From contig CANQMO010000016.1 in the NCBI GenBank assembly GCA_947624985.1, positions 1-64,000 on the forward strand: a stretch of DNA of 64,000 nt. Direction: 5' to 3'. The position numbers and the translations under genes are program-made. Below, piece after piece: positions 1 to 64,000 of the stretch (position 1 is the stretch's first letter; the number at the start of each line of letters is the position of its first letter). Source of the stretch: an uncultured Oscillospiraceae bacterium (lineage in GTDB: Bacteria; Bacillota; Clostridia; Oscillospirales; Oscillospiraceae). The notes beneath the pieces were generated by a model. The model saw only the letters and a program-made list of their open reading frames with translations. It was not told the origin of the DNA and did not search any database.

Positions 1-2369
<2,369 letters not shown>

Positions 2370-2468
2370 TGCGTGGTTTTCCTCCTTTTATTCCTGTGAA
2401 ATTTTATAAGACTTCTTAAAGCGGCGCGGGGCAAAAAAGCCCCTTTCGCGCCATTTTTGCATACATAT

Positions 2469-2497
2469 ATTAAACGTCAACCCGCTGGAAATGTCAA
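2469..2497 (-). promoter_or_regulatory. Sigma-A-type promoter of ppdK
   Basis: Reading the minus strand, TTGACA (2497-2492), a 17-bp spacer and TTTAAT (2474-2469) lie about 95 bases before the ppdK start. The leader between them can form a GC-rich hairpin around 2420-2450 (GGGGC/GCCCC with an A/T-rich loop). Called from consensus match and spacing only. Confidence 0.6.
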
Positions 2498-2579
2498 GGC
2501 GTTTTTCCTGTGATCGGCTCCAAATCGCGCACTTTTGGCAATTTGCCCAGCGCGCAGCCGGCGGCGCCCGGTCCGCTGT

Positions 2580-2608
2580 GCATAACCGCGGGAAAGCGCG
2601 GCATACTA
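2580..2608 (+). promoter_or_regulatory. Candidate sigma-G (forespore) promoter
   Basis: GCATA (2580-2584) and CATACTA (2602-2608) are separated by 17 bp. In Bacillus subtilis the sigma-G consensus is close to GMATR, about 18 bp, CATNHTA. The site lies 18 bases before the start of the Asn/Gln/Ser-rich ORF. No better sigma-A promoter is visible upstream of that ORF. The match is short, so the call is tentative. Confidence 0.4.
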
Positions 2609-2626
2609 CCGGTGAGGTGATATGTA

Positions 2627-2773
2627 ATGTCTAACAAATCCAATAGCCAGAACCAGTCCAGCAACCGCAACAGTCAGAACCAGTCCAATAACCAGAACCA
2701 GAGCAATTCCAGCAATCGCAACAGCCAGAACCAGTCCAATAACCGCAACAGCCAGAACAACTCCCAGAATTGA
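2627..2773 (+). CDS. Asn/Gln/Ser-rich 48-residue peptide, possible spore storage protein
   Basis: Starts MSNKSNSQNQSSNRN and is almost wholly Asn, Gln, Ser and Arg, built from imperfect repeats of the type SNNRNSQNQ. A GGTGAGGTGAT ribosome-binding stretch (2611-2621) sits just upstream of ATG 2627; an earlier ATG at 2622 stops at once. No domain is recognised. Composition recalls gamma-type small acid-soluble spore proteins of Bacillus (Asn/Gln/Ser-rich repeats used as an amino-acid store), but there is no alignable homology, so the function is inference resting on composition and the sigma-G-like promoter. Confidence 0.6.
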   Translation: MSNKSNSQNQSSNRNSQNQSNNQNQSNSSNRNSQNQSNNRNSQNNSQN

Positions 2774-2788
2774 AGGCACGGCCCTGAC

Positions 2789-2935
2789 GTGACAGGGGCA
2801 AATCCGCGCCTGGACCCGGAGAGCCGTCTGGCTCCCAAATTCGACAGCACGTCCATCGCCAAATTTCCCACCGGCACACGGGAGGACATGGGCATGCGCG
2901 TCCGGGACGACTGCGCGGAAGAACACATTATGTAA
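2789..2935 (+). CDS. Small hypothetical protein, in frame after the N/Q/S-rich ORF
   Basis: GTG-initiated 48-residue ORF (VTGANPRLDPESRLA...), charged, ending ...EEHIM. It is in the same frame as the preceding ORF and begins five codons after its TGA, so the two could be separate cistrons or one gene interrupted by a stop. Only a weak GAAGG lies upstream. No family recognised; kept because its composition is protein-like and a terminator follows directly at 2954. Confidence 0.4.
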   Translation: MTGANPRLDPESRLAPKFDSTSIAKFPTGTREDMGMRVRDDCAEEHIM

Positions 2936-2953
2936 ACCAATTCGCTAGTCAAA

Positions 2954-2975
2954 AGGCGGGGCTCCGGCCCCGCCT
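2954..2975. terminator. Bidirectional hairpin terminator
   Basis: AGGCGGGG, a CTCC loop and CCCCGCCT form a strong stem, followed on the plus strand by CATTTTG. It separates the small spore-type ORFs from the convergent XRE regulator gene. Confidence 0.75.
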
Positions 2976-3223
2976 CATTTTGCTTCCTCACTCGTTATAT
3001 CGACAAACTGATTGCTTATCCGCACTCCAAAGTGCCTCTGAATGTTATACATGACAGATATATGCAACTGTGACGGAAACTGTCCTCTTTCTATTCTTGT
3101 AAGGGTCATAACACTGACCCCCAGAAGCTTTGCCATATCTTTCTTTGACAGACCGTAATGCGTTCGGAGCCACGCCACATTTTTCATAAACGTGCGCAAT
3201 TCCTTGCTGGTTTCCCGCTCCAT
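2975..3223 (-). CDS. XRE-family helix-turn-helix regulator, 82 aa
   Basis: A single Cro/CI-type HTH domain covers most of the protein (LRTHYGLSKKDMAKLLGVSVMTLTRIERG, about residues 18-46), followed by a short tail. Such stand-alone XRE proteins are usually DNA-binding repressors. ATG 3223 is preferred because a run of seven G (3237-3231) lies 7 bases upstream; starts at 3229 and 3250 are in frame but badly placed relative to that ribosome binding site. Target unknown; base composition is more AT-rich than the neighbours. Confidence 0.85.
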   Translation of the reverse strand: MERETSKELRTFMKNVAWLRTHYGLSKKDMAKLLGVSVMTLTRIERGQFPSQLHISVMYNIQRHFGVRISNQFVDITSEEAK

Positions 3224-3291
3224 ATTCATTCCCCCCCTGCTTTGCAACATTATACTACACAGGCAGGGAAGAGCATATTAACCAATATCGG

Positions 3292-4695
3292 TTATTCTTT
3301 TATATCCGCTTTGTCCACCAGCTCCACATCCAGCTCAAAGCTCTCTCCGTCCCGGTAGACGGTGAGGGTGAGGCTGTCGCCCACCTCCATGTCCTCCTTG
3401 ATCAGGTTCACCTGGTCCACGGAAGCGACCTGCTCCCCGTTCACCGCCGTGATCACGTCTCCCACCGCCAGGCCCTTTTCCAGCGCGTCGGAGCCCTCGC
3501 TGACCTGGGAGACATACACGCCCTCCGGCAGGTCGTACAGAGCCATGGCCTCCGCGCTCACGGCCCCGGCCACGATGCCGATGGTAGGCTCGCCCGGGAC
3601 CACGCCGTTTTCGATGAGCTGGTCCACGATCTGCTTGACCACCGCCGAGGGGATGGCAAAGCCGATACCCTCCACAGTGGTGAAGTAGGAGGACATGATC
3701 TTCATGTTGGTGATACCGATGACCTGGCCCTGGGCGTTGATGAGCGGGCCGCCGGAGTTGCCCTCGTTCAGAGCGGCGTTGGTTTGCAGGAGGGTCATGG
3801 TGTGACCGCCGTAGGTCACGTTCCGGTCAATGGCGGAGATGATACCGTTCGTCATGGTGCCGGTATAGTCCTGGCTCAGAGGGTTGCCGATGGCCGCCAC
3901 CTGATCTCCCACCTGCAAGGAAGCGGAGCGGCCGAATTCCGCCTCGGTCAGTCCGTCCTCTTCCACCAGCAGCACGGCGATGTCGCTGGCCTCGTCCGCG
4001 CCCACCAGCTTGGCGTCCAGCTCCCGGCCGTCCGTCAGAATGACCTGGGCCCCGTTGCAGCCCTGGAGGATATGGGTGTTGGTGACCACATAGCCGGCGC
4101 CGGCGTCGAACACCACGCCGGTGCCCCAGCTGTACTCCAGATCGTCCACATAGGTGATGACCCCCACCACCGAGGGGCTGACTTTATTATAGATCTCCTG
4201 CAAGGACAGGGCGTCTTTCCCGGCGGTGTTCAGCCGCAGCGTCACCCCCGTGCCGGTGGGCGCGGCGGGCAGGCCGATCTCACTGGAGGTGGCGTAATAG
4301 TTTTCAAAATACTCCCGGAAATCGTCGTACTGCCGGGCGTCATAAGGGCCGCTGCCGTCGTCCTGACCGTAGCCGAAGGAATAGTCAAAATCCCCGGCGT
4401 GGCCGAACACCCGCTCCTCCGCCGCCTCCAGCGCATACAGCCGCCGCAGCAGGGAACTGTTCATGACGGCCATCACCGCGGCGGCGCACACCAGCACGCC
4501 GCAGATGGTGAGGGAGACGGCCTTTGTCCGCCGGTGCCGGCGGCGCTGGGCGTCGGTCATGCCGCGGCGGACCGGCGCCCGCCGTACGTCGGGACCGGAC
4601 GTCCGGGACGACGCCTGATACCAGTCGCTGACATCCCGGGCCGCGCCGTCCGCCCCGTACCAGCCGCCGTTTTGAGGCTCTATATTCTGAGGCAT
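3292..4695 (-). CDS. HtrA/DegP-type membrane-anchored serine protease with PDZ domain
   Basis: 467 aa. A basic cytoplasmic N-terminus is followed by one membrane segment (about 59-79), an acidic linker, a trypsin-like S1C domain and a PDZ domain (about 375-460). The catalytic triad is visible: His208 (TNTHIL), Asp238 (SDIAVLL) and Ser314 (NEGNSGGPL). It should act outside the membrane in degrading or refolding misfolded exported proteins. It lies 49 bp behind the response regulator/kinase pair and is probably their operon partner, as in CssRS/HtrA envelope-stress systems; that regulatory link is inferred from position. Confidence 0.95.
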   Translation of the reverse strand: MPQNIEPQNGGWYGADGAARDVSDWYQASSRTSGPDVRRAPVRRGMTDAQRRRHRRTKAVSLTICGVLVCAAAVMAVMNSSLLRRLYALEAAEERVFGHAGDFDYSFGYGQDDGSGPYDARQYDDFREYFENYYATSSEIGLPAAPTGTGVTLRLNTAGKDALSLQEIYNKVSPSVVGVITYVDDLEYSWGTGVVFDAGAGYVVTNTHILQGCNGAQVILTDGRELDAKLVGADEASDIAVLLVEEDGLTEAEFGRSASLQVGDQVAAIGNPLSQDYTGTMTNGIISAIDRNVTYGGHTMTLLQTNAALNEGNSGGPLINAQGQVIGITNMKIMSSYFTTVEGIGFAIPSAVVKQIVDQLIENGVVPGEPTIGIVAGAVSAEAMALYDLPEGVYVSQVSEGSDALEKGLAVGDVITAVNGEQVASVDQVNLIKEDMEVGDSLTLTVYRDGESFELDVELVDKADIKE

Positions 4696-4744
4696 GGTGT
4701 GTCCTCCTTATTATCGTGATGTCACTTTATCAGTATTGCCAGGT

Positions 4745-6214
4745 TCACGGGTTCATATTTGCGTCCGCTTTCACCGGGGTCCTGCCCGGCTCCGCCAGCG
4801 CCAGAGTGAACGTGAAAACGGTCATGCCGTTTTCGCTGGTCACGAAGATGTCCTGATCGTGAGCGGCCAATATCTGCCGGACCATGTAAAGGCCCAGGCC
4901 CACGCCCTCCCGGTCCTGACTGCGGGATCTGTCCGCCTTGTGGAACCGGTCGAAGATCAGCGGCAGTTCCTCGGGCGGGATCGTCTGTCCCTGGTCCTGA
5001 ACGGCGGTGTACGCCCTGCCGTTTTCCTTCCACAGGCTCACGGACAGCTCCGAACCGCCGTCGGCGAATTTGATGGCGTTGTCCAGAAGATTATACACCA
5101 CCCGGGTCAGCGCGTCCACATCCCCTTTTACCAGCATGGCGTCCTCCGGCATATCCAGCGCCACGGTCATGGCCTTGGCGTCTATCCGGCTTTCAAAATT
5201 CAGCAGCGTTTGCAGCACCGTCTCGCCCAGATCGAAGGTCTGCTCCCGCCGGGCCGGGTCCCCGTCCTGGAGCCGGGACATGTCCAGCATGCTCCGGACC
5301 AGACGGCCCAGCCGCTTGGTCTCCGAGGAGATGGTCTGCAAATACTTCTTTTCCTTCTCGGGCGGGATGGTCCCGTCCAGCAGGCCGTCGGCAAAACCGG
5401 CGATGGAGGTCATGGGCGTGCGCAACTCGTGGGAAACGTTGGCGATGAACTCCCGGCGGCGGGACTCGTTCCGCTCCAGACTGTCGGCCATGGTGTTGAA
5501 CGCCTGGGTCAGGGTGCCGATCTCGTCCTCGTCCGGATAGGCGCTGACACGGACGCTGTAATCGCCCCGGGCGAAGCGGTGGGCCGCCTCGGCCATCTCG
5601 TTGAGAGGCCGGGCCAGCCGCCGGTCATTGGCGTACTCGAACGCCACCGCCAGGCCCAGCACGCCTACCGCCACCAGGATGAACGCCAGGCTGAACCCGC
5701 CCCAGACGCTGAAAAAGCCGGACCCGGCGAAGTTTACGAACACATACCCCGCCGTGGTCCCGTCCTCGGCGGACAGGGGCTCGGCCACAACATAATACAT
5801 CCCCTCGTAAAACCCGTCAAGGTCCGTCACGCCCTCGTAGCTGCCGTTTTTGGCGAGCTGCTCCGTCACCGCCTCGGGCACCTTTTTGCCGACGTAGGGC
5901 GAGGACGCCTCCCGGTCCGAGGTGGATACCACCGTTCCGGCCCCGTCGCACAGGAAGATGTGGTCGCCGGTGCTCTGGGCGATGGCCGCCAGGTTCATCC
6001 GCAGCTCCCAGCTGTCCAGCCCGTCCTCCCCGCGCACCGCCTCGGCGTACAGGCGCACCTCGTCCGCGGTTGCGTAGAGGCTGGCCTGCTTCTCCCGGAT
6101 GAGGAACGCCCGGCCCATCAGGAACATGGTCACGCCAAAGGCGATGAAGCACACCGCGAACATGGCGGTGGTCACCATGAAGTTCCGGAAAAAAACGCTC
6201 CGCTTCACGGTCAC
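4745..6214 (-). CDS. Sensor histidine kinase
   Basis: 489 aa. Membrane segments at about 12-33 and 168-192 flank an extracytoplasmic sensor region of about 135 residues; a HAMP linker follows, then HisKA with the phosphoacceptor His262 (NVSHELRTPMTS) and a C-terminal HATPase_c domain with N- and G-box motifs (YNLLDNAIKF, GVGLGLYMV). GTG start at 6214 overlaps the response-regulator stop by four bases (GTGA), indicating translational coupling. The neighbouring HtrA gene suggests an envelope-stress input. Confidence 0.95.
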   Translation of the reverse strand: MTVKRSVFFRNFMVTTAMFAVCFIAFGVTMFLMGRAFLIREKQASLYATADEVRLYAEAVRGEDGLDSWELRMNLAAIAQSTGDHIFLCDGAGTVVSTSDREASSPYVGKKVPEAVTEQLAKNGSYEGVTDLDGFYEGMYYVVAEPLSAEDGTTAGYVFVNFAGSGFFSVWGGFSLAFILVAVGVLGLAVAFEYANDRRLARPLNEMAEAAHRFARGDYSVRVSAYPDEDEIGTLTQAFNTMADSLERNESRRREFIANVSHELRTPMTSIAGFADGLLDGTIPPEKEKKYLQTISSETKRLGRLVRSMLDMSRLQDGDPARREQTFDLGETVLQTLLNFESRIDAKAMTVALDMPEDAMLVKGDVDALTRVVYNLLDNAIKFADGGSELSVSLWKENGRAYTAVQDQGQTIPPEELPLIFDRFHKADRSRSQDREGVGLGLYMVRQILAAHDQDIFVTSENGMTVFTFTLALAEPGRTPVKADANMNP

Positions 6215-6900
6215 GCTTCTCCGACCTCGAATTTATACCCCACGCCCCAGACGGTCTTGAGCCGCCACTGGTCGCTGACGCCCTCCAGCTTCTCCCGCAG
6301 GCGCTTGATGTGCACGTCCACCGTCCGGGAGTCCCCGAAGTAGTCAAAGCCCCACACCTCGTCCAGAAGCTGGTTGCGGGTGTACACCCGGTTGGGGGCG
6401 GAGGCCAGATGGAACAGCAGTTCCATCTCCTTGGGGGGCGTGTCCACCTTCACGCCGTCCACCACCAGCTCGTAAGAGTCCAGATCGATGACCAGCTTGT
6501 CAAATTCCAGCCGCCGGCTCTTCTCCTCCGGGGCTCCGTCCGTCCGGCGCAGCACCGCGTGGACCCGGGCCAGCAGCTCCTTTATCTCAAAAGGCTTGGT
6601 GATGTAATCGTCGGCCCCCATCTCCAGGCCCGCCACCTTGTCCCGGGTCTCCCCCTTGGCGGTGAGCATTACGATGGGCGCCTTGGAAAAGCCCCGTATC
6701 TCCCGGCAGACCTGCCAGCCGTCCTTCACCGGCAGCATGATGTCCAGCAGTACGATGTCCGGCTCCCCGCTCCGGGCCAGATCCACCCCGCGCCCGCCGT
6801 CCGCCGCCTGCAACACCTCAAAGCCGTCCCGCTCCAGATACAGCCGCAAAAGCTCCGAGATATTGCCGTCGTCCTCCACGATCAACGCCTTTTTCGCCAT
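6211..6900 (-). CDS. OmpR/PhoB-family response regulator
   Basis: 229 aa. An N-terminal receiver domain (acidic pocket EDDGN, phosphorylated Asp in VLLDIMLP, Lys in KPFEIKEL) is followed by a winged-helix DNA-binding domain (TRNQLLDEVWG, RTVDVHIKRLREK). It is the partner of the overlapping kinase and the first gene of the three-gene operon. ATG 6900 is chosen because GGAGGC lies at 6910-6905; in-frame extension to 6975 would add a non-conserved leader. Confidence 0.95.
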   Translation of the reverse strand: MAKKALIVEDDGNISELLRLYLERDGFEVLQAADGGRGVDLARSGEPDIVLLDIMLPVKDGWQVCREIRGFSKAPIVMLTAKGETRDKVAGLEMGADDYITKPFEIKELLARVHAVLRRTDGAPEEKSRRLEFDKLVIDLDSYELVVDGVKVDTPPKEMELLFHLASAPNRVYTRNQLLDEVWGFDYFGDSRTVDVHIKRLREKLEGVSDQWRLKTVWGVGYKFEVGEA

Positions 6901-7019
6901 AACTGCCTCCTTCGCGCCCGACGCGGGCGCAGCGTTGTACATTCTGCCCCAATTGTAACATGCCGCGCAAGGCATGGGTGAACAAAATGTAAAAAGTTCC
7001 CCAAAAAGCGAAAAAAGGC

Positions 7020-7048
7020 TTTACTTTATCTCGCTAATGTGGTAGTAT
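7020..7048 (+). promoter_or_regulatory. Sigma-A promoter of the amino-acid ABC operon
   Basis: TTTACT (7020-7025), 17-bp spacer, TAGTAT (7043-7048), 37 bases before the start of the substrate-binding protein gene. An AGGAGG-type site precedes that start. Confidence 0.6.
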
Positions 7049-7084
7049 GCTGAACAATCAGGAACGACAGGAGGATATCACGTT

Positions 7085-8059
7085 ATGAAAAGGATACTTG
7101 CTCTGGTCCTGGCCACGCTGATAGTGCTGACCATGTCCGCCTGCGGCGGCGCCAAAGAGAACGACGTTCTGGAGCCGGACCAGGCCACCGAGGCCCCCGC
7201 TGAGGCGGATGAAGCCGAAGCCGAAGCCGGAGACGAGACCGACGCCGACGAAGCCCCCGCCGAGACGGACGAGGCAGACGCCGAGGACGAGGCCACCACT
7301 GGGGACGAGGCAGACGCCGGCGCCGAGGACGAGGCCGACGCCGGGAGCGACATGGCCTATGTGAAGGACAAGGGCACGCTGGTGGTGGGTATCACCGAGT
7401 TCGACCCCATGGACTACAAGGACGAGGACGGCAACTGGATCGGCTTTGACGCCGATATGGCCAGCGCCTTCGCCGAGAGCCTGGGCGTGGATGTGGAGTT
7501 CGTGGAGATCGACTGGGACAACAAGGTACTGGAGCTGGAGGCCAAGACCATCGACGCGGTGTGGAACGGCATGACCCTCACCGACGAGGTCACTTCCGCC
7601 ATGGAGTGCTCCAACGCTTACTGCAACAACGCCCAGACGGTCATCCTCCCCGCCGACAAGGCCGATGATTACAAGGCCGTCGAGGACATGGCCGACCTGG
7701 TCTTTGCTGTAGAAGCCGGCAGCGCCGGCGAGGACGAGGTGGAGGCGCTGGGCTATGAGACCACCCCCGTGCAGACCCAGGCCGACGCTCTGCTGGAGGT
7801 AAGCTCCGGCACCTCCGACGCCGCCGTCATCGATCTGCTGATGGCCGCCGCCATGGTGGGCGAGGGCACCAGCTACGCCGATCTGACCAACACCATCGAC
7901 CTGAACAGCGAGGAGTACGGCGTGGGCTTCCGCAAGGGCTCCGACCTGGCCGCCGCCCTGAACGATTTCTTCGCCGACAGCTACGCCGACGGCACCATGG
8001 AGGAGATCGCGGAGACCTACGGCGTGCAGGCGGCGCTCATCGACCAGTCCGCGAAGTGA
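7085..8059 (+). CDS. Amino-acid ABC transporter substrate-binding lipoprotein
   Basis: 324 aa. A lipoprotein signal ends at Cys20 (LTMSAC), then comes an unusually long Ala/Glu/Asp linker (about 25-95) built from repeats such as EADEAEAEAGDE, then an SBP_bac_3 domain (GTLVVGITEFDPMDY ... EEYGVGFRKG). It should capture a polar amino acid outside the membrane for the permease and ATPase encoded next. The acidic linker probably acts as a flexible spacer through the cell wall. Ligand is not predictable from sequence alone. Confidence 0.93.
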   Translation: MKRILALVLATLIVLTMSACGGAKENDVLEPDQATEAPAEADEAEAEAGDETDADEAPAETDEADAEDEATTGDEADAGAEDEADAGSDMAYVKDKGTLVVGITEFDPMDYKDEDGNWIGFDADMASAFAESLGVDVEFVEIDWDNKVLELEAKTIDAVWNGMTLTDEVTSAMECSNAYCNNAQTVILPADKADDYKAVEDMADLVFAVEAGSAGEDEVEALGYETTPVQTQADALLEVSSGTSDAAVIDLLMAAAMVGEGTSYADLTNTIDLNSEEYGVGFRKGSDLAAALNDFFADSYADGTMEEIAETYGVQAALIDQSAK

Positions 8060-8096
8060 TCTTCCGCGGGCCCATACCAGGAAAGTACATAGTCAC

Positions 8097-8783
8097 ATGG
8101 AACTGATCTTACAGCAAATGCCCGTTGTGATCCGGTCGCTGAACGTGGGCTTTTTGCAGACGCTGCGGCTGTTTTTCGTGACCGGACTGGGCGCGATCCC
8201 TCTGGGGCTGGTCATAGCCCTGGGCTCCATGAGCCGGTTCAGGCCCCTGAGCCTGCTGACCCGCTTCGTGGTGTGGGTGGTCCGGGGAACGCCGCTGATG
8301 ATCCAGCTTCTGATCATCTACTACTTCCCCGGGCGGGTGCTGAACAACAACATATGGGGCAGCGGGGAGGCCGGGAGATTCCTGGCCTCCGCCATCGCTT
8401 TCATCTTCAACTACGCCTGTTACTTCTCCGAGATATACCGGGGCGGCATCCAGTCTATCCCCAAGGGCCAGCAGGAGGCGGGCCTGGTTCTGGGCATGAC
8501 CAGAAGCCAGATCTTTTTCAAGATCACGCTTTTGCAGGTGATCAAGCGTATCGTGCCCCCCATGTCCAATGAGATCATCACTCTGGTGAAGGACACCGCT
8601 CTGGCCCGTATCATCGCCCTACAGGAGATCATCTGGGCCGGCCAGTCGTTTTTGAAGGGCTCGTCTGGCATTGCCGGGGCCATCTGGCCGCTGTTTTTCA
8701 CGGCCGTGTATTATCTGGCCTTCACCGGCGTGGTCACCCTTGTCCTGGGCCGGCTGGAAAAACGGCTGGACTATTTCCGCTGA
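8097..8783 (+). CDS. Amino-acid ABC transporter permease (HisM/GlnP type)
   Basis: 228 aa integral membrane protein with about five hydrophobic segments and the EAA-loop region that docks to the ATPase (QQEAGLVLGMTRSQIFF, about 123-140). AGGAAAG precedes the ATG, 37 bp after the binding-protein stop. Single permease subunits of this type normally form homodimers. Genes order binding protein, permease, ATPase. Confidence 0.93.
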   Translation: MELILQQMPVVIRSLNVGFLQTLRLFFVTGLGAIPLGLVIALGSMSRFRPLSLLTRFVVWVVRGTPLMIQLLIIYYFPGRVLNNNIWGSGEAGRFLASAIAFIFNYACYFSEIYRGGIQSIPKGQQEAGLVLGMTRSQIFFKITLLQVIKRIVPPMSNEIITLVKDTALARIIALQEIIWAGQSFLKGSSGIAGAIWPLFFTAVYYLAFTGVVTLVLGRLEKRLDYFR

Positions 8784-8797
8784 GAGGAGGGCTCGTC

Positions 8798-9583
8798 ATG
8801 GCGATACTGGACGTGAAGGACATACGCAAGAGCTTCGGCCAGACCCAGGTGCTGAAAGGTATCGGCTTCTCTCTGGAGCGGGGACAGGTGGTGTCCGTCA
8901 TCGGCTCCTCCGGCTCCGGCAAGACCACGCTGCTGCGGTGTCTGAACTTTCTGGAGCGGCCCGACGGCGGCTCCATCGCGGTAAACGGCGAGATCCTGTT
9001 CGACGCGGCGGACCCGGCCACCCAGCGGGAGGCAGAGATACGCCGCAAGCGGCTGCATTTCGGACTGGTGTTCCAATCGTTCAACCTGTTCCCCCAGTAC
9101 ACGGCGCTGGAAAACGTGACGCTGGCGGGCAGGCTGCTGGCGAAAGAGGAGCCGGACTACAAGACCCGGAAAAAGGAGATGTTCGAGCGGATCGACGCCG
9201 AGGCCCGGCGGCTTCTCGCCCAGATGGGGCTCTCGGACCGGATGAACAACTATCCCCACCAGCTTTCCGGCGGCCAGCAGCAGCGGGTGGCCATCGCCCG
9301 GGCCCTGGCGCTGCGCCCGGACATTCTGTGCTTCGACGAACCCACCTCCGCTCTGGACCCGGAGCTGACCCAGGAGGTACTGCGGGTCATCCGGCAGCTT
9401 GCCGAGCGGCAGACCACCATGATCATCGTCACCCATGAGATGGCCTTTGCCCGGGACGTATCCAGCCAGGTGATCTTCATGGACGGCGGCGTGGTGGTGG
9501 AACAGGGCGAGCCCGCTCAGGTGATCGGCGCGCCCACCCAGGCTCGGACAAGACAGTTTCTGGACAGTTACAGCCAGAATTAA
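8798..9583 (+). CDS. Polar amino-acid ABC transporter ATP-binding protein (GlnQ/HisP type)
   Basis: 261 aa. Walker [10 protein letters not shown] (36-44), Q-loop (FQSFNLF), signature LSGGQQQRV and Walker B ([12 protein letters not shown]) are intact. It powers uptake by the upstream permease. It has an insert of about 15 residues between Q-loop and signature relative to GlnQ, still within family variation. Strong ribosome binding site AGAGGAGGG lies before ATG 8798. Confidence 0.96.
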
Positions 9584-9596
9584 GATGAACACACTC

Positions 9597-9625
9597 TTGA
9601 TTTTCGGACAAACATCGGTTACTAT
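9597..9625 (+). promoter_or_regulatory. Promoter of the permuted binding-protein gene
   Basis: TTGATT (9597-9602), 17-bp spacer and TACTAT (9620-9625). Transcription would start inside the hairpin at 9627-9659, so that hairpin ends read-through from the ABC operon while the next gene is started independently. Confidence 0.5.
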
Positions 9626-9626
9626 A

Positions 9627-9659
9627 AAAGCCGCACTTATGTGCGGCTTTATTCTTTTT
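9627..9659 (+). terminator. Rho-independent terminator of the ABC operon
   Basis: AAAGCCGCAC, loop TTAT, GTGCGGCTTT, then ATTCTTTTT. Confidence 0.85.
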
Positions 9660-9673
9660 GGGGAGGACGCGCC

Positions 9674-10465
9674 ATGAGAAGATTCCGCGCCGGCCTTTGT
9701 CTTTTGCTGTGCCTCGCCGCGCTCTTGCCCGCCGCCGGCTGCCACTACGGCGCGGGCGGGTTCCGGATCATCGACGAGTACAGCGGGGAGGGCAGCTACT
9801 ACATCGCCTTCCGCAAGGGGGATAAGCTGCAACAGTTCGTGTCCGCCGCCATGCAGGAGCTGGCCGCCACCAACACCCTCCGGTCCCTGTCCATCAAGTG
9901 GTTCGGGGAAAATCTGGTGAACATCAAGGGCGACGCCGACGCTCTGGCCGATCTGGGAGAGGAGACGCCCCAGCGGTTCGTCACCGTGGGTATCGACGTG
10001 GGCAACGTGCCCATGAGCTACATCGCCAATGACGGCTATCTCGGCTTCGACATCGACCTCATCACCTTTATCTGCGGCTATCTGGGCTGGGGCGTGACCT
10101 TCTACCCCATCGACATCACCGACGCGGAGATAGAACTGAACGCGGGCAACATCGACATCGCCATGGCGGTGTCGGAGGCGGATCTGGACAGCGGCTTTGA
10201 CTATTCTCCCGCCTATCTGACCAGCCAGTATGTACTGGTGACCCGCTCCGGCAGCAACATCCACCGGCGCTCCGGGCTGAAAGGCAAGACGCTGGGCGTG
10301 GTCGTGGCGGACGAGGACGTGCTCTACCAGAACCGGGGCTTTGTGGACGACCTGGGCTCGGTCATCTACCAGACGAACACGGACGGCCTTTTCAACGCCC
10401 TCATGCTGGGCGACGTGGACGGTATCCTCGTCTCCAGCGTCGTCGCGGCCTACCATATGAAATAG
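9674..10465 (+). CDS. Lipoprotein with apparently circularly permuted SBP_bac_3 fold
   Basis: 263 aa, lipobox LLPAAGC (Cys23). Residues 41-80 (SYYIAFRKGDKLQQF ... IKWFGEN) match the extreme C-terminus of a normal SBP_bac_3 protein; the neighbouring binding protein has EEYGVGFRKGSDL at its C-terminal end. Residues 102-263 (FVTVGIDVGNVPMSY ... GILVSSVVAAYHMK) match the N-terminal and middle part and stop just where the normal protein would continue into the segment found here at the front. The order is therefore swapped. Start ATG 9674 follows GGGGAGG (9660-9666). Probable extracytoplasmic ligand binder or sensor; transport partner uncertain. Confidence 0.85.
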   Translation: MRRFRAGLCLLLCLAALLPAAGCHYGAGGFRIIDEYSGEGSYYIAFRKGDKLQQFVSAAMQELAATNTLRSLSIKWFGENLVNIKGDADALADLGEETPQRFVTVGIDVGNVPMSYIANDGYLGFDIDLITFICGYLGWGVTFYPIDITDAEIELNAGNIDIAMAVSEADLDSGFDYSPAYLTSQYVLVTRSGSNIHRRSGLKGKTLGVVVADEDVLYQNRGFVDDLGSVIYQTNTDGLFNALMLGDVDGILVSSVVAAYHMK

Positions 10466-10479
10466 CCATTTAAAGGTCT

Positions 10480-10511
10480 AAGACCCCCCGCCGGAAAAGG
10501 CGGGGGGTCTT
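10480..10511. terminator. Strong hairpin terminator between convergent genes
   Basis: AAGACCCCCCGCC and GGCGGGGGGTCTT pair perfectly over 13 bp with a GGAAAA loop region, placed between the plus-strand binding-protein gene and the minus-strand DUF4097 gene. Confidence 0.8.
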
Positions 10512-10533
10512 GCGCTGCGGTGGGCGCGGACGT

Positions 10534-11874
10534 TCAGATGACGTCCAGCGACACGTCGCCGCTGATACTGGTAAGAGAGTATTGCGGCGCAGCGGCGGCG
10601 TCTCCGGCGGCGCCGGACCAGGACCACTTCTCAAAGGGCCGCAGGGCCACGGTGCCGCTGACGCTGGAGGCATTCACCCTGAACGGAGCGTTGTCCGGGA
10701 CGCGGGCCTCCACGTCGCCGCTCTTGGAGGAGAGATCCATCTCCTGCGGCAGGGTCATGCTCTCCACCAGGATATCGCCGCTCATGCATCTCACATGCGC
10801 CTTCCACACCGAGCCGGACAGCTCCACATCGCCGCTGGCGGTGGATATATCCACCTGGCCCATGGGCCCTTCGAGCGACAGGTCGCCGCTGGCCGTCTCC
10901 CCGAACACCTGAACGGCGTTGCCCTCCAGCCGGACGTCGCCGCTGGCGGTCATGAACCTCGCCTGTTCACAGCTTTTTACCCGGCAGTCCACATCGCCGC
11001 TGGAGGTCAGCACGTCGATCCGGCCCGCCTCCAGGGCCCCGGCAATGTCCACATCGCCGCTGCCTGTGGACACCCGAACGCTCTCCCAGCGCCGGGCGGG
11101 GATGGTCAGCGACACGTCCTGACTGGACGCGCCCCGGAACGCGAAAAACTGGTTGCTGGCCGTAAACAGAGGCCGCACCTTCAGCACGCCGTCCTCCGTG
11201 ACGGACACGTCCAGCCGGGACATGTTCCCCTCCACCCGGACAGCGGCGTCCGGATCGCCGTCCAGATCTACCTCCACATCGCCTGTGGTCTGCACGTCCA
11301 GACGCAGCAGTCCCTGGGACGGCACGCGCCGCTCTTCATCGCCGTTATCCGGCCGGCCGAAGTTCTTTGCCCTGCCGTTCACCGCCCCGTCGTCGTCCAC
11401 ATGGAGGTGGACCGTGGCGCCCTCCCAGGCGGAGCCGGCGGCGCTCTTGAGAAAGTCCCTTGCCTCCCGGGCGGCCCGTTTGCTCTCCTCCACGGCGGCG
11501 CGAACGTCGTCGCTGCGGAAAAAGTCTCCGGCCATGCCGGCGGCCTCCTTCGCCATGTCTCCGACGGTCCGGCCTATGTCCCTTATCGTCCGGAGAAGCT
11601 CGTCCGTATCGTCCCGGAGGTCCTCCCCCTCCCGGGTATCTCCCTCCGGCTCAAGGCTGTTCAGATAGGCCTCCAGCTCGTCCACGCTGCCCAGCTCGTC
11701 CATGGCTCCGGCAAACGCCTCGTCCCGGCCCATGCCGCCGGCGGTCATGTCCTCATACCGGCGGGCCAGATTCTCCGCCAGTTCCTCAATCATCTCCGAT
11801 TTCGCGTCGCTCTCCGGCGCGGCGGAGAGCTTTGCCGCGATCTCGTTGGCAAATCTGCGTTTGATGTCCTCCAT
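10534..11874 (-). CDS. DUF4097 beta-repeat protein with DUF1700-like N-terminus
   Basis: 446 aa. Residues 1-65 are a helical DUF1700-like region (FANEIAAKLS ... DELGSVDELEAYL). The C-terminal half carries at least nine copies of an SGD-type repeat (TSSGDVDC, TASGDVRL, TASGDLSL, TASGDVEL and others) at about 20-residue spacing, the hallmark of a right-handed beta-solenoid in DUF4097 proteins. No signal peptide or membrane segment is visible, so it is probably cytosolic. It starts 2 bp after the PadR stop, the usual PadR/DUF1700/DUF4097 arrangement linked with membrane stress. Exact role unknown. Confidence 0.88.
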   Translation of the reverse strand: MEDIKRRFANEIAAKLSAAPESDAKSEMIEELAENLARRYEDMTAGGMGRDEAFAGAMDELGSVDELEAYLNSLEPEGDTREGEDLRDDTDELLRTIRDIGRTVGDMAKEAAGMAGDFFRSDDVRAAVEESKRAAREARDFLKSAAGSAWEGATVHLHVDDDGAVNGRAKNFGRPDNGDEERRVPSQGLLRLDVQTTGDVEVDLDGDPDAAVRVEGNMSRLDVSVTEDGVLKVRPLFTASNQFFAFRGASSQDVSLTIPARRWESVRVSTGSGDVDIAGALEAGRIDVLTSSGDVDCRVKSCEQARFMTASGDVRLEGNAVQVFGETASGDLSLEGPMGQVDISTASGDVELSGSVWKAHVRCMSGDILVESMTLPQEMDLSSKSGDVEARVPDNAPFRVNASSVSGTVALRPFEKWSWSGAAGDAAAAPQYSLTSISGDVSLDVI

Positions 11875-11876
11875 GA

Positions 11877-12212
11877 TCAACCCTCCTTCATCAATATCAG
11901 CGCGTCCAGCACCTGTTTCGTCTCGCTCCACTCCCGCCTGTCGGCGGCCAGTTGACCCATGCCCGCCTCCGTAATGGCGTAATACCGCCGCCGGGCGCCG
12001 GGTCCGTCGTCGCCCCAGTAGGAGGTGATCATCCCGTTCTGCTCCAGACGCTTGAAGGCCGTGTACAGCGTGGCCTCCTTAAAGCCGTACGCGCCTTGCG
12101 CCCGCTGGGATATGTTCTTGTTGATCTCATAGCCGTAGCTGTCCCCGGCCATGAGCTGGGCCAGGATAATGGTATCCGTGTGCCCCCGCAGGATGTCCGC
12201 CGATAGGGACAT
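11877..12212 (-). CDS. PadR-family transcriptional regulator
   Basis: 111 aa winged helix (TIILAQLMAGDSYGYEINKNI, KEATLYTAFKRLEQNGMI, RRRYYAITEAG). PadR proteins are usually autorepressors that respond to small molecules or envelope stress. ATG 12212 follows AGGAGG; the longer in-frame start at 12287 would lie inside the promoter. It heads an operon with the DUF4097 gene and probably represses it through the operator at 12247-12286. Confidence 0.93.
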   Translation of the reverse strand: MSLSADILRGHTDTIILAQLMAGDSYGYEINKNISQRAQGAYGFKEATLYTAFKRLEQNGMITSYWGDDGPGARRRYYAITEAGMGQLAADRREWSETKQVLDALILMKEG

Positions 12213-12246
12213 ATCCGCACCTCCTTTTGTAATATATTTCATCTGG

Positions 12247-12294
12247 TGAGGTATTTCATGACAGCATAATAACACGATATACCTCATCTGTCAA
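12247..12294 (-). promoter_or_regulatory. Promoter and PadR-type operator
   Basis: On the minus strand TTGACA (12294-12289), 17-bp spacer, TATTAT (12271-12266). An inverted repeat TGAGGTAT (12247-12254) / ATACCTCA (12279-12286) straddles the -10, with one half-site in the spacer. Near-consensus promoter plus overlapping operator fits autorepression by PadR. Confidence 0.65.
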
Positions 12295-12313
12295 GGTATT
12301 TTTGTGAAAAAGT

Positions 12314-12340
12314 AAGAGAGGCGCTTACCGCGCCTCTCTT
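12314..12340. terminator. Hairpin terminator
   Basis: AAGAGAGGCG / CGCCTCTCTT stem followed by TTCG on the plus strand. It lies beyond the stop of the aldo/keto reductase gene and upstream of the PadR promoter. Confidence 0.7.
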
Positions 12341-12356
12341 TTCGTCTGTCCAGGCG

Positions 12357-13490
12357 TTATCCGCCGTAGTGGGCGGAGACCTTTTTCAGATCCTCGATGA
12401 TGGGCAGGTGCTGGGGGCAGACTCCCTCGCACTGGCCGCAGCCAATGCAGTCGGAGGCCTTGCCGAACTTGCCGCAGAGGATCTCGTAGTTGGTGAAGTT
12501 GACCGTCCAGCCCTTCTCCTCCAGCTTTTCCCGCATATCCTCGTTATACAGGGAAAAGTACTGGGGGATGGCGATGTGCATGGGGCAGCCCTCCGTGCAG
12601 TAGGAGCAGCCCGTGCAGGGGATGGCGATCTGGCTGTTTATCACGTCCGCCACCCGGAAGCAGAGGTCTTTCTCCTCCTCCGTCAGGGGCTTGAAGTCGG
12701 CCATATAGCTCAGGTTGTCCTCCATCTGCGCCAGGTCCGACATGCCGGACAGCACCATCATGACGCCGGGCAGGCTGGCCGCGAAGCGGATGGCCCAGCT
12801 TGGCACGCTCATGGACGGGTCCCGGTCCTTGAAGAGCTTCTCCGCCTCCGGCGGCACATTGGCGAGAGTCCCGCCCTTCACCGGCTCCATGACGATCACG
12901 GGCTTGCCGTGCTTTTGGGCCGTCTCGTAGCAGGCCCGGGCGCGTATCCACTGGCTCTCCCAGTCCAGATAGTTGATCTGTAGCTGGACGAACTCCATCT
13001 CCGGGTGCCGGGTCAGGATCTCGTCCAGCAGTTCCGGGGTGTCGTGGAAGGAAAAGCCCGCGTGCTTCACAAGGCCCCGGGCCTTTTTCTCCAGCAGCCA
13101 GTTGAAGCAGTCGAATTTCTCATATTTCGGGTACATGGACTGCTCGACGCCGTGGAGAAGGTAGTAGTCGAAGTAGCCCGCGCCGGTGTTTTCCAGCTGG
13201 GCGTTGAACACCTTGTCCCGGTCCTCAAGGCTGTCGAAAAAACCTCCGTGCAGCTTGGTGGCCAGGGTGAAGCTGTCCCGGGGATACCGGTCCACCAGCG
13301 CCTTTTTTGCCACGCTCTCGCTGGCAAAGCCGTTGTACATCCAGGCGGTGTCAAAGTATGTAAAGCCCCGCTCCAGAAACAGGTCCACCATCTTCTTCAC
13401 CTGCTCCACGTCCACATCCGCGGCGTTGGTGGGGTCCAGCTGCGGCAGCCGCATCAGCCCGAAGCCCAGTTTTTTCACATTTTCCCGCAT
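12357..13490 (-). CDS. Aldo/keto reductase with C-terminal 2[4Fe-4S] ferredoxin domain
   Basis: 377 aa. The N-terminal two-thirds are an AKR barrel (GFGLMRLPQ, FDTAWMYNGF, KHAGFSFHD); the C-terminus has two ferredoxin clusters, CTGCSYCTEGCP and CIGCGQCEGVCP. This fused class occurs in anaerobes and is thought to reduce carbonyl substrates with electrons passing through the Fe-S clusters; the substrate is unknown. It is flanked by a terminator and has no obvious operon partner except the small ORF upstream. Confidence 0.93.
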   Translation of the reverse strand: MRENVKKLGFGLMRLPQLDPTNAADVDVEQVKKMVDLFLERGFTYFDTAWMYNGFASESVAKKALVDRYPRDSFTLATKLHGGFFDSLEDRDKVFNAQLENTGAGYFDYYLLHGVEQSMYPKYEKFDCFNWLLEKKARGLVKHAGFSFHDTPELLDEILTRHPEMEFVQLQINYLDWESQWIRARACYETAQKHGKPVIVMEPVKGGTLANVPPEAEKLFKDRDPSMSVPSWAIRFAASLPGVMMVLSGMSDLAQMEDNLSYMADFKPLTEEEKDLCFRVADVINSQIAIPCTGCSYCTEGCPMHIAIPQYFSLYNEDMREKLEEKGWTVNFTNYEILCGKFGKASDCIGCGQCEGVCPQHLPIIEDLKKVSAHYGG

Positions 13491-13521
13491 TTTCCCATTC
13501 TCCTTTTCATTGATCTGCCTG

Positions 13522-13752
13522 TCACCACTGGTATTTCAATTCCTCTTCCCGGAAGCCGTACTCGCGCAAAAACTCCCGCAGATCCCCGTCTGAGCGGATC
13601 AGCATGACCTCTACGAACCGGCCCGTCCCGGTATCTCTGTATCCCGCCACCTTCTCGCCTGTACAGATACTGGCGCGGATGACCGGTTCCTTTCCGGTCC
13701 TGTCGAAGGCCGGCGCGGCGGCCCGCTTTTTTCTCCGGAGCAACGGCTTCAC
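13522..13752 (-). CDS. Small conserved-type hypothetical protein, 76 aa
   Basis: GTG-initiated ORF (VKPLLRRKKRAAAPA...), very basic at the N-terminus with an acidic/aromatic C-terminus (LREFLREYGFREEEL). It lies 31 bp upstream of the aldo/keto reductase on the same strand and could be co-transcribed. AAGGGA just before the GTG is a weak ribosome binding site. No family recognised. Confidence 0.55.
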   Translation of the reverse strand: MKPLLRRKKRAAAPAFDRTGKEPVIRASICTGEKVAGYRDTGTGRFVEVMLIRSDGDLREFLREYGFREEELKYQW

Positions 13753-13912
13753 CGTCCCTTACTGATATGTGCGATGTCTGTGCCGGTATTGTACCGCAAA
13801 CCGGCGCCGGTGGCAAGGCGGAATTTCCGCTGACCGCAACAGTTTGCCGGCCCGCGGACGGACCGGCAAACCGTTATCAAGGGGAAAAGGAAGTATTTCA
13901 GCGCCCGTGCCC

Positions 13913-14056
13913 TTACAGGCTAGACACCACGGGCATGGACACGCTGTTTACGAACACATAGGCCGTTGGCCGGACCAACGGCGCGAACTGCCTGCGGCCC
14001 GTCTCCAGCTTCTCGTGCTTGCGGAGCTTGTTCATCAGCTTGGTCATGTTCTTCAT
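13913..14056 (-). CDS. 47-residue basic peptide divergent from an AraC regulator
   Basis: Starts MKNMTKLMNKLRKHEKLE and ends in a hydrophobic stretch (AYVFVNSVSMPVVSSL). GGGAGGA lies 8 bases before ATG 14056, a good ribosome binding site. A hairpin (13842-13871) follows the stop. The basic amphipathic leader with a hydrophobic tail recalls small secreted or signalling peptides, but no cleavage site or processing enzyme is evident. Divergent placement from the AraC gene suggests a regulatory link; function unknown. Confidence 0.5.
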   Translation of the reverse strand: MKNMTKLMNKLRKHEKLETGRRQFAPLVRPTAYVFVNSVSMPVVSSL

Positions 14057-14123
14057 GGTCGTATCCTCCCGGTCCAATTTGTTTTTTGATGGTGCCATTA
14101 TGCCAGAGAGACCGGTATATTTA

Positions 14124-14152
14124 TTGCATTTTCATCCTATTTATAGTACAAT
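14124..14152 (+). promoter_or_regulatory. Sigma-A promoter of the AraC regulator gene
   Basis: TTGCAT (14124-14129), 17-bp spacer, TACAAT (14147-14152), then AAAGGAGC before ATG 14177. Confidence 0.65.
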
Positions 14153-14176
14153 GATACTGCAAAAGGAGCTGAGATC

Positions 14177-14914
14177 ATGAACACGATGACGGTGGACGAG
14201 AAAAAGCTGCGGTATATGGAATACATCCACCGGGAGACCGGGAAGCGGCACCACACCAATGCCGAGGACATGCGCCAGTACGAGATGCTGCGTGCCGGCG
14301 ATCCGGGGACCGTGGAGGAGGCGGTGCGCATCTTTGCCTCCGATCTACCGGGCCATGTGTCCAACGACCCAGTGCGCAACTGCAAGTATCTGTTCGTTGC
14401 CTCCGTCACCATGGCCTGCCGCACGGCCATGGCGGCGGGGATGGAGCCGGAGCGGGTCTACAACAGCAGCGACCTTTTCATCCAGCGTATGGACGAGCTG
14501 GACAGCATCGCGGCCATCCGGGCGCTGCACAAGGAGATGTTCGAGTTTTATCTCAAAGAGGTCCGGGCCGTCCCCAAGCGGACGCCCTGGTCCCGGCCCG
14601 TGGCAGGCTGCGTGGACTATATCTACGAGCACCTGCACCAGCGCATCACCGTGCCGGACCTGGCGGAGCATGTGGGGCTGACGGAGAGTTATCTGTCCTC
14701 CCTGTTCAAGAAAGAGACGGGCCGGGCCATCTCAGAGTACGTGATGGACAAGCGGATCGAGGCCGCCGGCAACATGCTCAAATTTTCGGATTACTCCTGC
14801 GCGGACATCGGCGCCATCCTGGCCTTCAGCTCTCAGAGCCACTTCATCCGGGCCTTCAAGGCCCGCACGGGCATGACTCCCCGGGCCTATCGGGAGCGGT
14901 TCTTTACAATGTAA
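14177..14914 (+). CDS. AraC-family transcriptional regulator
   Basis: 245 aa. The C-terminal 100 residues form the paired HTH (RITVPDLAEHVGLTESYLSS, ADIGAILAFSSQSHFIRAF, MTPRAYRE). The N-terminal 140 residues are helical and not a cupin, so the effector is not obvious; the layout (an HTH behind a helical module with conserved ASVTMACRTAM) is common in Clostridia. It may control itself and the divergent small peptide. Confidence 0.9.
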   Translation: MNTMTVDEKKLRYMEYIHRETGKRHHTNAEDMRQYEMLRAGDPGTVEEAVRIFASDLPGHVSNDPVRNCKYLFVASVTMACRTAMAAGMEPERVYNSSDLFIQRMDELDSIAAIRALHKEMFEFYLKEVRAVPKRTPWSRPVAGCVDYIYEHLHQRITVPDLAEHVGLTESYLSSLFKKETGRAISEYVMDKRIEAAGNMLKFSDYSCADIGAILAFSSQSHFIRAFKARTGMTPRAYRERFFTM

Positions 14915-14915
14915 G

Positions 14916-14945
14916 CGCCCTGCCGCCGAAGTCGGCGGCAGGGCG
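14916..14945. terminator. Hairpin terminator between convergent genes
   Basis: CGCCCTGCCGCC / GGCGGCAGGGCG, 12-bp perfect stem with loop GAAGTC, between the AraC gene and ald. Confidence 0.75.
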
Positions 14946-14967
14946 TGCGTCTGTTTACCTGGAGCAG

Positions 14968-16086
14968 TCACATGAGCGTATCGGGGTCCGTATAGGGGAT
15001 ATCCAGCGCCTCGGCCACCGCCGCGAAGGTGAGCTTGCCCTTGTAGGTGTTCAGGCCGCTCATCAGGCAGGGGTCGGCCTTGCAGGCTCCCTCCAGCCCC
15101 AGCTTCGTGATCTGCACGCCGTGCGCCAGAGTGGAATTGACCAGCGCCTCCGTAGAGGTGCGGGGCACGCTGCCGGGGATATTGGCCACGCAGTAGTGCA
15201 AAATACCGTCCACCTCGTATACGGGCTCGGCGTGGGTGGTGGGGTGACTGGTCTCAAAGCAGCCGCCCTGGTCGATGACGATGTCCACCAGTACGGCGCC
15301 CTTTTTCATCAGCTTCAGGTCCTCCCGGCTCACCAGCTTCTGGCACTCCCGCCCGGGAGCCAGCATGACGCAGCCGATGACCAGGTCCGCCTTTTTCAGC
15401 GACGCCAGAAGATTGGCCCGGCTGGAATAGAGCGTGGTGATCTGGGTGCCGAACACCTCGTCCAGATAGGCCAGGCGCTGATGGTCGATGTCCAGCACGG
15501 TCACCCGGGCGCCCATGCCCACCGCCATGCGGCAGGCGTTGATACCCGCGTTGCCCGCGCCGATGATGACCACGTCGCCCTTGTCGCAGCCGGGGACGGC
15601 CCCCAGCATGACGCCACGGCCGCCATAGGTCTTTTCCAGGTACTTGGCGCCCTCCAGCACGGCCATGCGTCCGGCCACCTCGCTCATGCAGTACAGGCAG
15701 GGCAGGCCCTTGCCCCCCGGCCCCAGAATGGTCTCGTAGGCCATGGCGGCGGTCTTTGTCCGCATAAGCGCCTCGGTCAGCTTCCTGTCCGCCGCCAGGT
15801 GGAAGTAGGTGTAGATGATGAGCCCCTCGCGGAAGTACTTATACTCGCTCTCCAGCGGCTCCTTGACCTTGACGATCATCTCGGACCTGGCCCAGACCTC
15901 CGCCGCCGAATCCAGCAGCACGCCCCCGTGCTCCGCATACTCCTCATCGGCGAAGCCCGCGCCCAGACCGGCGCCCTTCTCTACATAAACGGTGTTGCCC
16001 GCGCTCACATACTCTCCCACGGCACCGGGCGTGAGACCCACACGGAATTCATTGTTCTTTATCTCTTTCGGCAGTCCAACGATCAT
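14968..16086 (-). CDS. ald: Alanine dehydrogenase
   Basis: 372 aa. NAD-dependent interconversion of L-alanine and pyruvate plus ammonia, cytosolic and usually hexameric. The N-terminal catalytic region begins with GLPKEIKNNEFRVGLTP, with Lys and Arg of the substrate pocket; the central Rossmann segment has GAGNAGINACRMAVGMGARVTV; the C-terminal part includes NIPGSVPRTSTEALVN. Length and motifs are typical. ATG 16086 follows AGGAGGG. It is monocistronic here. Confidence 0.97.
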   Translation of the reverse strand: MIVGLPKEIKNNEFRVGLTPGAVGEYVSAGNTVYVEKGAGLGAGFADEEYAEHGGVLLDSAAEVWARSEMIVKVKEPLESEYKYFREGLIIYTYFHLAADRKLTEALMRTKTAAMAYETILGPGGKGLPCLYCMSEVAGRMAVLEGAKYLEKTYGGRGVMLGAVPGCDKGDVVIIGAGNAGINACRMAVGMGARVTVLDIDHQRLAYLDEVFGTQITTLYSSRANLLASLKKADLVIGCVMLAPGRECQKLVSREDLKLMKKGAVLVDIVIDQGGCFETSHPTTHAEPVYEVDGILHYCVANIPGSVPRTSTEALVNSTLAHGVQITKLGLEGACKADPCLMSGLNTYKGKLTFAAVAEALDIPYTDPDTLM

Positions 16087-16262
16087 GACAGTTCCCTCCT
16101 GTTCAATAAATCAGACCTTGCTTTCATTATGCCCGTGAGAATACCTCTTTCGACCGCTCGCCTCCCATTCCGTCACAAATTCCATCGCCATTTTTGGTCA
16201 TGTTTTGTATATTTTAGCTAAATTCTACCACGATCCTATCCGTTTGTAAAGACAGAAATAGG

Positions 16263-16292
16263 AAACGGAACAGCCGTTTGACTGTTCCGTTT
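16263..16292. terminator. Hairpin terminator downstream of patatin gene
   Basis: AAACGGAACAG / CTGTTCCGTTT with an 8-base loop. On the minus strand it follows the patatin-like gene, though no long T-run is present. Confidence 0.55.
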
Positions 16293-16346
16293 ACAGGCCG
16301 GATGGCGGCGCTGCTTTTCTGTCGGTGTCCCGGCCCCGGAAAAGGG

Positions 16347-17459
16347 TCAGCGGCCCACGGAAGCGAGGACGTTCTCCACCTCGCCGTCTCCCACGGCGCG
16401 AAGCATCTCCCGCTCGGTATAGATCTGCCAGGGGGACAGCTCCCGGCGCAGGGCCGCCGCCTCCAGCAACGCCGCCGCAAGCTCTATGTAACCGCCCTTC
16501 TCCGCCTCCAGCCGTTTCGCCAGGGCGGGCAGCCGCTGCTCATGGATGGCCCGCAGGGACAGGTCCCAGGAGGCGTCGGCCCGCTGGACGGCGGCGCACA
16601 GAAACTGCCGGGCCTCCTCCTCGCTCCACTGGGCGTCGATGTAGTACGTCTCGCCCTTCAGGCCGTAGAGGAAGCGCTTCGTGTCATAGTAGCCCAGGCG
16701 CATGTTCTTCTGGCTCTGCTCCGCCTCGAACTCCAAAATGCCGCCCAGCTTCCCCTTGGGCGCGACGGTGTACACATTGGTCCCCTCGGGTATGCGGACA
16801 GGCCGCATGATCCCTGGACCATACAGCCGCATGGCGATGATACTCGTGTAGCCGTTGGCGATGAGCACATGCAGCGGCAGCACGTCCCGGACGCCGCCGT
16901 CGGCATAGAGCTTGCCTTCCATCCGCTCCACCCGGAACGCCGGCAGATACGCGCTGGCCAGCAGCATGTCATGCAGCTCGCTGTCCTTCAGGTCTTTGGC
17001 CCGGAGCTCCAGCTCCTTCTGGTCGGAGACGGAATAGGTGACGATAAACAGCTCCTTGTCGGAAGCGCGGATGGCCGCCGGATCGACCACCTGGCGGATC
17101 CAGTTCCGCAGGGGCGTCACGTCCAGGCCCCGGTTGTGGATCACCGCCGTCAGCCTGTCCATCAGCCTGTGCAGGTCAAGATCGCGGAAATCGCCCCGCA
17201 GCAGATCGCGCATTTCCCCGTCGTCCACATCCATCACCTCGGAATAGTGGATGGTGGACCACAGCTCCTGGGCGCGTTCAAAGTCGCCCATGGTGATCAG
17301 CGCCCCGTTGAGGGCGCCCACGGACGTTCCCGCCACCGCCGAGATATGGATATCCGCTTCCAGCAGCGCCTTCCATGCGCCGATCTGGTAAGCGCCTCTG
17401 GCGCCGCCGCCCTCCAGTGCCATCGCATAGGACAGCGTCGGATCGATCTGCAAATTCAT
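16347..17459 (-). CDS. Patatin-like phospholipase family protein
   Basis: 370 aa. The Ser-Asp dyad fold is clear: oxyanion loop GGGARGAY (residues 17-24), nucleophile Ser46 in GTSVGALNG, Asp187 in YADGGVRD. The C-terminal 130 residues are a helical extension seen in the YjjU/RssA-like group. Likely a cytosolic or membrane-associated acyl hydrolase; lipid substrate unknown. Single-gene unit with its own promoter at 17576-17604. Confidence 0.93.
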   Translation of the reverse strand: MNLQIDPTLSYAMALEGGGARGAYQIGAWKALLEADIHISAVAGTSVGALNGALITMGDFERAQELWSTIHYSEVMDVDDGEMRDLLRGDFRDLDLHRLMDRLTAVIHNRGLDVTPLRNWIRQVVDPAAIRASDKELFIVTYSVSDQKELELRAKDLKDSELHDMLLASAYLPAFRVERMEGKLYADGGVRDVLPLHVLIANGYTSIIAMRLYGPGIMRPVRIPEGTNVYTVAPKGKLGGILEFEAEQSQKNMRLGYYDTKRFLYGLKGETYYIDAQWSEEEARQFLCAAVQRADASWDLSLRAIHEQRLPALAKRLEAEKGGYIELAAALLEAAALRRELSPWQIYTEREMLRAVGDGEVENVLASVGR

Positions 17460-17575
17460 AAAGCACCTCCCGGGTATGGTCTGTGACCGGAAGCCAGGAC
17501 CGGGGTCCCCATGGGAGACATGGAAAAATGCCGCGACCCCGCGGCTTCCGGCCTGTAAGCGCCGATACGGCCACC

Positions 17576-17604
17576 ATTATATCAGCCATTTCGGCGGAAT
17601 ACAA
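17576..17604 (-). promoter_or_regulatory. Sigma-A promoter of the patatin gene
   Basis: Minus-strand TTGTAT (17604-17599), 17-bp spacer, TATAAT (17581-17576); leader of about 110 bases to the start codon. Confidence 0.65.
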
Positions 17605-17972
17605 CATCGAATCCGGGAAATGCGTCACATCATGTGTGTGGAGCTGGTCGATAACAAGATGTTGAAGGACCCTAGGAACAAAGGACGGCATAGATCTCAT
17701 CTTTTCGCCGCCGTGAAGACCTATGGACGGGAAACGAAAACGACATGGGGCGCTTACCCGCAAAAAATATGTATGGGGTCCGGGCGCGCCTTTACTTCTT
17801 CTCTGTTTCTCTGTCGCTTTTTTTGATCTGCATAAAAACCTCCTATTGCTCTCTTTGTAATGCGGCTGCCAAACCGTTACCGGTATATCGCAACAGGAGG
17901 GTTTTCTCACGCTAAAGCTTTTTTCTTCCCCCCCGGTAGAACCGGGGGTTACTTTCCGCTTCTACATTGCAT
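17605..17972. other. Gene-free stretch bordering the AT-rich island
   Basis: About 370 bases without a convincing gene. On the minus strand a 13-codon ORF (MQIKKSDRETEKK) starts at 17832 behind a good GGAGG ribosome binding site, and may be the remnant of a longer gene. A CCCCCGGT/ACCGGGGG hairpin at about 17930-17951 lies just past the permease stop. The sequence reads as the decayed junction between two unlike composition regions. Confidence 0.5.
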
Positions 17973-20489
17973 TCATGTGCAATTATAAAAGTTTGCTTCC
18001 TGGAGCGCATAACGTCTGTTGTAGCTTATCAGCACAATCAGGTTTATAGCGACCACAAAGAAAAACATACAGAGTACAAAGAACCAATCCGTATAAGCAA
18101 CACAACGCTCAATGGCGTCTCGAAATAATGACCACGCCCCGGAGAATACATAGTTCGCAAAAGATCGAACCTGATCACGCTCTTGCATATAGCGCCAGCA
18201 CATTAAAACAAACAAGGCCATGGTGCTTCCTGTCAGCGTGTCAGCCGTCGCATTCCTCGTAAGCCATCGCCAGAGGTCTTTCCTTGACATGCCCAATTGG
18301 TACAGAGCCCTATATCTGGCAAGATTCTCTTTTTCCATCGCGGAATAAAGGCCAAATCGAACCAACATGGCCATTAAAAAGCCTGATACACTTAAGATCA
18401 GCGCCAGAAATACCCGCATACCCAATCGTTGTCTTTGTTCCATACGTTCAACACGCCTATTGGAAAGGGGAAGCGGCGACGAGATCTTGGATAGCTCGAC
18501 ATCTGTCTGATACTGAATGGCAGCATCATCACCATATACGAGCACATAACCATACTGACAGGCGCCAAAAATGGCGCGGTAGGTTTCCATGTTGCATATC
18601 AGGCTATTGGGGCGTCCGGGATGGAACATAGTCGGAAAATCATCGTCAAAGGCGTGAATAATACCAGCTATGCGGAGTCTGTGACTTTCGCCGTTTACGT
18701 CTATGGTGAGCGTATCTCCAACGGCGATTTTACTATCGGACAGGATCGTCCCGCTTTCCTGTGTAGCGGAAGCTAGGTCTACATTTATCAGATTGTTATC
18801 CACTACAAAGAAGTCAGGAAGATATAAAATAACATCTCCAGTCTCTAAACTGTCTCCGCTTAATAACTGTGTATCGACCGATTCTGCAAAGAATGGATAG
18901 AGATCGTCTGATATTCCGATCACAGGGGCGTACATCGGCGCGTCAAACCGGGCGCCGACTGTGTTCGCCAGAAACTCTCTGACCATTTCAGCGTATTCCG
19001 TATCGTAGTCGCCAGACGGGACAGCGCCATAATAATCAGAGATGGAATACGCTTGCACAGTCTTGACGCCATAGGCCGTTTTAATTTCGTTCAACGTATC
19101 CTCTGACATGGCGCTTGTCGGAGGATACAAAATCGTAAGCGTACCGTAAGAGTAATCTGACGGATAATTCCGACAGAAAAAATCGTACTCTTCATAGGCG
19201 CTCCACGCCTGATATGCAGAAATGAACACAAAAAGCGCCGTGGCAAATGTCAGCGCGGTGGATAAAATGCTACTTTTGAAATGCGCCAGATTTAAGATAG
19301 AAAAAAGATTTTTTTCATTGAGCCGCCTCCGTCGGTGGAAATTGCCGCTTGCCACCTGTAACTGAGGCTTTCCCCGCAAGGGGATCTGAAACAGCCTTAT
19401 AAGGCCGAAGCCAAAGGCCACGGTGATCCCGGCGGCAAGCAAGGCAACTGTCCGTGTAATGTGCCGGGCGTTCAAAGCAAAACAGAGACCGGCCGCATCG
19501 GAGCGAGTGCGCAACAGCAAATACAACAAATACGGCAGGCCCAATCCACATAGAATACCGATCAAAGACGAGGCCAGAACGGGGACGGCCTTCCCTTGGA
19601 AAAACAACTTTATGATCTGCCCTCGCGTCGCGCCCAGCATACGCATGGAAATGAAACTTTCTTTACGCTTGTTGAGTTCATTGTTTATCAGAATGACAAC
19701 GGCCACGCAACCCGCCAATATGATAATAGTTTGAAGCATGGCTCTGTCCATCTGCGGCGCGTTTTGGTCAGAATACTGAAGGTATGTGAAATCGTTTTTT
19801 ACAAAGCTGCTGTCATCCGGGCAAAGCTGGATCAATGAATCCGCATACTCGACATATTGTGGAAGTAGTTCCACGAATATATATTGTTGCTGGACCGGCA
19901 GTGTATTTTGCTCCAAGAAGAACGATGTGAGCCAATAGTTATTTGATTTCCACAGGGTCGAATAGTTTTTTACAACTCCAGTAAGAGTGAATTCATAGTT
20001 TTTCACTTCGCCATCAACGACATCCTGGACGATGGGAAGCGAAATGGTCTGACCCAGTTCATAAGAATAACCCAATCGTGTCAGAAAAGAAGCCTCTACC
20101 GCAATTTCGTCCGACGCAGCTGGAAAGTGCCCATCCAAAAGAGAGATGTTCCCGATTTCTGCTAGGGACTCATCTATATAGCCAACACCACCGATGAGAC
20201 CTCCTTCTTTGTCCACAGCATAACCGACAATCTCCATCCGCCCGGCCGTCGCTACAGTTGCATGAGAAGAAATGGCTTCCCATGAGTCCTCGTCCACATC
20301 GTAAACTGCCGCATGCCAAGCACCATAGGTAAGCTTTCGCTGCTGCTCTAATGTCGCCTCATAGCTATCAGTGTAAATGACCGTTGAAAGGCTTAACAAA
20401 TATATTGCAAACAATATAACGGCTACGCTTTTGTTACCAGTGTGAAGTCGGAAGTGGCGAGGAGCATAACTGCATCTACTACCATTCAT
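17973..20489 (-). CDS. FtsX/MacB-type ABC transporter permease
   Basis: 838 aa. A first membrane segment (about 22-42) is followed by a large extracytoplasmic domain, a three-helix block with a conserved SMRMLGATRGQIIKLFF turn (FtsX signature), a second extracytoplasmic domain and a C-terminal membrane block. This duplicated layout fits permeases of lipoprotein- or peptide-handling ABC systems. ATG overlaps the ATPase stop (ATGA). With the linked two-component system it probably belongs to an antimicrobial-peptide or cell-envelope stress module; substrate not known. Confidence 0.9.
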   Translation of the reverse strand: MNGSRCSYAPRHFRLHTGNKSVAVILFAIYLLSLSTVIYTDSYEATLEQQRKLTYGAWHAAVYDVDEDSWEAISSHATVATAGRMEIVGYAVDKEGGLIGGVGYIDESLAEIGNISLLDGHFPAASDEIAVEASFLTRLGYSYELGQTISLPIVQDVVDGEVKNYEFTLTGVVKNYSTLWKSNNYWLTSFFLEQNTLPVQQQYIFVELLPQYVEYADSLIQLCPDDSSFVKNDFTYLQYSDQNAPQMDRAMLQTIIILAGCVAVVILINNELNKRKESFISMRMLGATRGQIIKLFFQGKAVPVLASSLIGILCGLGLPYLLYLLLRTRSDAAGLCFALNARHITRTVALLAAGITVAFGFGLIRLFQIPLRGKPQLQVASGNFHRRRRLNEKNLFSILNLAHFKSSILSTALTFATALFVFISAYQAWSAYEEYDFFCRNYPSDYSYGTLTILYPPTSAMSEDTLNEIKTAYGVKTVQAYSISDYYGAVPSGDYDTEYAEMVREFLANTVGARFDAPMYAPVIGISDDLYPFFAESVDTQLLSGDSLETGDVILYLPDFFVVDNNLINVDLASATQESGTILSDSKIAVGDTLTIDVNGESHRLRIAGIIHAFDDDFPTMFHPGRPNSLICNMETYRAIFGACQYGYVLVYGDDAAIQYQTDVELSKISSPLPLSNRRVERMEQRQRLGMRVFLALILSVSGFLMAMLVRFGLYSAMEKENLARYRALYQLGMSRKDLWRWLTRNATADTLTGSTMALFVLMCWRYMQERDQVRSFANYVFSGAWSLFRDAIERCVAYTDWFFVLCMFFFVVAINLIVLISYNRRYALQEANFYNCT

Positions 20490-21178
20490 AAATCGTCACC
20501 ACCTACATCGGAAAGAATATGCCCATCTTCAAGAGTAATGATGCGTCCTGCAGAACGGGCAATTTCCAAGTCGTGCGTAACCAACAAAATCGTCTGCCGG
20601 AAGAAACGATGGGAGAAATGAAGAAGAGCCATTAGCTCATCACCATTGCGCCGGTCCAAGTTTCCGGTGGGCTCATCTGCCAGAAGGATAGCGGGCTTGT
20701 GAGCTAGCGCTCTCGCTACGGCTGTCCGCTGCTGTTCCCCGCCAGAGAGTTCAGCGGGGTATTTCTCTTGCATGGAAATAAGCCCTAATTTTTCCATGAC
20801 CTGGTCAGTGAAATTCCTATCAGGTCGTTTCCGGTCCAAATAGGATGGCAAGCAAATGTTTTCATACACCGTCAATTCTGGAATGAGATTGAAAAACTGA
20901 AACACATAGCCGATATTCCGCCGGCGAAAAGCTGTCCGGGCCGAATCTGGCATAGCATATAGGTCCTGTCCTTTGACAATCACGTTACCGCCGCTGGGAG
21001 CCTCCAATCCTCCAATGGTATTCAAGAGAGTTGATTTTCCCGAGCCACTACGGCCTATGATAGCGGTAAAGCTACCTTCCGAAACGGAAAAGCTGACATT
21101 ACTTAAAGCATAGGTTTTAGAAGTCTGATGTCCGTAAGCTTTCGTCAGCTTTGAAACAGAAAGAATCGTATCGTTCAT
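20486..21178 (-). CDS. ABC transporter ATP-binding protein (LolD/MacB/BceA type)
   Basis: 230 aa. Walker A GRSGSGKST, Q-loop FQFFNLIPELT, signature LSGGEQQRTAVARAL and Walker B ILLADEPTGNLD are intact. FFNLIPELT and DEPTGNLD are typical of ATPases that pair with FtsX-type permeases. It overlaps both neighbours by four bases, so the cassette is translationally coupled. Confidence 0.95.
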   Translation of the reverse strand: MNDTILSVSKLTKAYGHQTSKTYALSNVSFSVSEGSFTAIIGRSGSGKSTLLNTIGGLEAPSGGNVIVKGQDLYAMPDSARTAFRRRNIGYVFQFFNLIPELTVYENICLPSYLDRKRPDRNFTDQVMEKLGLISMQEKYPAELSGGEQQRTAVARALAHKPAILLADEPTGNLDRRNGDELMALLHFSHRFFRQTILLVTHDLEIARSAGRIITLEDGHILSDVGGDDL

Positions 21179-21786
21179 GGTGTCGTGCCAGTCGCCCCCT
21201 CAACTTTAATAATATCTGTCCCTTCAGCCAATTGCACAAGCTCTTCTTCTGTCAGATTTCCAAAAATCCGACAATAAAAACCTGCCTGTTCCCACTCAAG
21301 AACATAGTCGCCCTCTTCAATCTGCTGCATATTGGAAGTCATGTATTCATTCAAGCCAGGATAGTTAACTATCTGTCCGTGGTACACAAAACAAATGCCA
21401 TCTTTTTTCCCGATTTGTACTTCAGTCTGATCTGCCACGTCTATTACCTCAGATTTTTCAGACTGTACCTCCAGCACAACATGGTATTTTCCATCCTGAC
21501 TACCATAGCAAGTCTGTTGGCATCCAGGCATATTGATGAGAATGATCGTTTTGTTAAACTTATTGGTATCAACCGCCAAGGACGCGGAAATATCATCCAA
21601 TAGTTCAGGAAGGATCGGCGCAGGTTTTGAAGTATCCTCTGATAAGGGTGTGGCAGACGGAGAAGCAGCACTGGATGATGCTTCACCGCTGACATCATTC
21701 TTTTGACTGGTGCAAACAACAAGTATTCCTAGAATACTAACAAGCAGCAGAACAAAAATATAAAATAAAAAAGACCTTTGACGCAT
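21175..21786 (-). CDS. Membrane-anchored DUF4367-like protein
   Basis: 203 aa. One N-terminal hydrophobic segment (about 5-27), a Ser/Ala/Pro linker, then an extracytoplasmic domain ending GDYVLEWEQAGFYCRIFGNLTEEEL, the pattern of DUF4367-type domains. A Cys follows the hydrophobic segment but the preceding residues (ILVVC) are a poor lipobox. ATG 21786 follows GGAGG. Placed between kinase and transporter genes, it may help sense or present the substrate; that role is inferred. Confidence 0.75.
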   Translation of the reverse strand: MRQRSFLFYIFVLLLVSILGILVVCTSQKNDVSGEASSSAASPSATPLSEDTSKPAPILPELLDDISASLAVDTNKFNKTIILINMPGCQQTCYGSQDGKYHVVLEVQSEKSEVIDVADQTEVQIGKKDGICFVYHGQIVNYPGLNEYMTSNMQQIEEGDYVLEWEQAGFYCRIFGNLTEEELVQLAEGTDIIKVEGATGTTP

Positions 21787-21859
21787 GGATAGACCTCCAT
21801 TCCATAGTGAGATTATCCAGTAGTATACGTCAAAGGCGTTACATGAACGTGACAAGTGA

Positions 21860-23068
21860 TCAACTTGCTGTGCTGCCATAAATGCTTTGAGGATCTAAAC
21901 GTGGGAACAATATGTGGAATTCTGCCCCGCCTTCCGGGCGGTTTTGAGCTGTTATACTGCCATAATGCATCTTTATGACCTCGTTGGCAATTGCCAAACC
22001 AAGTCCATCTCCTTCCTGGGAACTTCTGCCTCTGAAGGAGTAGCGTTCAAAAAGCTCTTTCTCAATGTCGCGACTAAAACCGCTTCCTTCATCTTGAATG
22101 AGTACGCGGTTATTCTGACTGCCGCTATCATAAGTGATAGTGATGTGGCTGTCGCGCGAATGTTCTATGGAGTTTTTGAGAAGATTTCCTATTGCTTCCT
22201 TCATCCAAAAAACATCACAGTACCATTGGATATCCCCTGGGCCTTGAAGGTGCATTTCGACTCCATTATTCCAGGCTATGAGGTCAAGCTCATTTATGAC
22301 AGTTTCAATAAGGTCATGGGCAAGAACAGGTTCAAAATGCGCTTTTTGCTTATTACAGTCAAATCTGCCTAATTGAAGAAGATCTCGAATCATTCCAGTC
22401 ATCTTATCGACTTCGGCTAGGCAGATCTTCATAGGCTCAGCGGCGGCTTGAATATGTATTTCCGACCTCTCACATACAGTGCGAATCACTGTCAGGGGTG
22501 TTTTTAATTGGTGAGAAATATCCTCCATATAATGCATGATACGGGCGCTGTCTTCTTCGTGAATGATTCTTTGCCGGTTAAGGTTTATTTTCAGCGTTGT
22601 GATTGCTTGCAAAATCGGAGCAGGGGTATAACTTGAGCCTGGGAGTTCGATTTTGTCTGATGAAATCCATTCAACGACAGCGTCTGTATCCTTGAAATAA
22701 GTGAGTCTCTTATGATTGAAATATAACTTCCATGCAAGCACAAGAAAACACATTACCAGCAAAACGGAAAGTATCAGCGTTCGATATGGATGGAGAAATA
22801 GTGATAAATAGGTCTTTGCATAACCGGCTTCCCGCAAAGTGGTCATTCCAAGTTCATATGTTGCTGTTCCGTTATCTGAAAGCAAACCGTTCAAGCCTCG
22901 TTGCAGTTCTCTTTCGTCGAGATACGGTGATAGCCCTCCCAGCATGACAACACTTCGTTGGTAAGACAGATACAGCGCATAGGCTACAAAAGTAAAACAT
23001 ACCAGCAAGACCATGACAGCAAAAAACGCAAGCAGCCGACCGTCATGCCTTTCATTTTGCCGTTGCAT
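21860..23068 (-). CDS. Sensor histidine kinase of the island module
   Basis: 402 aa. Two membrane segments (about 14-36 and 95-115) bracket a short extracytoplasmic loop of about 60 residues; then the HisKA box with phosphoacceptor His in DISHQLKTPLTV and HATPase motifs (GNLLKNSIEHS, DEGSGF, GDGLGLAIANEV). ATG 23068 follows AGGAGGGG. The start lies inside the 3' end of the response-regulator gene (17-base overlap). No HAMP domain is evident, as in many kinases linked to peptide-responsive ABC transporters. Confidence 0.93.
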   Translation of the reverse strand: MQRQNERHDGRLLAFFAVMVLLVCFTFVAYALYLSYQRSVVMLGGLSPYLDERELQRGLNGLLSDNGTATYELGMTTLREAGYAKTYLSLFLHPYRTLILSVLLVMCFLVLAWKLYFNHKRLTYFKDTDAVVEWISSDKIELPGSSYTPAPILQAITTLKINLNRQRIIHEEDSARIMHYMEDISHQLKTPLTVIRTVCERSEIHIQAAAEPMKICLAEVDKMTGMIRDLLQLGRFDCNKQKAHFEPVLAHDLIETVINELDLIAWNNGVEMHLQGPGDIQWYCDVFWMKEAIGNLLKNSIEHSRDSHITITYDSGSQNNRVLIQDEGSGFSRDIEKELFERYSFRGRSSQEGDGLGLAIANEVIKMHYGSITAQNRPEGGAEFHILFPRLDPQSIYGSTAS

Positions 23069-23765
23069 GTGGACCCCTCCTGACCTCGACATTCCAGCGG
23101 TATCCGATCCCTTTTACCGTGTCAATATAGGGCGTGTCGCCGTATGAACCGAGTTTCTTTCTTAATCTGGAAACGAGAACTGATAGAGTATTATTCTCAA
23201 CAAAGTCCTCCTTATAATCCCACACCAGCTCTAGCAGTAAGCCTCTCGGCATAATCCGTCCATTGCTGTTTGCTAGTGCCGAGCATAACAAAAACTCTGT
23301 TTCTCCCGCTGCTATTGCTATTTCGCCCTTATAAATCATGTGGTGCAGAAGATCGATCTGGATGTCTCCGCTTAACAAAACGACACTGTCAGACCGTTCA
23401 GACCATTCTTGCCTCCGAAGTTGAGATGAGATTCTCGACATAAGTACTCGGAGAGAAAATGGCTTGGTAACATAATCATCCGCTCCGCACTGAAGACCAT
23501 ACACTATATTATCTTCGCTGTCAAAAGCGGTGAGCATAATGATCGGGGTCGTATATGAGTTTCTTATCTTTTGACACAGCTCGAATCCATTGCAGTCTGG
23601 AAGCCCCACGTCCAAAAGGCAAACGTCATATGAATTCTCACGTATTCTTGCCATAGCGTCCTGAGCGCAACTCGCGATGTCAGCAAGACACCGCTGGTCC
23701 GCCAAATAAGCCTGTATCTCAGTTGCAAGTTTTCGATTGTCCTCTACGATTAAAATCTTATTCAT
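23052..23765 (-). CDS. OmpR-family response regulator of the island module
   Basis: 237 aa. Receiver domain (VEDNRK, phospho-Asp in CLLDVGLPD, Lys in TKPFSLRVL) and winged-helix effector (RGLLLELVWD, TLSVLVSRLRKKLG, VKGIGYRWNVE). First gene of the five-gene module. ATG 23765 follows GAGGTGGGG; the extension to 23825 is not needed. It probably controls the ABC genes, as in related cassettes. Confidence 0.94.
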   Translation of the reverse strand: MNKILIVEDNRKLATEIQAYLADQRCLADIASCAQDAMARIRENSYDVCLLDVGLPDCNGFELCQKIRNSYTTPIIMLTAFDSEDNIVYGLQCGADDYVTKPFSLRVLMSRISSQLRRQEWSERSDSVVLLSGDIQIDLLHHMIYKGEIAIAAGETEFLLCSALANSNGRIMPRGLLLELVWDYKEDFVENNTLSVLVSRLRKKLGSYGDTPYIDTVKGIGYRWNVEVRRGPHATAK

Positions 23766-23940
23766 TTTCCCCACCTCAATAGGAAGCTGGAACTCACTTC
23801 GGTAAGGCATAACCTTTGATCCCATTTTGTGACATGGCTAGTATAGCATATTGCTGACTCCACATTCAATACAGTTCAGGCTCCGCGTTTTATGCCTTTT
23901 TAATACTACTTTTGACAAGTACTCACTTGGGGAAAGGGAA

Positions 23941-23999
23941 AACGGCTCTGACCGACGATGAGACCTCGCATGCGAGTACTCAGGATCTTCAGAGCCGTT
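23941..23999 (-). terminator. Hairpin following tRNA-Leu
   Basis: AACGGCTCTGA (23941-23951) pairs with TCAGAGCCGTT (23989-23999); a nested CTCGCATGCGAG palindrome lies in the loop. On the minus strand it ends in TTTTCCCTTT, 7 bases past the tRNA 3' end. Confidence 0.6.
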
Positions 24000-24006
24000 C
24001 TGGCAC

Positions 24007-24094
24007 TGGTGCCGGCGGCGGGGCTCGAACCCGCACGTCCACAGTGGACAAGGGATTTTAAGTCCCTGGTGTCTGCCAATTCCACCACGCCGGC
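24007..24094 (-). tRNA. tRNA-Leu(UAA), CCA encoded
   Basis: Minus-strand sequence begins GCCGGCGTGGTGGAATTGG and ends in GCCGGCACCA, with a 7-bp acceptor stem, long class II variable arm, T-arm GGTTCGAGCCC and anticodon loop CTTAAAA (anticodon UAA). Length 88 with encoded CCA. All domains pair properly. Confidence 0.95.
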
Positions 24095-24104
24095 GCACGC
24101 TAAC

Positions 24105-24133
24105 AGAATACACCCTCAAACCAAAGAAGTCAA
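24105..24133 (-). promoter_or_regulatory. Promoter of tRNA-Leu
   Basis: Minus-strand TTGACT (24133-24128), 17-bp spacer, TATTCT (24110-24105), 10 bases before the mature 5' end. Divergent from the mnmG promoter. Confidence 0.65.
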
Positions 24134-24147
24134 CGCCGCCCCGCCTC

Positions 24148-24176
24148 TTGCGGCGGGCGGAAAATTGCGCTACAAT
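24148..24176 (+). promoter_or_regulatory. Promoter of mnmG, possibly giving a leaderless mRNA
   Basis: TTGCGG (24148-24153), 17-bp spacer, TACAAT (24171-24176). The ATG of mnmG lies at 24184, 7 bases after the -10 box, where transcription would normally begin. No Shine-Dalgarno sequence is present in the few bases between. Confidence 0.5.
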
Positions 24177-24183
24177 AGCGGCT

Positions 24184-25986
24184 ATGAGAACATACGACGC
24201 GGGACAATTCGATATCGTGGTCATCGGCGCGGGGCACGCCGGTATCGAGGCGGCGCTGGCCGGGGCCCGGCTGGGTCTGGAGACGGTGTGCTTCACCGTC
24301 AGTCTGGACGCGGTGGGCAATATGCCCTGTAACCCGGCCATCGGTGGCACCGGCAAGGGCCATCTGGTCCGGGAGCTGGACGCTCTGGGCGGCGAGATGG
24401 GCCGCGCCGCGGACAAAGCCTGCATCCAGTACCGGATGCTGAATCTGGGCAAGGGCCCCGCCGTCCACTCCCTCCGGGCCCAGGCTGACCGCCGCCGCTA
24501 CCAGGAGGTGATGAAGCACACGCTGGAGCGGCAGGAGCACCTGCACCTGCGCCAGGGCGAGGTGACCGCCATCGGCGTGGAGGACGGCCATGTGGTCTCC
24601 GTCACCACCGACAAGGGCGCGGTGCTGCGCACAAAGGCCGTCGTGATCGCCTCCGGCACCTATCTGGGGGGCCGGACCATCACCGGCGAGGCGGTGCGCG
24701 CCTCCGGGCCGGACGGTCTGGCCGCGGCGCTGCCCCTGACCGACTGCCTCCGGAGCCTGGGCCTGCGGCTGCGCCGGTTCAAGACCGGCACCCCGCCCCG
24801 TATCAACGCCCGGACCGTGGACTTCTCCAAGATGGAGATCCAGTACGGCGATGCCGACCCCCAGCCCTTCTCCTTCTCCACGGCGGCGCCCCCGGCCAAC
24901 CGGGCCGTTTGCTACCTGACCTACACCAATGACCGGACCCATCAGATCATCCGGGACAATCTGGACCGGAGCCCCCTCTACGACGGGGTCATCCAGGGGG
25001 TGGGGCCCCGGTACTGCCCTAGTATCGAGACCAAGATCGTCACCTTCCCGGACAAGCCCCGGCACCAGCTTTTCATCGAGCCCATGGGACTGGACACCGA
25101 GGAGCTCTACATCCAGGGCCTGTCCTCCTCCCTGCCGGAGGACGTGCAGATCGCCATGGTCCACACCATCCCCGGGCTGGAGCACGCGGAGCTCACCCGC
25201 CCGGCCTACGCCATCGAATACGACTGCGTGGACCCCACGGAGCTTTACGCCACGCTGGAGAGCAAGAAGATCGCGGGCCTGTACGGCGCCGGACAGTTCA
25301 ACGGCTCCTCCGGCTACGAGGAGGCCGCCGTTCAGGGCTGGGTGGCGGGGGTCAACGCCGCCCGGAAGATACAGGGCCAGGACCCGGTGATCATCCGCCG
25401 GGACCAGGGCTATATCGGCGCGCTCATCGACGATCTGGTCACCAAGGGCACCGAGGAGCCCTACCGGATGATGACCAGCCGGAGCGAATACCGGCTGCTG
25501 CACCGGCAGGATAACGCCGACTATCGACTTGCATATATCGGTCACGACGTGGGTCTGGTCAGCGATGGGCAATATCAGGCGGTTTTGAATAAATATGCAC
25601 AAGTGGACGCCGAGATAGAACGGCTGAAAAAAGGAAAGCTCTACCAGCTTCTGAAAAGACCCGAAAATACCTACGATTCTCTGGCCGATCAGGAATCGGA
25701 CCGGCCGGACCTGCCGCGGGCCATTGTTGAGGAAGTGGAAATATCCATTAAATATGAGGGATATATTCAGCGGCAGCTCCGGGAGGTGGCGGCCTTTTCC
25801 CGGATGGAAGAAAAGCGTATACCGATGAATATCGACTACGAGGCCGTTCCGGGCCTGCGGACCGAGGCCCGGCAGAAGCTGACCGCCATCCGGCCCGCCA
25901 GCTTCGGGCAGGCCAGCCGGATCTCCGGCGTGTCGCCGGCGGACCTGACCGCCCTGATGATCTGGGTGGAGAAGGACAAAACATGA
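24184..25986 (+). CDS. mnmG: tRNA uridine-5-carboxymethylaminomethyl(34) synthesis enzyme
   Basis: 600 aa. With MnmE it installs the cmnm5/nm5 group at wobble U34 of tRNAs. The FAD-binding GAGHAG is at residues 15-20; conserved CNPAIGG, the GxGPRYCPS/E region ([12 protein letters not shown]) and the C-terminal MnmE-interacting helical domain are present. Start ATG 24184 gives the usual few residues before the dinucleotide fold; no ribosome binding site precedes it. A stretch around 25,530-25,830 is noticeably more AT-rich than the rest of the gene. Confidence 0.97.
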
Positions 25987-25991
25987 TGTGA

Positions 25992-26017
25992 GCCGCCCGC
26001 CGTATACGGCGGGCGGC
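25992..26017. terminator. Perfect palindromic hairpin after mnmG
   Basis: GCCGCCCGCCGTA / TACGGCGGGCGGC, 13 bp arms, followed by GTCTTG on the plus strand. Confidence 0.7.
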
Positions 26018-26100
26018 GTCTTGCAAAAGAGAGCAAGGGATGTCAGGACGGGACCGGCAGGGAAACGGTATGATGGACCCGCACGGAAGGAGGCGCACAA

Positions 26101-26970
26101 ATGGACTGGATGACCGGTTTTCAGCGGGCGCTGGACTACATCGAGGCGCACCTGCAGGGAGAGCTGGACGTGGCGGCCGCCGCCCGGGAGGCGGCCTGTT
26201 CGCCCTTCTACTTCCAGCGGCTTTTTGGCATCCTGTGCGGCATGAGCCTGGGAGAGTACGTCCGGGCCCGGCGGCTGACCCTGGCCGGCAGGGACCTGGC
26301 CGCCGGCGGCGCAAAGGTGCTGGACACGGCCCTGCAGTACGGCTACGACAGCCCCGAGAGCTTTGCTCGGGCCTTTCAGCGGTTCCACGGCGTCACGCCC
26401 TCGGAGGCCCGCCGGGGCGCGCCGCTGAAGTCCTTTGCGCCTCTGTCCGTGCAGATCACTTTGAAAGGCGGTCAGATCATGGACTACAAGATCGTAGACA
26501 AACCATCCTTCACCCTGCTGGAGCGGGTGGAGCGGCACAGCGTGGCGGACGGTCGGAACGAGAACACCATTCCGGACTTCTGGACCCGGACTCAGGCCGA
26601 CGGGACGCTGGAAAGGCTGCTGGCCCAGGCACCGGACAAGACGTATCTTTTCGGCGTCTGCTATGGCAATCAGCCGACGGACGACAAGACCTTCGACTAC
26701 GCCATCGCCGCGCCGGCGGACCCGTCTGCGCCCGTGCCCGAGGGCTTCCGTCTGGCAGAGATACCTGCCCGGACCTGGGCGGTATTCCCCTGCCTGGGCC
26801 CAATGCCGGAGGCTATACAGAGCCTGTGGCACCGGATCATCACGGAGTTTTTCCCCGGTTCCGAGTATGAGCCCACCTATGAGCTGGACATGGAGGCATA
26901 CCCCGTCGGGGACATGTCGGCGGAGGACTATCCCAGCGAGATCTGGGTCCCGGTGAGAAAAAAGAAATAA
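26101..26970 (+). CDS. AraC-family regulator with GyrI-like effector domain
   Basis: 289 aa. Residues 1-105 are the AraC HTH pair (DVAAAAREAACSPFYFQRLF, TALQYGYDSPESFARAF, GVTPSEAR); residues 120-289 form a GyrI-like/bacterial effector-binding domain (YKIVDKPSFTLLERVE ... YELDMEAYP). This SoxS/Rob-like architecture usually senses small hydrophobic or aromatic compounds. GGAAGGAGG precedes ATG 26101. No clear target operon next to it. Confidence 0.93.
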   Translation: MDWMTGFQRALDYIEAHLQGELDVAAAAREAACSPFYFQRLFGILCGMSLGEYVRARRLTLAGRDLAAGGAKVLDTALQYGYDSPESFARAFQRFHGVTPSEARRGAPLKSFAPLSVQITLKGGQIMDYKIVDKPSFTLLERVERHSVADGRNENTIPDFWTRTQADGTLERLLAQAPDKTYLFGVCYGNQPTDDKTFDYAIAAPADPSAPVPEGFRLAEIPARTWAVFPCLGPMPEAIQSLWHRIITEFFPGSEYEPTYELDMEAYPVGDMSAEDYPSEIWVPVRKKK

Positions 26971-26976
26971 GGACAG

Positions 26977-27008
26977 CGCCGCCGCGGGAGCCATGCCCCG
27001 CGGCGGCG
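26977..27008 (+). terminator. Rho-independent terminator
   Basis: CGCCGCCGCGGG / CCCGCGGCGGCG stem, then GTCATGATGG and a run of seven T. Shared by the convergent AraC and Cof-hydrolase genes. Confidence 0.8.
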
Positions 27009-27023
27009 TCATGATGGTTTTTT

Positions 27024-27839
27024 TCAGAGAAGGAATCTATGTATGGCCTGGCCCACGCCGTTGTGGTCGTTGTCGGCCACCACCGCGTCCGCCATGGCCT
27101 TCACCGCCGGGTCCGCGTTGCCCATGGCCACGGCAAGGCCCGCCGCCGCCAGCATGGGCCGGTCGTTGTCCCCGTCCCCCACGGCGACGGTGGCCTCCAT
27201 GCCGACGCCCAGAAGCGCCGCCAGCTTCCGCAGTCCCGTGCCCTTGTCCACCCCGGGCGGAGACATCTCCAGCCCCGCGCATTCGGAGAAGGTGACGGTC
27301 AGGGGCAGGGCTTTGACCGTCTCGTAGGCCGCCAGCCGGTCCGCCGGGCTGCGGAAATAGATGTTCACCTTGGGCACGCCGGGGCGGGCCGCCGCCTCGG
27401 CCATCATATCCGGCACCTTTTTCGCCATGGCGTCGTAAAGGCCCTGGTAGGGCCCCATGCCGAAGTCCGCCACATGGGTCGCCTGATCGGCCCGGAGCAC
27501 GGAGGCGTCCGAACACAGCAGATGGGCCATGGCGTCGTACCGCTCCGCCACCGCCATCAGCTCCATGACCAGGGTCCGGTCCATACGCTCTTCGTACAGA
27601 GCCCGGTCCTCCGCGAGGTCATACAGCACCGCGCCGCTGACGGCGATGGCATAGCGCACGCCGGTCAGCCGGTCCCGGTATCCCGCCAGCTCCGGCACGC
27701 ACCGGCCTGTGCTGAGGGCCGCCGTCCTGCCCCGGGCCGCCGCCAGCGCCAGGTCCCGGACCGTCTCGTCCAGCAGCCGCTTGTCCGAGGTAAGGGCCGT
27801 GCCGTCCATATCCAGAGCGATCAGTTCATACTTTCCCAT
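27024..27839 (-). CDS. Cof-type HAD-IIB sugar-phosphate phosphatase family protein
   Basis: 271 aa. HAD motif I LDMDGTAL (Asp nucleophile), motif III Lys region, and motif IV VGDGDNDRPML are intact; the HAD-IIB cap lies between. Members dephosphorylate sugar phosphates, flavin mononucleotide or related compounds in the cytosol; the substrate cannot be set from sequence. ATG 27839 follows GGAGG. Confidence 0.93.
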   Translation of the reverse strand: MGKYELIALDMDGTALTSDKRLLDETVRDLALAAARGRTAALSTGRCVPELAGYRDRLTGVRYAIAVSGAVLYDLAEDRALYEERMDRTLVMELMAVAERYDAMAHLLCSDASVLRADQATHVADFGMGPYQGLYDAMAKKVPDMMAEAAARPGVPKVNIYFRSPADRLAAYETVKALPLTVTFSECAGLEMSPPGVDKGTGLRKLAALLGVGMEATVAVGDGDNDRPMLAAAGLAVAMGNADPAVKAMADAVVADNDHNGVGQAIHRFLL

Positions 27840-27905
27840 TGCGTTCCTCCACCGGTCTGTCCGCCTTATCATACACCATCGGCCCCGCCGCCGCAAGGCG
27901 GTGTC

Positions 27906-27935
27906 TTGACATATTTGTCCGATCCGGCGTATAAT
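27906..27935 (+). promoter_or_regulatory. Consensus sigma-A promoter of the riboswitch-controlled transporter
   Basis: TTGACA (27906-27911), 18-bp spacer, TATAAT (27930-27935). The transcript would begin at about 27942, right at the 5' edge of the aptamer. Confidence 0.8.
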
Positions 27936-27943
27936 ATGGTCTT

Positions 27944-28079
27944 GTAAGAGGGAGTAGTTTGCGCGGACTTCTGTCCGCGTCCGGCTGTCCGTCAGTACGG
28001 TCCATGGGACCCGGGCCGCCGCAGATATGTGTCTGAAACGAGACTTTTACCGCGCATTCCCGCGGTAAAAGTCTTTTTT
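27944..28079 (+). promoter_or_regulatory. yybP-ykoY-type (Mn2+) riboswitch with terminator
   Basis: The 5' strand GTAAGAG (27944-27950) runs into the conserved GGAGTAG, followed by a CGCGGAC/GTCCGCG hairpin, CGTCAGTACGG, a CAGA/TCTG hairpin and GAAACGAGAC; the closing strand CTTTTAC (28044-28050) pairs with GTAAGAG. GGAGTAG near the 5' end and an A/G-rich ACGAGAC ahead of the closing strand are hallmarks of the yybP-ykoY aptamer. The closing strand is also the 5' arm of a terminator (ACTTTTACCGCG / CGCGGTAAAAGT, then CTTTTTT), so the two folds exclude each other. That predicts a ligand-on switch. Class from memory of the motif, not a covariance search. Confidence 0.75.
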
Positions 28080-28100
28080 GATAAAAAAGGAGTTGACGTT

Positions 28101-29369
28101 ATGTCCGTACTGGCTCTGGTCCTGTTCATCCTTACATACTGCCTGATGATCGCCCTGCCCAAGTACCGGCCCTGGGTGGCCCTTTCCAGCGCGGCGCTGT
28201 ATGTGATCCTGGGGTTCGTGCCGCTCCGGTCTCTGGCGGGGGCCATCGACTGGAACGTTCTCATGATGCTGGCCGGCACCATGGGCACGGTGAGCCTGTT
28301 CATCGAGTCGAAAATGCCAAACCGCATGGCGGAGATTCTGCTGACCAGGACCCCCAACGTCATGTGGGTGGCGGTAGCCATGAGCCTGTTCGCCGGGGTA
28401 GTGAGCGCCTTTGTGGACAACGTGGCCACGGTGCTGATGCTGGCGCCGGTGGGCCTGGCCATCGCGGCCAAGCTGGGCACCTCCCCGGTGCCGCTGCTGA
28501 TCTCCATCGCCGTCAGCTCCAATCTGCAGGGGGCGGCCACCCTGGTGGGCGACACCACCAGTATCATGCTGGGCGGCTACGCGGATATGGACTTTCTGGA
28601 CTTCTTCTTCATGGACGGCAGATTCTCCATCTTCTGGGCCGTGGAGCTGGGCGCGCTGATGACGGTGCCCATCATCCTGTGGCTGTTCCGGGACCAGCGG
28701 GAGCCGGTCAGTATCCCGGACAGGACTGAGGTGACCAATTACTTCCCCACATACCTGCTGGTGGGGACGGTGGTGCTGCTGATATGCGCCTCCTTCATCC
28801 CCGGCAAGCCCGCTATCACCAATGGTCTGATCTGTATCGGGGTGTTCCTGGTGGGCGCGGCCCACTCCCGGCTGCGGGAAAAAAGCTGGCACAATGTGAA
28901 GGCGGCGTTTTTGGAGATAGACTACCAGACCCTGCTGCTGCTGGCGGGGCTGTTCGTGGTCATCGCGGGTATCACCGAGGGCGGCGTCATCGACGCCATC
29001 GCGGCGCTGTTCGTCCGGATGGGCGGCAGCAACCTGTTCGTCATGTACACCATCATCGTGTGGGGCTCGGTGCTGTTTTCCGCCTTCGTGGACAACATCC
29101 CCTATGTGGCCACCATGCTGCCCGTGGTCAGCGGTATCGCCGTCACCATGGACTGCTCCCCCATTCTGCTGTACTTCGGCCTTCTCACCGGCGCCACCCT
29201 GGGCGGCAACATCACCCCCATCGGCGCGTCCGCCAATATAACCGCCATCGGTATCCTGCGCCGGCAGGACTACGAGGTCTCCACCCGTGACTTCATGCGG
29301 ATCGGCGTGCCCTTCACCCTGACCGCCGTCATGACCGGGTACCTGTTCTGCTGGTTCGTGTGGAAGTGA
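28101..29369 (+). CDS. Ion-transporter-superfamily permease (SLC13/ArsB/NhaD-like)
   Basis: 422 aa, almost wholly hydrophobic with about a dozen membrane segments. Two halves repeat: SAFVDN at residues 102-107 and 327-332, each followed by a re-entrant-type Gly/Asn stretch (LQGAATLVGDTTS; TLGGNITPIGASAN). This is the PF03600-like citrate/ArsB/Na+-H+ superfamily. The substrate is not known; because it stands behind a Mn2+-type riboswitch, export or handling of a metal or metal-linked anion is inferred. ATG 28101 follows AAAGGAG. Confidence 0.88.
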   Translation: MSVLALVLFILTYCLMIALPKYRPWVALSSAALYVILGFVPLRSLAGAIDWNVLMMLAGTMGTVSLFIESKMPNRMAEILLTRTPNVMWVAVAMSLFAGVVSAFVDNVATVLMLAPVGLAIAAKLGTSPVPLLISIAVSSNLQGAATLVGDTTSIMLGGYADMDFLDFFFMDGRFSIFWAVELGALMTVPIILWLFRDQREPVSIPDRTEVTNYFPTYLLVGTVVLLICASFIPGKPAITNGLICIGVFLVGAAHSRLREKSWHNVKAAFLEIDYQTLLLLAGLFVVIAGITEGGVIDAIAALFVRMGGSNLFVMYTIIVWGSVLFSAFVDNIPYVATMLPVVSGIAVTMDCSPILLYFGLLTGATLGGNITPIGASANITAIGILRRQDYEVSTRDFMRIGVPFTLTAVMTGYLFCWFVWK

Positions 29370-29390
29370 GGGCCGGCGCCCGGCGCAAAA

Positions 29391-29416
29391 CGCCCCTGTC
29401 TGTTCGGACAGGGGCG
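29391..29416. terminator. Hairpin terminator between convergent genes
   Basis: CGCCCCTGTC / GACAGGGGCG stem followed by CTTCCATTTTC; lies between the transporter and the HMA-domain gene. Confidence 0.75.
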
Positions 29417-29447
29417 CTTCCATTTTCTATGGCGCGGGCGGCGCCTT

Positions 29448-29705
29448 TTACCGCTTTCCAAAACCGAACAGGCCCTTTTTCGGCTTGTCCTCCTCCGTCC
29501 GGACGCCGGTGGCCTCGTACCCCGTGGCGTTCACCGCCGCCAGCAGCGCCACGTCCGTCACCTCCGGCCCGCACACCACCCGGGCCTCATGCTTCGACCG
29601 GCTGGCCGAGGCCCTCTGCACACCCGGCACCTTCCGCAGGGCGTCCGCCACATGGCTCTCGCACATGCCGCACATCATGCCCTCCACCGTCAGCACCTTC
29701 GTCAT
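29448..29705 (-). CDS. CopZ-like heavy-metal-associated (HMA) protein
   Basis: 85 aa. An HMA ferredoxin-like fold with metal-binding VEGMMCGMCESHV (Cys pair in MCGMC) covers residues 1-70, then a charged tail ending KKGLFGFGKR. Likely a cytosolic Cu(I) or similar soft-metal chaperone. No copper ATPase lies beside it. ATG 29705 has a good GGAGAGG site. Confidence 0.88.
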   Translation of the reverse strand: MTKVLTVEGMMCGMCESHVADALRKVPGVQRASASRSKHEARVVCGPEVTDVALLAAVNATGYEATGVRTEEDKPKKGLFGFGKR

Positions 29706-29796
29706 GTCCCTCTCCTCCTTGATTAGTTATTTCTAACTTTTAGTATACTCCGCTCCCGCCTTCTTTGCAAGGGGCGAAAAAATATTCCCGGGCCTA

Positions 29797-29857
29797 TTGA
29801 CAAGGGCACTATGTCGTGTTACGATATAGTCACGATATGTCGAGTGACGACATATCG
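29797..29857 (+). promoter_or_regulatory. Promoter with two PadR-type operators
   Basis: TTGACA (29797-29802), 17-bp spacer, TACGAT (29820-29825). Operator 1: ACTATGTCG / CGATATAGT (29808-29830) overlaps the -10 region. Operator 2: CGATATGTCG / CGACATATCG (29833-29842 / 29848-29857), a perfect 10-bp repeat with a 5-base centre just after the start point. A third half-site CGACAC follows. Confidence 0.75.
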
Positions 29858-29882
29858 ACCAACGACACAAGGATGTGAGACC

Positions 29883-30245
29883 ATGAGCAAGGGCGCGGAG
29901 CCTTTGACGGAGAGTTACTTTTATATTCTGCTGTGCCTGTTCCGGGGGCCTAACCACGGCTACGGCATCATGCGCCAGGCCCTGGAGCTGTCGGAGGGCC
30001 ATGTGCGCATCGGCTCCGGTACCATGTACGGGGCCACCGGCAACATGATAAAAAAGGGCTGGATCGAGGAATGTCCCGTTCACGTGGCGGACCGGCGGCG
30101 GCTGTACCGGCTGACGGAGACGGGCCGCCAGGTGCTGCTGGAGGAGGCGGCGCGGCTGCGGCACCTGGCCGCGGCGGCGGACAGTGTAATAGAGGGAGAA
30201 GAGAGGGAAGCGGACAGAGAGGAAGGAGAAGAAAATGCGGAATAA
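29883..30245 (+). CDS. PadR-family transcriptional regulator
   Basis: 120 aa winged helix (SYFYILLCLFRGPNHGYGIM, GSGTMYGATGNMIKKGWI, RRRLYRLTETG) with a C-terminal helix. ATG 29883 follows AAGGATG; longer in-frame starts lie within the operators. It overlaps the DUF2812 gene, and the twin palindromes in front point to autorepression. Confidence 0.94.
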   Translation: MSKGAEPLTESYFYILLCLFRGPNHGYGIMRQALELSEGHVRIGSGTMYGATGNMIKKGWIEECPVHVADRRRLYRLTETGRQVLLEEAARLRHLAAAADSVIEGEEREADREEGEENAE

Positions 30246-31143
30246 AAAATATCGCTTTGCCATGTATCCCGCCTGGGAATACCGGCGGGAGATAGAGGAC
30301 CTGAACGCCCTGTCAGACAAGGGCTGGCAGCTGGAGAAATGCGGGACCCTCCACAGCGTATTCTACCGGGACGAAAGCGTGCGTTACCGCTACGCCCTGG
30401 ATTACAATCAGAACATCGACGACCCGGCCCGCTACCGGGACACTTTCGCCGAGCAGGGCTGGCAGTTCGTCAACGACACCTTCAATGGCTGGCACGTCTT
30501 TCGCAAGCGCTATGACCCTTCTCTGCCACCGGAGGAGTACGACATCTACACCGACGAACAGTCAGTGCAGGACATGGCCAGCCGCTGGAGCCGTCTGGCG
30601 TATGTCTTCGGCACCATCGAGCTCATATGCGCGGCGATGAATCTGTTCGCCCTCTTTGGCCGTCTCAGTATCATCAACATCGCCATGGCCCTGGTCTGCC
30701 TGATCCTGGGCGTGGTGATCCTGGTAGGCGCCCGGCGCATTCGCCGCCCGGAGACAGCCGGCATGCCCCGGAAGAGCCTGCGCTGGTGCTTCGCGGTGGT
30801 GTTCATTCTGCTGGCGCTGGGCCTGGTGTTCGGCCTGAACCACTTAGGGGCCATCTCCACCAGTGAGTACGTCTATGACCCGGACCTGCCCCCCTGGACA
30901 TGGGAGATGAGCGTGCCCCTGCCGGACTTCTACACCCTGGAAGTGGAGGCCGACACCGACGCCAACGTGGAGATCACTGTGACCGACAAGAGCGGCGCGG
31001 TGCTGGAAACCATGGGCGGCGGCGGGGACCTGCGGGCAAAGGAGACCATGTTCCTGCTGCCGGGCAAGTACGACGTGACCGTCCAATACGCCCCGGACAC
31101 CGAGCCGGGCACCACCGGCATGTTCCGCTTCGAGGTGGACTGA
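30235..31143 (+). CDS. DUF2812 membrane protein
   Basis: 302 aa. The N-terminal 100 residues are a DUF2812 domain (MYPAWEYRREIEDLNALSDKG, W-rich); three hydrophobic segments follow (about 120-138, 142-160, 181-199), then a C-terminal extracytoplasmic beta-type domain (FYTLEVEADTDANVEITVTDK). DUF2812 genes commonly sit behind PadR genes, as here with an 11-base overlap; the regulator is likely to control this membrane protein. Molecular function unknown. Confidence 0.88.
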   Translation: MRNKKYRFAMYPAWEYRREIEDLNALSDKGWQLEKCGTLHSVFYRDESVRYRYALDYNQNIDDPARYRDTFAEQGWQFVNDTFNGWHVFRKRYDPSLPPEEYDIYTDEQSVQDMASRWSRLAYVFGTIELICAAMNLFALFGRLSIINIAMALVCLILGVVILVGARRIRRPETAGMPRKSLRWCFAVVFILLALGLVFGLNHLGAISTSEYVYDPDLPPWTWEMSVPLPDFYTLEVEADTDANVEITVTDKSGAVLETMGGGGDLRAKETMFLLPGKYDVTVQYAPDTEPGTTGMFRFEVD

Positions 31144-31161
31144 ATGCTTCGGTAGATCTGG

Positions 31162-31192
31162 AGAGGGCGCGGTGATCAGCACCGCGCCCTCT
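31162..31192. terminator. Hairpin terminator between convergent genes
   Basis: AGAGGGCGCGGTG / CACCGCGCCCTCT, 13-bp perfect stem, followed by TACATTGTTTT on the plus strand. Confidence 0.8.
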
Positions 31193-31207
31193 TACATTGT
31201 TTTCCCT

Positions 31208-32125
31208 TCACGCCCGGCGACATACAAAACAATGCCATTCCTCCAGGGTGTTGTGTTCGACGACCGTCAGTCCCGCCTTTTCCAGGGCGGCGGACACGTC
31301 CCCTTCCCGGCCGTTGATGATCCCCGAGCAGACGAACACGCCCTCCGGGGCCAAAAACGCGCCCACATAGGGGGCCAGGGGGATGATCACGTCCGCCACG
31401 ATATTGGCCAGGACCAGACCGTACCCGGTCCCCAGCCTGGCCCGCAGCGAGCCCGAGGCGATCACATCGCCCACGCAGACGTCTATGGCGGCCTCCACCC
31501 CGTTCAATTTGGCGTTGTCCAGGACCACGTCCGGGGCCTTTTCATCCACATCGGCGGCTTTTACCGGCCCGGCTCCCAGCACCGCCGCGGCGATACCGAG
31601 AATGCCGCTGCCGCAGCCCAGGTCCAGCACCTTTGTGCCCGGACCGGCGTATTTTTCCACGGCGGCCAGACACATGCGGGTGGTGGGATGGTCCCCGGTG
31701 CCGAACAGCAGCCCCGGGTCCAGCCGCACCGGGGTCCGGTCCCCGGCGTAGTCGTGCCACTGGGGCACGATCACCAGCTTTTCCCCGGCCTCCACGGGCT
31801 TGTAGTAGTCCCGCCAGTTGTTCTCCCAGTCCGCGTCCGCCACAGGGCGGCTGGCGGGGTTCAGGCCCTTTTCGTACAGGTCCGCGATGATGGCCCGGCC
31901 CGTATCGTCGTCCGCCACCCACAGCTTCACCCGGCTGGCGCCGGACATGGACTTCGTCAGCGCCTCGTCCACAAAGTCCCAGTACTGGGTGTTGTTCTCC
32001 AGAAAGTTTTTGAAATCCCGCTCGTCCTCGATGACGAAGCCCTCCAGCCCCATGCCGGTGAGCTGCTCACACAGGGCCTCCGGGTCCCCATGGGCGGGGA
32101 TGGTCACTTCTAACCAATTTGCCAA
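31208..32125 (-). CDS. prmA: Ribosomal protein L11 methyltransferase
   Basis: 305 aa. The SAM-binding Rossmann motif VLDLGCGSGILGIAA and the catalytic-loop region LVLANIVADVI are present, after an N-terminal L11-recognition domain (VTIPAHGDPEALCEQLTGMGLEG split over residues 7-30). It trimethylates L11. The start is TTG at 32125, with AAAGG about 11 bases upstream; no other in-frame ATG is compatible with the conserved N-terminus. Lies directly behind a terminator, with no strong promoter seen. Confidence 0.95.
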   Translation of the reverse strand: MANWLEVTIPAHGDPEALCEQLTGMGLEGFVIEDERDFKNFLENNTQYWDFVDEALTKSMSGASRVKLWVADDDTGRAIIADLYEKGLNPASRPVADADWENNWRDYYKPVEAGEKLVIVPQWHDYAGDRTPVRLDPGLLFGTGDHPTTRMCLAAVEKYAGPGTKVLDLGCGSGILGIAAAVLGAGPVKAADVDEKAPDVVLDNAKLNGVEAAIDVCVGDVIASGSLRARLGTGYGLVLANIVADVIIPLAPYVGAFLAPEGVFVCSGIINGREGDVSAALEKAGLTVVEHNTLEEWHCFVCRRA

Positions 32126-32146
32126 AATAGATCAGCCTTTCAAAAA

Positions 32147-32171
32147 CCCAGCGGCCCCAGAGGCCGCTGGG
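32147..32171. terminator. Bidirectional hairpin terminator
   Basis: CCCAGCGGCC / GGCCGCTGGG. On the minus strand it is followed by TTTTTG (end of the phosphoketolase unit); on the plus strand by CTTTATTTTTA. Confidence 0.8.
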
Positions 32172-32196
32172 CTTTATTTTTATGGGTCTTATCGGG

Positions 32197-34578
32197 TCAG
32201 CATTTCTCTGCCGCCGGTGTCCATTTCCACTCAGAGACTTCGGGCAGATCCACGCCGTACTTGGCGATATACTGCTTATGCTCCACCAGCTTGTCCCGCA
32301 TTTGCTGGGCCAGCGCCGCGCTGCGGTTGCCCAGGCAGGTCAGGTTTTGCAGGGCGGTCAGCACCAGATGGTACCGGTCGATGTTGTTCAGCACCCGCAT
32401 ATCGAAGGGCGTGGTGATGGTGCCCTCCTCGATATAGCCCCGCACATGCAGATTCTTGTTCTTGCGCTTGTAGGTGAACTCGTGGATCAGGCTGGGATAG
32501 CCGTGGAAGGCGAACACGATGGGCTTATCCACGGTGAAGAGCATGTCATAGTCCCGGTCGGGCAGGCCGTGGGGGTGCTGGGAGTCGGACTGGAGCCGCA
32601 TAAGGTCCACCACATTGATGACCCGTATTTTCAGCTCCGGGAAGGCGTCCCGCAAAATGGTCACCGCCGCCAGGGTCTCCAGAGTGGGCGTGTCGCCGCA
32701 GCAGGCCATGATGATGTCCGGCTCGGACCAGGCGTCGGTAGAGGCCCACTGCCAGATACCGATACCCTCGGTGCAGTGCTTGACGGCCTGCTCCATGGTC
32801 AGCCACTGGGGACGGGGGTGCTTGGAGGCCACCACCACGTTCACATAGTCCCGGCTGCGGATGCAGTGGTCGAACACGCTGAGAAGGCAGTTGGCGTCGG
32901 GGGGCAGATACAGGCGCACCACGTCCGCCTTCTTGTTGGCCACATGGTCCAAAAAGCCCGGGTCCTGATGGGTGAAGCCGTTGTGGTCCTGCTGCCACAC
33001 GTTGGAGGCCAGCACATAGTTAAGGGAAGCGATCTTCTGCCGCCAGGGCAGCTGGTTGCAGACCTTCAGCCACTTGGCGTGCTGGCTGACCATGCTGTCC
33101 ACGATACGGATGAACGCCTCATAGGAGTTGAAAAAGCCGTGCCGCCCGGTGAGCAGATAGCCCTCCAGCATGCCCTCGCAGACGTGCTCGCTGAGGAAGG
33201 AATCCATGACCTGGCCGTCCTGGGACAAAAATTCGTCCCCGTCCTCCACCGTGCCGTTCCAGTCCCGGCCCGTGACCTCAAACACGGGGCTCAGCCGGTT
33301 GGACATGGTCTCGTCCGGCCCGAACACCCGGAAGTTGCGGCTGTCCTCGTTCATGGCGTAAATGTCCCGGACGAATTCGCCCAGCTTGCGCATATCCTCC
33401 GCCTCCACGGCGCCGGGGGCGGGCAGGTCGATGCCGTAGTCCCGGAAGTCGGGCATGCGCAGATCCTTCAAAAGCAGGCCGCCGTTGGCGTTGGGGTTGG
33501 CGCCCATGCGGGCGACGCCTTTGGGGGGCAGGTCCAGCAGCGCCTGGACGGGCACGCCGTTGTCGTCGAAAAGCTCCTCCGGATGATAGCTCTTCAGCCA
33601 GTCCTCGATCATCTTGCGGTGCTCGTCGGAGTCGGCGGAGATGGGTACCTGGTGGGCCCGGAAGGTGCCCTCCACCTTGGCGCCGTCCACCACCTTGGGA
33701 CCGGTCCAGCCCTTGGGGGTGCGCAGCACGATCATGGGCCAGATGACCCGGCTGCCGTCGCCGTGGACCCGGGCGTTTTCCTGGATACGCAGGATGGAGC
33801 GGATGGCGGTGTCCAGGGCCTTGGCCATGGTCTTGTGCATGAACTCCGGGTCGCTGCCCTCCACAAAGATGGGGTTCCAGCCGCAGCCCTCGAAGAACTT
33901 TTTCAGCTCCTCGTTGGGGATACGGGCCAGAACAGTGGGGTTAGCGATCTTGTAGCCGTTCAGATGCAGGATGGGCAGCACCGCGCCGTCCGTGCGGGGG
34001 TCGGTGAATTTGTTCAGGTGCCAGCAGGTGGCCAGCGGGCCGGTCTCCGCCTCGCCGTCGCCCACCACGCAGGCGGCGATCAGAGTGGGGTTGTCACTGA
34101 CAGCGCCGAAGGCGTGGGCCAGAGAATAACCCAGCTCGCCGCCCTCATGGATGGAGCCCGGGGTCTCCGGCGCCACATGGGAGGGGATGCCGCCGGGGAA
34201 GGAGAACTGCTTGAACAGCTTCTCCATACCCGCCTCGTCCCGGGTGATGTTGGGATAGACCTCGGTGTAGCTGCCGTCCAGCCAGTCCTGGGCCACCATG
34301 GCGTTGCCCCCGTGGCCGGGGCCGGACAGGTAGATCATGTTCAGATCATAGGCCCGGATGACACGGTTGAGGTGTGTGTAAATAAAGTTCTGGCCGGGCA
34401 CGGTGCCCCAGTGGCCCACGATCTTGCGCTTGAAGTGTTTTTCCGTCAGCGGGGTCTTCAGAAGGGGATCGGACAGCAGATAAAGCTGTCCGGCTGCGAG
34501 ATAGTTCGCCGCGCGCCAGTACATGTCCATGGTGTGGAGCATTTCCGGCGTGGCGGCAAATTCCTTGTGGTACGTCAT
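32197..34578 (-). CDS. xfp: Phosphoketolase (xylulose 5-phosphate / fructose 6-phosphate)
   Basis: 793 aa, usual length. A thiamine-diphosphate enzyme that splits xylulose-5-P (and often fructose-6-P) with phosphate to give acetyl-phosphate plus glyceraldehyde-3-P or erythrose-4-P. Visible are YLSGPGHGG, the ThDP motif [17 protein letters not shown] (17 residues), and the C-terminal region [19 protein letters not shown] 34578 follows GAGGTG; in-frame sequence further upstream is untranslated leader. It provides a bypass of glycolysis feeding acetate formation. Confidence 0.97.
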
Positions 34579-34657
34579 CGCTTTCACCTCTGTCTTGTAG
34601 TATGTCCGGAAGCGGCGGCTGTATTTACCGCCGCTGCCACATCGGAAAACTATGGGT

Positions 34658-34686
34658 ATTATAGCAGATATTTCCGCAAATGAAAA
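34658..34686 (-). promoter_or_regulatory. Promoter of the phosphoketolase gene
   Basis: Minus-strand TTTTCA (34686-34681), 17-bp spacer, TATAAT (34663-34658), about 75 bases before the start. Confidence 0.6.
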
Positions 34687-34729
34687 GCACGATCCGCGCA
34701 GTCCCCGCCGTACCGTACGCAAAGCAAAA

Positions 34730-34753
34730 GCGGGGACGGAACACCGCCCCCGC
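34730..34753 (-). terminator. Terminator of the GntR/DUF5808 operon
   Basis: On the minus strand GCGGGGGCGG, loop TGTT, CCGTCCCCGC, then TTTTGCTTT, just past the stop of the membrane protein gene. Confidence 0.7.
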
Positions 34754-34772
34754 CTGCGGCGTTTCGCCGCTT

Positions 34773-36113
34773 TTACCGCCCGCTCAGCGCGACATACACC
34801 GCCTCCGTATCGGAGGCCCCGCCGCCCAGCAGATACACCGTCCCGTCCGCCATGGTCACCCGCAGCCAGGGCCCGGTCCGGGGGTCCAGGCACAATGTGG
34901 CGGCGCCCTGATCGGTGCTGAACCGGCCCTTCAAGATCGCGTCCGCGCCGGTGCCCATGACCCGCACCATGTTTTTCGGCAGAGCGTCTATGATCTCCGC
35001 CGACCCTATATCCCCCAGGGACAGCGCGTAGTCCTTGCCCCAGCTCTCCGCCAGCAGGGTCCCGTCCTCGATCCGCAGTGGCTGGGGCGCTCCGAACATG
35101 GCGTCAAAGCAAAGGCCCATGACCGGCAGGCCCAGCAGCAGTATCAGGGCGAAGGCCATAAACGCCTTGCCCCCGGGCCGGGCCAGATTCACGGTGGAGT
35201 TGACCCCGGTGCGGGCGTTGATGATGGTGCGGCTGTCGTTGGGGTCGTAGTAGAGCTGGCCGAATATCCACTTGTCGTCCTCGTCCACATAAAAGCCCTC
35301 GCCGCTGCCGGCGGTGAGCTTCTCCTGGACGTGCCGGACCCGAAATTCCAGCGCCACCGCCACGGCGCACACCCCCAGGGCCAGGACCACGGTGAGCAAC
35401 ATCACCACCCCGCCGCCGGCGGGGGAAAGCGTGGTGCTCAGCCATATGCCGGCGCTGACAGCCGCCATCGTCCAGGCGCACAGCAGCCACACCCGGTCCC
35501 AGGCCCGGCGGCGGACCCGGGTCAGGGCCGCCGTCACCGCGTCGTTTTCATCCACCGTCTCCGCCCGGTTCCGGTAGAGGTACCGCGCCCCCGCCCAGCA
35601 GCCCAGGGCGATCGCGGCGTCCAGCAGGTAGGCGAACCACAGTGTCCGGTCCAATGCCGCCGGCACGGCCGCAATGACCGCCGCGGCCACGAACCACCAC
35701 ACACCGGGCCGCTTTACCGGCACGGCGGCCGTGGTGACGCTGGCGGCGCGGACGGCGGGCACCGTCCAGCCCCGCTCCCTTTTCACCGCCTTCAGCTTGC
35801 CGTTCCAGCGGGCGTAACTGACGAACTGGGCCGCGATCACCAGATCGATCCACAGAAAATACGCCAAAAAGCCAATCTCCGGCCAGGTCAGCACCACGCA
35901 CAGGACCCCCAGCGCCATCAGCGCCAGACACAGCACGATCTGCTCCCGCTTGAAACCCTTCAAAAGCCCCAGCACCGCCGGGTCCTCCCGGGCCCGGCGG
36001 GGAAAGGTCACCCCTACGGCCAGATTCTTTTTGAATCTCGTCTCGTTGACATTCAAAACACACATCAAAATGGGCAGCCAAATGGTCAGGCCCCATGTGA
36101 TCAGCGCGTTCAT
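34773..36113 (-). CDS. DUF5808/DUF1648-type membrane protein
   Basis: 446 aa. An N-terminal hydrophobic pair, four or more further membrane segments, a cytoplasmic DUF5808-type stretch ([14 protein letters not shown], conserved Trp-Phe-Gly-Leu-Tyr-Tyr-Asn-Pro pattern), another membrane segment and a C-terminal PH-like beta domain. This family occurs beside GntR/YtrA regulators in Firmicutes, as here with a four-base overlap. Likely involved in cell-envelope response; molecular role unknown. Confidence 0.85.
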
Positions 36114-36481
36114 TCTGTTCCCTCCTCATAAAGTCTTCGGCACAGTTCCATGGCCTGCTCCACGCTCAGCCCCGCCAGGCGCAGCTCCCCCAGACGCAGC
36201 CGCAGTCCCTCCACCGTCTCCCGGGAAGGGCCGGCCGACCCGCTCCGGGCCGTCACCGCCGCGCCGCTGCGCCGGTCCGTGGTGATGGTCCCCTCCTGCT
36301 TCAGAAGCTGATACGCCTTGCTGACGGTCATCATGTTGACGCCGCACTCCTCCGCCAGAGCCCGGATGGTGGGCAGCCGGTCCCCCGGCGCCAGCTCCCC
36401 CCGGGCGATCCCCAGCACGATCTGGTCCCGTATCTGCATGTAAATGGGCCGGTCCGACCCGAAATCCAGCTTTAAAAGCAT
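36110..36481 (-). CDS. GntR-family (YtrA type) transcriptional regulator
   Basis: 123 aa. A winged HTH (PIYMQIRDQIVLGIARGEL, LPTIRALAEECGVNMMTVSKAYQLL, GTITTDRRSGAAV) with only a short C-terminal helix, the YtrA subfamily form. It heads the operon with the DUF5808 gene and likely represses it through the palindrome at 36503-36527. Confidence 0.94.
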   Translation of the reverse strand: MLLKLDFGSDRPIYMQIRDQIVLGIARGELAPGDRLPTIRALAEECGVNMMTVSKAYQLLKQEGTITTDRRSGAAVTARSGSAGPSRETVEGLRLRLGELRLAGLSVEQAMELCRRLYEEGTE

Positions 36482-36502
36482 CCGCGCGCCTCCTTTGCCT
36501 CG

Positions 36503-36543
36503 TTTGCATTACTTACTATAATGCAAATAATGCATTCTGTCAA
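36503..36543 (-). promoter_or_regulatory. Promoter and GntR-type operator
   Basis: Minus-strand TTGACA (36543-36538), 17-bp spacer, TATAGT (36520-36515). An inverted repeat TTTGCATTA (36503-36511) / TAATGCAAA (36519-36527) covers the -10 box, and a further TAATGCATT copy lies in the spacer. Fits autorepression. Confidence 0.7.
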
Positions 36544-36571
36544 GATTTTTTTCACTTTTATTGGATAATCC

Positions 36572-36600
36572 TTGCATATCGTTTTTCCGCGCCTTATAAT
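36572..36600 (+). promoter_or_regulatory. Sigma-A promoter of the TM1266/ABC operon
   Basis: TTGCAT (36572-36577), 17-bp spacer, TATAAT (36595-36600). Confidence 0.75.
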
Positions 36601-36606
36601 ATGGTC

Positions 36607-36708
36607 GTGGCTGACGCCAAAACAGGGAGTTACAGCGAAAGGCACGGGCAATGCGGGGCGCGGTCCCGCGGATGTTGCCGCGTCTTTCGGCGCGGTCATT
36701 TTTTTGTT
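36607..36708 (+). promoter_or_regulatory. Structured leader with intrinsic terminator, unclassified
   Basis: After the promoter the transcript can fold GGCAA ... TTGCC around a GCGGG/CCCGC hairpin (about 36647-36680), followed by a terminator-like CCGCG, loop TCTTTCGG, CGCGG, TCATTTTTTT. Upstream CGAAAG (36637-36642) is complementary to CTTTCG in the terminator loop, and TGACGCC (about 36611) to the GGCGCGGTCA strand, so an alternative fold exists. This looks like a riboswitch or attenuator, but the conserved cores of the classes I know do not fit. Confidence 0.5.
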
Positions 36709-36731
36709 TCAAGAGGGAGGAAGCAGCTATT

Positions 36732-36992
36732 ATGATGGTAACGCGCGTTGCCGTTGTGGGCATCATCGTGGAGAATCTGGACAGCACAGAGCAGTTGAAC
36801 GCTATTTTACACCGCTATTCCGGCTATATCCTCGGGCGGATGGGTATACCTTACCGGGAGCGGGACATCAACATCATCTCCATCGCCATGGACGCGCCTC
36901 AGGACGTGATCAACTCCATGGCCGGTGAGATCGGCGCTCTGGCGGGCGTGAACGTCAAGACGGCCTACTCCCATGTCATCACCCGGTCATAA
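36732..36992 (+). CDS. TM1266-family iron-only hydrogenase system regulator-like protein
   Basis: 86 aa. A single ACT/NikR-like ferredoxin fold (VAVVGIIVENLDSTEQLNAI ... INIISIAMDAPQDVINSMAG ... VNVKTAYSHV), the pattern of the TM1266 family named for its linkage with FeFe-hydrogenase maturation genes. No DNA-binding domain is present, so it may be a small-ligand sensor subunit. GAGGGAGGAAG precedes ATG 36732. It leads an ABC operon; no hydrogenase genes are in the window. Confidence 0.85.
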   Translation: MMVTRVAVVGIIVENLDSTEQLNAILHRYSGYILGRMGIPYRERDINIISIAMDAPQDVINSMAGEIGALAGVNVKTAYSHVITRS

Positions 36993-37019
36993 GACCGTTG
37001 AAACGGAGTTGAACCCTTT

Positions 37020-37994
37020 ATGAAACGCATTTTCGCGGCGCTTCTGGCTCTGGCGGTATGCCTGGGTCTGGGCGCCTGCGGCTCCGCCTCCGAAAACAGG
37101 GTCGAGACGGAGGGCCCCGTGAACGTGATGGTGCTGAGCGGCACCACCGGCTTCGGCATGGCCAAGCTCATGGCGGACGCCGGCGACGGCAAGACCGCGC
37201 TGGACTACGCCTTTTCGGTGGAGTCGGACGCCAGCGCCGTTACCGCCGCGCTGATAAACGGCGACTGCGACATCGCCGCTCTGCCCACCAACGCCGCCGC
37301 CACGCTGTACAACAAGAGCGAGGGCGGCGTGCGCCTGCTGGCTTTGAATACCCTGGGGGTCCTGTATCTGGTGGTCAACAGCAAAGCCGTGACCGTGCGG
37401 AGCATGGAGGACCTGGCGGGCATGACCGTGTATGTGCCGGCCCAGAACCCCCTGTTCCAGGTCAGGGCCCTGTGCGGCGCGGCGGGCATAGACGTGACGC
37501 TGGACGACACGTATGCCCAGCCCGCCGATCTTCGCACGGCTCTCGCCGCCGGAGAGGTGGACACGGCCGTGCTGCCGGAGCCCATGGTGACCATCGCCTG
37601 CGCCGCCTACGAGGACCTTGCGGTGGCGCTGGATCTGACGGAGCAGTGGGAGCGGGTCTACCCCGAGGGGAGCCCGGTGCAGGGCTGCGTGGTGGCCCGG
37701 ACCGATTTTGTGGAGCGATACCCCGAGGCCGTGGAGGCCTTTCTGGCCGAGTACGGCCCGTCCATCGCGTACCTGACCGAGGAGCCCGCCGAGGCCGCCA
37801 AGCTCATCGAGCAGACCGGCGTGTTCTCCAACGCCGCTGTGGCGGAAAAGGCCATCGGCCAGTGCAACGTGTGCTTCATCACCGGCGAGGATATGCGCGG
37901 CCGCATGGAGCCCTTTTTGCAGATCCTGTACGACGTGGCCCCGGAGTCCGTCGGCGGCGCGCTGCCGGAGGACGACTTTTACTATGTAGGTTGA
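37020..37994 (+). CDS. SsuA/NMT1-like ABC substrate-binding lipoprotein
   Basis: 324 aa. Signal peptide with lipobox LGAC (Cys20), then a periplasmic-binding type II fold of the nitrate/sulfonate/taurine/thiamine-precursor group (NVMVLSGTTGFGMAK, DIAALPTNAA, NTLGVLYLVVNS). Extracytoplasmic ligand receptor for the next two genes. The ligand is not set; the TM1266-type leader gene hints at redox metal or cofactor metabolism. Confidence 0.9.
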   Translation: MKRIFAALLALAVCLGLGACGSASENRVETEGPVNVMVLSGTTGFGMAKLMADAGDGKTALDYAFSVESDASAVTAALINGDCDIAALPTNAAATLYNKSEGGVRLLALNTLGVLYLVVNSKAVTVRSMEDLAGMTVYVPAQNPLFQVRALCGAAGIDVTLDDTYAQPADLRTALAAGEVDTAVLPEPMVTIACAAYEDLAVALDLTEQWERVYPEGSPVQGCVVARTDFVERYPEAVEAFLAEYGPSIAYLTEEPAEAAKLIEQTGVFSNAAVAEKAIGQCNVCFITGEDMRGRMEPFLQILYDVAPESVGGALPEDDFYYVG

Positions 37995-38001
37995 GATCGT
38001 T

Positions 38002-38787
38002 ATGGACCGCTGGAAGACCGCCTGGAAAGGGATGCTCATCCTGGCCTTCTGGCTGGGCGTATGGGCGCTTTTGGCACGCCTGGTGGGCCGGGAGCTTTTG
38101 CTCCCCGGTCCCTGGCAGGTGCTGAAGCGCCTTTTGCTTTTGATGGGCACCGGGGACTTCTGGCGTATCACGGCGGTAAGTCTGGCCCGGATCGTGTGCG
38201 GCACGCTGGCGGCGGTGGCGGCGGGGGTCGTGCTCGCCGCGGCCACCTGCCGGTCCCGGTTCCTGCGGGCGGTGCTCTCGCCTTTGCTGACGGCGGTCAA
38301 GTCCGTGCCGGTGGCCAGCTTCATCCTGCTGACGCTCATTTGGGTGGGCCGGGACATCCTGCCCGGCGTGATCGTGTTTCTGATGGTGCTGCCCATCGTG
38401 TGGCAGAACGTGGCGGCGGGCATTGAGCAGACCGACCGCTCCCTTCTGGAGCTGGCCCGGGTCTACCGCTTCTCCCGCTGGCGGACGTTGCGGCGGGTGT
38501 TCGTGCCGGAGGTGGCGCCCTACTTCCTGGCCGCCTGCCGGACAAGCTTCGGCGTGGCCTGGAAATCCGGGGTGGCGGCGGAGGTGCTGACCGTGCCCCA
38601 GCGCTCCATCGGGCGGCAGCTTTTCGAGTCCAAGCTCTATCTGGAGACGGTGGACCTGTTCGCCTGGACGGTGGTGGTGGTGCTCTGCTCGCTGGCCATC
38701 GATAAACTTCTCACCGCAGCCATAATGATCATCGCAAGGCGAAAACGAATGTTTTCGCCGCCAAACGATACGTTTGGCGGCAAATGA
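38002..38787 (+). CDS. SsuC/TauC-like ABC transporter permease
   Basis: 261 aa, about six membrane segments, EAA-like loop (LLELARVYRFSRWRTLRRVF, about 148-167). It lies 7 bp after the binding-protein stop. The last 20 codons, including the stop, fall inside a palindromic repeat element (38724-38816), so the C-terminal tail (ARRKRMFSPPNDTFGGK) appears to be supplied by that element. Confidence 0.9.
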   Translation: MDRWKTAWKGMLILAFWLGVWALLARLVGRELLLPGPWQVLKRLLLLMGTGDFWRITAVSLARIVCGTLAAVAAGVVLAAATCRSRFLRAVLSPLLTAVKSVPVASFILLTLIWVGRDILPGVIVFLMVLPIVWQNVAAGIEQTDRSLLELARVYRFSRWRTLRRVFVPEVAPYFLAACRTSFGVAWKSGVAAEVLTVPQRSIGRQLFESKLYLETVDLFAWTVVVVLCSLAIDKLLTAAIMIIARRKRMFSPPNDTFGGK

Positions 38788-38816
38788 TCCAAGGATCATT
38801 TGCCGCGATGCTCATT
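38724..38816. repeat. 93-bp cloverleaf-forming palindromic element
   Basis: Outer stem AATGATCATCGC (38724-38735) pairs with GCGATGCTCATT (38805-38816), one mismatch. Inside, three perfect hairpins are laid end to end: GGCGAAAAC/GTTTTCGCC (38738-38759), GCCAAACG/CGTTTGGC (38760-38778) and GGCAAATGATCC/GGATCATTTGCC (38779-38804). Only two bases of the interior are unpaired outside the hairpin loops. Resembles a REP/MITE-like mobile palindrome, inserted at the permease 3' end. No obvious target duplication. Confidence 0.8.
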
Positions 38817-38861
38817 GTATTGACTATCTGGCAAAACAGCCATGCGAGGAGGTGACGGGCC

Positions 38862-39458
38862 GTGATACGGTTTGAAAACGTGACGCTGGCCTATCAGGGC
38901 CGCACCATCCTGCGGGACGTGACGATGCATGTGCCCCCCGGGGGGCGGGTGGCGCTGATGGGTCCCTCCGGCTGCGGGAAGACCTCGCTGCTGCAACTGG
39001 CGGCGGGTCTGAGAAAGCCCACGTCCGGCACGGTGACGTCAGGCGCCAGGCGGCTGGCCTACGCCTTTCAGGAGCCCCGGCTCCTGCCGCGGCTGACCGT
39101 GGCGCAAAACGTCAACGCGGTCCTGTCGGACGCCCCCGGCACCATGCCCCGGGCCATGGAGGTGCTGGCGGCGGTCGGGCTCGCGGAGGCGGCCGACAAG
39201 CTCCCCTATCAGCTTTCCGGCGGCATGGCCCAGCGGGTGAATCTGGCCCGGGCACTGGCCTGCGACGGGGACCTGCTGCTGCTGGACGAGCCCCTCAAAG
39301 AACTGGACGAGGCCCGCCGGGACGACATCCTCTCCCTGCTGAAGGAGCACACAAAAGACCGTACCCTGCTGGTCACCACCCACGACCCCCATGCGGCCCG
39401 GGTCCTGGCGGAGCGGGTCTATGTCTGGCGTGACGGCACATTCACACAACAACAGTAA
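38862..39458 (+). CDS. SsuB/TauB-like ABC transporter ATP-binding protein
   Basis: 198 aa, short for the family (usually 240 or more). Walker A GPSGCGKTS, Q-loop FQEPRLLPRLT, signature LSGGMAQRV and Walker B LLLLDEPLKELD are intact; the C-terminal extension after the H-loop (TTHDPHAA) is minimal. GTG start at 38862 follows GAGGAGGTGA. Separated from the permease by the palindromic element, which may lower its relative expression. Confidence 0.92.
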   Translation: MIRFENVTLAYQGRTILRDVTMHVPPGGRVALMGPSGCGKTSLLQLAAGLRKPTSGTVTSGARRLAYAFQEPRLLPRLTVAQNVNAVLSDAPGTMPRAMEVLAAVGLAEAADKLPYQLSGGMAQRVNLARALACDGDLLLLDEPLKELDEARRDDILSLLKEHTKDRTLLVTTHDPHAARVLAERVYVWRDGTFTQQQ

Positions 39459-39486
39459 AGCGCGCTGCCTGCCGCAGCGCGCTTTA
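39456..39486. terminator. Hairpin terminator
   Basis: TAAAGCGCGCTGC / GCAGCGCGCTTTA, beginning in the stop codon of the ATPase gene and followed by CCTTG; between convergent genes. Confidence 0.7.
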
Positions 39487-39522
39487 CCTTGTACCACATC
39501 GCTATGATAGTTTACATAACTC

Positions 39523-40182
39523 TTATTCCGGCTTTTCTTTCGTCTCCTGCAAGGCATCCAGCAGGTCCTGGGGCCGGACCATGACCGGCGCGGACAGTTC
39601 CTCGCCCTGACGGGCGCAGACTGCGGCCACATACTGGTCCTCCAACTGGTATTCCCCGAACTGCCAGCCCTGAGCGCCGTGGATCACGTCCTCCTCGTCC
39701 AGACTGAGAAGCTGGTCGTGGCTCACGGCCTTGACCCATGCCTCCTTCCGGGTCCAAATGCGGAAAAACGCGTGGTTTTGCCCCTCATGGGGCTGCTCGG
39801 CCAGCCAGTCCCGCTCCTTGAAATGGAACCGGCGGGCGATGGACATGTGGACGGGCTTGATCTGCTGGATGTCCACGCCCACGCCCCTGTCGCTGATGGC
39901 GCACATGGCGTAGGGGCCGGAGTGGGACAGACTGAAGTGCAGATCGTCCCGCTGGGCGAACACCGGCTTACCGGCCTGCAAAAACCGCACCGGCTCCTCC
40001 GCGCGGATGCCGTGGCGCTCCATCACATACCGCCACAGCAGCCCCGCCCCCAGGCTGGCCTCCCGGGCCGGCGCGTAGCGCAGCCGCTCCAGTCTCCGCC
40101 GCCGCCACCGGGGCAGCAGGCACGACGCCTCTTCCTCCGGCAGGGCAGCCGCGTCGTTTTTGAGAATGTATACCTCCGTCAT
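39523..40182 (-). CDS. Sfp-type 4'-phosphopantetheinyl transferase
   Basis: 219 aa. Transfers phosphopantetheine from CoA to carrier proteins. The Mg2+-binding GVGVDIQ (residues 100-106) and the WTRKEAWVKA motif (143-152) are intact; length is typical of the Sfp group rather than AcpS. ATG 40182 is favoured over GTG 40191 because GGAG lies too close to the latter. No carrier-protein, NRPS or PKS gene is in the window; its likely transcript partner is the small peptide at 40263-40397. Confidence 0.93.
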   Translation of the reverse strand: MTEVYILKNDAAALPEEEASCLLPRWRRRRLERLRYAPAREASLGAGLLWRYVMERHGIRAEEPVRFLQAGKPVFAQRDDLHFSLSHSGPYAMCAISDRGVGVDIQQIKPVHMSIARRFHFKERDWLAEQPHEGQNHAFFRIWTRKEAWVKAVSHDQLLSLDEEDVIHGAQGWQFGEYQLEDQYVAAVCARQGEELSAPVMVRPQDLLDALQETKEKPE

Positions 40183-40262
40183 TTCTATCACCGCTCCATA
40201 TATGATCGCACCGATATGACTGCAATGCGCCCCGCTCCCCTACAGGGAACAGGACGCACATA

Positions 40263-40397
40263 CTACCTGCCTTCTTCGCCGACGACGGTCTGGATGCCGG
40301 CCGCCGTGTCGCCGGTCTCTTCGTCGTGATAGACATACTCCGCCCCGGGCTGGAAGGCAGCGCCAACAGGCGCCGTAACGAATTGGCTGAGTTTCAT
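40263..40397 (-). CDS. 44-residue peptide upstream of the PPTase gene
   Basis: Starts MKLSQFVTAPVGAAFQPG, then acidic EYVYHDEETGDTAAG and ends GEEGR. AAAGGA lies about 10 bases before ATG 40397, and a consensus promoter (40449-40477) stands further upstream, so it is probably expressed. Gap to the PPTase gene is 80 bp on the same strand. No family recognised; a Ser near the N-terminus is present but there is no carrier-protein DSL motif. Confidence 0.55.
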   Translation of the reverse strand: MKLSQFVTAPVGAAFQPGAEYVYHDEETGDTAAGIQTVVGEEGR

Positions 40398-40448
40398 AGA
40401 CCCGGGTCCTTTCTTTTGGGCAGATGTGATACAACGTTATGTACATGT

Positions 40449-40477
40449 ATTATAACCCAACTTCCAGAATATTACAA
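40449..40477 (-). promoter_or_regulatory. Promoter of the peptide/PPTase unit
   Basis: Minus-strand TTGTAA (40477-40472), 17-bp spacer, TATAAT (40454-40449). Confidence 0.65.
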
Positions 40478-40531
40478 TCCCTGGGCGCCTTCTAACACAT
40501 CATGACATTTGCCGAAATTTCTTTCCCCTCT

Positions 40532-40560
40532 TGAAACATTTTGCACGAAAGATTCGTTAT
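40532..40560 (+). promoter_or_regulatory. Candidate ECF autoregulatory promoter
   Basis: TGAAAC (40532-40537), 17 bp, CGTTAT (40555-40560), the layout of ECF promoters such as sigma-M/W type (TGAAAC, 16-17 bp, CGTA/C), immediately ahead of the ECF sigma gene. Confidence 0.55.
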
Positions 40561-40593
40561 AATGACGAAAGGCCTTTCAAGGAGAACAATGCG

Positions 40594-41070
40594 ATGATGA
40601 CAGAGGAACGCTTCACCCGCCTGGCACACAAATACATGGACACGGTGTTCCGTCTGGCGTACAGCTATCTGAAATGCTACGCCGACGCGGAGGACGTGAC
40701 GCAAAACGTGCTGTTGAAGCTGTACCAGGCGGATGAAAAGTCCTTCCGGTCGGAGGACCACATCCGCTACTGGCTGGTCCGGGTGGCGGTGAACGAGTGC
40801 AAGAGCTTTTTCCGCTCCCCCTGGCGGCGGGCGGAGCCACTGGAACAGTACATGGAGACGCTGGATCTGCCCTCCGACGAGCATGAGGACCTGTTCCGGG
40901 CGGTGATGGCCCTGCCGGCTAAGTACCGGGTGGTCATACACCTGTACTACTTCGAGGGCTATTCCTCTGACGAGATCGCCGGACTGCTGAATACCCCCCC
41001 CGCCACCGTCCGCACAAGGATGGCCCGGGCAAGGGCGCAACTGAAAAAATTTCTGACGGAGGCTGAATGA
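40594..41070 (+). CDS. ECF-type RNA polymerase sigma factor
   Basis: 158 aa. Region 2 (YMDTVFRLAYSYLKCYADAEDVTQNVLLKLY) is near the N-terminus and region 4 (LPAKYRVVIHLYYFEGYSSDEIAG) near the C-terminus, with RTRMARARAQLK as the recognition helix end. ATG 40594 (or 40597) follows AAGGAG at 40579-40584. It is one base apart from the next gene, its presumed anti-sigma factor. Confidence 0.94.
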   Translation: MMTEERFTRLAHKYMDTVFRLAYSYLKCYADAEDVTQNVLLKLYQADEKSFRSEDHIRYWLVRVAVNECKSFFRSPWRRAEPLEQYMETLDLPSDEHEDLFRAVMALPAKYRVVIHLYYFEGYSSDEIAGLLNTPPATVRTRMARARAQLKKFLTEAE

Positions 41071-41071
41071 C

Positions 41072-42319
41072 ATGACGGACCGCGAGCTTTACCGGGAGAC
41101 CTTCTCCCACCTTCACGCCTCCGGCGACACCGTAACGGAGGTATTGAACATGGCAAATCAGAATAAGACCCATAGACGTCCCGCCCGGCGGGCCATCACC
41201 GCCCTCATCGCCGCGGCCTGCGTGGCGGCGCTGGGCGTCACCGCCTACGCCATCGGCGAGCACACCGGCTTTTTCGAGCAGGTGTTCGGCGACACCGGCG
41301 TTCAGAGCCGGAAGGCATACGAGACCGTGGCCGACGACACCAAGCCCGACAGCGGCATGGTCACCGTCCCCGCCTATGAGCGGGTGAGCGTGGACCAGGA
41401 CGCCGCCGAGGAACTGATCGGCGGGCAGGTGTCCGACGTGAACGAGTCCTTCACCATGGACGGGGTCACCTTCACCGCCGAAAGCCTGGTGATGGATGAA
41501 AACGGCATCGGCGCTCTGACCTTCACCGTGTCTGACCCGGACGGCTTCCCCGACATGGTGGCTGACGGAGAGGTGTACACCGGCCTCATGCCGGCCATGG
41601 ACGAGGATCTGGGCTGGTACGGCAGCGCGCCTTTGGTGGCCGTCACAGCGGGCGGCGAGGAACGGCTTCTTGCGCCCCATATCTATCTGAACAGCGCCGA
41701 CTCCACCGACACGGAAAAGCGCCTGACCGCCTACTTCTGGGACTACTGGGGCGTAGAGCCGGGGGACGGGATGCGGCTGAGCATGAGCAAGTTCCTCTAT
41801 AACTATGACGAGATGATCGACACGGTCGAGGACGACGGCAGCCCCGGCGAGCCGGAGCCCTCCGTCGACGAGATCAAGGAGCACCTGACCTTCACCGTGG
41901 ACGAGCTTGTCCCCGCCGTGGTGTTCACGGACGAGGACGGCAAGACCGCCTCCGTGTCTCCCATGGGCGTGGTGCTGGACGACTCGTATGACGCCCTGCA
42001 CGGCCTGAGCCTGGACTACGCCGACGGCACCGAATATGTGGTCGAGGGCGACGATGTAGCCAACGTCCAGTTCGGCGCCCTGACCGACCCCTTCGCTTTT
42101 GGTGTGTACGGCGAGGAGATCCAGGAGGACACCGACGGCGACGGTGTGATCGACACCATCAGCTACGGCGAGCCGGACCCGTCCCAGTGCGAGGGCATGT
42201 ATCGGACCATGTATGTGTTCAACCGGCTGGTGGAGCCGGAGAACGTGACGGCGGTCCACACCGTGGGCGGCATCGACCCCCACGGCGAATCTCACCCGGA
42301 CCGGACCTTCACGAAATAA
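41072..42319 (+). CDS. Membrane-anchored anti-sigma-type protein
   Basis: 415 aa. A short cytoplasmic N-terminus (about 1-38, with FSHLHASGDTVTEVLNM), one membrane segment (about 40-60) and a large acidic extracytoplasmic domain. The layout matches DUF4179-like partners of ECF sigma factors: the cytoplasmic end binds sigma and the outer domain senses the envelope. ATG follows the sigma stop by one base. The outer domain contains a Ca-site-like DTDGDGVID loop at about residue 352. Role inferred from position and topology. Confidence 0.8.
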   Translation: MTDRELYRETFSHLHASGDTVTEVLNMANQNKTHRRPARRAITALIAAACVAALGVTAYAIGEHTGFFEQVFGDTGVQSRKAYETVADDTKPDSGMVTVPAYERVSVDQDAAEELIGGQVSDVNESFTMDGVTFTAESLVMDENGIGALTFTVSDPDGFPDMVADGEVYTGLMPAMDEDLGWYGSAPLVAVTAGGEERLLAPHIYLNSADSTDTEKRLTAYFWDYWGVEPGDGMRLSMSKFLYNYDEMIDTVEDDGSPGEPEPSVDEIKEHLTFTVDELVPAVVFTDEDGKTASVSPMGVVLDDSYDALHGLSLDYADGTEYVVEGDDVANVQFGALTDPFAFGVYGEEIQEDTDGDGVIDTISYGEPDPSQCEGMYRTMYVFNRLVEPENVTAVHTVGGIDPHGESHPDRTFTK

Positions 42320-42336
42320 GCACAAAACGCAAAAAA

Positions 42337-42360
42337 GCCCCGGCTCAGTCGAGCCGGGGC
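42337..42360 (-). terminator. Rho-independent terminator of the NYN gene
   Basis: GCCCCGGCTC / GAGCCGGGGC; on the minus strand followed by TTTTTTGCG. It also lies just past the plus-strand anti-sigma gene. Confidence 0.8.
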
Positions 42361-42371
42361 GTTGCTGTTGG

Positions 42372-43241
42372 TCACATTTCCTTGTCCTTGATGTAGACGA
42401 TCTTGCTGCGGGGGTCGGACTTGTCCTGCCGCTCCTCCACCTCGAACCGGTCGATGGCCTTGACCATGCCGGACAGCTTGGAGTAGCCATAGCTGCGGGA
42501 GTCGAAGTCGGGCCGCTTTTTCTGGATGAGCTGGCCCACCGCGCCCAGGGACACATAGTCGTCGTCCCCGGCGCCGGACAGGTCCAGGATAGAGTCGGCG
42601 ATGAGCCAGACGATACTGTCCGGTATCTGCCGCCCCTCGCTGGAAACAGGCCGGGCGGCGGGCTCCGCCGGTTCCGGCTCCGTCTTCTTGACCGGGCCGG
42701 CGGTCTTTTTGGCCGGCTCCGGTTTCTTTGCCGGCTCCGCCTTCTTCCTGCGAGCGGGCAGGGCGGTCTTGGCCGCCACCTTGGCGGACCGCTCCCGGAT
42801 GACTTCGATATAGATGAACTTGTTACAGGCGGCGATCAGAGGGGCGGGGGTCTTCTGCTCGCCGATACCGATGACGAACTGGCCCGCCTCCCGCAGCCGC
42901 CGGGCAAGCCCCGTAAAGTCGCTGTCGGAACTGACCAGCACGAACCCGTCCGTATTGCCGGAATAGAGGATGTCCATGGCGTCGATAATCATGGCCGAGT
43001 CGGTGGAGTTTTTGCCCTTGGTGTAGGCGAACTGCTGCACGGGGGTGACGGAATTCTCCAGCAATGCCTGCCGCCAGCCGGACAGGTTCCTGCTGGACCA
43101 GTCGCCGTAGGCCCGCTTCAGGTTGGGCGTGCCGTAAATGGCTACCTCCTCCATGATCCCCTGCAAGCAGTCCCGGGGGGCGTTGTCCGCGTCGATGAGC
43201 ACCGCCAGACGCAGGTTCTTGTCGTTGTCGGTCATGGGCAT
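42372..43241 (-). CDS. NYN-domain (LabA/DUF88-like) protein with C-terminal OST-HTH region
   Basis: 289 aa. The N-terminal PIN/NYN nuclease fold shows metal-ligand motifs LAVLIDADNAP (first Asp pair), AMIIDAMDIL and VLVSSDSDFTGLARRLREAG. A Lys/Pro/Ala-rich linker (about 155-200) leads to an OST-HTH/LOTUS-like domain (about 210-285, VSLGAVGQLIQKKRPDFDSR). Likely an RNA-processing or RNA-binding nuclease. ATG 43241 follows GGAGGGG; the in-frame extension to 43256 is unsupported. Confidence 0.9.
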   Translation of the reverse strand: MPMTDNDKNLRLAVLIDADNAPRDCLQGIMEEVAIYGTPNLKRAYGDWSSRNLSGWRQALLENSVTPVQQFAYTKGKNSTDSAMIIDAMDILYSGNTDGFVLVSSDSDFTGLARRLREAGQFVIGIGEQKTPAPLIAACNKFIYIEVIRERSAKVAAKTALPARRKKAEPAKKPEPAKKTAGPVKKTEPEPAEPAARPVSSEGRQIPDSIVWLIADSILDLSGAGDDDYVSLGAVGQLIQKKRPDFDSRSYGYSKLSGMVKAIDRFEVEERQDKSDPRSKIVYIKDKEM

Positions 43242-43353
43242 TTCTATCCCCTCCATTCACCGACAGTATACAGGAACCTGTCCCATTTTGCAATAAAGTT
43301 AACATAATACTGTGGACAGTCTGTAAACAATCCGCCGCCTGTACAGAAAAAAC

Positions 43354-43382
43354 TTGAAACGGGCCATACCTTGTAATATAAT
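43354..43382 (+). promoter_or_regulatory. Sigma-A promoter of the PpiC gene
   Basis: TTGAAA (43354-43359), 17-bp spacer, TATAAT (43377-43382), 42 bases before ATG 43425. Confidence 0.7.
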
Positions 43383-43424
43383 ATCATGGACTTCCGAGAA
43401 AACTACCGCAAGAGGTGTGGAAAC

Positions 43425-45002
43425 ATGAGTGCATCGAAGGACAAGCGTATCCGCAAAGAGCAGATCGAGGCCGGGACCGACAAGCGTACCGCCGCCAAGG
43501 CCAAGGAGCAGGCCCAGCACCGCAAGACCGTCATCACCTATTCCGTCGTGGCGGTGGCGCTGGTGATTTTCTTCGCCTTTATCTTCATCTACAATTCCGC
43601 CTGGCCCAGTCAGCATATGACCGCCGTCACCATCAACGGTGAGGATTATACGGTGGCCCAGTTGAACTACTACTACTCCGCCAATTACATGACGTTCTAC
43701 AATAACTACAGCCAGTACATCAACTACGGCATGTTCTTCGACCCCCAGGAGAGCCTGGCCGATCAGGAATATGCCGAAGGCACCACCTGGCGGCAGTATT
43801 TCCTGGACTCCGCGGTGGACAACATGACCCAGATCCAGATGCTGTGCGAGAAGGCCCAGGAGGAGGGATTCACCCTGTCCGAGGAGCAGCAGGCCGCCTA
43901 TGACGAGGAGATAGAGGCCCTGCGCACCAACTGGGAGGACCTGAACTATGAGAATCTGCAACAGTATCTGAACCTGAACTACGGCAAGGGCGTCACCATC
44001 GAACTGGTGGAGCAGGAGCTGTACAGGACCCACCTGGCCGCCGCCTATTCCCAGAGCATTTACGACGGCTTTGAGTACTCCGACAGCGATCTGGACGACT
44101 ACTATGCCGAGCATGCCGATGAGCTGGACGTGATCGAATACGCCTACTATCCGCTGTCCAAGCCCACTGAGGCCGAGGAGCCCGCCGAGGACGAGGAAGC
44201 CGCCGAGGACGAGGAAGCCGCCGAGACGGAGGAAGCCGCCGAGACAGAAGAGCCCGCCGAGCCCGAAGAACCCGCCGTGGATATGCAGGCTCTGGCCGAG
44301 GCGGTGGACGGCACCGACGAGGATGCCTTTACCGACGCGCTGGCCGAGGCGGCGGACGGCGCCACGCCCACGGTCCAGTCCACTGTCGGCAGCAGTCTGA
44401 ACGCCGACTACTCCGCGTGGCTGCTGGACAGCGCCCGTCAGCCGGGCGACGCCACGTTCATCGACACGGATACCACCTCCTATGTGGTGATGTTCCTGAG
44501 CCGGGACACCAATGACTATCCCGCCGTGAGCTTCCGCCACATCCTGATCAACGCGGAGGACACGGATGGCGACGGCTCCTACAGCGAGGAGGAGATCAAG
44601 GCCGCCGCGGACGAGGCGCAGAGCGTGTACGACGAGTGGGAGGCCGGCGACGCCACCGAGGACTCCTTCGCGGAGATGGCCAATGAGCGCTCTGACGACA
44701 CCGGCTCCAATACCAATGGCGGGCTATATGAGAACGTGTCCAAGGGCCAGATGGTGGAGCCCATCAACGACTGGCTCTTTGAGGATGGCCGGCAGGCCGG
44801 CGACACCACCGTGGTCTCCTACGAGGGGTCTTACACCGGCACCCATGTGGTCTACTTCGCCGGCGCGGATGAGATGACCTATGCCTACCGCCAGGCCGAC
44901 AGCGCTCTGCGCTCCGACGCCTATGACTCATGGCTGGAGGAACAACTGGCCGGTTACGAGTCCACCACCGCCCATCTGCGCATGGCGGGCAAGAATCACT
45001 GA
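43425..45002 (+). CDS. Extracytoplasmic peptidyl-prolyl isomerase (SurA/PrsA/PpiC-like)
   Basis: 525 aa. A charged cytoplasmic N-terminus, one membrane segment (about 35-56), a SurA-N-like helical region, an acidic Glu/Ala/Pro linker (repeats of EEAAETEEAAETEE type, about 250-290), and a parvulin PpiC domain (FRHILINAED ... GGLYENVSKGQMVEPIN). Should help fold exported proteins on the outer face of the membrane. ATG 43425 follows AGAGGTG. The acidic linker resembles that of the binding protein at 7085. Confidence 0.92.
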   Translation: MSASKDKRIRKEQIEAGTDKRTAAKAKEQAQHRKTVITYSVVAVALVIFFAFIFIYNSAWPSQHMTAVTINGEDYTVAQLNYYYSANYMTFYNNYSQYINYGMFFDPQESLADQEYAEGTTWRQYFLDSAVDNMTQIQMLCEKAQEEGFTLSEEQQAAYDEEIEALRTNWEDLNYENLQQYLNLNYGKGVTIELVEQELYRTHLAAAYSQSIYDGFEYSDSDLDDYYAEHADELDVIEYAYYPLSKPTEAEEPAEDEEAAEDEEAAETEEAAETEEPAEPEEPAVDMQALAEAVDGTDEDAFTDALAEAADGATPTVQSTVGSSLNADYSAWLLDSARQPGDATFIDTDTTSYVVMFLSRDTNDYPAVSFRHILINAEDTDGDGSYSEEEIKAAADEAQSVYDEWEAGDATEDSFAEMANERSDDTGSNTNGGLYENVSKGQMVEPINDWLFEDGRQAGDTTVVSYEGSYTGTHVVYFAGADEMTYAYRQADSALRSDAYDSWLEEQLAGYESTTAHLRMAGKNH

Positions 45003-45017
45003 TAACCCGAAAACACG

Positions 45018-45055
45018 AACGCCCCTGCCGGCGGCAAAGCCGCGGCAGGGGCGTT
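45018..45055. terminator. Terminator at the prophage/host boundary
   Basis: AACGCCCCTGCCG / CGGCAGGGGCGTT, between the PpiC gene and the convergent phage endolysin gene. Confidence 0.75.
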
Positions 45056-45064
45056 TCATATGTC

Positions 45065-45895
45065 TTACCAGAGTTTGGTCAGGGCCGCGGCCCAGGTCTC
45101 GGCGCCCACGACGCCGTCCCACTTGGCGCTCTGGCCCGGGAAAAGCTGCTTTTGCAGCTTGATTACCGCCTGCCTGGTGGCGGGGCCGAAGCTGCCGTCA
45201 ACCTTGACCTGTCGGCCCGCGTCGTCCAGACAGCCCCGGGCAAAACAGATACGCTGGACGGTCTTCACCTGAGAGCCGGAGGACCCGCTCCGGAGCGCGG
45301 CCAGCTTCACTGTGACCTCCATCCCAGCGTCCGCCGGCGTCCCGGCCGCGCCGCCGTCCGTGACGGTCGGGGCCGACGGCGCGGCCTCGTTATACTGCGG
45401 ATGGCCGAATCCGGCCACATAGCTGTTGGAGAGGCTGTAGCTGGTCTGCTTCACCATGTCGGAGGCGTTGCCCTCCACGCAGGTGATGGTGCTGCCGCTG
45501 ACGCCCACCACGATACCTGTGTGGACCAGTTCGCCGTTCTGCTGGAAGAACACCTGATCCCCCACCCGGGGGGTGGTATCGTACCGGCCCAGTGCCTTGT
45601 AGTACCCGGCGCTGTAGGGGCACGCGGCCCCCAGCGTCCCGGTCTGGCACTCCACCAGCTGTCCCTCGGTCTTGCCGAAGGCCTTGAAGAAGCACCAGTC
45701 CACGAACACGTCGCACCAGGCGTAGCCGTTTTTGTTGCCGTTGTAGTACCCGGCGGCGTACAGGTCCCGGGCGTACTTGGTCCAGTTGCCGCTGCCGGCG
45801 TTGGCCGTGGCCAGGTCAAGGTTTGCGTTGGTGGCCTTCTCGTGGTAGCCCACCTCCGCCAGGGCGATGGACACTACCTGCGCTGCATTACTCAT
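45065..45895 (-). CDS. Phage endolysin: NlpC/CHAP-like domain plus peptidoglycan-binding domain
   Basis: 276 aa. Residues 1-150 form a Cys peptidase/amidase fold with catalytic Cys61 (YAWCDVFVDWCF) and His125 (GELVHTGIVVG); the C-terminal 75 residues are a PG_binding_1 domain (LRSGSSGSQVKTVQRI, DGSFGPATRQAVIKLQ). Last gene of the cassette, overlapping the holin gene by 8 bases, as expected for a lysis pair. Confidence 0.94.
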   Translation of the reverse strand: MSNAAQVVSIALAEVGYHEKATNANLDLATANAGSGNWTKYARDLYAAGYYNGNKNGYAWCDVFVDWCFFKAFGKTEGQLVECQTGTLGAACPYSAGYYKALGRYDTTPRVGDQVFFQQNGELVHTGIVVGVSGSTITCVEGNASDMVKQTSYSLSNSYVAGFGHPQYNEAAPSAPTVTDGGAAGTPADAGMEVTVKLAALRSGSSGSQVKTVQRICFARGCLDDAGRQVKVDGSFGPATRQAVIKLQKQLFPGQSAKWDGVVGAETWAAALTKLW

Positions 45896-46316
45896 GGTCC
45901 GTCCCCTCCTTTGCCTTATTCGTCAGCAGATCCACCGCGCCGCTGACCGCCGCGGGCAGAGGCAGACCCATTAGCCCGGCGTTTTCCACCACGGACAGAA
46001 GCTCGTTTGCCGCGAAGCCGATGATCACGCCGTCACGGATATACCGGCAGCCCAGCAGCATATCCAGCCGGCAGGCAATGAGCACGAACAGCAATATCAT
46101 GCCCTTCCGGCACAGCCCCTGGAAACCCGCCCGGGACTGGAGCGCGCCGCCCTCGGACTTGGCCGAGGCGTGGAACACTCCCGCCACCAGAACGCCGGAG
46201 ATATAGTCGACCGCCATCAGGATGATCAGCGTCACGATAGCGCCGTCCCATCCGCCGAACGCGGCGCTGATCACGCCGCCCACCGCGCCGATCCCGGCGC
46301 AAACAGTATCTTTCAT
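45888..46316 (-). CDS. Phage holin, toxin-secretion/phage-lysis holin family
   Basis: 142 aa with three or four hydrophobic segments and the family motifs TLIILMAVDYISGVLVAG and a central KSEGGALQSRAGFQGLCRK loop. It forms pores that release the endolysin. The ATG overlaps the stop of the preceding small ORF. Confidence 0.93.
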   Translation of the reverse strand: MKDTVCAGIGAVGGVISAAFGGWDGAIVTLIILMAVDYISGVLVAGVFHASAKSEGGALQSRAGFQGLCRKGMILLFVLIACRLDMLLGCRYIRDGVIIGFAANELLSVVENAGLMGLPLPAAVSGAVDLLTNKAKEGTDHE

Positions 46317-46525
46317 ATGTAAAGCCCCTTTCCAAAAAGCATTTTTTTAGGAGCGGCGCCTCTGTCCGCCCCAGCCGGTTCAAACACGCCGCAGCCCTCG
46401 CCCGGCGGGCATGGCCGTTTGTGTCCGGCGCGCAGGATATACACGCACGCCGTCAGAAGCTCGTCCCCGTCGCCCATATAGACGGGAACGGCGAACCGGC
46501 AGCGGCTGCACCGTCCGTTTTTCAT
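46313..46525 (-). CDS. Small Cys-rich phage protein, 70 aa
   Basis: MKNGRCSRCRFAVPVYMGDG start, with a CxxC pair and two later Cys (LLTACVY, CPPGEGCG), possibly a zinc ribbon. GGAAGGAGG precedes ATG 46525; the stop overlaps the holin start (ATGA). Function unknown; lies between tail-fibre accessory and lysis genes. Confidence 0.75.
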   Translation of the reverse strand: MKNGRCSRCRFAVPVYMGDGDELLTACVYILRAGHKRPCPPGEGCGVFEPAGADRGAAPKKMLFGKGLYI

Positions 46526-46662
46526 GGCTGTGCCTCCTTCCCTGTCCCGAGGATCTCCGCCGCTTCCTCCGCGGTGAGCCGTCCGGCCGCCGCCAGAAGC
46601 TCGATGCGCCGGCTGTCCCACAGGTCCGGGTAATATTTCTTTGCCATTTCCAAAACGCTCAC
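46522..46662 (-). CDS. XkdX-like phage protein, 46 aa
   Basis: Sequence VSVLEMAKKYYPDLWDSRRI then LTAEEAAEILG, the XkdX pattern (aromatic YYP..W and LTxEExxEI). GTG 46662 follows GGGAGGG by 8 bases and overlaps the preceding stop (GTGA). XkdX proteins lie at the distal tail end of the PBSX operon and related phages; precise role unknown. Confidence 0.8.
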   Translation of the reverse strand: MSVLEMAKKYYPDLWDSRRIELLAAAGRLTAEEAAEILGTGKEAQP

Positions 46663-47012
46663 AGATCTATCCCTCCCATCGCCGCGAGAAAGTCCACATC
46701 CGCCCGCAGACGGTCTATCTCGGTCGGAGGCGGAGCCGGGACCGCCGCCCGCTCCGCCTCCGTCTCCTGTTCCGTTCTGGGCACGGCCCGCTCGCCGTTC
46801 CACTTGAAAAGAGGTACGCCGTCCCGGTCATACAGCGCCGGATTCTCCTCCCCGTCCGGGAAAAGCCGGAACTGATACCCGCCCCGGTCCCTGACGCAGA
46901 CGGCGTCCGCCGTGTCCCTCTCCGGGCTCGCCCCGCTGCTCCAGCCGTCGGTGATAACCCCGTCCTCCCGGACCGTTATGTAATGCCTGTAGAAAAAAGC
47001 GTATCCGTCCAT
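46659..47012 (-). CDS. Phage tail-fibre accessory protein (XkdW-like)
   Basis: 117 aa. MDGYAFFYRHYITVREDG start; the C-terminus is a helix (PPTEIDRLRADVDFLAAM) like those of small tail-associated phage proteins beside XkdX. No firm domain. Placed directly behind the fibre gene and overlapping XkdX. Confidence 0.65.
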   Translation of the reverse strand: MDGYAFFYRHYITVREDGVITDGWSSGASPERDTADAVCVRDRGGYQFRLFPDGEENPALYDRDGVPLFKWNGERAVPRTEQETEAERAAVPAPPPTEIDRLRADVDFLAAMGGIDL

Positions 47013-47021
47013 ACGGTCCTC

Positions 47022-49199
47022 CTATAGTTCAGCGTCGAGAGTAATGTCCATCTCACACCATACGCCCGCCCCGATGTAAGACATGGTGATATTGGTGATG
47101 TTGATATTGACGCCCAATCCATCGCGCAGCAGATCCGCCGTGAGCCTCGGGCCCGTGCCTTCCAGAATGAGATAGCTGCCGCCGTAAAAGACCGTACCCT
47201 TTCTGACGGCGTTCACCACCGGCGCTATCCTCATTCTGCACGGGATAAAGGCGTGCGCCTGGTTCCATCCGCATGTGCCCGCGAAGTGGTTGAGGTCCAC
47301 ATGCATGTAATATCTCTGGCACTTTGCCAGCTCCGCTGCACGGTCCGGCGGCGGATCGTTGAGGACCCAGACGCCGTTCTCCTTTCTAGCGAGCGTCGAG
47401 CCCACGCCCATCTCCAGCTTGACCGCCATCAGCGTGACCGACACGCCCGTGGGGACCACGATACGGATGAACTGCGTCTCGCCGGAAAGATAGCATGCGG
47501 AGACGGTCACGCCGTTCGGCATGCTTAAAATTGGCGAGTTGACGCCTCCCATCAGCCCGCTTCCCGCATAGAACGCCCGGTCCCTCGTCAGGACCGAGAT
47601 CGTCGCGATCCTGTCCCGCATGGCCTCCGCCGGCCCTGTTTCCACCCGCTGGATGAACACGCCGCCGGAAAATGTGATACCGCCGACGCCGATCGACATC
47701 GTACCGCTCTGCGCATACAGCCTGTCGATGGTGTAGCCCGCGCCGGAATAGGTCATCCTTCCCCGTTGATTGATCGGGTCCACAAAGTACCAGTTGGTCA
47801 GCAGATTCGGCCGGCCCATCTGGCTGCCGCCGTGCTCGAATCCGCCGGTGACGCCCAGGGGCGCGTTGACACGAAAGCTGTTTGCGCCCCAGTCGAACAC
47901 GGGAATGCCCCGGCTGAGCGTGACGGTCTTCGTCACGTTCATCAGCTTATCCGCGACCGTGACCGTGATGGTATACGCGCTGGTATAGCTCATATCGGAC
48001 AGAGCCACCGTGGCGGACCAGGTGTTGCCGCTCATTTTTGGCGTCACTGTCACGGCCTCGCCGCCGCCGAGCCTGTATATGACCGTGAGCGTGTTGCTCA
48101 CCGCGCCGAAGGAGGCGTTGAAGTAATTCCCGGAGAGCGACAGCGTGGCGTCGCTGCCTGTGGGCTTGACCCGGGTGGCGGCGGCGTTGCAGGTAAGGCG
48201 CACATAGTTTACCAGCGTTTTGTTGACCGTAGCGCTGGCGGAATATCCCCGGCTGTCCGTGGTGCCGAACAGGAACGACCCGGTCTCCACGCTCCCAATG
48301 CTCCGCGTGGTGCCGGAGACCGCGGCGCCGGCGATGGATCTGCTCACGATGGAGGCGCTGCATTTTGCCGTGGCCGCGATGGTGCAGGCCGCGGTAGAGA
48401 AATAGCGGACCAGCTTGTTCTGATCGCCGGTGAGCGCCTTTGTGACGGCGTTGGAATCCACCACCGTCCCCGAAACGGCGGGCCCGCTGCTGCCGGGTGT
48501 CGTGACCGTCATGCTGCATGCGCTGGTACCGATATGGACGCCGCCGCTGTATGTCTCGCAGGTGATGGCCGCCGTACCGGCCCTGGCATTGGGGATCTGG
48601 GTATAAAACGAATCGGGCACCGTCCATCCGACGGATACCGCCGCGGTATTGACGGCGATGGTACCGCTGAGCCCGCCGAAGGTATAGCGCAGCGTGTGGG
48701 TAAAGGCGGAGGAGGCCCGGTTGATGGTGACGGTGCTCACACCGCCGATGTCGGCGGCGGAGGCGGACACGGAGGAGGTCCTGGGAATGGTGGGCAGCGT
48801 GGCATACTCTCTGACCTGCACATTGGCCCAGTGGGAGGTGGAAAGGCCTGTGTTCGGCTCAAAGTAGCCATATATGTACAGCTGTCTCGTTCCGTCGGTG
48901 TTATGTGCATAGTCCCGGGTAATGCTGTAATAGCAGTAGTCGAAGCCCACGGCCTTCGTCCGCATATCCCAGCCGCGGTTGCCGTTCCAGTTGGTCAGAT
49001 ACTGGGACGTGGTCACCAGATGTTCCCCGTCGATATCCGCGTTCATGCGGGCGTTGCTGTTGTAGCTTGCCGAGTCGTAGCCGATCTTCCGCACATGCCA
49101 CTGGACCGTCACGTTGGACGTATTGGCGGCGATATTCTGTGAATTTACCCACCAGGTGATGTAAAACTGATAGGCGCTGCTGATATTGGCAGAAGCCAT
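47022..49199 (-). CDS. DUF859-family phage minor structural protein (tail fibre / receptor binding)
   Basis: 725 aa. The N-terminal 190 residues match the DUF859 pattern (QFYITWWVNSQNIAANTSNV, YIYGYFEPNT); Ig-like beta repeats rich in Thr, Ser and Val follow; the C-terminal 300 residues end in a beta-rich tip. DUF859 proteins are distal tail components of streptococcal and related siphophages and probably contact the host surface. Good RBS GGAGG before ATG 49199. Confidence 0.85.
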   Translation of the reverse strand: MASANISSAYQFYITWWVNSQNIAANTSNVTVQWHVRKIGYDSASYNSNARMNADIDGEHLVTTSQYLTNWNGNRGWDMRTKAVGFDYCYYSITRDYAHNTDGTRQLYIYGYFEPNTGLSTSHWANVQVREYATLPTIPRTSSVSASAADIGGVSTVTINRASSAFTHTLRYTFGGLSGTIAVNTAAVSVGWTVPDSFYTQIPNARAGTAAITCETYSGGVHIGTSACSMTVTTPGSSGPAVSGTVVDSNAVTKALTGDQNKLVRYFSTAACTIAATAKCSASIVSRSIAGAAVSGTTRSIGSVETGSFLFGTTDSRGYSASATVNKTLVNYVRLTCNAAATRVKPTGSDATLSLSGNYFNASFGAVSNTLTVIYRLGGGEAVTVTPKMSGNTWSATVALSDMSYTSAYTITVTVADKLMNVTKTVTLSRGIPVFDWGANSFRVNAPLGVTGGFEHGGSQMGRPNLLTNWYFVDPINQRGRMTYSGAGYTIDRLYAQSGTMSIGVGGITFSGGVFIQRVETGPAEAMRDRIATISVLTRDRAFYAGSGLMGGVNSPILSMPNGVTVSACYLSGETQFIRIVVPTGVSVTLMAVKLEMGVGSTLARKENGVWVLNDPPPDRAAELAKCQRYYMHVDLNHFAGTCGWNQAHAFIPCRMRIAPVVNAVRKGTVFYGGSYLILEGTGPRLTADLLRDGLGVNINITNITMSYIGAGVWCEMDITLDAEL

Positions 49200-49213
49200 C
49201 GTGTGTCCTCCTT

Positions 49214-51217
49214 TTACCCGACGTAGAAGCAGGCGGTGCGCCGGCTATCCGTCCCGTCGGAGTAATCCTCGAACCGGGTGTATTCCCCCAGGCTGAGGAA
49301 GTTGTTGACCTGCACGTCCGTGGCCTCCACGCCGCTGGCGTCGGCCCGGAGCATGATCTCCTCGCTGTCGCCCACGGTGCGCCGGACATACATGCCTTTG
49401 TTGTCGATGGTGTTGTGGACGTCCTCGCCGGCCTTATGGATGTCCAGTCCGTTGGCGTCGAAGGTATAGCCGGAGGACGTGGTAACGTGGTCCACCTCCA
49501 CCTGGTCGAAGCGCAGTTCCAATCGGGAGGCCGTCTGCCGCAGCTCGGACAGCTGTCCCTGTACGCTTTCGACCTCGCCGCTGGCCGCGTCGATGGCCTT
49601 CTGCATATCGCTGACCGTGGCGGAGAGGCCGGCGGCCATAGCGGTCAGACCGCTGCTCTGCTCCTGCACCTGCTGGATCTGCTCTCCCAGCGTACCGCCC
49701 AGGTCGTCTATTTTCTGCTGCGTCTCGCCGGACAGAGCCTCCACGCTGCTGACGGCGGCGGTGATCCGCTCTCGGAGCACCTCCAGTCCGGCGGCCAGCT
49801 CCGGTAGGCCGTTCACCCGCTCCTGATCCAGCGTGCCGAACTTGACCCAGTCCGCGCTCAGTCCCTCGGCCTGGATGATACCCATCACCATCTCCCCGGT
49901 GACGGCAAAGCCGTAAGGATAGGTCTTTCCCCCGTCCATGGAAAGGCCGATGGCCGACCCCGTCAGCTTCATCACACAGCCGGAGTCCGCCAGCGCGGGC
50001 TTATCGTGCAGATAATACACGCCGGAGCCGTCCGGCAGGGTCTGGGCCGTGGCGAACAGTCCGCCGCTGTCCGCCAGGAGCTGGCCCAAATGCTCCACGG
50101 CCCGCTCTCTGGCGGTCCTCTCCCGCTCCGCCAATTCACGGGCCTGGATACGCGCCTTCACGTCGGAAGGCACATATTTGCTGCTGTTTCGCACGGCGCT
50201 CCGGGCGCTGTTGGCGAACGTAGTGTATCCGCCCACCGCAAAGTCCACGTCCGTGATGACCGTGAAGTACTGGTTCCCCTTCCTGTCGGTCACGGACGCC
50301 ATATCCATGAACTCGGCCATAGGCCAGGCCGTATGCTCCCCTTCAAATTTTCGGAAGCTGGCGCCGATGAGTCCTCTGCCCATCCGTTCCAGCGCCTGGG
50401 CCTCTTTCCCGGCGATGAGGGTGTTTTCCACCGCCAGCACATAGCCCTCCTCCCCGACGCGGACGGTGGAGGTCTCCAGGCCGTCCTCCGCCGGCACGGA
50501 CGTCTCCAGACCGGTGATGAGGATATCGTCCGTGCCCAGCTTCAGGCTGGACCAGTGGCGAAGGACGTGGGCCGGTTCCACCGCAAAGTCGTAATACAGT
50601 ATCCTCATCCGGCCGTCCCGGTCCACCCTGGCGTTGCCCCCGGCGATCATGGCGATATCGCCCAGCACCCGCCGGAAGGTGTATTCCCCCGCCGGCGGCG
50701 CGTTCACCACAAAATCCTCGTTGGGGAACGCGGACGTGGAATAGGGGATATCGCACTGGTCGCATATATCCCGGAACATACTGCCCAGCGTAGCCGGAAA
50801 GACCAGCTCGGTATGATAGCTCCTGTCCGTTTTGACCATATCGTCGCAGGCGGAAATGATGACCGTCTCGCCCCAGCTCTCCGGTTCCAGCACGGTGAAC
50901 GTTCCGAAGCGCAGCTTTTCCTCCGTCCCGTCGTCCAGGGTCAGGAGCAGCCAGAGCTTCACCCGGGCGCCAAAAAAGTCGTACCCGTCCAGGTGGCCGT
51001 CGTCGTTCATCAGTTCTACCGTGACCGTCCGGCAGATGGCCTCGCCCAGGGGCAGTTCGTCGCTCCCCGCGCCGTCCGTCACGCTGGTCCCGGTCAGGGT
51101 GAGATCCTCCTCCGTCAGGGTCAGCTTCTGCCCGTCCGTCAGTTCGATCTCACCGCCGCACCGAAAGTCCGTGCGCTCGTCCAGGGTCTTTTTGAATCGT
51201 TCGCTCACAATTATCAC
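49214..51217 (-). CDS. Phage tail-tip/baseplate hub protein
   Basis: 667 aa. The N-terminal 370 residues are hub-like beta domains (GEIELTDGQKLTLTEEDL, WGETVIISACDDMVKTD) of Tal/Gp44-type proteins; residues 490-600 are a predicted coiled coil (SGLTAMAAGLSATVSDMQKA). Attaches the tail to the fibre. GTG start overlaps the upstream stop (GTGA). Confidence 0.85.
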   Translation of the reverse strand: MIIVSERFKKTLDERTDFRCGGEIELTDGQKLTLTEEDLTLTGTSVTDGAGSDELPLGEAICRTVTVELMNDDGHLDGYDFFGARVKLWLLLTLDDGTEEKLRFGTFTVLEPESWGETVIISACDDMVKTDRSYHTELVFPATLGSMFRDICDQCDIPYSTSAFPNEDFVVNAPPAGEYTFRRVLGDIAMIAGGNARVDRDGRMRILYYDFAVEPAHVLRHWSSLKLGTDDILITGLETSVPAEDGLETSTVRVGEEGYVLAVENTLIAGKEAQALERMGRGLIGASFRKFEGEHTAWPMAEFMDMASVTDRKGNQYFTVITDVDFAVGGYTTFANSARSAVRNSSKYVPSDVKARIQARELAERERTARERAVEHLGQLLADSGGLFATAQTLPDGSGVYYLHDKPALADSGCVMKLTGSAIGLSMDGGKTYPYGFAVTGEMVMGIIQAEGLSADWVKFGTLDQERVNGLPELAAGLEVLRERITAAVSSVEALSGETQQKIDDLGGTLGEQIQQVQEQSSGLTAMAAGLSATVSDMQKAIDAASGEVESVQGQLSELRQTASRLELRFDQVEVDHVTTSSGYTFDANGLDIHKAGEDVHNTIDNKGMYVRRTVGDSEEIMLRADASGVEATDVQVNNFLSLGEYTRFEDYSDGTDSRRTACFYVG

Positions 51218-51591
51218 AGCGGGTCCACTCCGATCATACTGAAGGATAAACTTTCAAACCGCTCCTCCGCCTCGTTGAGCCGTCCGATGGCGAGAGAGCC
51301 CTTGCCCACATAGAACCGCCCGTCCCGCCACACGCCGTAGTAGGGCGAGAAATAGTGCAGCGTGAAGGGTCTGCCCTTGGCCACGATCTGTAGGATATCC
51401 CGCATATCCGTCAGGCTCACCCAGGTAGCCTCGTAGGAGAAGGCCTCCACCGTAAACATAGCGGAGGCGTGCAGAACGCCGCTCTGGACGCGGGTACTGT
51501 CCTCCGTATACGTCGTCTCAAAGTCATACCCCAGTCCTTCATCCGGCTGGAGTATGACCTTTTCGTTCATTCTGATATATTCCTGCGCCAT
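51214..51591 (-). CDS. DUF6711-family phage tail protein
   Basis: 125 aa, beta-rich (TVEAFSYEATWVSLTDMRDI, FTLHYFSPYYGVWRDGRFYVG). Proteins of this size and pattern lie between tape measure and tail-hub genes in Clostridia/Streptococcus siphophages and are distal-tail-like. Family name from memory. Confidence 0.7.
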   Translation of the reverse strand: MAQEYIRMNEKVILQPDEGLGYDFETTYTEDSTRVQSGVLHASAMFTVEAFSYEATWVSLTDMRDILQIVAKGRPFTLHYFSPYYGVWRDGRFYVGKGSLAIGRLNEAEERFESLSFSMIGVDPL

Positions 51592-51594
51592 GGC

Positions 51595-54165
51595 TCAACC
51601 TCCCAGTGCGAAGGGATTCAGTCCCGTGCGGTTTTTCTCCAGTCTGGCCTGGTCGATGACCTCCCGGAAGATGGTCCGCCCGTTCAGCCGGGCCACGAAG
51701 GCATAGCTGCCGCCCGGCGCGGACGGGGCCCGTCCGGCGCCCAGAAGCTGCCGGAGCTGCTCGGCCACGCTCCCCAGTCCCTGTACCGGGCCGTCCGCGT
51801 AGACCGCCCGGGGCGGGATGACCCCGCCGGAGGCCATTGCCGGGCAGGGCATGTCTGCGATGGCCAGCCCCAGCCGCTCCAGTGCCGGTGGTATCTGGCC
51901 CAGCCTTTGGGCGATATCCTCTGCCGCCTCCGCCAGGGGCCCGACGCCCATCTGCGCCGCGATCCGCTCGGCCACCCCGTCCATCCACCGGGTGTTCCGC
52001 TCCAGCGGGATGATGGCCTCCTTACCGGCCTCGCCGGCGCCGATGAGGGTGGCGCCGTCCACGATACCGCCCTTGGCGTACCAGCTCACGGAGAACCGGG
52101 GCACGCTGGGCGGCGAGATGGAAAACTTCCCGCTGACGGACAGGTGGGGCAGCTTCAGCTTTGGCAGGCTCCAGGAGAAGTTGAAGCATTTGCGGATCGA
52201 GTCCACAGCGTTCCTGACGGCCTCATAGGCCCCTCTCAGCTTCTCGCCGATACCGCCGGCAATACCGGAGAACACCTCCAGCGCCGCCCCCTTCGCGCTC
52301 TCCGCCTTCTGCACGATGACGGTGCGTATCTTTTCAAACGCGCCTGTTACCGCGTCCACCGCCCCGTTGGCCTTTCCCTCTATCAGCGAGCGTATGCCCT
52401 CGAATATCTCCTGCACCTTGTCCTTGATCTGCCGCAGCTTTTCCTGCACCTGGGCCCGCATTTTTTCAAAGCGCTCCGCCACGGTCTCGCCGGTGGTCTG
52501 CATGGTGGACCGGACGCGGTCCCGGATGGCGTTGAAGGCCGCCTCCACCGTATTGCGCAGATTCTGGGACCTGTCGCTCACCGACTTTTTCATGGTGTCC
52601 CACACCGTCAGCACATAGGTCTTGATGGCGTTCCATACGGTGACGGTCCCGGTCCTGATCTGCTCCCAGTGGCCCGCCACCGCCGCGACCAGCGCCGCCA
52701 CCGCCGCCGCTGCCAGGGGGATCCACGATCCGGTGAGAAGGCTCAGCGCGCCGCCCGCCGTCAGAAGTCCCGCCGTCAGGGTGGCCAGCGCCTCGCTGGA
52801 GATCTGGCCCGTCTCTATCCATTCCCGCAGCGCCACCGCGCACAGGGCCGCGCCGCCGGCAACAGCCGCGAACGCGCCCGCCACCGGTCCCGCCGCCACC
52901 GCCACGCCGCCGATGACCAGCGCCAGGCCGGCGAACATCTTCTTCACATTGGAAAGGTCTATGCCGTTGTTCCAGGCGTCCAGATATCCCTTCACCAGCA
53001 CCACCGCGCCGCCCACGGCCACAGCCAGGCCCAGCGCCGTTTTGAGGCTCGCGCCGAAGGCCCGGGCGATCTTCCAGGCCAGCACCGCCGCGCCCACGGC
53101 CTCCGCCACGGTGAGCAGATCGTCGAAGTGCTCCTTCAGCCAGTCCACCTTCTCCGCAAAGGCCTCGTCGATGGGCTGCTCCTCGAAGATAAATCCGCCG
53201 TCCCCGATATCCAGGCCGCCGCCTCCGCCGATACCGCCGCCACCGCCGCCGGCGCCGCCTCCGCCGGTGCCGCCGGTCTGTTCCTCCACCTTCCAGACGT
53301 TCAGCTCGTCCAGACCCGCGAAATTGTTTTTCGCGTCCTTGACGGCCTTGCCCACGTCGGATATGCTCCCGGCCGCTATGGTGGCCGCTCTGCCGGTGCT
53401 TGCGACGGCCGTCGCCGCGGACTTGCCGAAGGCGTCCGTCTGCACCGTGGCCACCTTCACGGCGGACGCGGCGGCGGAGATACCGGCGGTATAGCTGGCC
53501 GTCCCGGCCACCGCCCGGCGGTATGTGCCCTTGCCGCTCAGCACGGCGAAGAACATGGACACATAATTGGCCGCCGTGACCAGCATATTGCAGAGGCTGG
53601 AGAGGGACGGCGCCACGGCGGTAGCGATGGGCGCGAAAGCCGTCGCCAGCGCGCTACGCACACTGCCCAGGGCGCCGCGCAGGCCGGAAAGGGCCGTGGC
53701 GGCCTCGCTATCATACCGGGCCAGAGAGGTCACGCTCTCCTTCACCGTAGAGCCCAGGGCGGCGAACAGAGCCGCCAGCGCCTGGATGCCCAGACCGTAC
53801 CGGACTGTGCTCCCATAGCCGCCGGCCATGCCCGCCGCGAGCCCCGCCAGCATATACTCCGCCTCGTCCATGCCGTCCGCGGCCGTGCGCGTGCTCCTGC
53901 CCACGCTCTGAAGCCCCGCGTCCAGCTTTCGCGGCGCGCTTTTCTCCACGGTCTCGTCCACGCTCTCCACGCTCCTGGCAAGACCCGTCATTTCCCGCCG
54001 GGCGCCCTGTATGGACCGCATATCCCACGCGTTGGACGCGGCCTTTTGCAGCTTGGCCGCCGCCGCGCCGGCCCTTTTGCAACCGGCCTCGATGGCGTCG
54101 ACGCCCTGATCGACGCTGCCGGTCTCGAATCGTACCCTGATGATAACGGAACCGTCTTCCGCCAC
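51595..54165 (-). CDS. Phage tail tape measure protein
   Basis: 856 aa, the longest cassette gene. An N-terminal helical region, a Gly-rich break at about 295-320, two or three hydrophobic segments in the middle ([35 protein letters not shown]) and long amphipathic helices. Sets tail length and helps DNA passage. GTG start at 54165 follows GAGGGGTGA. The length would predict a tail of roughly 120-130 nm using the usual 0.15 nm per residue rule. Confidence 0.92.
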
Positions 54166-54178
54166 GCTCGCTCACCCC

Positions 54179-54742
54179 TCAAACAAACAGCTTTTGCAAT
54201 TCCTCCCGCCGGGCACTGTCCGCCGGCGTCTCTTTTTTGCGCAGATCTACCAGCGCCCGGTTCTCCTTGTAGAATTCCTGCTCGTACTTCTCCAGCTTTT
54301 TTCCCTTTGCCCGCTTCTGCCGCAGACCCAGCACCGTGGAAAAGAGGCTGTCGCCGATCTCCATGTACGCGCCCAGGAACGTCCACCAGTGCAGATAGGG
54401 CATGGCCCGGACCTCCTGCCCCAGCACCCGGTTCACCGCCGGGATGATGATGGGCCCGTCCTGTTCCCAGTCCACGGTCCGCGGCCGTCGGGCGCCGGGC
54501 CGTGCCGGGATGCCGCCGTCGATGAACGCCGCCGCCGCCGTCAGCGCCTGGCCGTGCTTTTCCGCCGGGATATCCTCCCAGCGCTCATACAGCACCCGCA
54601 GGCAGACGGCGCTCTTTTCGTCCGCCTCAAGCTCCGGGTCCGCAAAGACTCCCAGCAGATACAGCACGTCCCGATAATCCGTGCGGATGGGATAGCTCAC
54701 GCCGTCCACATCCAGCGACGTGGGCAGGCTCCATCCGTTCAT
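54179..54742 (-). CDS. Bacteriophage Gp15-family protein
   Basis: 187 aa. Pattern typical of Gp15 (YRDVLYLLGVFADPEL, WWTFLGAYMEIGDSLFSTVLGLRQKRAKGKKL). Occupies the gpGT-like tail-assembly chaperone position before the tape measure, overlapping the previous gene by four bases rather than through a frameshift. Confidence 0.88.
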   Translation of the reverse strand: MNGWSLPTSLDVDGVSYPIRTDYRDVLYLLGVFADPELEADEKSAVCLRVLYERWEDIPAEKHGQALTAAAAFIDGGIPARPGARRPRTVDWEQDGPIIIPAVNRVLGQEVRAMPYLHWWTFLGAYMEIGDSLFSTVLGLRQKRAKGKKLEKYEQEFYKENRALVDLRKKETPADSARREELQKLFV

Positions 54743-55185
54743 GCACGTCCGGCCTTGACGCCCGGGGCGCCTGCCGCGGCCTTTTTGATCCTGGCGAGCT
54801 TCTTATCCAGACGTTTCCGGGTGGTCTGCTCGATGAGCCTGCCCACGCCCTCCAGCACCTGCTCGAAGAAGAAGTCGCCGTTTTTGGTGGCGGTCAGCGG
54901 GCCGCACCGGCCAAAGAGGCCCTCGGAGACCTCGTAGCCCAGCAGGTAGTCGAACTGCCCGGCGATGTCGTCCGCCAGGGCGTTCATTTGTTTGATCTGC
55001 TGCTCGTCGTCCGCCTCCGTGTCGAAGGAGACGGCGTTGAAAAAGTCCACCACCGCGCCGTAGCGCTTGAGGATATTGGAGTCGGCGGGGTTGAATTGGA
55101 ACGAGCCCAGCGTTTCGCCCCGCTCGTCCTCCACCTCCACGGTGACCGCGCCTGTCTCCACCCGCAGCTTCATCACGTCAGCCAT
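54739..55185 (-). CDS. Phage tail assembly chaperone-like protein
   Basis: 148 aa. Beta N-terminus (LRVETGAVTVEVEDERGE) and helical C-terminus with a Lys/Arg/Ala-rich tail. Position between major tail protein and Gp15 fits the gpG-like chaperone. AGGAGG precedes ATG. Confidence 0.75.
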   Translation of the reverse strand: MADVMKLRVETGAVTVEVEDERGETLGSFQFNPADSNILKRYGAVVDFFNAVSFDTEADDEQQIKQMNALADDIAGQFDYLLGYEVSEGLFGRCGPLTATKNGDFFFEQVLEGVGRLIEQTTRKRLDKKLARIKKAAAGAPGVKAGRA

Positions 55186-55220
55186 GTCTCATTGCCTCCT
55201 GAAAAGAAAGATGTAAAGGC

Positions 55221-55250
55221 GTCCGGTCCCGGCCGTGGCCGGGACCGGAC
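55221..55250 (-). terminator. Strong hairpin after the major tail gene
   Basis: GTCCGGTCCCGGCC / GGCCGGGACCGGAC, 14-bp perfect arms. Without a clean T-run on the minus strand it may be an attenuator or RNA-stabilising hairpin keeping major tail mRNA levels high. Confidence 0.6.
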
Positions 55251-55262
55251 CGTTTCAGGGTC

Positions 55263-55769
55263 TCACGCCGCGGCGGTAAAGGCCGGATTGCCGGTCTTCA
55301 TGCTCTCGGCGGTGACGGTGCCCTCCAGGCACGCGCCGTCCTCGCTGACGTTGAAGGGGATATTCACGCCCTCGGTCCCGCCGCCGTAGCTGGTGGGCTT
55401 GACCATGACCTCCCGCAGCCAGGCCTTGTGGGTCTCGGCCTCGGTGTCCTCCACCAGCACCTCCAGCATCAGGGTCTTGCAGGCGTCGCCCTTCAGCCGG
55501 TTCATGGCGATGTCCCGGATCTTGGCATAGAGCTTCTTGTCGGGATCGGCGTAGAAGGGATCGGCGTCCATGCTGGGGGTGTAGCCGTTGTCCCTGGTCT
55601 TGGTCTGGCCCAGGATGTTTTTGACCTGCTCGGTGTCGGCGTTGAGTTCCACACTCATCTCCTCGATGTCGTCGCCGATGATCTCAAACTCAGCCTCCGC
55701 GGCCTGACCGACCTTGGTGTTGAACTTGGTGTCCAGATAGTGGCCCAGAGCCTCGCGTTCCAGTTTCAT
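55263..55769 (-). CDS. Phage major tail (tube) protein
   Basis: 168 aa. MKLEREALGHYLDTKFN; mixed beta profile (AEFEIIGDDIEEMSVELNAD, VNIPFNVSEDGACLEGTVT) typical of siphophage tube proteins. ATG 55769 follows GGAGG. The strong hairpin directly downstream fits a highly expressed structural gene. Confidence 0.85.
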   Translation of the reverse strand: MKLEREALGHYLDTKFNTKVGQAAEAEFEIIGDDIEEMSVELNADTEQVKNILGQTKTRDNGYTPSMDADPFYADPDKKLYAKIRDIAMNRLKGDACKTLMLEVLVEDTEAETHKAWLREVMVKPTSYGGGTEGVNIPFNVSEDGACLEGTVTAESMKTGNPAFTAAA

Positions 55770-55790
55770 AGAAATGACCTCCAAAAAGTA

Positions 55791-56300
55791 TTAAAAGATA
55801 TTTTCATACCGGGCGGCGAACTCCGCCGCCCATGTCTCGACCTGATGGTCGTCCCGCTCGCAGAGGTAAGCCGGCGCCTGGATGGAGAAGTCCAGCAGCT
55901 TTCTGCCGCCGGTGAGAGCGGGATACGCCTCCAACCGGTGCCGCTGCCCCAGCAGCGCGACGCTCTGCCGGCCCAGCCACCGGCCCAGGGCGTCCAGCCG
56001 CTCCTTGGCGGAGGCTCTGTCCGCCTCGCCCAGCCCGCCGTGCCGGTACACCACCACGAAGGGATACCGGCACACCTGCCGGACCCGGCCCGTGACGCTT
56101 TTGCGCTCCGACTCCACCACCGCGCCGGTGCCGGGGTACATGGCCATGCCCCCTGTCTGGCGCAATGTGGCGAAGGCGATCTTCTCTCCCTCGTCCAGCC
56201 CGGGGAACCGGTTCAAAAGCGCGCGGATAGCCTCCGTCAGGGCCTCAAAGCCCTCCACGTCGTATTTGATGTTTTCCTTTTTCTCGTCCATGTCGCTCAC
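55791..56300 (-). CDS. Phage minor capsid / tail-terminator protein
   Basis: 169 aa. VEGFEALTEAIRALLNRF start, central SVTGRVRQVCRYPFVVVYR. Position and size match the third minor capsid protein (tail terminator-like) of A118-type phages. GTG start overlaps the previous stop (GTGA). Confidence 0.75.
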   Translation of the reverse strand: MSDMDEKKENIKYDVEGFEALTEAIRALLNRFPGLDEGEKIAFATLRQTGGMAMYPGTGAVVESERKSVTGRVRQVCRYPFVVVYRHGGLGEADRASAKERLDALGRWLGRQSVALLGQRHRLEAYPALTGGRKLLDFSIQAPAYLCERDDHQVETWAAEFAARYENIF

Positions 56301-56770
56301 TTGCCGTCCAAAATGTCCTGTACCTCATCCACCCAGCTTTGCAGCCGCCGGCTCTTGGCCGCCTCGAACCAGGCGGGCCGGGCTCCGGCGGCGCTGTAAT
56401 GCAGGGGCCTGCCGGAGGGGACCAGCGACGCGCCCCGGCGGAAGCGGGGCCCCACACCGGGGATGACCATAGGGCCTTTGCCTGTGGCGGCGTCCACCAT
56501 GGACACGCCGCGGTACAGATACGAGCCCATGGGCCCCACGCCGGCATAGATCTGGCCGGAGCCCATGAGCCCCGCGTTGGCCGCCGCGGTCCTCTGCCGG
56601 AAAGCGCCCGTGCGCCCCGGCATATAGGGCAGCATGTCCTCCGCCGCCCGCCGGTGAAGCTGTTCAAAGGCCCGGGTGGCCCGGACCGAAGGCCGGACCA
56701 TGGACAGGTGCGCCTCCACATTTTCCTCTTTCAGGGAAAAGCCCTTGAACCGTATGGTCAGTCCTCCCAT
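56297..56770 (-). CDS. Phage minor capsid protein 2 (head-tail joining)
   Basis: 157 aa. Pattern ATRAFEQLHRRAAEDMLPYMP, TGAFRQRTAAANAG, GSYLYRGVSMVDAATGK matches the Minor_capsid_2 family, thought to close the head-tail interface. ATG 56770 is 6 bp after the previous stop. Confidence 0.85.
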   Translation of the reverse strand: MGGLTIRFKGFSLKEENVEAHLSMVRPSVRATRAFEQLHRRAAEDMLPYMPGRTGAFRQRTAAANAGLMGSGQIYAGVGPMGSYLYRGVSMVDAATGKGPMVIPGVGPRFRRGASLVPSGRPLHYSAAGARPAWFEAAKSRRLQSWVDEVQDILDGK

Positions 56771-56776
56771 GTCCCA

Positions 56777-57220
56777 TCACCTTCCTGTCACCTCGAAGTG
56801 GGGCAGCGCGTTGTAGCGATGTACGCCGGACACGGCGAACACCCCGTCCCAGGTCCGGCACAAATGGTCGTAAAACCCGCCGGGCCATCCGCTGTCGTCC
56901 ACCGGCTCCTGCTCCGGCCACCGGCCATGCAGGAAGAAGTCGAAATCCTCCCCGTCTGCGAAGGTCACATACAGCTCCGGCTGCTCCACCCGCTGCCACA
57001 TCTTCGGCGGCAGATAGAGCTTTCCGGCCACCAGTGCCGTGCCCTCCGTAGACACATAGGGGACAAGGACCGTAGCCCTGTCGTCCCGTTTCCAGCCATA
57101 GCCGCTCGGCGCGGGAGCGGCGTCCCAGCTGAACTGGACGCCCTCCGCCACGGTGGGATACCACACCGTGCCCTCCCGGGTGATCTTCCGGTTAAAAATA
57201 GTTATCGTGTCGTTGTACAT
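56777..57220 (-). CDS. Phage head-tail connector / minor capsid protein (DUF6751-like)
   Basis: 147 aa beta-rich protein (TITIFNRKITREGTVWYPTV, RATVLVPYVSTEG). Position after the gp6-like connector gene and size suggest a head completion protein. Preceded by a hairpin and AGGAGG. Confidence 0.7.
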   Translation of the reverse strand: MYNDTITIFNRKITREGTVWYPTVAEGVQFSWDAAPAPSGYGWKRDDRATVLVPYVSTEGTALVAGKLYLPPKMWQRVEQPELYVTFADGEDFDFFLHGRWPEQEPVDDSGWPGGFYDHLCRTWDGVFAVSGVHRYNALPHFEVTGR

Positions 57221-57238
57221 ATTCGCCTCCTTCTGGGG

Positions 57239-57273
57239 CCCCGCGGGAAACCAGCGAAGCGTTTCCCGTGGGG
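57239..57273 (-). repeat. Hairpin between connector genes
   Basis: CCCCGCGGGAAAC / GTTTCCCGTGGGG with a short CAGCGAAGC loop, just before the ribosome binding site of the next gene on the minus strand. No T-run; likely an RNA-processing or stability element rather than a terminator. Confidence 0.5.
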
Positions 57274-57289
57274 AGAAGAAAAGCCCGGC

Positions 57290-57745
57290 CTATGCCGGCG
57301 AGCTTCGACGGGGATACCGTCCCATGTACAGCAGATGGACGCCGTTGGCGTCCGGCACGCCGGAGAGATACTCTCTCACCGTGTCCGCGTACATGGCCTC
57401 CCGCTGGGAGCGGGACAGCCCCGCGGACGGGGGCGCGGCGAAGCTGACGCTCTCGCTGCCCGCCGTGATCGCCGTCGCCACCCGGGGCGTGACGGTCCCG
57501 TCCTTTTGGTTGACATAACTTTCTTCCTGCTCCGCCCGCCACAGCATTCTGACCAGCGCCGCCTCACAGCGGGCCACCGCCAGGGCGGCGGAGGGCTCCG
57601 TCGGGGGCGCGGCGGAGAGCTTGTGCACGCCGTCCACGCCGGTCGTGGCCCGGTCCATGATCCGCCGGGCCTCCCAGTCGAACTGCTCGAACCGGCTCTC
57701 CTCCGGTCCCTCCGGGTACAGGGCCGCGTACTCGCCGTATTCCAT
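57290..57745 (-). CDS. Phage head-tail connector protein (gp6-like)
   Basis: 151 aa, mostly helical (FEQFDWEARRIMDRATTGVD, CEAALVRMLWRAEQEESYV, REAMYADTVREYLSG). ATG overlaps the capsid stop by one base (TGATG), which suggests translational coupling to the capsid gene. Confidence 0.75.
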   Translation of the reverse strand: MEYGEYAALYPEGPEESRFEQFDWEARRIMDRATTGVDGVHKLSAAPPTEPSAALAVARCEAALVRMLWRAEQEESYVNQKDGTVTPRVATAITAGSESVSFAAPPSAGLSRSQREAMYADTVREYLSGVPDANGVHLLYMGRYPRRSSPA

Positions 57746-58608
57746 CACGCGCCCGCGCCGATGGTAGCCACCACGATGCCGTCCAGCTTCTCGGCCAGCA
57801 TCTGCATGCCGCAAACCACCGTGTCGGACGCGGTCATGTTGGTGTAGTCGGCCTGCTCGTGGATACCGATGTAGCCGGTATCGTCGGAAGTGAAGTCGAA
57901 GGCCTCGTTCAGATCGCCGCCGCCCACGGGGATGTAGTACAGGACCAGATTGTCCTTGGCGGTGGCGTAGATCTTGCCCTTGGGCACGGAGCTGTTGAGG
58001 ATCACGGTGCCCAGGCCCATGAAATTCTCCACATAGCTGAGCCCGAAGGCGGCCTGGATGGAGACGGGGGCGCCGGCCAGATAATCGGCCACGTTCAGGG
58101 GGTTCATGAAGTACACGCAGGGCACGCCGTCGTCGTCGAACAGCACCTGCAGCTGGCCCCATGCCTGGGCCAGCGCGGCCTGGAACGTGTCGCCCTGGGC
58201 GGTACCGGTGCCGGTGGCCAGAAAGTCGAAGAAGTCCTTGCGGACGCTCTTTTGCACATCCTTGAGCATCTCGTCGGTGATCATGTCCACCGCCTGATCG
58301 TAGCCCCGGTCGATGATGGCCTCGGCGGACGCGGCCTTGCGCCACTTTTTCAGCACGATCTCCTTGCAGGCCACGGCCTCGGTCTCATACTGGCTCAGGG
58401 GAATGGTCTCGCCCTCGGCCACGGCGCCGCTGGCCAGCGTGCCGGTGGTCTTATAGGACTTCAGGACCGCGCCCGCCTGCTTGGGCACCTTACGGGTCAC
58501 GCCGATGGCCTCCATGAGCTTGGCGATGGACCCGGCGAAGGCGCTCACGAACTCGATCTCCCGCACCCGGGACAGGTCTTCCGTCACGATGATGTTCTCG
58601 TCTGCCAT
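57745..58608 (-). CDS. Phage major capsid protein
   Basis: 287 aa. HK97-like pattern with an N-arm (EIEFVSAFAGSIAKLMEAIG), spine region (CKEIVLKKWRKAASAEAIID) and central FDDDGVPCVYFMNPLNVADYL. It follows a separate scaffold gene; no maturation protease is encoded. ATG follows a GGAGAAT site. Confidence 0.92.
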   Translation of the reverse strand: MADENIIVTEDLSRVREIEFVSAFAGSIAKLMEAIGVTRKVPKQAGAVLKSYKTTGTLASGAVAEGETIPLSQYETEAVACKEIVLKKWRKAASAEAIIDRGYDQAVDMITDEMLKDVQKSVRKDFFDFLATGTGTAQGDTFQAALAQAWGQLQVLFDDDGVPCVYFMNPLNVADYLAGAPVSIQAAFGLSYVENFMGLGTVILNSSVPKGKIYATAKDNLVLYYIPVGGGDLNEAFDFTSDDTGYIGIHEQADYTNMTASDTVVCGMQMLAEKLDGIVVATIGAGA

Positions 58609-58611
58609 GAT

Positions 58612-58989
58612 TCAATTCTCCTTTTCAAATAAGTCTAGATTTTGTGCGATGGCGGCCCGGCGGAGCTTCCGGTCCCGGATGGCCATGATCTGTTCCCGGC
58701 TCATCCTGGTACCGTCCCCGCCGTCCATCCTGGCGGTGAAACGCGCCCGCCCGGCGGCCTGGGCCCGGACATACTCGTCTGGGTCAAATCCCTCCGGCAG
58801 CTTCTGCACCACGCTCTCGGCGGTCTCGGCCCTGCTCTTCCAGCCGTCTCTTTCGCTGGTCAGAGCGCCGATCTGCGCCTCCAGCGCCTGCTTGACCTTG
58901 CCGTGTTCAGCCATGATGGCCTCCACAGCCTCCTTCGAGAGCCTGGCGCCGTCGCCCAGGTCCAGCGTCTCCAGAAAATCGCGTCTCAT
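58612..58989 (-). CDS. Phage scaffolding protein (GP20-like)
   Basis: 125 aa. MRRDFLETLDLG start, a coiled-coil centre (KQALEAQIGALTSERDGWKS) and a basic C-terminus. Directs capsid assembly with the next gene. ATG 58989 follows GGGAGGAAGG; the longer in-frame upstream reading is not supported. Confidence 0.88.
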   Translation of the reverse strand: MRRDFLETLDLGDGARLSKEAVEAIMAEHGKVKQALEAQIGALTSERDGWKSRAETAESVVQKLPEGFDPDEYVRAQAAGRARFTARMDGGDGTRMSREQIMAIRDRKLRRAAIAQNLDLFEKEN

Positions 58990-59320
58990 ATGTTGTATCC
59001 TTCCTCCCGCTCCGCTGTTTACCGCCGGCGCACCGGCGGCTTTCCGGAGGGTGCGGCCCCCCGCTTGCGGGTCTGCCTGTTCCGCCCGGCAGCCAGCGAA
59101 ATTGGGTATGAAAAAAGCACGGTGCAAAACGCACTGTGCTTTCGTCAACTGGTATTTGGTTTATGAGAAAGGGGACCATGTTTCCATGATCCCCCGGTCG
59201 GTTGGGCTTTGGCGGGCGTCGCCTCTCCCGCATCTCTCGGGTTTCCCCTGTCATACCATCGGCGTGTGGTCGCAACGAACTTTACCACCTCAAAGCCCTT
59301 CTTATCCTATGCATATTTTA
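58990..59320. other. Gene-free stretch between nuclease and scaffold genes
   Basis: About 330 bases without a convincing gene, unusual in an otherwise packed cassette. It holds a terminator (59114-59142) and an imperfect palindrome GGGGACCATG / CATGATCCCC (59173-59194). It may be the scar of a lost gene. Confidence 0.6.
59114..59142 (-). terminator. Terminator inside the phage cassette
   Basis: On the minus strand AAAGCACAGTGC, loop GTTTT, GCACCGTGCTTT followed by TTT. It would end transcription arriving from terminase, portal and nuclease genes before the scaffold gene. Confidence 0.7.
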
Positions 59321-59902
59321 TCACTTCTTATCACGTCTGTAAAGAATTTTCTTATTCTTCTCGTAGTTTCTCCACCGGCTCTCACTTATCGTCCACGCCG
59401 AAAGAATAGAATTCTTATACCCTTTTCGATCTTTTGATGTCAAAAGCCTCAAAACGACCTGAACACGCTCATTGTCCTCCATGAAGCGCTTTAAAAGTAG
59501 TCCAGTATCCTCCGGACTTTTTGAGTCGGCCATAATGTAGTCTGGGTCCTTTAAAACGCCTTCTAGGTACTGGTACACTTTTTCGTACTCGCCTGGATGA
59601 TGACTTTCTATGTGCCCAATCCGCTCGTCAGTGATAATGACCTCATCAGTTTGGATGTCATCTGTCATGCATTTATATAATTCTCTGTCGATGTGCCCCA
59701 CTGTATGCACGTCCGGCTTCTCTCCTGGCTGTACTTTTTTGTCGATTATAGCCGTTTTCTGCGAGGCTGTCAACTCCGCGGCCTTTGCTGCGGTGCGGGC
59801 CGCGCCGGCGGCTGCCGCTGCCTGTTTCCGGTCCCAGCCGGCGATATGCAGCCGTTCGCTCTGTGTCTTGGCTGGTCCTGTATCTCTCATCGCTCCGGGC
59901 AA
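59321..59902 (-). CDS. PBECR-type phage nuclease/toxin-domain protein
   Basis: 193 aa from TTG 59902 (ATG at 59890 also possible). The C-terminal 120 residues (DEVIITDERIGHIESHHPGEYEKV ... RRNYEKNKKILYRRD is interrupted in this description) match the barnase/EndoU/colicin-D-like PBECR domains that are usually fused to MuF head proteins in clostridial phages; catalytic candidates are the HxxxxHPG histidines. No MuF domain is present. In-frame codons upstream (PEYKRRVAEGSEK) may be the remnant start of such a protein. The gene is strikingly AT-rich. An antitoxin was not seen. Confidence 0.75.
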   Translation of the reverse strand: MPGAMRDTGPAKTQSERLHIAGWDRKQAAAAAGAARTAAKAAELTASQKTAIIDKKVQPGEKPDVHTVGHIDRELYKCMTDDIQTDEVIITDERIGHIESHHPGEYEKVYQYLEGVLKDPDYIMADSKSPEDTGLLLKRFMEDNERVQVVLRLLTSKDRKGYKNSILSAWTISESRWRNYEKNKKILYRRDKK

Positions 59903-59961
59903 GGGAAGCGATTTCTCGCTCCCCTCCGCAACGCGCCGTTTGTATTCAGGCGTCCGCGTTG

Positions 59962-61332
59962 TTACACATCATTTCCCGATCCGGTCCCCGGCGGCGTCGC
60001 CTTGTCAGCGCCGGCAGCCTTCTCCACGGCCCGGGCCTCCTGCTCGGAGAAGCCCTCGAACTTGGTCAGGTAGTACCAAAACGGCGCTCTTCCGTCCGCC
60101 ACATACCCGTACCAGCGGGCCCTGTCCTCCTCCCGGTTATAGGTGATGTCGCCGAAATCATAGGTGACGGCATACTCCCCCGCCGGTGCCAGCCCGTAGG
60201 CGTCCGCGAACCTGTCCAGCGCATAGATGACGCCGTCCAGCGCGTCGGTAAGCTTATCCCGGATATCCTTGATAAGCTGCACGGTCCGCCTGTCGTCGGC
60301 CTCCACCTGGGTGGCGGTCATCATGCCGCTGCGCTCGTTAAAGACGAAGTAGCCGTTGGAGAACCCGCACTTGAACCCGATCTGGCTGAGCAGGGCGTTG
60401 ATACCCGCGAGCCTGACCTCGGTATTCAGCGCCGGGTCGATCTCCTGGTAGTACTCCGCCGCGCCGGACCCGAAGGCCTTCTTGATGAACCGGGGCAGCT
60501 TCAGCCGCCGGGACCCGCCCAGCGGGGCACCGGCCTGTTCGGTGAGCCTGTCGTCCAGCAGGGCCAGGCGGCGGCTATCAAAGATCTCGGAAGCGTTGCG
60601 GCTGTACGCCACGTCCAGATCCCGCAGCTCCTCCAGCGCCCCGGCGAACACGGGCATCCCCATGGGGGAAGCCGGGTCCAGATGATTGGCCTGGGGCATA
60701 CGCAGCACGCCGAACAGGGGCCTTTCCACGCCCTGGGCGACCACGTCCTCCGCCAGCCCCGCCCAGGGGGTTGCCTCGATGGGCACGCTTTTTCCCCGGT
60801 CCCGGGCCGTCTCGCCCACGAAGCAGCGATTGGAGACGGCATAGCGTCCATCCGCCAGAAACCGGTGATACTCCAGCCGGGTATAGTACCTGCCCCGCTC
60901 CTGGTCGTACCGTCCGCTCTGGAACACCGCCCCCGTCACCGTGCCGCCGGACATATCGGTGACGGCGAACCGGTCCGGTGTGAGCAGCTCGACGTCCTCT
61001 CCGTTCGGCTTCATTATGACCGTACCGAAGGCGCAGCCGTACTCCACCCAGTGGCGCAGGGAGAAATAGATCCTGTCCACCTGCTCCTGCAACCAGGCCG
61101 CCCGCTCCGAACCGGCCACGGAGATACCCACGGCCAGGGTGGCGAGCCTGGCCGTCTCCGAACAGACGCTTTTTGCCAGATTCACCGTCCGAATGGTGTT
61201 TTCCGGGTCCGGGTCCAGCCAGTCGGGCCTGCCCCGATACGCCGCCGCGCACCGGCGCAGCAGCCTGTCCGTCTCCGGGGACGGGCCGCACTGCACGCCG
61301 AACTGCTCCCGGGCTCTGTCTGCCAGCAACAT
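59962..61332 (-). CDS. Phage portal protein (A118/SPP1 gp6-like)
   Basis: 456 aa. Portal family features: YRGRPDWLDPD near the N-terminus, WVEYGCAFGTVIMKPN, the long helix LIKDIRDKLTDALDGVIYAL. Forms the dodecameric DNA gate. ATG 61332 is chosen with GGAGAG upstream; further in-frame extension overlaps terL. Confidence 0.92.
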   Translation of the reverse strand: MLLADRAREQFGVQCGPSPETDRLLRRCAAAYRGRPDWLDPDPENTIRTVNLAKSVCSETARLATLAVGISVAGSERAAWLQEQVDRIYFSLRHWVEYGCAFGTVIMKPNGEDVELLTPDRFAVTDMSGGTVTGAVFQSGRYDQERGRYYTRLEYHRFLADGRYAVSNRCFVGETARDRGKSVPIEATPWAGLAEDVVAQGVERPLFGVLRMPQANHLDPASPMGMPVFAGALEELRDLDVAYSRNASEIFDSRRLALLDDRLTEQAGAPLGGSRRLKLPRFIKKAFGSGAAEYYQEIDPALNTEVRLAGINALLSQIGFKCGFSNGYFVFNERSGMMTATQVEADDRRTVQLIKDIRDKLTDALDGVIYALDRFADAYGLAPAGEYAVTYDFGDITYNREEDRARWYGYVADGRAPFWYYLTKFEGFSEQEARAVEKAAGADKATPPGTGSGNDV

Positions 61333-61351
61333 AGTTAGCTCTCTCCTTTTC

Positions 61352-62590
61352 TCATGCTCTCGACCCTCTGCGCAGGGCCAATGTCTCATAGGCATACCGA
61401 AGGGCGCTGATAGCGTGGTCGTCCCGATCCGGATACCCGCTCATCACGCGCCCCTGGCTGTCTCTTTCATATTCATACCTGGTAATCTCCCGCCAGGCGC
61501 CGGGCGTCCGGGCCGGGTCGATGACCAGCGTCCGGGACTGGAGCCACTTAAAGCCGTACTCCACGCTGCCGGGCCCCTTGCGGGCGCCTCGGGCGGGCAG
61601 GCCCATCTCCCGCCAGTCGCTGATACTTTTCGGCTCGGCGCTGTCGCAGATGATGGGCCGGTCCCCATATCCCCGTTCCAGCACCCACCGGGCCGTGTCC
61701 CGGTTGCTCGTTCGGTTAACATAATATTCATCCAGCAGGAATATCCTCTCCTGCGCCGGGTCATACCCGGTCCGCAGGAAGGCGAACTTATCCGGGTACC
61801 AGCCCCAGTCCACTCCCTGGAAGATACGGTCCATCCGTCCGATCTCCCCGTCCGTGACCGGCCGCACCTCGACCCGTTCAAACACGTTGCCGCCGGTGCC
61901 GGTAGCCACGCCCAGATACTCGTGCTCATAGGCCCGCTCGTCTGCGGCCCGCAGCCGCTCCGCCTCCATAAAAAACGCCTCGCCCAGCCAGGGGCGCGGC
62001 GCGTCAAGGTAGGTGCTCTTATGCCGCAGCCGGTCCGGCCGGTCCTGTTCGGCGTCGGCGTTGGCCCAGTGGTCCCGGCTTATAGGCGGGTTATAGCTCT
62101 CGAAATTCCAGAACCGCTCCCCGCCCCGCATGGTGGACTGGAGGATGGACCGTATCTCCTCCCGTCCAGCGAACTGGTCCTTCTCCTCAAAATGGGTGAT
62201 GGCGATATAGCCGAAGGGCGTCTTGATGGATTTGAGCTTCATGGGGTCGTCGGCGCCCCGGAACAGGATACGCTGCCCCGTAGGCCGGAAGGCGATCTCC
62301 ATGGGCGCCGTCCTGGCCTCCCACATCCCCGCCATGCCCAGCGCGTCCAGCGCCCACATATACTGGGCGAACACGCTGTCCCGCAGGGTGTTGCCGATCT
62401 TGCGCAGCACCAGCGCGTGGGCGTCCGGGTTTTGCAGCAGCAGCACCGGGACCATGAGACTGACCGCCGAGGACTTCAGCGACCCCCGCCCCCCGGCGAT
62501 ATCGTAATGGGTGTGTCCGTGGCCGAACACGTCCCGGGCCAGATCATGGAACGCTGGTCCCAGCAGCTCCGACAGCCGGACCTCATACAT
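61352..62590 (-). CDS. terL: Phage terminase large subunit
   Basis: 412 aa. ATPase with Walker A GGRGSLKSS (33-41) and a coupling region; C-terminal RNase-H-like nuclease with acidic residues in FQGVDWGWYPD, ICDSAEPKS and DRDDHAISALRYA. PBSX-like family. Appears complete, so packaging could still work. Overlaps terS by 8 bases. Confidence 0.95.
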   Translation of the reverse strand: MYEVRLSELLGPAFHDLARDVFGHGHTHYDIAGGRGSLKSSAVSLMVPVLLLQNPDAHALVLRKIGNTLRDSVFAQYMWALDALGMAGMWEARTAPMEIAFRPTGQRILFRGADDPMKLKSIKTPFGYIAITHFEEKDQFAGREEIRSILQSTMRGGERFWNFESYNPPISRDHWANADAEQDRPDRLRHKSTYLDAPRPWLGEAFFMEAERLRAADERAYEHEYLGVATGTGGNVFERVEVRPVTDGEIGRMDRIFQGVDWGWYPDKFAFLRTGYDPAQERIFLLDEYYVNRTSNRDTARWVLERGYGDRPIICDSAEPKSISDWREMGLPARGARKGPGSVEYGFKWLQSRTLVIDPARTPGAWREITRYEYERDSQGRVMSGYPDRDDHAISALRYAYETLALRRGSRA

Positions 62591-62927
62591 CCACGATCAC
62601 CCTGACTTCTTCGCCGCCGCCGTCCTGCTTTTCCTTGGGGTGCTCCTGCCACTTGTCGCCCCGGCGGTTGTTGAGCCAGTACATCTGCGCCCGCAGATCC
62701 CCGCCCAGCGCCCTGTCCAGCAGCGCCTGCTCCACCTGATAGTCCACCAGCTCCCGCCCCTTGCGCAGGGCCTGGGCGATCTGGGGGTACTTTTTCTGCC
62801 ATTTATAAAAGGTGCTGAGCCCGATACCCATCTGTCCGGCGATCTTTTCCCGGGTGAGCCCGTCTCTGGCCCAGCCCTCCAGCAGGATGAGACCTTCGTC
62901 CTCCAACCACTTTTCCGCTCTGACCAA
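62583..62927 (-). CDS. terS: Phage terminase small subunit
   Basis: 114 aa. An N-terminal HTH (GLTREKIAGQMGIGLSTFYKW) and a C-terminal oligomerisation region (DYQVEQALLDRALGG). Start is TTG at 62927, with GGGGTGAGA upstream. First gene of the cassette; no phage promoter of its own was clear. Confidence 0.9.
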   Translation of the reverse strand: MVRAEKWLEDEGLILLEGWARDGLTREKIAGQMGIGLSTFYKWQKKYPQIAQALRKGRELVDYQVEQALLDRALGGDLRAQMYWLNNRRGDKWQEHPKEKQDGGGEEVRVIVDV

Positions 62928-62952
62928 TCCGCTCTCACCCCCAACAAAACGA

Positions 62953-62977
62953 CCCTGACAGGGAACTCCTGTCAGGG
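62953..62977. terminator. Terminator between proS and the phage cassette
   Basis: CCCTGACAGG / CCTGTCAGGG. On the minus strand (end of proS) it is followed by TCGTTTTGTT; on the plus strand by a GC stretch and CTTTTTT. Confidence 0.75.
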
Positions 62978-63055
62978 CCGCCGCCTTTTTTCGTTGTGTT
63001 CAGTATAGCACCGGAAACGGTAAAAATCGTCTCCTTAATTTATCATTTTCGGGAC

Positions 63056-64000
63056 TTAATACGCAATGCCCCAGATGACCATTTTCTTTGCGGGCCGTCC
63101 GCAGCAGGGGCACACGTCCCCCAGCTTCTCCTGCTGGAAGGGGATACACCGGCTGGACACACCGGCCAGCTCCTTCATCTTCTCCTCGCAGGCGGTATCG
63201 CCGCACCACATGGTCTTGACGAAGCCGTCCATGGCCTTTTCCTTCACTTCCTCCACGGTAGCGGCGGGCCAGATATGGCTGTCCAGATTGGCCTTTGCCT
63301 TATCGAACAGGGCCTGCTGGACCGTCTCCAGCAGCGCGGGCACGGTGCTCTCCAGCTCGTCCAGGGACAGGAACGTCTTCTCCTGATTATCCCGCCGGAC
63401 GGCCACGGCCTGGTTATTTTCCAGGTCCCGGGGCCCTATCTCCAGCCGCAGGGGGACGCCCTTCATCTCGTACTCCGAGTACTTCCACCCGGGGCTGTTG
63501 TCGGAGAAGTCGCCCTTGACCCGGATACCGGCGGCCTTGAGCCGCTCCACGATCTTTTCGGCGGCCTCGGTGACGCCGGGCTTATGGGCGGCGATGGGCA
63601 GCACGATCACCTGGGTGGGGGCCACTCTGGGGGGCAGCACCAGTCCCCGGTCGTCGCCGTGGGTCATGATGAGCCCGCCGATGGTGCGGGTGGACAGGCC
63701 CCAGCTGGTCTGGTGGGGGTAAGCGGCCTGATTGGTCTTGTCCTGGAAGGTGATGCCGAAGGCCCGGGCAAAGCCGTCGCCGAAGTAATGGCTGGTGCCG
63801 GACTGGAGGGCCTTGTGGTCGTGCATCATGCACTCGATGGTATAGGTATTCACCGCCCCGGCGAACTTTTCCTTCTCGGTCTTGTTGCCCCGGATGACGG
63901 GCATGGCCAGGTAATTCTCGCAGCAGTCGGCGTATATCTCCAGCATCCGCAGGGTCTCCTCCCGGGCCTCCTGCTCGGTGGCGTGGAGGGTATGGCCCTC
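63056..64000 (-). CDS. proS: Prolyl-tRNA synthetase, archaeal/eukaryotic type, N-terminus outside window
   Basis: The C-terminal 314 residues of class II ProRS type 3: GHTLHATEQEAREETLRM at the window edge, motif 2 to 3 region (GLIMTHGDDRGLVLPPRVAP), anticodon-binding domain and the C-terminal zinc-binding domain (CGDTACEEKM ... CPCCGRPAK) ending in Tyr. Attaches proline to tRNA-Pro. Reading stays open to 64000. It is the host gene bordering the phage cassette. Confidence 0.96.
   Translation of the reverse strand, partial: EGHTLHATEQEAREETLRMLEIYADCCENYLAMPVIRGNKTEKEKFAGAVNTYTIECMMHDHKALQSGTSHYFGDGFARAFGITFQDKTNQAAYPHQTSWGLSTRTIGGLIMTHGDDRGLVLPPRVAPTQVIVLPIAAHKPGVTEAAEKIVERLKAAGIRVKGDFSDNSPGWKYSEYEMKGVPLRLEIGPRDLENNQAVAVRRDNQEKTFLSLDELESTVPALLETVQQALFDKAKANLDSHIWPAATVEEVKEKAMDGFVKTMWCGDTACEEKMKELAGVSSRCIPFQQEKLGDVCPCCGRPAKKMVIWGIAY

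Follow-up and report, generated by a model that had tools for sequence, protein, structure and literature searches.

A REPIN pairs two palindromes of related sequence in opposite orientations, MITEs of the IS630/Tc1-mariner type insert at TA and duplicate that dinucleotide, and BOX repeats have a modular build. As far as the cited excerpts describe them, REPIN/RAYT repeats are small, palindromic, non-autonomous sequences that fold as single strands (PMC2817692; PMC3733652; PMC3116915), with REP palindromes bearing a tag of the GTAG/CGTC type (PMC3733652). Bacterial MITEs such as Correia/NEMIS, RUP, YPAL, and CIR appear in one partial text as gene-less, scattered sequences of approximately 100–200 bp with strong structure and mostly inverted-repeat ends, RUP inserting at TA with TA duplication and CIR consisting of two arms joined by a linker (PMC2229807). 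Excerpted accounts of IS607 describe serine transposition in which an overlap dinucleotide, GG, is matched between circle and target (PMC4058570), in elements without terminal inverted repeats (PMC6188088), and BOX and RUP of pneumococcus are presented, again in excerpt, as structured interspersed repeats of a Firmicute (PMC3049150).

Here, we analyze a repeat in 64,000 nucleotides of DNA (the window) from an uncultured Oscillospiraceae bacterium, whose genome assembly (G000) is 88% complete, and take it to represent a new family of structured, MITE-like elements that are non-autonomous and moved by an enzyme whose class we can only infer. Its related units form an inverted pair, as in REPINs (11 of 11 genus copies), but they are multi-hairpin units without a tag tetranucleotide, their outer ends read ATAATG and CATTAT and abut AT on both sides, and none of the 18 Y1 loci examined has a unit linked to it, although REP/REPIN and IS200/IS605 elements would be expected to have a linked Y1 HUH transposase; the comparison with REP/REPIN or other ssDNA-transposon ends made in an earlier note on this DNA holds for the layout only. 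The element is short and has terminal inverted repeats and a target duplication (AT), in keeping with MITEs in general, and CIR is nearest to it in form; it differs from the bacterial MITEs above in targeting AT rather than TA, with empty junctions that hold AT without TA, and in being built of two multi-hairpin cloverleaves, each of which is also found on its own. With IS607 it shares a single fixed overlap dinucleotide, low target specificity otherwise (weak YK/MR flanks), and precise joins, yet it has AT and symmetric repeats in place of GG and repeat-less ends; because IS607 elements are described as lacking terminal repeats (PMC6188088, in part), this amounts to a resemblance and does not make it a member of that family. 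BOX and RUP of pneumococcus differ from it in sequence, target, and taxon. A literature search at the level of titles and abstract openings returned no description of the element, and the portion of PMC2267715 consulted holds nothing on this bacterial group.

The cloverleaf within the permease–ATPase operon

The earlier note had reported, at the end of an ABC permease gene, a 93-bp cloverleaf too regular for chance, in which a 12-bp outer stem encloses three perfect hairpins with almost no unpaired interior bases. The fold is real and lies exactly where it was placed (Table 1), although the outer stem has 11 pairs and one mismatch; only 2 bases are unpaired inside the junction, and the three hairpins are indeed perfect. 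The RNA minimum free energy of −54.9 kcal/mol (z −9.1) was reached by 0 of 200 shuffles. Folded as DNA, positions 38722–38817 give z −9.2 and −9.7 for the two strands, which are about equally stable, and a further ssDNA fold gives z −10.9. A covariance model of the left unit (R1) scores the cloverleaf at 108.8 bits (E 4.7e-27), this copy being itself among the model's 39 rows; the left unit was found once within the window.

Table 1. Features of the window copy and of the genes on either side of it.
Feature	Position	Strand	Remarks
ABC permease ORF	38002..38787	+	PF00528, 4.4e-19; end and stop supplied by the element
AT at left junction (target dinucleotide)	38722..38723	+	directly 3' of GCAGCC
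Left unit, complete cloverleaf	38724..38816	+	AATG...CATT
Outer stem, 5' arm	38724..38735	+	pairs with 38805–38816; mismatch 38729/38811
Hairpin 1	38738..38759	+	9 bp, loop 4 nt; both-side changes in 3 of 8 counted pairs (helix 2)
Hairpin 2	38760..38778	+	8 bp, loop 3 nt; helix 4 of the covariation analysis
Hairpin 3	38779..38804	+	11 bp, loop 4 nt; helix 5 of the covariation analysis
Outer stem, 3' arm	38805..38816	+	
Inter-unit dinucleotide GT	38817..38818	+	
Right unit, beginning only	38819..38845	+	about 70 bp, including the right terminal repeat, missing relative to full-length copies
ABC ATPase ORF	38862..39458	+	PF00005, 6.7e-30

The 93 bp first delimited are exactly the left unit, and the repeat as a whole extends further, from 38722 (the AT) to approximately 38845, as a truncated copy of a ~190-bp element; the break in its right unit adjoins the ribosome-binding site of the ATPase gene. 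The estimate that the repeat supplies about 20 codons and the stop of the permease was close: it provides 21 codons (38722–38784) and the stop of the 261-residue ORF, whose C-terminus now reads IMIIARRKRMFSPPNDTFGGK up to the stop codon. That the insertion altered the protein's C-terminus is borne out by empty sites and by the C-termini of relatives. The element is absent from 29 of 29 other genus genomes in which the operon was compared, several of which have GCCGCC-ATC at the window junction; the permease stop and ATPase start overlap as RTGA in 27 of them, and in the other two (L135 and L137) the permease frame extends further into the ATPase gene. In the window, approximately 30 bp of the permease end are gone and the stop/start overlap is lost. 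It was at ...GCC-AT, near the end of the permease gene, that the copy went in; the right unit and the ~30 bp of permease disappeared on that occasion or afterwards. The exactness of insertion is seen at other sites, the window copy itself being without a right end.

Native permease coding sequence with chance palindromes would likewise give an ORF that runs through the repeat, as is seen here. The earlier note had held that conservation as permease coding sequence, with no other genomic copies, would speak against an insertion; the sequence is missing from all 29 orthologous loci, other copies exist in the genome, and the fold lies at z −9.1, so that this reading is refuted and has practically no chance of being correct.

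At gathering score, an Rfam search of the window placed no family over the element, and at the carrier loci L002, L262, L265, L266, and L269 it returned only sub-threshold microRNA/snoRNA matches and one tRNA. Elsewhere in the window, the same search found a skipping-rope RNA (RF02924, 52.2 bits) at 59204–59298 (−) and a tRNA at 24010–24094 (−).

Architecture, copies, and structural constraint

Full copies follow the plan AT-[unit 1: AATG...CATT]-GC-[unit 2: AATG...CATT]-AT over approximately 190 bp and read ATAATGATCATCGC...GATAATCATTAT—that is, two cloverleaf units between terminal inverted repeats, each unit a stem that closes one to three hairpins. For alignment, 100 distinct matches were reduced to 75 with at most two mismatches at both ends; the longer ones and two added loci made up 68 rows, with L110 and L124 removed for their different junction and L171 and L179 left out. 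In these rows, the inter-unit dinucleotide is GC in 54, GT in 10, AC in 4, and AT in none, and the right end is CATTAT in all 68, with ATAATG at the other end in 62. Copies with both ends measure 81–252 bp, below the size of a transposase gene, and the element is on that ground taken to be gene-less.

A tandem (head-to-tail) order of the units was replaced by an inverted pair in light of minus-strand matches to R1 and of shuffle alignments. R1 matches the minus strand of unit 2 at 43–62 bits in 11 of 11 full G000 copies. A unit rich in hairpins will score against its own reverse too, so these values were judged against the minus strand of the left unit itself, which gives 26–36 bits. In the genus consensus, alignment of the inner part of the left unit with that of the reversed right unit beats all 500 shuffles; in the direct sense it does not, the score being reached by 13 of 500. 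On these results, unit 2 is an inverted relative of unit 1 in the window's genus, which gives a REPIN-like layout whose outer ends are the terminal repeats. In the more distant genome G239, alignment of these inner parts beats shuffles in neither sense.

Units also stand alone, as left units with proper AT ends (L129 in G032 and L282 in G239), as right units (L075 in G000 and L299 in G239), and as further, degenerate units in G012. A simple reading would be that inner ends without AT are silent, so that the pair moves as one. At L262 (G184:C73), a head-to-tail pair of divergent elements is joined as ...TTC-AT-AACGATAATCG, a junction some three bases shorter than two full ends with one common AT. 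Two of the copies, L067 and L210, carry hairpin loops in the opposite sense to other aligned rows (CGACACG/CGTGTCG and CCAAGG/CCTTGG), as if inverted by template switching.

Searching the window's own genome, as the earlier note had proposed, recovered 12 further near-full copies at 89–93% identity, 11 of them with both ends (L008 is without the right one), together with short fragments of the ends and one copy bearing an internal deletion. The 193-bp element matches at least 22 of 99 genomes, namely G000 itself, 20 of the 34 further genomes of its genus, and a single one, G038, of the remaining 64; copy numbers per genome are lower bounds, with at most 8 candidates scored in each. Across 345 genomes of the order, and under stricter filters, the left-unit covariance model identified G000 and five others, all from other families. 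Copies in G239, G296, G184, G070, and G165 keep the plan ATAATG..[hairpins]..CATTG-AATGA..[hairpins]..CATTAT in other letters; the sequence changes, but the paired-cloverleaf plan is the same across several families of this one order. In G239, elements of 238 and 252 bp are 98–99% identical to each other, and by raw count 33 of 58 copies have their nearest relative within their own genome. These copies, their wide distribution, and the empty sites described below uphold the view of an inserted, mobile, multi-copy structured element.

A comparison of 84 copies by their flanks yielded two pairs with a common site: L039 and L104 share their orientation, whereas L035 and L036 face opposite ways. 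The latter pair (also L207, G033:C23, and L206, G034:C3) occupies the same nucleotide of a flavin-reductase-like gene, named by eye, in two species; like the permease end, this coding gene has been rewritten by the repeat, here at one nucleotide in both orientations. In G002 (C2:82694-84538; L034), two same-orientation copies flank ORFs that by eye resemble rplJ/rplL (L10 and L7/L12), and this stretch was rejected as an autonomous element because its ORFs are ribosomal-protein-like and not transposase. At L091 (G017:C60) and L221–L224, the insertion site lies within another repeat of many genus genomes, sometimes twice close together. Plasmid and phage records gave no match to the element; four pattern matches in viral contigs were all unrelated AT-rich sequence. 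A pattern scan of contigs returned 14 matches with an allowed gap of 120–150, shorter than the actual ~170, and the two inspected were both true variants.

Across the 68 copies, 97.9% of cells pair, and both sides change in 19 of 76 pairs and in 83 cells, a result that 0 of 500 shuffles reached; with the structure slid along the alignment, pairing falls to only 31–47%. Related sequences can beat shuffles without any structure, but the slid control and the retention of the fold at order distance agree. Counted as cells, G.T is more frequent than A.C (101 to 52; p 9e-5 if cells are independent), whereas distinct events stand at 37 to 32 (p 0.63). As a test for RNA this comparison was set aside, being suggestive by cells and not by distinct events, and it does not discriminate between the strands or between RNA and DNA.

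Empty alleles and the AT target

For 22 sites of intact copies, the two flanks were joined with one AT between them, and the resulting sequences were used to search 35 genomes. An equal-length match across the junction was obtained for 13 sites, no spanning allele was found among the matches listed for 8, and one (L091) lies within another repeat. The 13 sites provided 39 empty alleles, of which 31 have AT directly at the junction, 4 have AT after a shift or gap, 3 have AC, and 1 has TT. The first 20 alleles, mainly of equal length, comprise 17 with AT, 1 with AT after a shift, and 2 with AC; since choosing equal lengths favors clean sites, a second set of 19 mainly unequal-length alleles was taken, comprising 14 with AT, 3 with AT after a shift or gap, 1 with AC, and 1 with TT. 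None of the 39 alleles has a longer duplication. AT is therefore present once in 35 of 39 empty alleles and at both ends when the site is filled, which makes the insertion exact at AT; a 2-bp AT duplication and an insertion at AT without duplication give the identical outcome and cannot be told apart.

The flavin-reductase-like site has AT in four of five alleles (G000, G014, G009, and G001) and GT in G010, and in a second family the empty site of the G239 copy L276 is AT in both G306 and G296. The AC and TT of the four exceptional alleles, and the GT of G010, may reflect either later mutation or loose specificity. Among 56 full copies of the 84 distinct ones, the flanks have a pyrimidine at −2 in 47 and a purine at +2 in 53. 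Insertion thus takes the form YK-AT-MR → YK-AT[AATG...CATT]AT-MR, with a weakly palindromic target. A target duplication of 1–12 bp had been sought by flank comparison alone and rejected, none standing above shuffles, and the 2-bp AT became visible only with the empty alleles. Left and right flanks showed no convincing complementarity.

Candidate enzymes and rival explanations

We consider it very probable that the 93 bp form the left half of a mobile element of approximately 190 bp that is MITE-like, non-autonomous, and inserted at AT. A trans-acting enzyme would recognize the terminal repeats, and perhaps the folded units as well, and exchange strands at AT. Two joined ends would form the palindrome GATAATCATT-AT-AATGATTATC, a crossover site of the type suited to a serine-recombinase-like transposase with AT as its overlap dinucleotide, and such an enzyme is our tentative candidate. 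Nine lone ends examined in G000, G002, and G017, which are part of the ends listed for these incomplete genomes, had no enzyme with matching ends, many one-mismatch ends in G000 being left out of this check. In G239, no lone perfect end has a second perfect end within 1.5 kb, with 8 ends running into contig ends and with 2 perfect and 30 one-mismatch places left out. The missing enzyme is a findable target, because the plan is kept, insertion at AT is exact, and the G239 copies are near-identical; in the G239 group, the gene of an autonomous partner would be expected between ends of the form ATAATGATTAT...ATAATCATTAT.

A 2-bp duplication made by a DDE enzyme accounts for the data almost as well as serine-type exchange. 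The element would then be a MITE of an IS30-, IS5/IS427-, or IS630-like insertion sequence with AT as its target duplication, and the hairpins would only stabilize or shield transcripts. A fixed AT target is unusual for IS30-type elements, however, and empty sites need no TA (e.g., GCG-AT-CGAGG), which argues against IS630/mariner. No insertion sequence with these ends occurs among the lone ends examined in G000, G002, G017, and G239, and a structure conserved over its full length with covariation exceeds what such an element needs. On its side are the terminal inverted repeats, the small gene-less body, and a 2-bp duplication, all traits of known bacterial MITEs as excerpted from PMC2229807, and we regard this derivation as possible if somewhat doubtful.

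The folds themselves invite two further explanations. As a cis-acting RNA element (a 5' leader, or a processing or stabilizing structure), the repeat would have spread through its usefulness to the downstream gene, and the co-varying base pairs, the excess of G.T over A.C cells, and the position of copies all lend themselves to this: by two crude gene callers, one of them placed a probable gene start no more than 25 nt to the right of 17 of 75 copies and to the left of 6, and the other placed 30 of the 75 inside an ORF and, among 43 intergenic cases in which the right side was called, found the gene there to be co-directional in 37. The host gene is not constant, however, some insertions fall inside coding genes, empty sites are exact, distinct G.T and A.C events are nearly balanced, and no Rfam family covers the element, so that this origin is improbable. 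An ssDNA element moved by a Y1 HUH transposase (REP/REPIN-RAYT or an IS200/IS605 derivative), with the cloverleaf as the recognized single strand, would account for the stable ssDNA fold and for the REPIN-like inverted arrangement of the units, and Y1_Tnp is present in 12 of the 35 genomes of the genus and in 4 of 6 other carriers. Against it stand the AT at both junctions without a flanking tetranucleotide, the failure to find Y1 in G002 (97% complete, 6 full copies) or G184 (90%), and the outcome of the search for a linked TnpA_REP or Y1 transposase that the earlier note had suggested, which came up empty: no unit accompanies any of the 18 Y1 loci examined among 26 Y1 places found. The inverted-pair result led us to raise our estimate for the Y1 reading slightly, to a level that is still quite low. 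One of the 18 Y1 loci, L316, contains an end-like GATCATCATTAT, and a second Y1_Tnp copy in the window's genome (G000:C13:74662-75018) has an internal TGA.

The AT target also touches on promoters. Among 75 joined sites, a −10 box matching at least 5 of 6 positions is centered on the AT in 13 (forward) and 14 (reverse), against a background of 7.4% among 1050 oriented AT dinucleotides elsewhere in these flanks; a −10 box together with a −35 box of at least 4 of 6 is present in 10 of 150, against 1.6% in the control. This enrichment need not mean promoter targeting, because YK-AT-MR itself resembles part of a −10 box, and captured promoters were rejected as the cause of an orientation bias, since −10 matches are equal both ways. 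Because the element ends read ATAATG, insertion into TATAAT would rebuild the −10 box (T+ATAAT); a rebuilt box may keep the promoter alive and leave insertions there nearly silent, a testable idea of an insertion that hides itself. A broader proposal, which we hold to be rather unlikely, is an order-wide mobile class consisting only of modular cloverleaves, whose enzyme would recognize folded single strands or palindromic ends and exchange at the AT overlap, and whose −10-mimicking ends would make promoter insertions nearly silent while placing a folded unit in the transcript. Two G239 loci, L299 and L282, sit in TTGACA-17-TATAAT.
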